Shown here piece by piece: positions 1 through 14,824 of a stretch of 14,824 nucleotides of DNA (position 1 is its first letter; every line of letters begins with the position of its first letter). This DNA is from Gammaproteobacteria bacterium (GTDB taxonomy: Bacteria > Pseudomonadota > Gammaproteobacteria > Pseudomonadales > Pseudohongiellaceae): the NCBI GenBank assembly GCA_016762995.1, contig JAESUT010000146.1, positions 7,005-21,828 on the forward strand. Direction: 5' to 3'. The translations under genes and the position numbers were made by a program. A model generated the notes under the pieces. The model searched no databases, was not told where the DNA came from, and saw only the letters and a list, made by a program, of their open reading frames with translations.

Positions 1-1
1 T

Positions 2-481
2 GACACCGGTCAGCCAGGAACGCAACTTATTCCGCAAGACTCGTCACGCATAGTCGAGCTAGGAGAGATACTTCGCAATGAACACGGAGCCTCTACCTAC
101 GCTAAATTGGGCTCTCTATTCGCGGCGCAACAGTCTGTGCAGAACGATGATTTGGATGCAGCGGAAACCTCATTACAGTGGGTCTTGGATAACGAGCAGG
201 ATAGCCTATTCAGCGAGGCCAATGAGGGCTTGATACTGACTGCGAACTTACGTCTTGGCCGCATTATTCTGGCGAAGGGTGACGCGGAACGTGCGCTCAC
301 TCTCGTGAACAATCTAGACCCCAAAACTTTTGAAGCCGGCTATTCGGAATTGCGTGGTGATATTTACATAGCAATGGGTCGGGAAGTGGACGCGCGTGAT
401 GCGTACATTGCCGCTCAGCAGGCGGGGTCAAATAGCGATGGTTTGCGCATGAAGTTGGACGAGTTGTCCAACGAAAGCTAG
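2..481 (+). CDS. yfgM: YfgM-like TPR protein, ancillary SecYEG translocon subunit (5'-truncated)
   Basis: The reading frame is open from base 2 without a start codon, so the gene begins left of the window; about 159 C-terminal residues are visible. A TTG at 107 could be read as a start, but the upstream codons continue the same protein and look like the family, so this is a truncated gene. Visible features are helical tetratricopeptide-like repeats, with pieces such as YAKLGSLFAAQQSV, DLDAAETSLQWVLDN and a later LRGDIYIAMGREVDARDAYIAA. In E. coli YfgM is a membrane-anchored periplasmic TPR protein associated with SecYEG and the chaperone PpiD; its N-terminal membrane segment would lie outside the window. 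The position directly before bamB and der matches the conserved hisS-yfgM-bamB-der gene order and is the strongest support. The assignment comes from sequence resemblance plus synteny. Confidence 0.85.
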   Translation, partial: DTGQPGTQLIPQDSSRIVELGEILRNEHGASTYAKLGSLFAAQQSVQNDDLDAAETSLQWVLDNEQDSLFSEANEGLILTANLRLGRIILAKGDAERALTLVNNLDPKTFEAGYSELRGDIYIAMGREVDARDAYIAAQQAGSNSDGLRMKLDELSNES

Positions 482-509
482 ATCCTACTGCTAGTTAATA
501 GATAGTCAG

Positions 510-1739
510 ATGAGCTCCAAGATGAATCTTACCCGTACCGGATCAATACAAAATTGCGTGGCCTCTGGGGCTCGCCTGCTAGTGCTGCTTGCATTAGCTT
601 CAGCATTAACTGCTTGTGCGGGGTTTAGCGCAGCCAGCCTAAATCCACTGGGTTGGTTCTCCGATGATGATACCAACCCACCTACTCCATTGGTCGACAT
701 TCCTGTCGAGGTTACGATGCGCCGCGAGTGGAGTGTGAACATTGGAAACGGGCAGGGGGACAATTACACAGAGATAACCCCCTCCATAGATGGCGATGTA
801 ATCTATGCCGCTAGCGAAAACGGTACTGTGGTGGCAATTGACATTAGCTCAGGAAACACGCTCTGGAAAATTCGAGTCGAAGATGTGATCACAGGCGGAG
901 TTGGGTCTGGCGATGGTCTGGTTATGATTGCTACAGAAAGTGCTGAAGTCGTCGTGTTGGATCAAGCTGATGGCACTGTTAAATGGCAGCACGCGGTCTC
1001 AAGTGAAGTTTTGTCTGCGCCACAAACAAATGGTGATATCGTTGTAGCGCAAACTGTAGATGACAAACTGGTCGCGCTCGATGCCGGTGACGGTGAGCAG
1101 CGTTGGATTTACGAGACCACACAGCCAGCATTGACACTGCGTGGCAGCAGCAAGCCTGTTATTACTTCAGATGCTGTGATCGCAGGGTTTAGCAATGGCA
1201 CGCTCGTTGCAGTATCGGCTGAAGGTGGAGTCTATCTTTGGGAGGAACGGGTAGCCGTTCCTGAGGGCGAATACGATATCGACCGCGTCATCGATGTGGA
1301 TGGCGATCTTTTGCTAGATGGTGGTCGAATCTTAGCAGCAAGCTATCAGGGCAACTTGATGGCCTTCGAGGTCACTTCCGGGCGAATCGTTTGGGGTATG
1401 GAGGCTTCAAGCTATCATGGCATGGCGCAGGGTTTCGGCAACATCTATTACTGCGATGATAAGAGTCAGGTATTTGCAATTAAAGATAATAGCGAAGATA
1501 TCGTTTGGGAAAACGCCGACCTAATTAATAGAGCGATTACGGCGCCAACCACAATCGGTAACTACATCGCAGTAGCTGACTATGATGGCTATGTTCACTT
1601 ACTATCGCAGATTGATGGGCGCATAGTAGGTCGAATTCAGGCTGATAATGATGGCGTCAGGGCTAATCTTTTGGCCGACAATGGCCGTCTTTACGTTTTC
1701 GGAAATAGTGGTCGATTGACCGCTTACCAACTGCAATAA
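510..1739 (+). CDS. bamB: Outer membrane protein assembly factor BamB (lipoprotein beta-propeller)
   Basis: The product is a 409-residue lipoprotein of the BAM complex, which folds and inserts beta-barrel proteins into the outer membrane. The N-terminus has a hydrophobic stretch ending in the lipobox L-T-A-C, with Cys36 as the lipidated residue. The next residue is Ala rather than Asp, consistent with sorting to the outer membrane. The rest shows repeated propeller blades ending in a Gly-x-x-x-W type docking motif (AIDISSGNTLWKI, VLDQADGTVKWQH, ALDAGDGEQRWIY, AFEVTSGRIVWGM), as expected for the eight-bladed PQQ-like propeller of BamB. Length is close to the family norm of about 390. The ATG at 510 has no clear ribosome site; an in-frame ATG at 522 would also leave an intact signal peptide. 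It lies 28 bases after yfgM and 42 before der. Confidence 0.95.
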   Translation: MSSKMNLTRTGSIQNCVASGARLLVLLALASALTACAGFSAASLNPLGWFSDDDTNPPTPLVDIPVEVTMRREWSVNIGNGQGDNYTEITPSIDGDVIYAASENGTVVAIDISSGNTLWKIRVEDVITGGVGSGDGLVMIATESAEVVVLDQADGTVKWQHAVSSEVLSAPQTNGDIVVAQTVDDKLVALDAGDGEQRWIYETTQPALTLRGSSKPVITSDAVIAGFSNGTLVAVSAEGGVYLWEERVAVPEGEYDIDRVIDVDGDLLLDGGRILAASYQGNLMAFEVTSGRIVWGMEASSYHGMAQGFGNIYYCDDKSQVFAIKDNSEDIVWENADLINRAITAPTTIGNYIAVADYDGYVHLLSQIDGRIVGRIQADNDGVRANLLADNGRLYVFGNSGRLTAYQLQ

Positions 1740-1781
1740 CAACCGCAACAAACTGTTAACAAACTAATCTAGGTTACTACC

Positions 1782-3218
1782 ATGAGGCCAGTCATAGCCC
1801 TTGTTGGCCGTCCCAACGTAGGCAAATCCACTCTCTTTAATCGTCTTACGCGATCGCGCGACGCGTTGGTAGCAAATATCCCCGGTCTTACTCGCGATAG
1901 GAAATATGGCGGTGGGGAGATTGATGGCCAGTCTTTCATTGCTATCGACACCGGCGGAATTAGCGGCGATGAGGAAGGCATCGATTTGGAGATGGCCGCG
2001 CAGTCACTCCAAGCAATCGAAGAGGCCAATATCTGCCTGTTTATGGTGGATGCGAAGGATGGTCTCTTGCCAGATGACAACCGCATTCTTGAACATCTAC
2101 GCAAGCGCAGCAAGAACACCTACCTAGTAGTAAACAAGATCGATGGTCGTGACCCCGATGTGGCGCTATTAGATTTTTATACCCTAGGCATGTCGGAAAT
2201 CTTCCCCATCACTGCGACTCAAGGGCGTGGCGTGAAGAGTATGCTGGTTAAGGTGTTGGCAGACTTCGAGCAGGCGGCAATTGCAGCAGGCGAAGGTGAA
2301 GCCGCGCCTGAAAATATTGAGGAAACAGGGATAAAGATTGCGATTGCCGGAAGACCCAATGTCGGCAAGTCGACGCTGGTTAACAGAATGCTGGGTGAAG
2401 AGAGAGTGGTCGTTTACGATCAACCCGGCACCACTAGAGATAGTGTCTATATCCCCTTCGAGAGGCGTGGAAGGCGCTATACACTGATTGATACAGCGGG
2501 AATAAAGAAGCGAGGACAGACTAGGCAAACGGTCGAAAAATTTTCGGTAGTTAAGTCGTTGCAAGCTATCCAAGATGCACACGTGGTGGTATTGATCATC
2601 GATGCTCGCACCGGAATCGTAGAGCAAGATCTGCACTTACTGGGTTATGTTATCGAGACAGGGCGCGCCCTGGTCATCGCTATCAATAAGTGGGATCACA
2701 TGCACTCTGAAGACAAAGACCAGGTTAAAGATGATATTCGTCGCCGTTTTATCTTTGTGGATTTTGCGAAAATTCATTACATCTCAGCGCTCTATGGCAC
2801 CGGGGTGGGTGACCTTTATAAGTCAATACACACGGCGTACGAGTCGGCGACTAAGACGCTCACCACCCATCGGCTCACCGAACTCCTTCAAGATGCAGTA
2901 ACCGATCACGCACCGCCTATTATCAACGGTCGACGCATCAAATTACGCTATGCCCATGCAGGCGGGCAGAATCCACCGATAATTGTCATACACGGTAAGC
3001 AGACCGATAAGCTGCCTGGTAATTACAGTCGTTATTTGGAGAAAACCTTTCGTAAGGTGTTGAAGCTGGAGGGCACCCCGGTGAGAATCGAATTACGCAG
3101 TGGCGATAATCCTTTCATTAAGGGGGAGGAGGGCCTCACGCAGCAACAGATTTCACAGAAGCGGCGAATCAAGAAGAATAAGGATCTAGGCAAGAAGCTC
3201 GGTAAGAAAAGAGTGTGA
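1782..3218 (+). CDS. der: Ribosome biogenesis GTPase Der (EngA), tandem G domains
   Basis: The product is a 478-residue essential GTPase that acts in maturation of the 50S ribosomal subunit. Two complete G domains are visible. The first has the P-loop GRPNVGKST at residues 9-17, the G3 DTGG and the G4 NKID at 118-121. The second has GRPNVGKST at 190-198, DTAG and NKWD at 302-305. A C-terminal KH-like domain follows, ending in a very basic tail rich in Lys and Arg ([19 protein letters not shown]). The tandem G domains are diagnostic of Der. The ATG at 1782 gives the exact conserved N-terminus ([12 protein letters not shown]). It follows bamB as in many gammaproteobacteria, and its TGA stop overlaps the GTG start of the next gene by four bases. 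Confidence 0.98.
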
Positions 3219-4198
3219 CTATTCATCTCGAAGATATTAGGCAAGCTGCAATTCGACTTCGAGACATAGCAATTGAGACCCCAATTCATACATCCGCAGT
3301 ACTTGATGAAAGAGTAAACGCTAGGGTTTTTATCAAGCCAGAATGCCTGCAACATGTAGGCGCGTTCAAGTTTCGTGGCGCCTACAATCGGCTATGCCAA
3401 ATGAGTGAAGGCCAGCGAGCCAAAGGCGTCGTGGCATTTTCTTCAGGTAATCATGCGCAGGGGATCGCCTACGCAGCCAAATTATTGGGCATGAATGCAA
3501 CTATCGTCATGCCCTCCGATGCGCCATCTATCAAGAAGGAAGGCACCGAGCGATTGGGCGCAAACATTCGCCTGTATGACCGTGCTACCGAGTCCCGCGA
3601 AGAAATTTCGGCCGACATCGCGGCTACTAGTGGGGCCACTCTCGTTCCTGCTTTTGACGATGTAGATGTGATTGCCGGACAGGGCACCTGTGGCCTTGAA
3701 ATTATGCAGCAGTTGGCGGCTATAAGTTGTGTGCCGGACGCCGTGTTGAGTCCCTGTGGTGGGGGTGGCCTGCTGGCTGGACTCTCAACGGCGGTTAAAG
3801 AAACGAATAGTGCGATACGAGTCTACGGCGTAGAACCCCAGAATTATCACGATCACAGTCTCTCGAAGGCTAAAGGCGTGCGTGTCAAGATTGATCCGGC
3901 GGTAGGCACTAGTTGTGATGCACTAATGGCTACGCAACCTGGTGAGATTACTTGGTCGATCAATAGCAAAACAGTGGATGATTTCTTGGTTGTCAGCGAG
4001 GATGAAGTGGCTCACGCGATTAGTTTTGCGTTTCGTTACCTTAAACTTGTAGTTGAGCCTGGCGGTGCCGTCGCATTGGCAGCCTTGCTGCATAAAAAAT
4101 TAGATATCAGTGGTGGCTCTGCCGCGATAGTTCTTTCTGGTGGTAATGTTGATAGTGAGACATTTTCCCGTTGTTTGCAGAAATACCCTGCGCCGTAA
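3215..4198 (+). CDS. PLP-dependent threonine/serine dehydratase family protein
   Basis: The product is a 327-residue fold-type II pyridoxal-phosphate enzyme, predicted cytoplasmic, of the threonine ammonia-lyase/serine dehydratase/serine racemase group. The PLP lysine is Lys52 in the motif FKFRGAYN; the Asn loop SSGNH is at residues 76-80; the phosphate-binding glycine loop GGGG is at 182-185; Ser308 in LSGGN would contact the pyridine nitrogen. Glu207 and Asp213 (in EPQNYHD) match the spacing of the divalent-metal site of the serine racemase-like clade. The length leaves no room for a C-terminal ACT regulatory domain, so it is not the long biosynthetic IlvA. The GTG start overlaps the der stop in a GTGA, which suggests translational coupling. 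Substrate (L-threonine, L-serine, 3-hydroxyaspartate or a racemase reaction) cannot be decided from the sequence. Confidence 0.88.
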
Positions 4199-4244
4199 GT
4201 CAAAAGTGTTGGTGGATTAATTGACATTAAATTAGCAAAAATTT

Positions 4245-4250
4245 AGAGGA
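4245..4250 (+). promoter_or_regulatory. Shine-Dalgarno site of the M18 aminopeptidase gene
   Basis: AGAGGA lies six bases before the ATG at 4257. It supports that start, and therefore the signal peptide, against downstream in-frame ATGs such as the one in SSMRNW. Confidence 0.7.
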
Positions 4251-4256
4251 AGAACC

Positions 4257-5729
4257 ATGAAAATTTCTTTATCGCATTTAAGTAGCATGCGTAACTGGTT
4301 AGCGGCCCTGCTACTAACAACAGTGTCTTTTTCGGTGGCAACATTGAGCGCGCAATCAACGGACGACTGTGTTGACACCCTGCAATGTGAATCTTCCTGG
4401 ATTGGGTTGTCAGACAGCGAGCGCGAGACGGTATTTGCGTTTGCCGAAGACTACAAGGCGTTCATTCATAAGGCGCGTACGGAGCTCAGTTTCGTTGCAG
4501 AGGCAATCGCCTTCGCCGAGCAGAACGGCTTCGAAGAGTTGACAGCTTCTACCGCTATCGTTCCGGGTAAAAAGATCTATGAAGTCAATCGAGACCGCAC
4601 CATAAGTCTTTTGGTGATTGGCGAAGAAGCGATACAAGAGGGCTTCCATATCATCGGCTCGCACATTGATTCGCCGCGCCTAGAACTGAAGGGAAGGCCG
4701 CTATTTGAGGCCAGTGAGTTTGCCCTCTTTCAGACTAATTATCACGGCGGCATCAAGTTCCATCAATGGACCAACCTACCGCTAGCTCTGATGGGTCGCA
4801 TCGATAAGAAGGATGGAACCAGTGTTCATATATCAGTTGGGCTGGATGCTAACGACCCTATCTTTATGATTCCCGAGTTGTCCCCGCATGTTGACCGCGG
4901 CAGAAACTCACAGACTCTTGCTGATTTTATTACTCCCGAAGATCTCGATCCGATCATAGGGCATATCCCAGCTGAAGACGGCGGCGATCTAGTAGATCAG
5001 GTGCTAGCCTATCTAAGTGAGGAGTACGGCATTACTCGAGCCGATTTGGTCTCGGCCGAACTCTCCTTGGTGCCCGCTGGCGCACCACGGGACATGGGGT
5101 TCGATAGAGGGCTAATCGCCGCCTACGGTCAGGATGATCGACTTGCGTCCTATGCAGCGATGCGCGCTGTGGCGGAGATTGACCATCCCCAGAAGACTAC
5201 GATGGCCTTCTTGGTTGATAACGAGGAAGTAGGTAACAGGAACAATACGGGCGCACACTCCGATTACTTTGCCGACCTGCTTTCTAGACTCTTGTATGCG
5301 CAACTGGAAGAGGACTATCGCGAGCCTTTATTTCGTAGTGCGCTGCGTCAGACCAAATTTATATCCATAGACGTAAACCCAGGAATTAATCCAATCAACC
5401 CTGGAGTATGGGAGCCAGGCAATGCCCCCAAGCTAGGCTATGGCGTGAACCTCAAGCTCTATGGGCGGGGCAATACCGCCAACAGCGAGTTTATTGCGTG
5501 GACTCGGCAGCTGCTTGATAGCAATGCTGTGCCATGGCAGACGGTGACTTATAAAGTCGGTGTCGGAGGTGGTGGCACTATCGGTGGAGAGTTTTCTGCG
5601 CAAAATATCGAGGTAATCGATTTCGGTGTTCCACTGCTTTCGATACATACGCCCTACGCAGTTAGTTCTAAGATCGATGTATACAGCCTCTATCAGGCAG
5701 CCTTAGCGTTCTTTTCTTACACCGATTAG
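4257..5729 (+). CDS. M18-family metalloaminopeptidase with a signal peptide
   Basis: The product is a 490-residue zinc aminopeptidase of the M18 (aspartyl aminopeptidase-like) family. The metal and catalytic positions all appear present: His136 and Asp138 in SHIDSP, Asp293 in QDDRLAS, the Glu pair 323-324 in DNEEVGN, Asp372 in SIDVNP, and His464 in SIHTPY. The glycine-rich GVGGGGTIGGEF segment is also typical. The unusual feature is the N-terminus: residues 1-33 form a basic start, a hydrophobic stretch (WLAALLLTTVSFSVA) and a likely cleavage after LSA, so the enzyme should be exported, whereas well-studied M18 enzymes are cytoplasmic or vacuolar. The ATG at 4257 is supported by AGAGGA at 4245-4250 with six bases of spacing. 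Preferred substrate is unknown. It lies 51 bases before the cytochrome gene and could share its transcript. Confidence 0.9.
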   Translation: MKISLSHLSSMRNWLAALLLTTVSFSVATLSAQSTDDCVDTLQCESSWIGLSDSERETVFAFAEDYKAFIHKARTELSFVAEAIAFAEQNGFEELTASTAIVPGKKIYEVNRDRTISLLVIGEEAIQEGFHIIGSHIDSPRLELKGRPLFEASEFALFQTNYHGGIKFHQWTNLPLALMGRIDKKDGTSVHISVGLDANDPIFMIPELSPHVDRGRNSQTLADFITPEDLDPIIGHIPAEDGGDLVDQVLAYLSEEYGITRADLVSAELSLVPAGAPRDMGFDRGLIAAYGQDDRLASYAAMRAVAEIDHPQKTTMAFLVDNEEVGNRNNTGAHSDYFADLLSRLLYAQLEEDYREPLFRSALRQTKFISIDVNPGINPINPGVWEPGNAPKLGYGVNLKLYGRGNTANSEFIAWTRQLLDSNAVPWQTVTYKVGVGGGGTIGGEFSAQNIEVIDFGVPLLSIHTPYAVSSKIDVYSLYQAALAFFSYTD

Positions 5730-5780
5730 CGCGTTGCGGTTTATTCTCAGCACCCTAACTAAACTATTGATGAAGCTACT

Positions 5781-6581
5781 ATGAAAACACAAATTTCGAG
5801 GACTGCTCGTCTCTCTATTCTCCCCGCTTTAGCTTTCTCCGGTTTGCTCGCGGTATCTGCACAGCAGGCTCTGGCGCAAGAGGTTGGCGATCACCAGTAC
5901 ACAAGTGAGGCGGTTGAGACGGGTTCGCAGGTTTACACCCAACAGTGCGCGCTCTGCCACGGGCCACAAGGTGCTCTCGTGGACGGCATTAACCTCAGCA
6001 TCGGACAATTTCGCACCGTTCAATCGGACGCCGATCTAAGGCAGGTTATCAGTGAAGGCGCAGGACAAGGGCGTATGCCTGCCTTTAGTCTGCGCGCCGA
6101 GGAATTAAGAGGGGTAATTGCCTTTATTCGCGCCGGCTTCGACCCTGAGGGGGTGGCGGTAATAATCGGCGATCCGGTTCGTGGCAAAGAGTTGTTCGAA
6201 GGTGAGGGTCAGTGTGCAGACTGTCATCGAGTGAGAGGGGTAGGCCCGCGCACAGCTCCGGACTTGAGTAACATCGGCGCCATTCGTACGCCGGCATCCT
6301 TGCAGCGAAACATAACTGACCCGGCGACTGCACTGCTGCCGATCAACCGTCCAGTTCGGCTCGTCACTCGGTTTGAGGAGACTATCGTTGGCAGGCGCCT
6401 GAATGAGGATACCTATACTGTTCAGCTAATCGATTCAACGGAGCGACTCCGATCGCTAAAGAAAGTCGACTTAATCTCCTACGAGATCAGCGACGAGCCA
6501 AGTAAACAACCGACGACGATGTCCAGTGATGAAGTGGCAGATGTAATTGGCTACCTACTTACCCTGCGAGGTTTAGAATGA
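5781..6581 (+). CDS. Periplasmic diheme cytochrome c
   Basis: The product is a 266-residue exported electron carrier. Residues 1-33 are a signal peptide with likely cleavage after ALA. Two CxxCH heme-attachment motifs are visible: Cys56-Ala-Leu-Cys59-His60 and Cys145-Ala-Asp-Cys148-His149. The first domain has a plausible distal ligand, Met99, in GRMPAF. The second domain is longer, with GPRTAPDLSNIG, an ITDP segment, a beta-rich VGRRLNEDTYTVQLID stretch and a terminal DVIGYLLTL helix. That is the layout of the Pirellula/Verrucomicrobium-type heme-binding domain (as I recall, TIGR02603), often found beside PQQ enzymes in acidobacteria and planctomycetes. Its distal Met is unclear; the only late candidate is Met247. 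The stop overlaps the next ATG by four bases, so it is very probably the electron acceptor of the adjacent quinoprotein. Confidence 0.9.
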   Translation: MKTQISRTARLSILPALAFSGLLAVSAQQALAQEVGDHQYTSEAVETGSQVYTQQCALCHGPQGALVDGINLSIGQFRTVQSDADLRQVISEGAGQGRMPAFSLRAEELRGVIAFIRAGFDPEGVAVIIGDPVRGKELFEGEGQCADCHRVRGVGPRTAPDLSNIGAIRTPASLQRNITDPATALLPINRPVRLVTRFEETIVGRRLNEDTYTVQLIDSTERLRSLKKVDLISYEISDEPSKQPTTMSSDEVADVIGYLLTLRGLE

Positions 6582-8236
6582 GATTATCAAAACAAATTGG
6601 AACGATTGGCCTTGTATTTTTTCTCGGCCTGGCAGCATCAAATGTAGCCGCGCAAGTTCCCTATGAGCGAATTCTGAATTCGCAAGACGAGCCCGAAAAC
6701 TGGCTTACCTACAACGGCGGTTATAAGAGTCAGCGTTATAGTCAGCTAGATCAAATCACGCCGGAGAATGTAACCGACCTTAAATTGCAATGGACTTTGC
6801 AGAATCAGGTGTTCGGTGCCTGGCAATCGAATCCGATAGTGGTCGACGGCATCATGTATATCACCGAACGTCCGAACACCGTTATGGCGGTCGACGCGAT
6901 TACAGGAAGGTTTTTTTGGAAGTATCGGCACATTCCTGCAGAGAACGCCTTGATTTGTTGTGGGGCTAATAATCGGGGCGTGGCTGTGTTGGATGACAAG
7001 GTGTTCATGGGAACATTGGATGCGCGTCTCATCGCACTTGATCGAATTACTGGCAGCGCACTGTGGGACGTAGAAGTCGGTGATGTTGACCTTGCGTACT
7101 CGGTGACTATGGCGCCGCTAGTGGTAAAAGATCAAGTTATCGTTGGCGTAGGAGGGGGCGAGTTTGGCATTCGTGGATACGTTGCAGCCTACGACGCTGA
7201 AACCGGCGAAGAGGCTTGGAAGACTTACACGATCCCAGGCCCTGGTGAGCCGAATCATGACAGTTGGGAAGGAGACGACTGGGAGCATGGAGGTGCACCC
7301 GTGTGGATTACTGGTTCTTTCGATCCGGAACTGAATCTTACTTATTGGGGTGTCGGGAATCCCGGGCCAGATTGGAATGCGGGCCAGCGCCCCGGTGACA
7401 ATCTCTACTCTGACTCAGTGATCGCCTTGGACGCCGATACCGGCGAGCTGAAATGGTATTTCCAGTTCACGCCAAACGATGCCTATGACTATGACTCGGT
7501 GCAGGTGCCGGTGCTAGCCGACATTGTCTGGCGCGGGACGCCAAGAAAGATCATGATGTGGGCAAACCGCAACGGCTATTTCTATGTCATAGATAGAGTG
7601 ACGGGCGAGTTTCTTGAAGGTAAGCCCTATGTAAAGGTGAACTGGTCCAGCGGGCTCGATGAGAACGGGCGGCCAATTCCAACACCACAACCGGAGGGCA
7701 TGCCTACCTACCCTGGCAATCAGGGCGGCACCAATTGGTACCCGCCGTCCTTCAGCCCTAGAACAGGTCTCTTTTATTTTAGTGCGTGGCAGGACTATGC
7801 AACGATCTATCGTGCGGAAGAGTCTGACTATGAGCCCGGCAGAGCATTCCTCGGCGGTGGGTTTTCGGTATTAGCACCGGCACCGGGAGCACCAACTATC
7901 GGCATCGGCAGAACCAATCCTATTAACAACTGGACCAACGAAGTTGGCTTCGCCTCCTTGAAAGCGATGGATCCGCAGACTGGCGAAGAAGTCTGGTCCT
8001 ATGATCAGTTCGATGTGAGTGACAGCGGCATGCTAACGACTGCGTCAGATTTACTATTCACCGGCGGGCGCGAAGGCTATTTTCATGCGATCGATGCGCG
8101 TAACGGCGATTTGCTATGGAACGTCAACTTAGGCGGTCAGATCGTTATGGCGCCAGTGACTTTTAGCGTCGGCGGCGTTCAATACGTCTCGGTAATTTCC
8201 GGACATGCCTTGTCCACATTTGCATTGCCCCACTAG
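6578..8236 (+). CDS. PQQ-dependent alcohol dehydrogenase, periplasmic, with Asp-x-Asp active site
   Basis: The product is a 552-residue quinoprotein that should oxidise an alcohol in the periplasm and pass electrons to cytochrome c. A signal peptide ends after VAA near residue 25. Many propeller repeats of the AxDxxTGxxxW type are visible (AVDAITGRFFWKY, AYDAETGEEAWKT, ALDADTGELKWYF). The vicinal Cys127-Cys128 pair is the disulfide ring next to PQQ in this family. Predicted metal ligands are Glu195 (GGGEFGIRG) and Asn261 (GVGNPGP). The catalytic base is Asp304, followed at +2 by Asp306 in YDYDSV; an Asp there is characteristic of lanthanide enzymes such as XoxF, ExaF and PedH, where MxaF has Ala. 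There is no fused cytochrome domain, so it depends on an external acceptor, most simply the diheme cytochrome encoded just upstream. Substrate is unknown. Confidence 0.92.
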   Translation: MRLSKQIGTIGLVFFLGLAASNVAAQVPYERILNSQDEPENWLTYNGGYKSQRYSQLDQITPENVTDLKLQWTLQNQVFGAWQSNPIVVDGIMYITERPNTVMAVDAITGRFFWKYRHIPAENALICCGANNRGVAVLDDKVFMGTLDARLIALDRITGSALWDVEVGDVDLAYSVTMAPLVVKDQVIVGVGGGEFGIRGYVAAYDAETGEEAWKTYTIPGPGEPNHDSWEGDDWEHGGAPVWITGSFDPELNLTYWGVGNPGPDWNAGQRPGDNLYSDSVIALDADTGELKWYFQFTPNDAYDYDSVQVPVLADIVWRGTPRKIMMWANRNGYFYVIDRVTGEFLEGKPYVKVNWSSGLDENGRPIPTPQPEGMPTYPGNQGGTNWYPPSFSPRTGLFYFSAWQDYATIYRAEESDYEPGRAFLGGGFSVLAPAPGAPTIGIGRTNPINNWTNEVGFASLKAMDPQTGEEVWSYDQFDVSDSGMLTTASDLLFTGGREGYFHAIDARNGDLLWNVNLGGQIVMAPVTFSVGGVQYVSVISGHALSTFALPH

Positions 8237-8240
8237 GAAG
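8235..8240 (+). promoter_or_regulatory. Shine-Dalgarno site of the hydrolase gene, overlapping the preceding stop codon
   Basis: AGGAAG starts inside the TAG stop (8234-8236) of the quinoprotein gene and lies five bases before the ATG at 8246. It fixes the hydrolase start and indicates coupled translation in one mRNA. Confidence 0.7.
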
Positions 8241-8245
8241 CCCGC

Positions 8246-9175
8246 ATGAAATTAAAGGTCAGTTTCACCGTGAGTCTGATTTCTCAAACCGTAGTTTTCG
8301 CTGCTTTGTCGCTGCTGATGTTGCCAGCGCTGGCGCAGACTGCCGCAATTCAACACAATGTCGAGGCAGATGGTCACCCGATGGCGCTTTGGGAGAAATC
8401 CGTTGCACAGCCGAAGGGGCATATTCTTTTGCACCATGGTCGTACCTGGAGCTCTATTCCAGACTTCGACCTACAGGTATCGGGAGAAGACCTTTCTCTG
8501 ATGGATGGCTTTAATGACTTGGGCTATAGCGTCTGGGCACTTGATGCTAGGGGCTATGGTGAGACTCCCAGAGATAGCAGCGGCTGGAACACGCCGGATC
8601 GGGCCGCGCTAGATCTATCGATAGTCTTAGATTGGCTGCGCGCAAGAAACGGTGAAGCCACCCACGTCTGGGGATGGTCCTACGGTTCTATGGTTGCCCA
8701 GCTTGCCGCACAGCGGTATCCAGAGGCGATGCTGAGTGTCACTTTGTTCGGATATCCAATGGATCCCGATGCGGAAATTCCGCACAGCAATAGCCAGTCT
8801 GAGCCCTCGGCTCGCCCGACGACTAGAGCCGCTGCCGCATCGGATTTCATAGTTCCCGGATCAATTTCTCAGCATGCGATAGACACCTATGTAACTGCCG
8901 CTCTTAAGGCAGACCCTATTAGAGCGGACTGGAATCAACAGCATCAGTGGAATGCGCTAGACGGTGAGGCGCTTACCCTGCCGACGCTACTTTTGCAGGC
9001 AGAATTTGATCCATTGGCAAATACAGATGCACACGCACGGTTCTTCGCAAAGATTGCGAATCCGAATAAACAATGGGTGATATTGCCTGGTGGTGACCAT
9101 GCCGCACTCTTAGAAACACCACGAGCAAAGCTAATAAAATCTACAGTCGATTTCATCGAGTGGCTTGATTACTAA
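8246..9175 (+). CDS. Exported alpha/beta-fold hydrolase
   Basis: The product is a 309-residue serine hydrolase with a signal peptide (hydrophobic core from about residue 9, likely cleavage after ALA near residue 30), so it is predicted periplasmic or secreted. The nucleophile elbow is Gly143-Trp-Ser145-Tyr-Gly147. Asp255 in AEFDP and His285 in GGDHAAL complete a normal triad, and the HHG segment near residue 64 is a typical oxyanion-hole motif. The RGYGET segment resembles the monoacylglycerol-lipase/S33 peptidase branch, but the chemistry (esterase, lipase, peptidase) cannot be decided. The gene follows the quinoprotein by nine bases with its ribosome site in the upstream stop. This suggests it works with that enzyme, for example by freeing an alcohol from an ester; that role is inference. 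No terminator is visible in the 64 bases before the convergent permease gene. Confidence 0.85.
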   Translation: MKLKVSFTVSLISQTVVFAALSLLMLPALAQTAAIQHNVEADGHPMALWEKSVAQPKGHILLHHGRTWSSIPDFDLQVSGEDLSLMDGFNDLGYSVWALDARGYGETPRDSSGWNTPDRAALDLSIVLDWLRARNGEATHVWGWSYGSMVAQLAAQRYPEAMLSVTLFGYPMDPDAEIPHSNSQSEPSARPTTRAAAASDFIVPGSISQHAIDTYVTAALKADPIRADWNQQHQWNALDGEALTLPTLLLQAEFDPLANTDAHARFFAKIANPNKQWVILPGGDHAALLETPRAKLIKSTVDFIEWLDY

Positions 9176-9239
9176 GCCTGTTGCCCGGACGCATTTAACT
9201 GGATGCTTTCTTCACTTTCTTCCGCTGAACATCTGCCGA

Positions 9240-10955
9240 CTAATTATGTCGAATTCTATTACTGGTCCATAGAGCTAACACGGTGGCAAGCAGCGGCAGT
9301 AGTCCCTGCATGACCAAGTAGCTCAATTGCACTATCCAGATGTCTTGATTCAGCAAACCATAATTGTTCGTTCCAAAAAGCCACGCGAAATTCAATCCAG
9401 CAAACACGGCCCCAATTCCCGATAGGTAGATCATTTGTGTTTGTGTAAGCACGCGCTCGCGCAGTAGGTGCTTCATCATGACTATCAGAGAGGCTGGAAT
9501 TAACATGACTAGTATCCAAAGATGATTGGCGAATACCCTGTTGATAGCATGGTTATATGCAGCTGCCTCGCCATCACCGTAGATCGCCATAAGTAGGATA
9601 GACCAGAGGAAAATATAGACTGCAACAATCGCTGATACAATTGCTGTGGGTTTGTTATACAAAATAATCCAAGTGAAGAATGTCGCTAGCAGTAGCAAAG
9701 CTGTAAGAAAGGCGACAAGTAACATACCAACATTGAACAGTGTACCGAGGATACTTAGTCCATAAAAGATACTGATAGAGTCCAAGAAGTGATCTTGCAT
9801 AATTTGGAAATTACCGATCAGAAAGGGGCCTAGTATCCGAATGGCTATTAGCATTACCACGCCGGCGAGGAGCGTGCTGCTAAGAGAAACTCCAGTGCGA
9901 ATGAGTGTCAGCCAGGCTGTGCTAAGCGGAGTAGTCCTGTCGTGTAGGCTCACATTGGGTGCGCCATTCTTATAGCGTACTCCATACATGTAAATTGTTA
10001 AGCCAATACATATGAATCCGTAGAACATGACAGCGATAGCCCAACTGCTTTCATGTTGGGTGTTAGCTCCCCTGGGCAGGGTGAAATTGATAAAAGCCAA
10101 GATAGCTATCGTAACGGCCGCGCCTGTTAAGCCAGCGAACAATGCGTTAGCTCCGCCGTGGAGTTGACGTTCCTTCCAAAATTCAGCCGCTATTGAGGAG
10201 TGTGTCGGGCAGGTGGAAACGGGTAGGGGCAAACGTTCTCTTATAATGCCTTGCTCCGTAGTATTGAACACTCCTTTTCCAAATTCGATTAGACCCTCAC
10301 CGCTGCGCTGCTGCTTTACGCCAAAATAAGTAATTAGCAAAAGGGCTGCGGTGAAAATTAATGCGACAAAATAATCCGCGGGGTTTGCGGCAATGAAGAC
10401 CCAGGTACCTTCAATGCGGTTAAACTCCGGGATTAGCAGTCCGTTTAGGTAGAGAGTAAGTACTAGCAGCCAGCCTGCTATGCTAGCGACCCCGTTTTCT
10501 GTCCACCAACTCAACATCAAGGTCAGAATAGTGAATTGAAAAACTATAAAACTGATGGGAATGACGGATAGTTCGGTGTTGAAATAGAGAAGGTTAACGA
10601 TAAGTCCGGGGACGAAAATGGCTATCTGTGTAAGTGCGCAGAAGAACAAAAGGGGGGTCAGCAAAAGTGTGCGCGTCGACACAGGTAGCGAGAACTCTGC
10701 TCTATAAGGAAAGCCGACAGAGGAGCGGGTGCGCACAATGTTGTGGCTCTTGTGTAGCGCTAATGAATAGATGAGCGTTAAACCGACCAGAAGAGCAAAG
10801 TCAGCTGCTTTGAATAGAGCAAGTGTGTCCTCGCCTGGACCCAAGGCAAGATCAATTAGGAATATAACGCTAACCACGCCTGCAATCTGCGTAAGCAGTG
10901 CGGGCCAACTCAGGCTAAATGCGCTCCATGCGAGTGCTTGGCTGGGGCTTCTCAT
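9240..10955 (-). CDS. ABC transporter permease, large polytopic membrane protein
   Basis: The product is a 571-residue membrane protein with roughly 13-15 hydrophobic segments by eye, spaced over the whole length. A more polar stretch near residues 214-255 separates two membrane-rich halves. That organisation fits an ABC-2-like exporter permease with two fused halves or an enlarged membrane domain, as in transporters next to YtrA-type regulators. No ATPase motifs are present; the ATPase is the gene just upstream. The start codon overlaps the ATPase stop (ATGA, 4 bases), so the two products are almost certainly made together and form one transporter. I recognise no substrate-specific motif, so substrate and direction of transport are unknown. 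It converges with the hydrolase gene at its 3' end. Confidence 0.8.
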   Translation of the reverse strand: MRSPSQALAWSAFSLSWPALLTQIAGVVSVIFLIDLALGPGEDTLALFKAADFALLVGLTLIYSLALHKSHNIVRTRSSVGFPYRAEFSLPVSTRTLLLTPLLFFCALTQIAIFVPGLIVNLLYFNTELSVIPISFIVFQFTILTLMLSWWTENGVASIAGWLLVLTLYLNGLLIPEFNRIEGTWVFIAANPADYFVALIFTAALLLITYFGVKQQRSGEGLIEFGKGVFNTTEQGIIRERLPLPVSTCPTHSSIAAEFWKERQLHGGANALFAGLTGAAVTIAILAFINFTLPRGANTQHESSWAIAVMFYGFICIGLTIYMYGVRYKNGAPNVSLHDRTTPLSTAWLTLIRTGVSLSSTLLAGVVMLIAIRILGPFLIGNFQIMQDHFLDSISIFYGLSILGTLFNVGMLLVAFLTALLLLATFFTWIILYNKPTAIVSAIVAVYIFLWSILLMAIYGDGEAAAYNHAINRVFANHLWILVMLIPASLIVMMKHLLRERVLTQTQMIYLSGIGAVFAGLNFAWLFGTNNYGLLNQDIWIVQLSYLVMQGLLPLLATVLALWTSNRIRHN

Positions 10956-11875
10956 TTTGTATTTTCCTTAAGCTGACTCAGTTCGCCAATGTCTGGGCGA
11001 CCCACTCTCGAGACGAAAATTTCCTCCAAAGTTGCATGGCGTGATTTGAGAATTTCACCGCCTATTTTTTTAACAGAATTTTGAAAAGCATCCATAGAGC
11101 CTTGATGAACAACGCTAAAGAATCTCCCCTCACCTGAAATTTTCGCCACACCTTCTAGTGATGGCGGTGAGCTTTGCAGGTCTGCAAAGCGAATCGAGGA
11201 GCAATGGTGATTGCTGTTTATAATCTCTAAAGAACTATCTAGGGTTATTTTCCCCTGATGGATCATTGTTACATGGTCAGAAAGCCTTTCTACTTCCTCT
11301 AATAGATGGGAGGAAAAAATTACAGTTCGTCCTTCTTCGGAGATGGTGCGTACTACAGCATTGAGGATATCTTTTCTAACAACAGCGTCCAATCCGCTGG
11401 AGGGTTCATCGAGGATCAGTAAGTCGGGCCGGTGCGCAACTGCGCTTATAAGTGCAACTTGTGCCCGCATACCTCGAGAAAGTGTCTTAATTTTTTTTTC
11501 TGGATCCAAAGAAAACGTATCTAGTAGCTCGGTGGCATAGCCTTGATCCCATGCAGAATGGAAAGCGCCGGTATAACGCATTAACTCATCAATTGACATC
11601 CAATCTGGAATGTCGCGGTCTTCGGATAGATAGCCTATTCGCTTTAATACTCCCTCCGGGTTACGTACAGGGTCTTCGCCAAAGATTTTCACGGTTCCAG
11701 ATTTCGCACGTAACAGCCCTAACAAGTGTTTGATAAGAGTGGTCTTGCCCGCGCCGTTGGCACCCACTAGTCCATAGACCTTGCCTCTGCTTGCCGTAAA
11801 GTCCACGGAGTCTAAGGCGTTGGTCTTGCCAAAACTACGTGACAAATTATTAACTTCGACTACAAATTCAGTCAT
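10952..11875 (-). CDS. ABC transporter ATP-binding protein (YtrB/BcrA-like)
   Basis: The product is a 307-residue cytoplasmic ATPase that would power the permease encoded next. Walker A is GANGAGKT at residues 38-45, the ABC signature is LSRGM at 132-136, Walker B is LLILDEP at 152-158 with the D-loop SGLD, and the switch histidine is His189 in SSH. At the Q-loop position the sequence reads YLSED, so Glu85 seems to stand where Gln is usual. A longer open frame begins at 11920, but its extra 15 residues are basic and lie inside the regulator gene. The ATG at 11875 gives the normal N-terminus (MTEFVVEVNNLSRSF) and has a strong ribosome site just before it. It overlaps the regulator stop by eight bases and the permease start by four. 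Confidence 0.93.
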   Translation of the reverse strand: MTEFVVEVNNLSRSFGKTNALDSVDFTASRGKVYGLVGANGAGKTTLIKHLLGLLRAKSGTVKIFGEDPVRNPEGVLKRIGYLSEDRDIPDWMSIDELMRYTGAFHSAWDQGYATELLDTFSLDPEKKIKTLSRGMRAQVALISAVAHRPDLLILDEPSSGLDAVVRKDILNAVVRTISEEGRTVIFSSHLLEEVERLSDHVTMIHQGKITLDSSLEIINSNHHCSSIRFADLQSSPPSLEGVAKISGEGRFFSVVHQGSMDAFQNSVKKIGGEILKSRHATLEEIFVSRVGRPDIGELSQLKENTK

Positions 11876-12290
11876 TAATCTTCTCCGATTCGGTGTTCTG
11901 CCCCTGTTTTTTTTCCTCAAGCTGTGCCTGTCTCTCTCTTATTAATTCGAGCAGGTCTTGAGCATTGAAATCTAGTTGATGCGCCTCCGCCAATAGAGCG
12001 TCGATCCTGGCGTCGATGATGCGCCTGCGCTCACGGTCCGCAAGAGGCGATTGCTCGTCGGAAATATAAGTGCCTGCGCCGCGGCGCTTGAATATCACGC
12101 CAGCTGCTTCCAGCTCATCGTAGGCTTTAACCACCGTATTTGGCGTTACATTCAATGCCAGTGCCAGTGTGCGAACGGGAGAGATTTCCTCGCCTGGCTC
12201 AAGCAGGTTTGACGCCACCATGTAGCGAATTTGATTCGCTATCTGTCGGTAGATGGGGACGCCATCTTTGCTGTTGATTGTTATATTCAT
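11868..12290 (-). CDS. GntR-family transcriptional regulator, YtrA type
   Basis: The product is a 140-residue DNA-binding regulator. Residues 12-75 are a classic GntR winged helix: PIYRQIANQIRYMV, then PVRTLALALNVTPNTVVKAYDELEAAG, then the wing KRRGAGTYIS. The remaining 65 residues are short, charged and helical, too small for the effector domains of FadR or HutC types, which points to the YtrA subfamily. YtrA-type proteins usually sit first in an operon with ABC transporter genes and repress it until an inducer, often a cell-envelope-active compound, is sensed. That is the arrangement here: regulator, ATPase and permease overlap and share a promoter. A dyad in the promoter is a candidate binding site. 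The effector is unknown. Confidence 0.9.
   Translation of the reverse strand: MNITINSKDGVPIYRQIANQIRYMVASNLLEPGEEISPVRTLALALNVTPNTVVKAYDELEAAGVIFKRRGAGTYISDEQSPLADRERRRIIDARIDALLAEAHQLDFNAQDLLELIRERQAQLEEKKQGQNTESEKIND
11879..11886 (-). promoter_or_regulatory. Shine-Dalgarno site deciding the ABC ATPase start
   Basis: On the minus strand GGAGAAGA lies just before the ATG at 11875, inside the 3' end of the regulator gene. It favours the shorter start over the upstream ATG at 11920. Confidence 0.75.
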
Positions 12291-12317
12291 GATTCGGCGT
12301 TACGCTTTCTCTTAAAC

Positions 12318-12337
12318 TGTATGGGTATTCTGATACA
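12318..12337. promoter_or_regulatory. Candidate GntR operator dyad TGTAT-N10-ATACA
   Basis: The arms TGTAT (12318-12322) and ATACA (12333-12337) form an inverted repeat with a 10-base gap. A second, inner dyad GTAT-TCTG-ATAC occupies 12325-12336. The dyad covers the proposed -10 box, so a bound dimer would block transcription. YtrA-type regulators are known to bind inverted repeats in their own promoters; assigning this one is inference from position and symmetry. Confidence 0.45.
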
Positions 12338-12354
12338 ATATAAAAAAATGTCAA
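12327..12354 (-). promoter_or_regulatory. Candidate sigma-70 promoter of the GntR-ABC operon
   Basis: On the minus strand a perfect -35 box, TTGACA (plus 12349-12354), is followed after 16 bases by CAGAAT (plus 12327-12332), which matches four of six -10 positions. The spacer is A/T-rich. The -10 ends about 37 bases before the regulator ATG, a normal leader length. The location, before a divergent intergenic region, supports it. Confidence 0.6.
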
Positions 12355-12436
12355 GCACAGGCAATCAATTCTTCAGCGATTGACCGCAAGGCCCCCTAGA
12401 TTCGGCGTGATCTGTCAAAAAACCGTGGTTCGAAAG

Positions 12437-12470
12437 CGAATTTCTTGCTAGTTTTAAACGTTCAAATTCG
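12437..12470. repeat. Inverted repeat CGAATTT / AAATTCG upstream of the second quinoprotein gene
   Basis: Seven-base arms at 12437-12443 and 12464-12470 are exact reverse complements with a 20-base gap, about 90 bases before the ATG at 12560. The spacing would suit a dimeric regulator binding about three helical turns apart, but seven-base A/T-rich arms can arise by chance. No convincing promoter for the downstream gene could be picked out between 12363 and 12559. Confidence 0.25.
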
Positions 12471-12559
12471 GTTTTATCAATCTTGTGCTGGCCTAGCCGC
12501 TGCTAAATGCGGATTGAATGGTTTGGTGCGAAGCACTACCAAAATAAAGAGAGACAACT

Positions 12560-14617
12560 ATGCAAGCTCCAACTCCAAGGAGATCAAGTCTTAACTGGCG
12601 CGCGTCCACTGCTGCGGGTCTGTTGCTGTGTTCTTCAGGTTTTTTGAACGCTCAGGATATTCCGTTGTTCAATGAGGACCCGGGCGATTGGTACACATTG
12701 GGTGGCGACTACGCTCACACGCGTTATACACCTGCCGATGAGATCACAGCCGATAATTTCACTGACTTGGAAGTGGTTTGGGAATGGGATGGTGCTAGTT
12801 TCGGCGCCATTAGCGGCCGTTCCACGCCTTCGTTGATCAATGGCAAACTAATTACAGTAGCGGGCAATAAGCGCTATGTTGTTGCATTGGATCCTAAAAC
12901 TGGTGAAACAATCTGGTCTTACCGTGAGCCGGATACGGCCCGCGCTGAGTATTCCATGCGCGGCGACTACGGCAAGGGTGTGGGCTATGCCAACATCGAT
13001 GGAAGAGAAGTAGTCTATATAGTCTCTCCTGGATTCTTCCTAACGGCACTGGATGCCAACACGGGCATTCCTCTAGAAAATTGGGGTAGGCCGGTGCCAA
13101 TCGACGGATTTCCTCAGTCGGGCATCGTCGACCTCCTAGCCGACTTAGGTCATCCTTATGACCCTTACGAAGGTATTCCATTAGAGACAGGCTATATCAC
13201 GTCCTCTTCACCGCCGATCGTGGTTAATGGCACTGTCATTGTTGGTAACTCGGCCGAGCAGGGCTATCACCAGGCACGTATTGAAAACGTACCGGGCGAT
13301 ATCCTAGCCTACGATGCACGCACTGGCGCCTTCAAATGGAAGTTTAACGTCATTCCTAAGCCGGGCGAGTACGGTCACGAAACGTGGGAAAACGATGCTT
13401 GGGCGTGGACTGGCGATGTCTCTTCTTGGGCTCCGCTTTCGGCCGACCCAGTTAACAATCTGGTGTATATCCCAACGAATAGCGCGACTATAGATTACTA
13501 CGGTGGCTTCCGCCCGGGCGACAATCTGTACGGTGCCGCCTTGATAGCGTTAGATGTGCGAACTGGCGAGCGTGCCTGGCATTTCCAGATGGTTAAACAT
13601 GAAATCTGGAACTTCGACAACCCAACGGCACCGGTTCTTCTCGATCTGAACGTGCCAGGGCAGGGCCGTGTGCCAGCTATCATGCAGGCGACAAAGCAGG
13701 CGTGGGTCTATGCCTTCAATCGCATAACCGGTGAGCCAATTTGGCCAATCGTGGATCGCCCAGTGCCTCCATCGATCGTACCAGGCGAAGTGCTTTCGCC
13801 TACTCAGCCCCATGTGACACGTCCAGCACCATTCGACATGCAGGGAATTACCGAAGACGATCTGGTCGACTTCACTCCAGCACTGCGTGCGGAGGCCTTG
13901 GCGGCGCTGGACGACTATGTGATGGGGCCTTTGTTTAACCCACCCATTCATGCCGATAATCCCATGGGGAAATACGCAGCGATGAACTGTCCTGGCGGCG
14001 CTGGCGGTGCAAATATCACCGCACCGGCTGTGGCAGATCCTGAGACAGGCAAGATGTACATCTCGTCGCACAAGGCTTGTTTTGCCCTACGACTGATACC
14101 GGGTGAAGAGTCCGATTTGTTGTTCCCGAACTCCACCGGCATTAACACGGCGCGTTATGCAAATGGCGCTCGCGGTGCTACAGCGAGACCTCCACGGCTA
14201 AGCTCAGGCATTCCAATATGGAAGCCACCGTATAGCCGAATTACCGCTATCGATATGAACACCGGTGATCACGCATGGATGATTCCAACCGGTGAAACTC
14301 CCGACCGTATCGCTAACCATCCAGCGCTTGCAGGCGTGGATATAGGCAATACTGGAACGGGCGCGTTGGTACCTATGGTCGTAACCAAGAATATGTTGGT
14401 TTATTCAGATCAAGCTGGCGACGGTACGCCGATGCTCTATGCCATCGATAAGGATAACGGTGACATCATGGCTCAGCTAGAGGCACCAAGCCGCAGCAGC
14501 TATGGTATGAGCTCGTGGGTACACGAAGGCCATCAGTATATCTTGCTGCAAACTAGCTCTTCACTGACTGCGCTGGCTCTGCCAGGTGCGCAGGAAGAAG
14601 CTGGCGACGCTCACTAA
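12560..14617 (+). CDS. PQQ-dependent dehydrogenase, membrane-GDH-like soluble type, periplasmic
   Basis: The product is a 685-residue exported quinoprotein with a signal peptide ending near LNA (residues 29-31). Propeller repeats are clear (ALDPKTGETIWSY, AYDARTGAFKWKF, ALDVRTGERAWHF, AIDMNTGDHAWMI). The segment GEPIWPIVDRPVP, with VLSPTQP and RPAPFD after it, marks the branch related to the periplasmic domain of glucose dehydrogenase, often annotated as quinoprotein glucose dehydrogenase or generic PQQ dehydrogenase. Glu233 and Asn307 are plausible metal ligands. At the active-site motif the sequence reads HEIWNFDNP: Asn351 stands where the catalytic Asp of WDxD is expected, and Asp353 is kept. 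Vicinal cysteines, a heme motif and the transmembrane anchor of true membrane GDH are absent. It is a single-gene unit divergent from the GntR operon; the ribosome site is a weak AGAGAGA. Substrate unknown. Confidence 0.85.
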   Translation: MQAPTPRRSSLNWRASTAAGLLLCSSGFLNAQDIPLFNEDPGDWYTLGGDYAHTRYTPADEITADNFTDLEVVWEWDGASFGAISGRSTPSLINGKLITVAGNKRYVVALDPKTGETIWSYREPDTARAEYSMRGDYGKGVGYANIDGREVVYIVSPGFFLTALDANTGIPLENWGRPVPIDGFPQSGIVDLLADLGHPYDPYEGIPLETGYITSSSPPIVVNGTVIVGNSAEQGYHQARIENVPGDILAYDARTGAFKWKFNVIPKPGEYGHETWENDAWAWTGDVSSWAPLSADPVNNLVYIPTNSATIDYYGGFRPGDNLYGAALIALDVRTGERAWHFQMVKHEIWNFDNPTAPVLLDLNVPGQGRVPAIMQATKQAWVYAFNRITGEPIWPIVDRPVPPSIVPGEVLSPTQPHVTRPAPFDMQGITEDDLVDFTPALRAEALAALDDYVMGPLFNPPIHADNPMGKYAAMNCPGGAGGANITAPAVADPETGKMYISSHKACFALRLIPGEESDLLFPNSTGINTARYANGARGATARPPRLSSGIPIWKPPYSRITAIDMNTGDHAWMIPTGETPDRIANHPALAGVDIGNTGTGALVPMVVTKNMLVYSDQAGDGTPMLYAIDKDNGDIMAQLEAPSRSSYGMSSWVHEGHQYILLQTSSSLTALALPGAQEEAGDAH

Positions 14618-14652
14618 GCGGCAGCGTAGGTAATAAGAGATAAGAGAAGAAG

Positions 14653-14685
14653 CCGGAATGATGGTTGCATCATTCCGGTTTTTTT
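14653..14685 (+). terminator. Intrinsic terminator of the second quinoprotein gene
   Basis: A perfect 11-bp stem (CCGGAATGATG, 14653-14663, with CATCATTCCGG, 14668-14678) closes a GTTG loop and is followed by seven Ts (14679-14685). It lies 35 bases after the stop codon and is the clearest rho-independent terminator in the window. Confidence 0.93.
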
Positions 14686-14780
14686 ATGCCTGGGCTAGGT
14701 ATTCAATACAAGGCAAATGGTTGGTGTAGTAAATTAAAAAAACCACAGCCCGTGCTGAATGACGTACTTTTCTGGCAACA

Positions 14781-14824
14781 ATAAAAAAGGGGCAACACTG
14801 AATTCAGTGTTGCCCCTTTTTTAT
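14781..14824. terminator. Perfect 44-bp palindrome, probable bidirectional terminator (runs to the window end)
   Basis: The sequence is exactly self-complementary around the centre between 14802 and 14803. The left side is AT, six As, then GGGGCAACACTGAA; the right side mirrors it and ends in six Ts and AT. As RNA from either strand it gives a long GC-rich hairpin followed by a U-run, the design of a bidirectional intrinsic terminator. It may serve a convergent gene lying beyond the right edge and act as a second stop for the quinoprotein transcript. The palindrome may continue past the window. Confidence 0.8.

What the first reader, a model, noticed from the sequence alone, without database searches (positions are those of the whole stretch)
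5781..9175. Compact exported module: diheme cytochrome c, PQQ dehydrogenase and alpha/beta hydrolase
Three adjacent genes with a 4-bp overlap and a 9-bp gap all carry signal peptides. Together they could make a self-contained periplasmic pathway: an ester or amide is cleaved by the hydrolase, the alcohol is oxidised by the quinoprotein, and electrons leave through the cytochrome. I do not know a characterised system with this exact trio. It lacks the usual MxaG/XoxG and XoxJ partners. The tight spacing and shared location are seen directly; the pathway is inference.
Basis: partly seen in the sequence, partly recalled or inferred. Interest (0 to 1): 0.7.

Follow-up and report, generated by a model that had tools for sequence, protein, structure and literature searches.

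The report
Marine ester-hydrolase and alcohol-oxidase gene cluster
A cytochrome and an alcohol-oxidising enzyme form a fixed gene pair in a group of little-studied aquatic bacteria, often beside a relative of the plastic-degrading enzyme PETase, and the hydrolase noticed here is a later add-on seen in one branch of that group.

Summary
The three genes are real: diheme cytochrome c (CYT), lanthanide-type PQQ alcohol dehydrogenase (ADH) and alpha/beta hydrolase (HYD). CYT-ADH is a fixed pair: spacing -4 to +2 bp in 46 of 47 readable loci, +25 in one. HYD is not core. It lies directly behind ADH in 10 of 69 ADH copies, in one clade; a nested relative keeps only its two ends. The better-conserved hydrolase is a PETase-like gene, within 15 kb of ADH in 44 of 69 copies, always on the opposite strand where both share a contig. 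Its model matches Ideonella PETase, but it has Tyr at the tryptophan site and an invariant Cys-Cys. In three genomes a tannase-family gene, best PDB match MHETase, follows ADH. Best reading: an exported ester-hydrolysis cluster feeding a quinoprotein; HYD is the window clade's variable second hydrolase. Against it: only 17 of 48 loci have a hydrolase or thioesterase directly behind ADH. Substrates are unknown. The window genome shows no PqqE, PqqC or PqqU, so its PQQ supply is unexplained. A recalled parallel exists: polyvinyl-alcohol degradation.

The parts
5781..6581 (+). CYT: exported diheme cytochrome c, 266 aa; probable electron acceptor of ADH
   Evidence: both CXXCH motifs invariant in 47 of 47 aligned rows (46 loci, window twice)
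5946..5960 (+). first heme site CALCH (residues 56-60); Met99 invariant, likely axial ligand
   Evidence: ligand role inferred
6213..6227 (+). second heme site CADCH (residues 145-149); no invariant Met in this half
6578..8236 (+). ADH: exported PQQ-dependent alcohol dehydrogenase, methanol/ethanol family, 552 aa
   Evidence: TIGR03075 557.6 bits, cut-off 480.05; best PDB match 6zcv E 1.8e-104
6956..6961 (+). vicinal cysteines C127-C128 of ADH
   Evidence: 49 of 49 rows (48 loci, window twice)
7487..7495 (+). D304-Y305-D306: catalytic Asp and the extra Asp linked to lanthanide binding
   Evidence: D306 in 48 of 49 rows, the other unreadable; role from passages of PMC5487730
8246..9175 (+). HYD: exported alpha/beta hydrolase, 309 aa; clade-specific second hydrolase
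   Evidence: S145, D255, H285 invariant in 21 of 21 rows (20 loci, window twice)
8672..8689 (+). nucleophile elbow GWSYGS of HYD (Ser145)
12560..14617 (+). PQQ2: second exported quinoprotein, 685 aa, linked to ADH in most of the genus hits
   Evidence: PF01011 500.6 bits; same strand and within 15 kb of ADH in 44 of 69 copies (lower bound)
9240..12290 (-). permease, ABC ATPase and GntR regulator: a variable insert between HYD and PQQ2, not considered part of the cluster
   Evidence: present in some sisters, absent in G008, G013, G143, G154; its permease has the highest dN/dS

Best explanation
The window holds one clade's version of an exported ester-utilisation cluster. Core (shown): CYT and ADH, translated from touching genes. 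Frequent partners (shown): a PETase-like serine hydrolase on the opposite strand, and a second quinoprotein, PQQ2. The place behind ADH is variable (shown): HYD in the window clade, a tannase/MHETase-like esterase in three other genomes, a 4HBT_2 thioesterase-fold protein in a third group, other genes elsewhere. Mechanism (inferred): exported hydrolases cut esters or polyesters and release alcohols; ADH with PQQ and a lanthanide oxidises the alcohol; CYT takes the electrons towards the respiratory chain. The alcohol, the ester and the electron transfer have not been tested.
For: CYT-ADH spacing -4 to +2 bp in 46 of 47 loci, +25 in one. ADH active site invariant. PETase-like gene within 15 kb of ADH in 44 of 69 copies, within 3 kb in 32, on the opposite strand in 46 of 46 same-contig cases; 45 of 63 named loci show ADH within the 10-kb flank. 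PF12740 159.6 and 179.3 bits, cut-off 28; best PDB matches are polyester/PET hydrolases, E 5.6e-43 and 7.3e-44; AlphaFold model pLDDT 92, best Foldseek match Ideonella PETase, E 8.0e-29, TM 0.85 by target, 32% identity. Ser172, Asp225, His257 in 58 of 58. Promoter-like blocks conserved in the PETase-CYT gap of 20 loci (seen by eye). Tannase-family gene behind ADH in G121 and G140, and one gene further in G024: PF07519 374.8 bits for the G121 copy, best PDB match MHETase E 1.9e-65 against 7.2e-53 for a feruloyl esterase. HYD, CYT, ADH and PQQ2 under purifying selection.
Against: PETase-like gene not in the hit list for 15 of 69 ADH copies and on another contig in 8; in genus g28 it is not seen near ADH. 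Not found in the window genome itself: its contig ends about 200 bp after PQQ2, and the sister G129 contig ends 1 bp after PQQ2. Directly behind ADH, 31 of 48 loci have something other than HYD, MHETase-like or 4HBT. PETase-like protein has Tyr for the PETase Trp and lacks other conserved Cys; MHETase-like protein has Ala where MHETase is recalled to have Arg411 (alignment). No aldehyde dehydrogenase was identified among the neighbours annotated. No PQQ synthesis found in the window genome.
Confidence: 0.45

Rival explanations
1. Ordinary module plus passenger: CYT-ADH is one of several copies of a general alcohol-oxidation pair in this genome, and HYD is an unrelated gene that happened to land behind it and is kept for another job.
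For: Five CYT-ADH pairs in the window genome (C183, C226, C166, C185, C170). HYD adjacency fits a single gain on the ADH tree. HYD stands apart from ADH in other genomes. It is reduced to two ends in G154 and missing in G143.
Against: HYD is kept with 9-bp spacing in 8 of 10 loci and under purifying selection. Other ester-hydrolase families occur at or near the same place in other genomes.
Confidence: 0.33
2. Oxidise first, hydrolyse second, as in polyvinyl-alcohol degradation: ADH oxidises a polymer or diol and HYD cuts the oxidised product.
For: Same three protein types as PVA dehydrogenase, cytochrome c and oxidised-PVA hydrolase (passages of PMC9602593).
Against: No oxidised-PVA hydrolase among the 60 best of 81 PDB matches to HYD, down to E 0.25 (that such structures exist is recalled). 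ADH belongs to the methanol/ethanol family. Linkage to PETase-like genes points to ester cleavage first.
Confidence: 0.08
3. The ADH is idle or only occasionally active in this genome because PQQ is neither made nor imported.
For: No PqqE (best 57.7 bits, cut-off 381.35), no PqqC, no PqqU at E<=1e-60, only partial TonB matches of at most 38.7 bits in G000.
Against: ADH active-site residues are invariant in genomes with and without PQQ synthesis, and dN/dS stays low. G000 is 92% complete in 234 contigs, and its sister G129 has PqqE and PqqC, so the genes may simply be missing from this assembly. PqqU is reported to diverge widely (passages of PMC12124388).
Confidence: 0.1

Closest known systems
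ped/exa system of Pseudomonas (PedE/PedH or ExaA with cytochrome c550 PedF/ExaB)
   Same: Exported PQQ ethanol-type dehydrogenase with vicinal Cys pair; adjacent cytochrome gene; PedH has the same extra Asp (passages of PMC5487730 and PMC12997753).
   Different: CYT is diheme and fails the PedF model (26.4 bits, cut-off 122). No hydrolase of the esterase kind was mentioned for ped in the passages seen (the terms esterase and polyester have 0 occurrences; hydrolase 2, one a SoxH-like metallo-hydrolase).
Polyvinyl-alcohol degradation (PVADH, cytochrome c, oxidised-PVA hydrolase)
   Same: PQQ dehydrogenase, cytochrome c and alpha/beta hydrolase used together (passages of PMC9602593; operon arrangement in other species is recalled).
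   Different: Order of steps is oxidation then hydrolysis; no oxidised-PVA hydrolase among the matches shown for HYD.
Ideonella sakaiensis PETase and MHETase
   Same: Nearest solved structures of the PETase-like and tannase-like partners.
   Different: About 32% identity; Tyr at the Trp site, invariant Cys-Cys and no other conserved Cys; Ala at the recalled Arg411 position. PET activity is not implied.
XoxF/MxaF methanol dehydrogenase systems
   Same: Same quinoprotein superfamily; Asp of the lanthanide kind.
   Different: CYT fails the MoxG model (20.1 bits, cut-off 147.8); no XoxJ-like gene was identified in the window annotation.

Membership tests
PQQ alcohol dehydrogenase, methanol/ethanol family (TIGR03075) | score over the curated cut-off | tested here: met
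   557.6 bits against 480.05
PQQ alcohol dehydrogenase, methanol/ethanol family (TIGR03075) | vicinal Cys, Glu, Asn and catalytic Asp of the active site | tested here: met
   C127-C128, E195, N261, D304 invariant in 49 of 49 rows
lanthanide-dependent alcohol dehydrogenase | extra Asp two residues after the catalytic Asp | tested here: met
   D306 in 48 of 49 rows, one unreadable; aligned with Asp of 6zcv, recalled to be PedH
lanthanide-dependent alcohol dehydrogenase | activity with lanthanide rather than calcium | not testable with these tools
   needs purified enzyme
acido-empty-quinoprotein group A (TIGR04528) | score over the curated cut-off | tested here: not met
   506 bits against 650
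ped/exa system | cytochrome c550 PedF/ExaB (TIGR04494) | tested here: not met
   26.4 bits against 122
XoxF/MxaF methanol oxidation | cytochrome cL (TIGR03872) | tested here: not met
   20.1 bits against 147.8
polyvinyl-alcohol degradation | hydrolase related to oxidised-PVA hydrolase | tested here: inconclusive
   none among the 60 rows shown of 81 PDB matches
PET hydrolase family (linked gene, not in the window) | PF12740 and Ser-Asp-His triad | tested here: met
   159.6 and 179.3 bits, cut-off 28; triad 58 of 58
PET hydrolase family (linked gene, not in the window) | active-site Trp (IsPETase Trp185) and disulfide cysteines | tested here: not met
   Tyr in 58 of 58; the only conserved Cys are the vicinal pair; residue name recalled
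PET hydrolase family (linked gene, not in the window) | BHET hydrolase equivalog NF051441 | tested here: not met
   135.8 and 157 bits, cut-off 520
MHETase (gene behind ADH in three other genomes) | tannase family PF07519 | tested here: met
   374.8 bits for the G121 copy; G140 and G024 copies 80% and 67% identical to it
MHETase (gene behind ADH in three other genomes) | Arg411 binding the substrate carboxylate | tested here: not met
   Ala in the alignment by my own count; position recalled

The most novel reading that the evidence does not exclude
OM182/Pseudohongiella bacteria carry a dedicated natural (poly)ester-degradation cluster: a new PETase-like subfamily with a vicinal cysteine pair at the substrate site, a clade-specific second hydrolase (HYD, or an MHETase-like esterase), and a lanthanide quinoprotein with its own diheme cytochrome that burns the released alcohol, in cells that mostly lack recognisable PQQ synthesis and so depend on neighbours for the cofactor.
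Probability: 0.25. Interest if true: 0.75.

Novelty: new variant of a known kind. Interest (0 to 1): 0.52.

Why it matters
If true, it links three topics in one uncultured lineage: natural relatives of plastic-degrading enzymes, lanthanide-dependent alcohol oxidation, and PQQ as a shared vitamin. It also gives a ready set of proteins to express and test. Passages of PMC8371827 describe these sister families as little studied, with gene annotations that are hard to interpret.

Tried and rejected
HYD as the conserved partner: rejected. Ped/exa and methanol-oxidation membership: rejected for CYT by model scores. The tandem TonB receptors beside ADH in some genomes as PqqU: one receptor (L107) gave no PDB match at E<=0.01, and two of three gave only weak general NCBIfam matches, the third none; not settled. 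RNA families and tRNAs in the window: none. Promoter-like sites in 5600-9400: fewer than in shuffles (2 against a mean of 3.6), so no use was made of them; the blocks are from alignment by eye and are not tested statistically. HYD structure (A2): never run, the machine was busy at each try. A second structural aligner was not available. Paper searches that found nothing: polyester hydrolase + PQQ-dependent alcohol dehydrogenase + marine + gene cluster, quinoprotein + PETase + TonB + Gammaproteobacteria, OM182 + PQQ; they cover only the open library held. PETase + Pseudohongiella gave two papers, seen as listings only. Of the papers cited, passages were seen of PMC5487730, PMC8371827, PMC12997753, PMC9602593 and PMC12124388, and of the last also one whole section; the rest were listings with the start of the abstract.

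Rows dropped: one search used the 69 ADH rows with at least 64% identity (weaker paralogs left out; one search's list was itself cut), the PETase rows with at least 49% identity, one row per genome for HYD, and the stronger PQQ2 rows; the PQQ2 count is a lower bound (the broken G013 copy was not in the typed list). A3 holds 58 of 63 PETase-like loci; five were left out for N or stops. In one search the window is counted twice (as window and as L081).
Full report
One search gives three + strand ORFs at 5781-6581, 6578-8236 and 8246-9175, with a 4-bp overlap and a 9-bp gap. CYT has two CXXCH hemes and cytochrome c domains. ADH passes TIGR03075 (557.6 bits, cut-off 480.05). HYD is an alpha/beta hydrolase. 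Signal sequences were judged by eye. dN/dS against five sister loci is 0.03-0.10 for all three. The trio ends a run of same-strand genes with short gaps, so 'self-contained' is not shown.

Where it lies. The window is the right-hand 14.8 kb of contig C183 of a 3.05-Mb, 234-contig genome; the window ends where the contig ends. A scan with the linked PETase-like protein found 65 named loci: 63 in Gammaproteobacteria/Pseudomonadales records, several named OM182 or Pseudohongiella, and two distant ones (Actinokineospora, 32%; a Halomonadaceae MAG, 30%). The genus is therefore in the OM182/Pseudohongiella group; most titles do not give a habitat, and one is from Lake Baikal. The window's own record is not among the named ones.

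The fixed pair. Among 69 ADH copies with at least 64% identity in 137 family genomes, neighbourhoods were read for 48 loci. In the 47 loci where both ends could be read, CYT and ADH are spaced by -4 (28 loci), -1 (14), +2 (4) or +25 bp (1). ADH active-site residues C127-C128, E195, N261, D304 are invariant in 49 rows (48 loci, window twice), and D306, the aspartate tied to lanthanide binding (passages of PMC5487730), is present in 48 of 49, the other being unreadable. The window genome has five such CYT-ADH pairs, so the pair as such is an ordinary building block here.

HYD is variable. It was found in 29 of 137 family genomes: 15 in the window's genus, 10 and 4 in two others. It lies directly behind ADH in 10 of 69 copies (G000, G013, G112, G008, G129, G034, G028, G145, G132, G153), 9 bp behind in eight of them, 34 and 371 bp in two. 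The reading frame is broken in G013 and interrupted in G153. In G007 it lies behind PQQ2. In six it is on another contig (in G150 contig ends prevent a judgement), in one it is 666 kb away, and in 51 it is not in the hit list. In eight loci of other genera (L121-L128) it stands without an ADH ortholog nearby. On an ADH tree of 48 loci plus the window the ten form one clade together with G154. G154 keeps the first 139 and the last 90 bp of HYD next to each other, and G143 has none. So HYD was probably gained once behind ADH and lost at least once, and is dispensable in some relatives.

The hydrolase that is linked more often. A PETase-like gene lies on the same contig as ADH in 46 of 69 copies, always on the opposite strand, within 15 kb in 44 and within 3 kb in 32; it is on another contig in 8 and not in the hit list in 15. 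In the named set 45 of 63 loci show ADH inside the flank of up to 10 kb; 16 show neither ADH nor CYT, some because the flank or contig ends. In the most common arrangement it is divergent from CYT across 98-347 bp, and blocks that look like promoter elements are conserved there in the 20 loci aligned (by eye). In the window clade it has moved downstream of PQQ2: seen in 8 of the 10 HYD-bearing relatives, not in G000 or G129, whose contigs end just after PQQ2. It is therefore expected, but not shown, in the window's own genome.

What the PETase-like protein is. PF12740 at 159.6 and 179.3 bits, cut-off 28. Best PDB sequence matches are polyester or PET hydrolases. The AlphaFold model has pLDDT 92.0, pTM 0.85; the 50 Foldseek rows shown are PETases and close variants, best 9m8i_B, E 8.0e-29, TM 0.85 by target, 32% identity. 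The triad is invariant in 58 of 58. The position of the PETase tryptophan is Tyr in 58 of 58, followed by an invariant Cys-Cys; no other cysteine is conserved. It fails the BHET-hydrolase equivalog (136 and 157 bits, cut-off 520). So: same fold and chemistry, its own subfamily, substrate unknown.

The gene behind ADH. In 48 loci it is HYD (10), NHL (9), PQQ2 (6), a 4HBT_2 thioesterase-fold protein (5) or something else (18). Among these last, G121 and G140 have a tannase-family protein 35 and 81 bp behind ADH, and G024 has one a gene further on. The G121 copy scores 374.8 bits for PF07519; its best PDB match is MHETase (E 1.9e-65), ahead of feruloyl esterases (best 7.2e-53); the other two are 80% and 67% identical. 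No NCBIfam model matches. By my count on the alignment the recalled Arg411 is Ala, so MHET is not a predicted substrate. A hydrolase or thioesterase directly behind ADH is thus seen in 17 of 48 loci; 31 of 48 do not have one, which limits the argument. This recount was made after most of the analysis; I hold the main confidence at 0.45 because of it.

Second quinoprotein. PQQ2 (12560-14617) is on the same strand as ADH and within 15 kb in 44 of 69 copies, a lower bound. It has no gene-specific model above cut-off, and its role is unknown.

Cofactor supply. The window genome shows no PqqE (best 57.7 bits, cut-off 381.35), no PqqC and no PqqU. By my count of the rows, 66 of 84 genomes of the genus have neither PqqE (E<=1e-40) nor PqqC (E<=1e-20), and 41 of the 48 shown as at least 90% complete, among them three single-contig genomes (G024, G156, G157). 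PqqU at E<=1e-60 is in 7 of 137 family genomes, three of them in the genus. The ADH is intact in both groups. Against a strong conclusion: G129, the nearest sister, has both genes; many genomes are incomplete; PqqU homologs diverge (passages of PMC12124388). That many bacteria with quinoproteins do not make PQQ and import it is already published (same paper, abstract and section 11).

Judgement. Shown: the pair, its conservation, its intact active site, the repeated linkage to a PETase-like gene and the single-clade history of HYD. Inferred: electron flow from ADH to CYT, the order hydrolysis then oxidation, and any role of HYD in it. Known kind: quinoprotein alcohol oxidation with a dedicated cytochrome. 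New in this variant: the recurrent company of PETase-like and, in three genomes, MHETase-like hydrolases. Known parallel for the trio: polyvinyl-alcohol degradation, with the steps in the other order (passages of PMC9602593).

Noticed in passing
G000 and family genomes: 66 of 84 genus genomes have neither PqqE nor PqqC at the thresholds used, and PqqU is seen in three of the genus, although ADH active sites are intact; how PQQ is obtained is open.
   Followed up: partly
L101:1916-2887, L107:11663-12580 and 56 further loci: PETase-like subfamily with an invariant vicinal Cys-Cys beside Tyr at the PETase tryptophan site and no other conserved cysteine.
   Followed up: partly
L148:9496-11028, L157:5604-7106, L114:6492-7988: Tannase-family protein nearest to MHETase in the PDB, behind the same ADH in three genomes.
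   Followed up: partly
L088:113-1855 (G000 contig C156): The window genome has a tannase-family gene (PF07519 332.3 bits) about 4.7 kb from a gene with 31% identity to ADH.
   Followed up: no
window 9240-12290: Permease, ABC ATPase and GntR regulator inserted between HYD and PQQ2 in some relatives; in G119 a related set lies between the PETase-like gene and CYT. The permease evolves faster than its neighbours.
   Followed up: partly
window 5730-5780: The gap before CYT keeps a TTTATTCTCA stretch like the block before CYT in genomes where the PETase-like gene is divergent, as if M18 had been placed at the old promoter.
   Followed up: no
L119 (G013), L133 (G153), L174: Several genes of the cluster have broken reading frames in these assemblies; sequencing error or decay cannot be told apart.
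   Followed up: no
L114, L107, L111, L145 and others: One to three TonB-dependent receptors and an NHL-repeat protein lie behind ADH in part of the genus; their substrate is unknown.
   Followed up: partly
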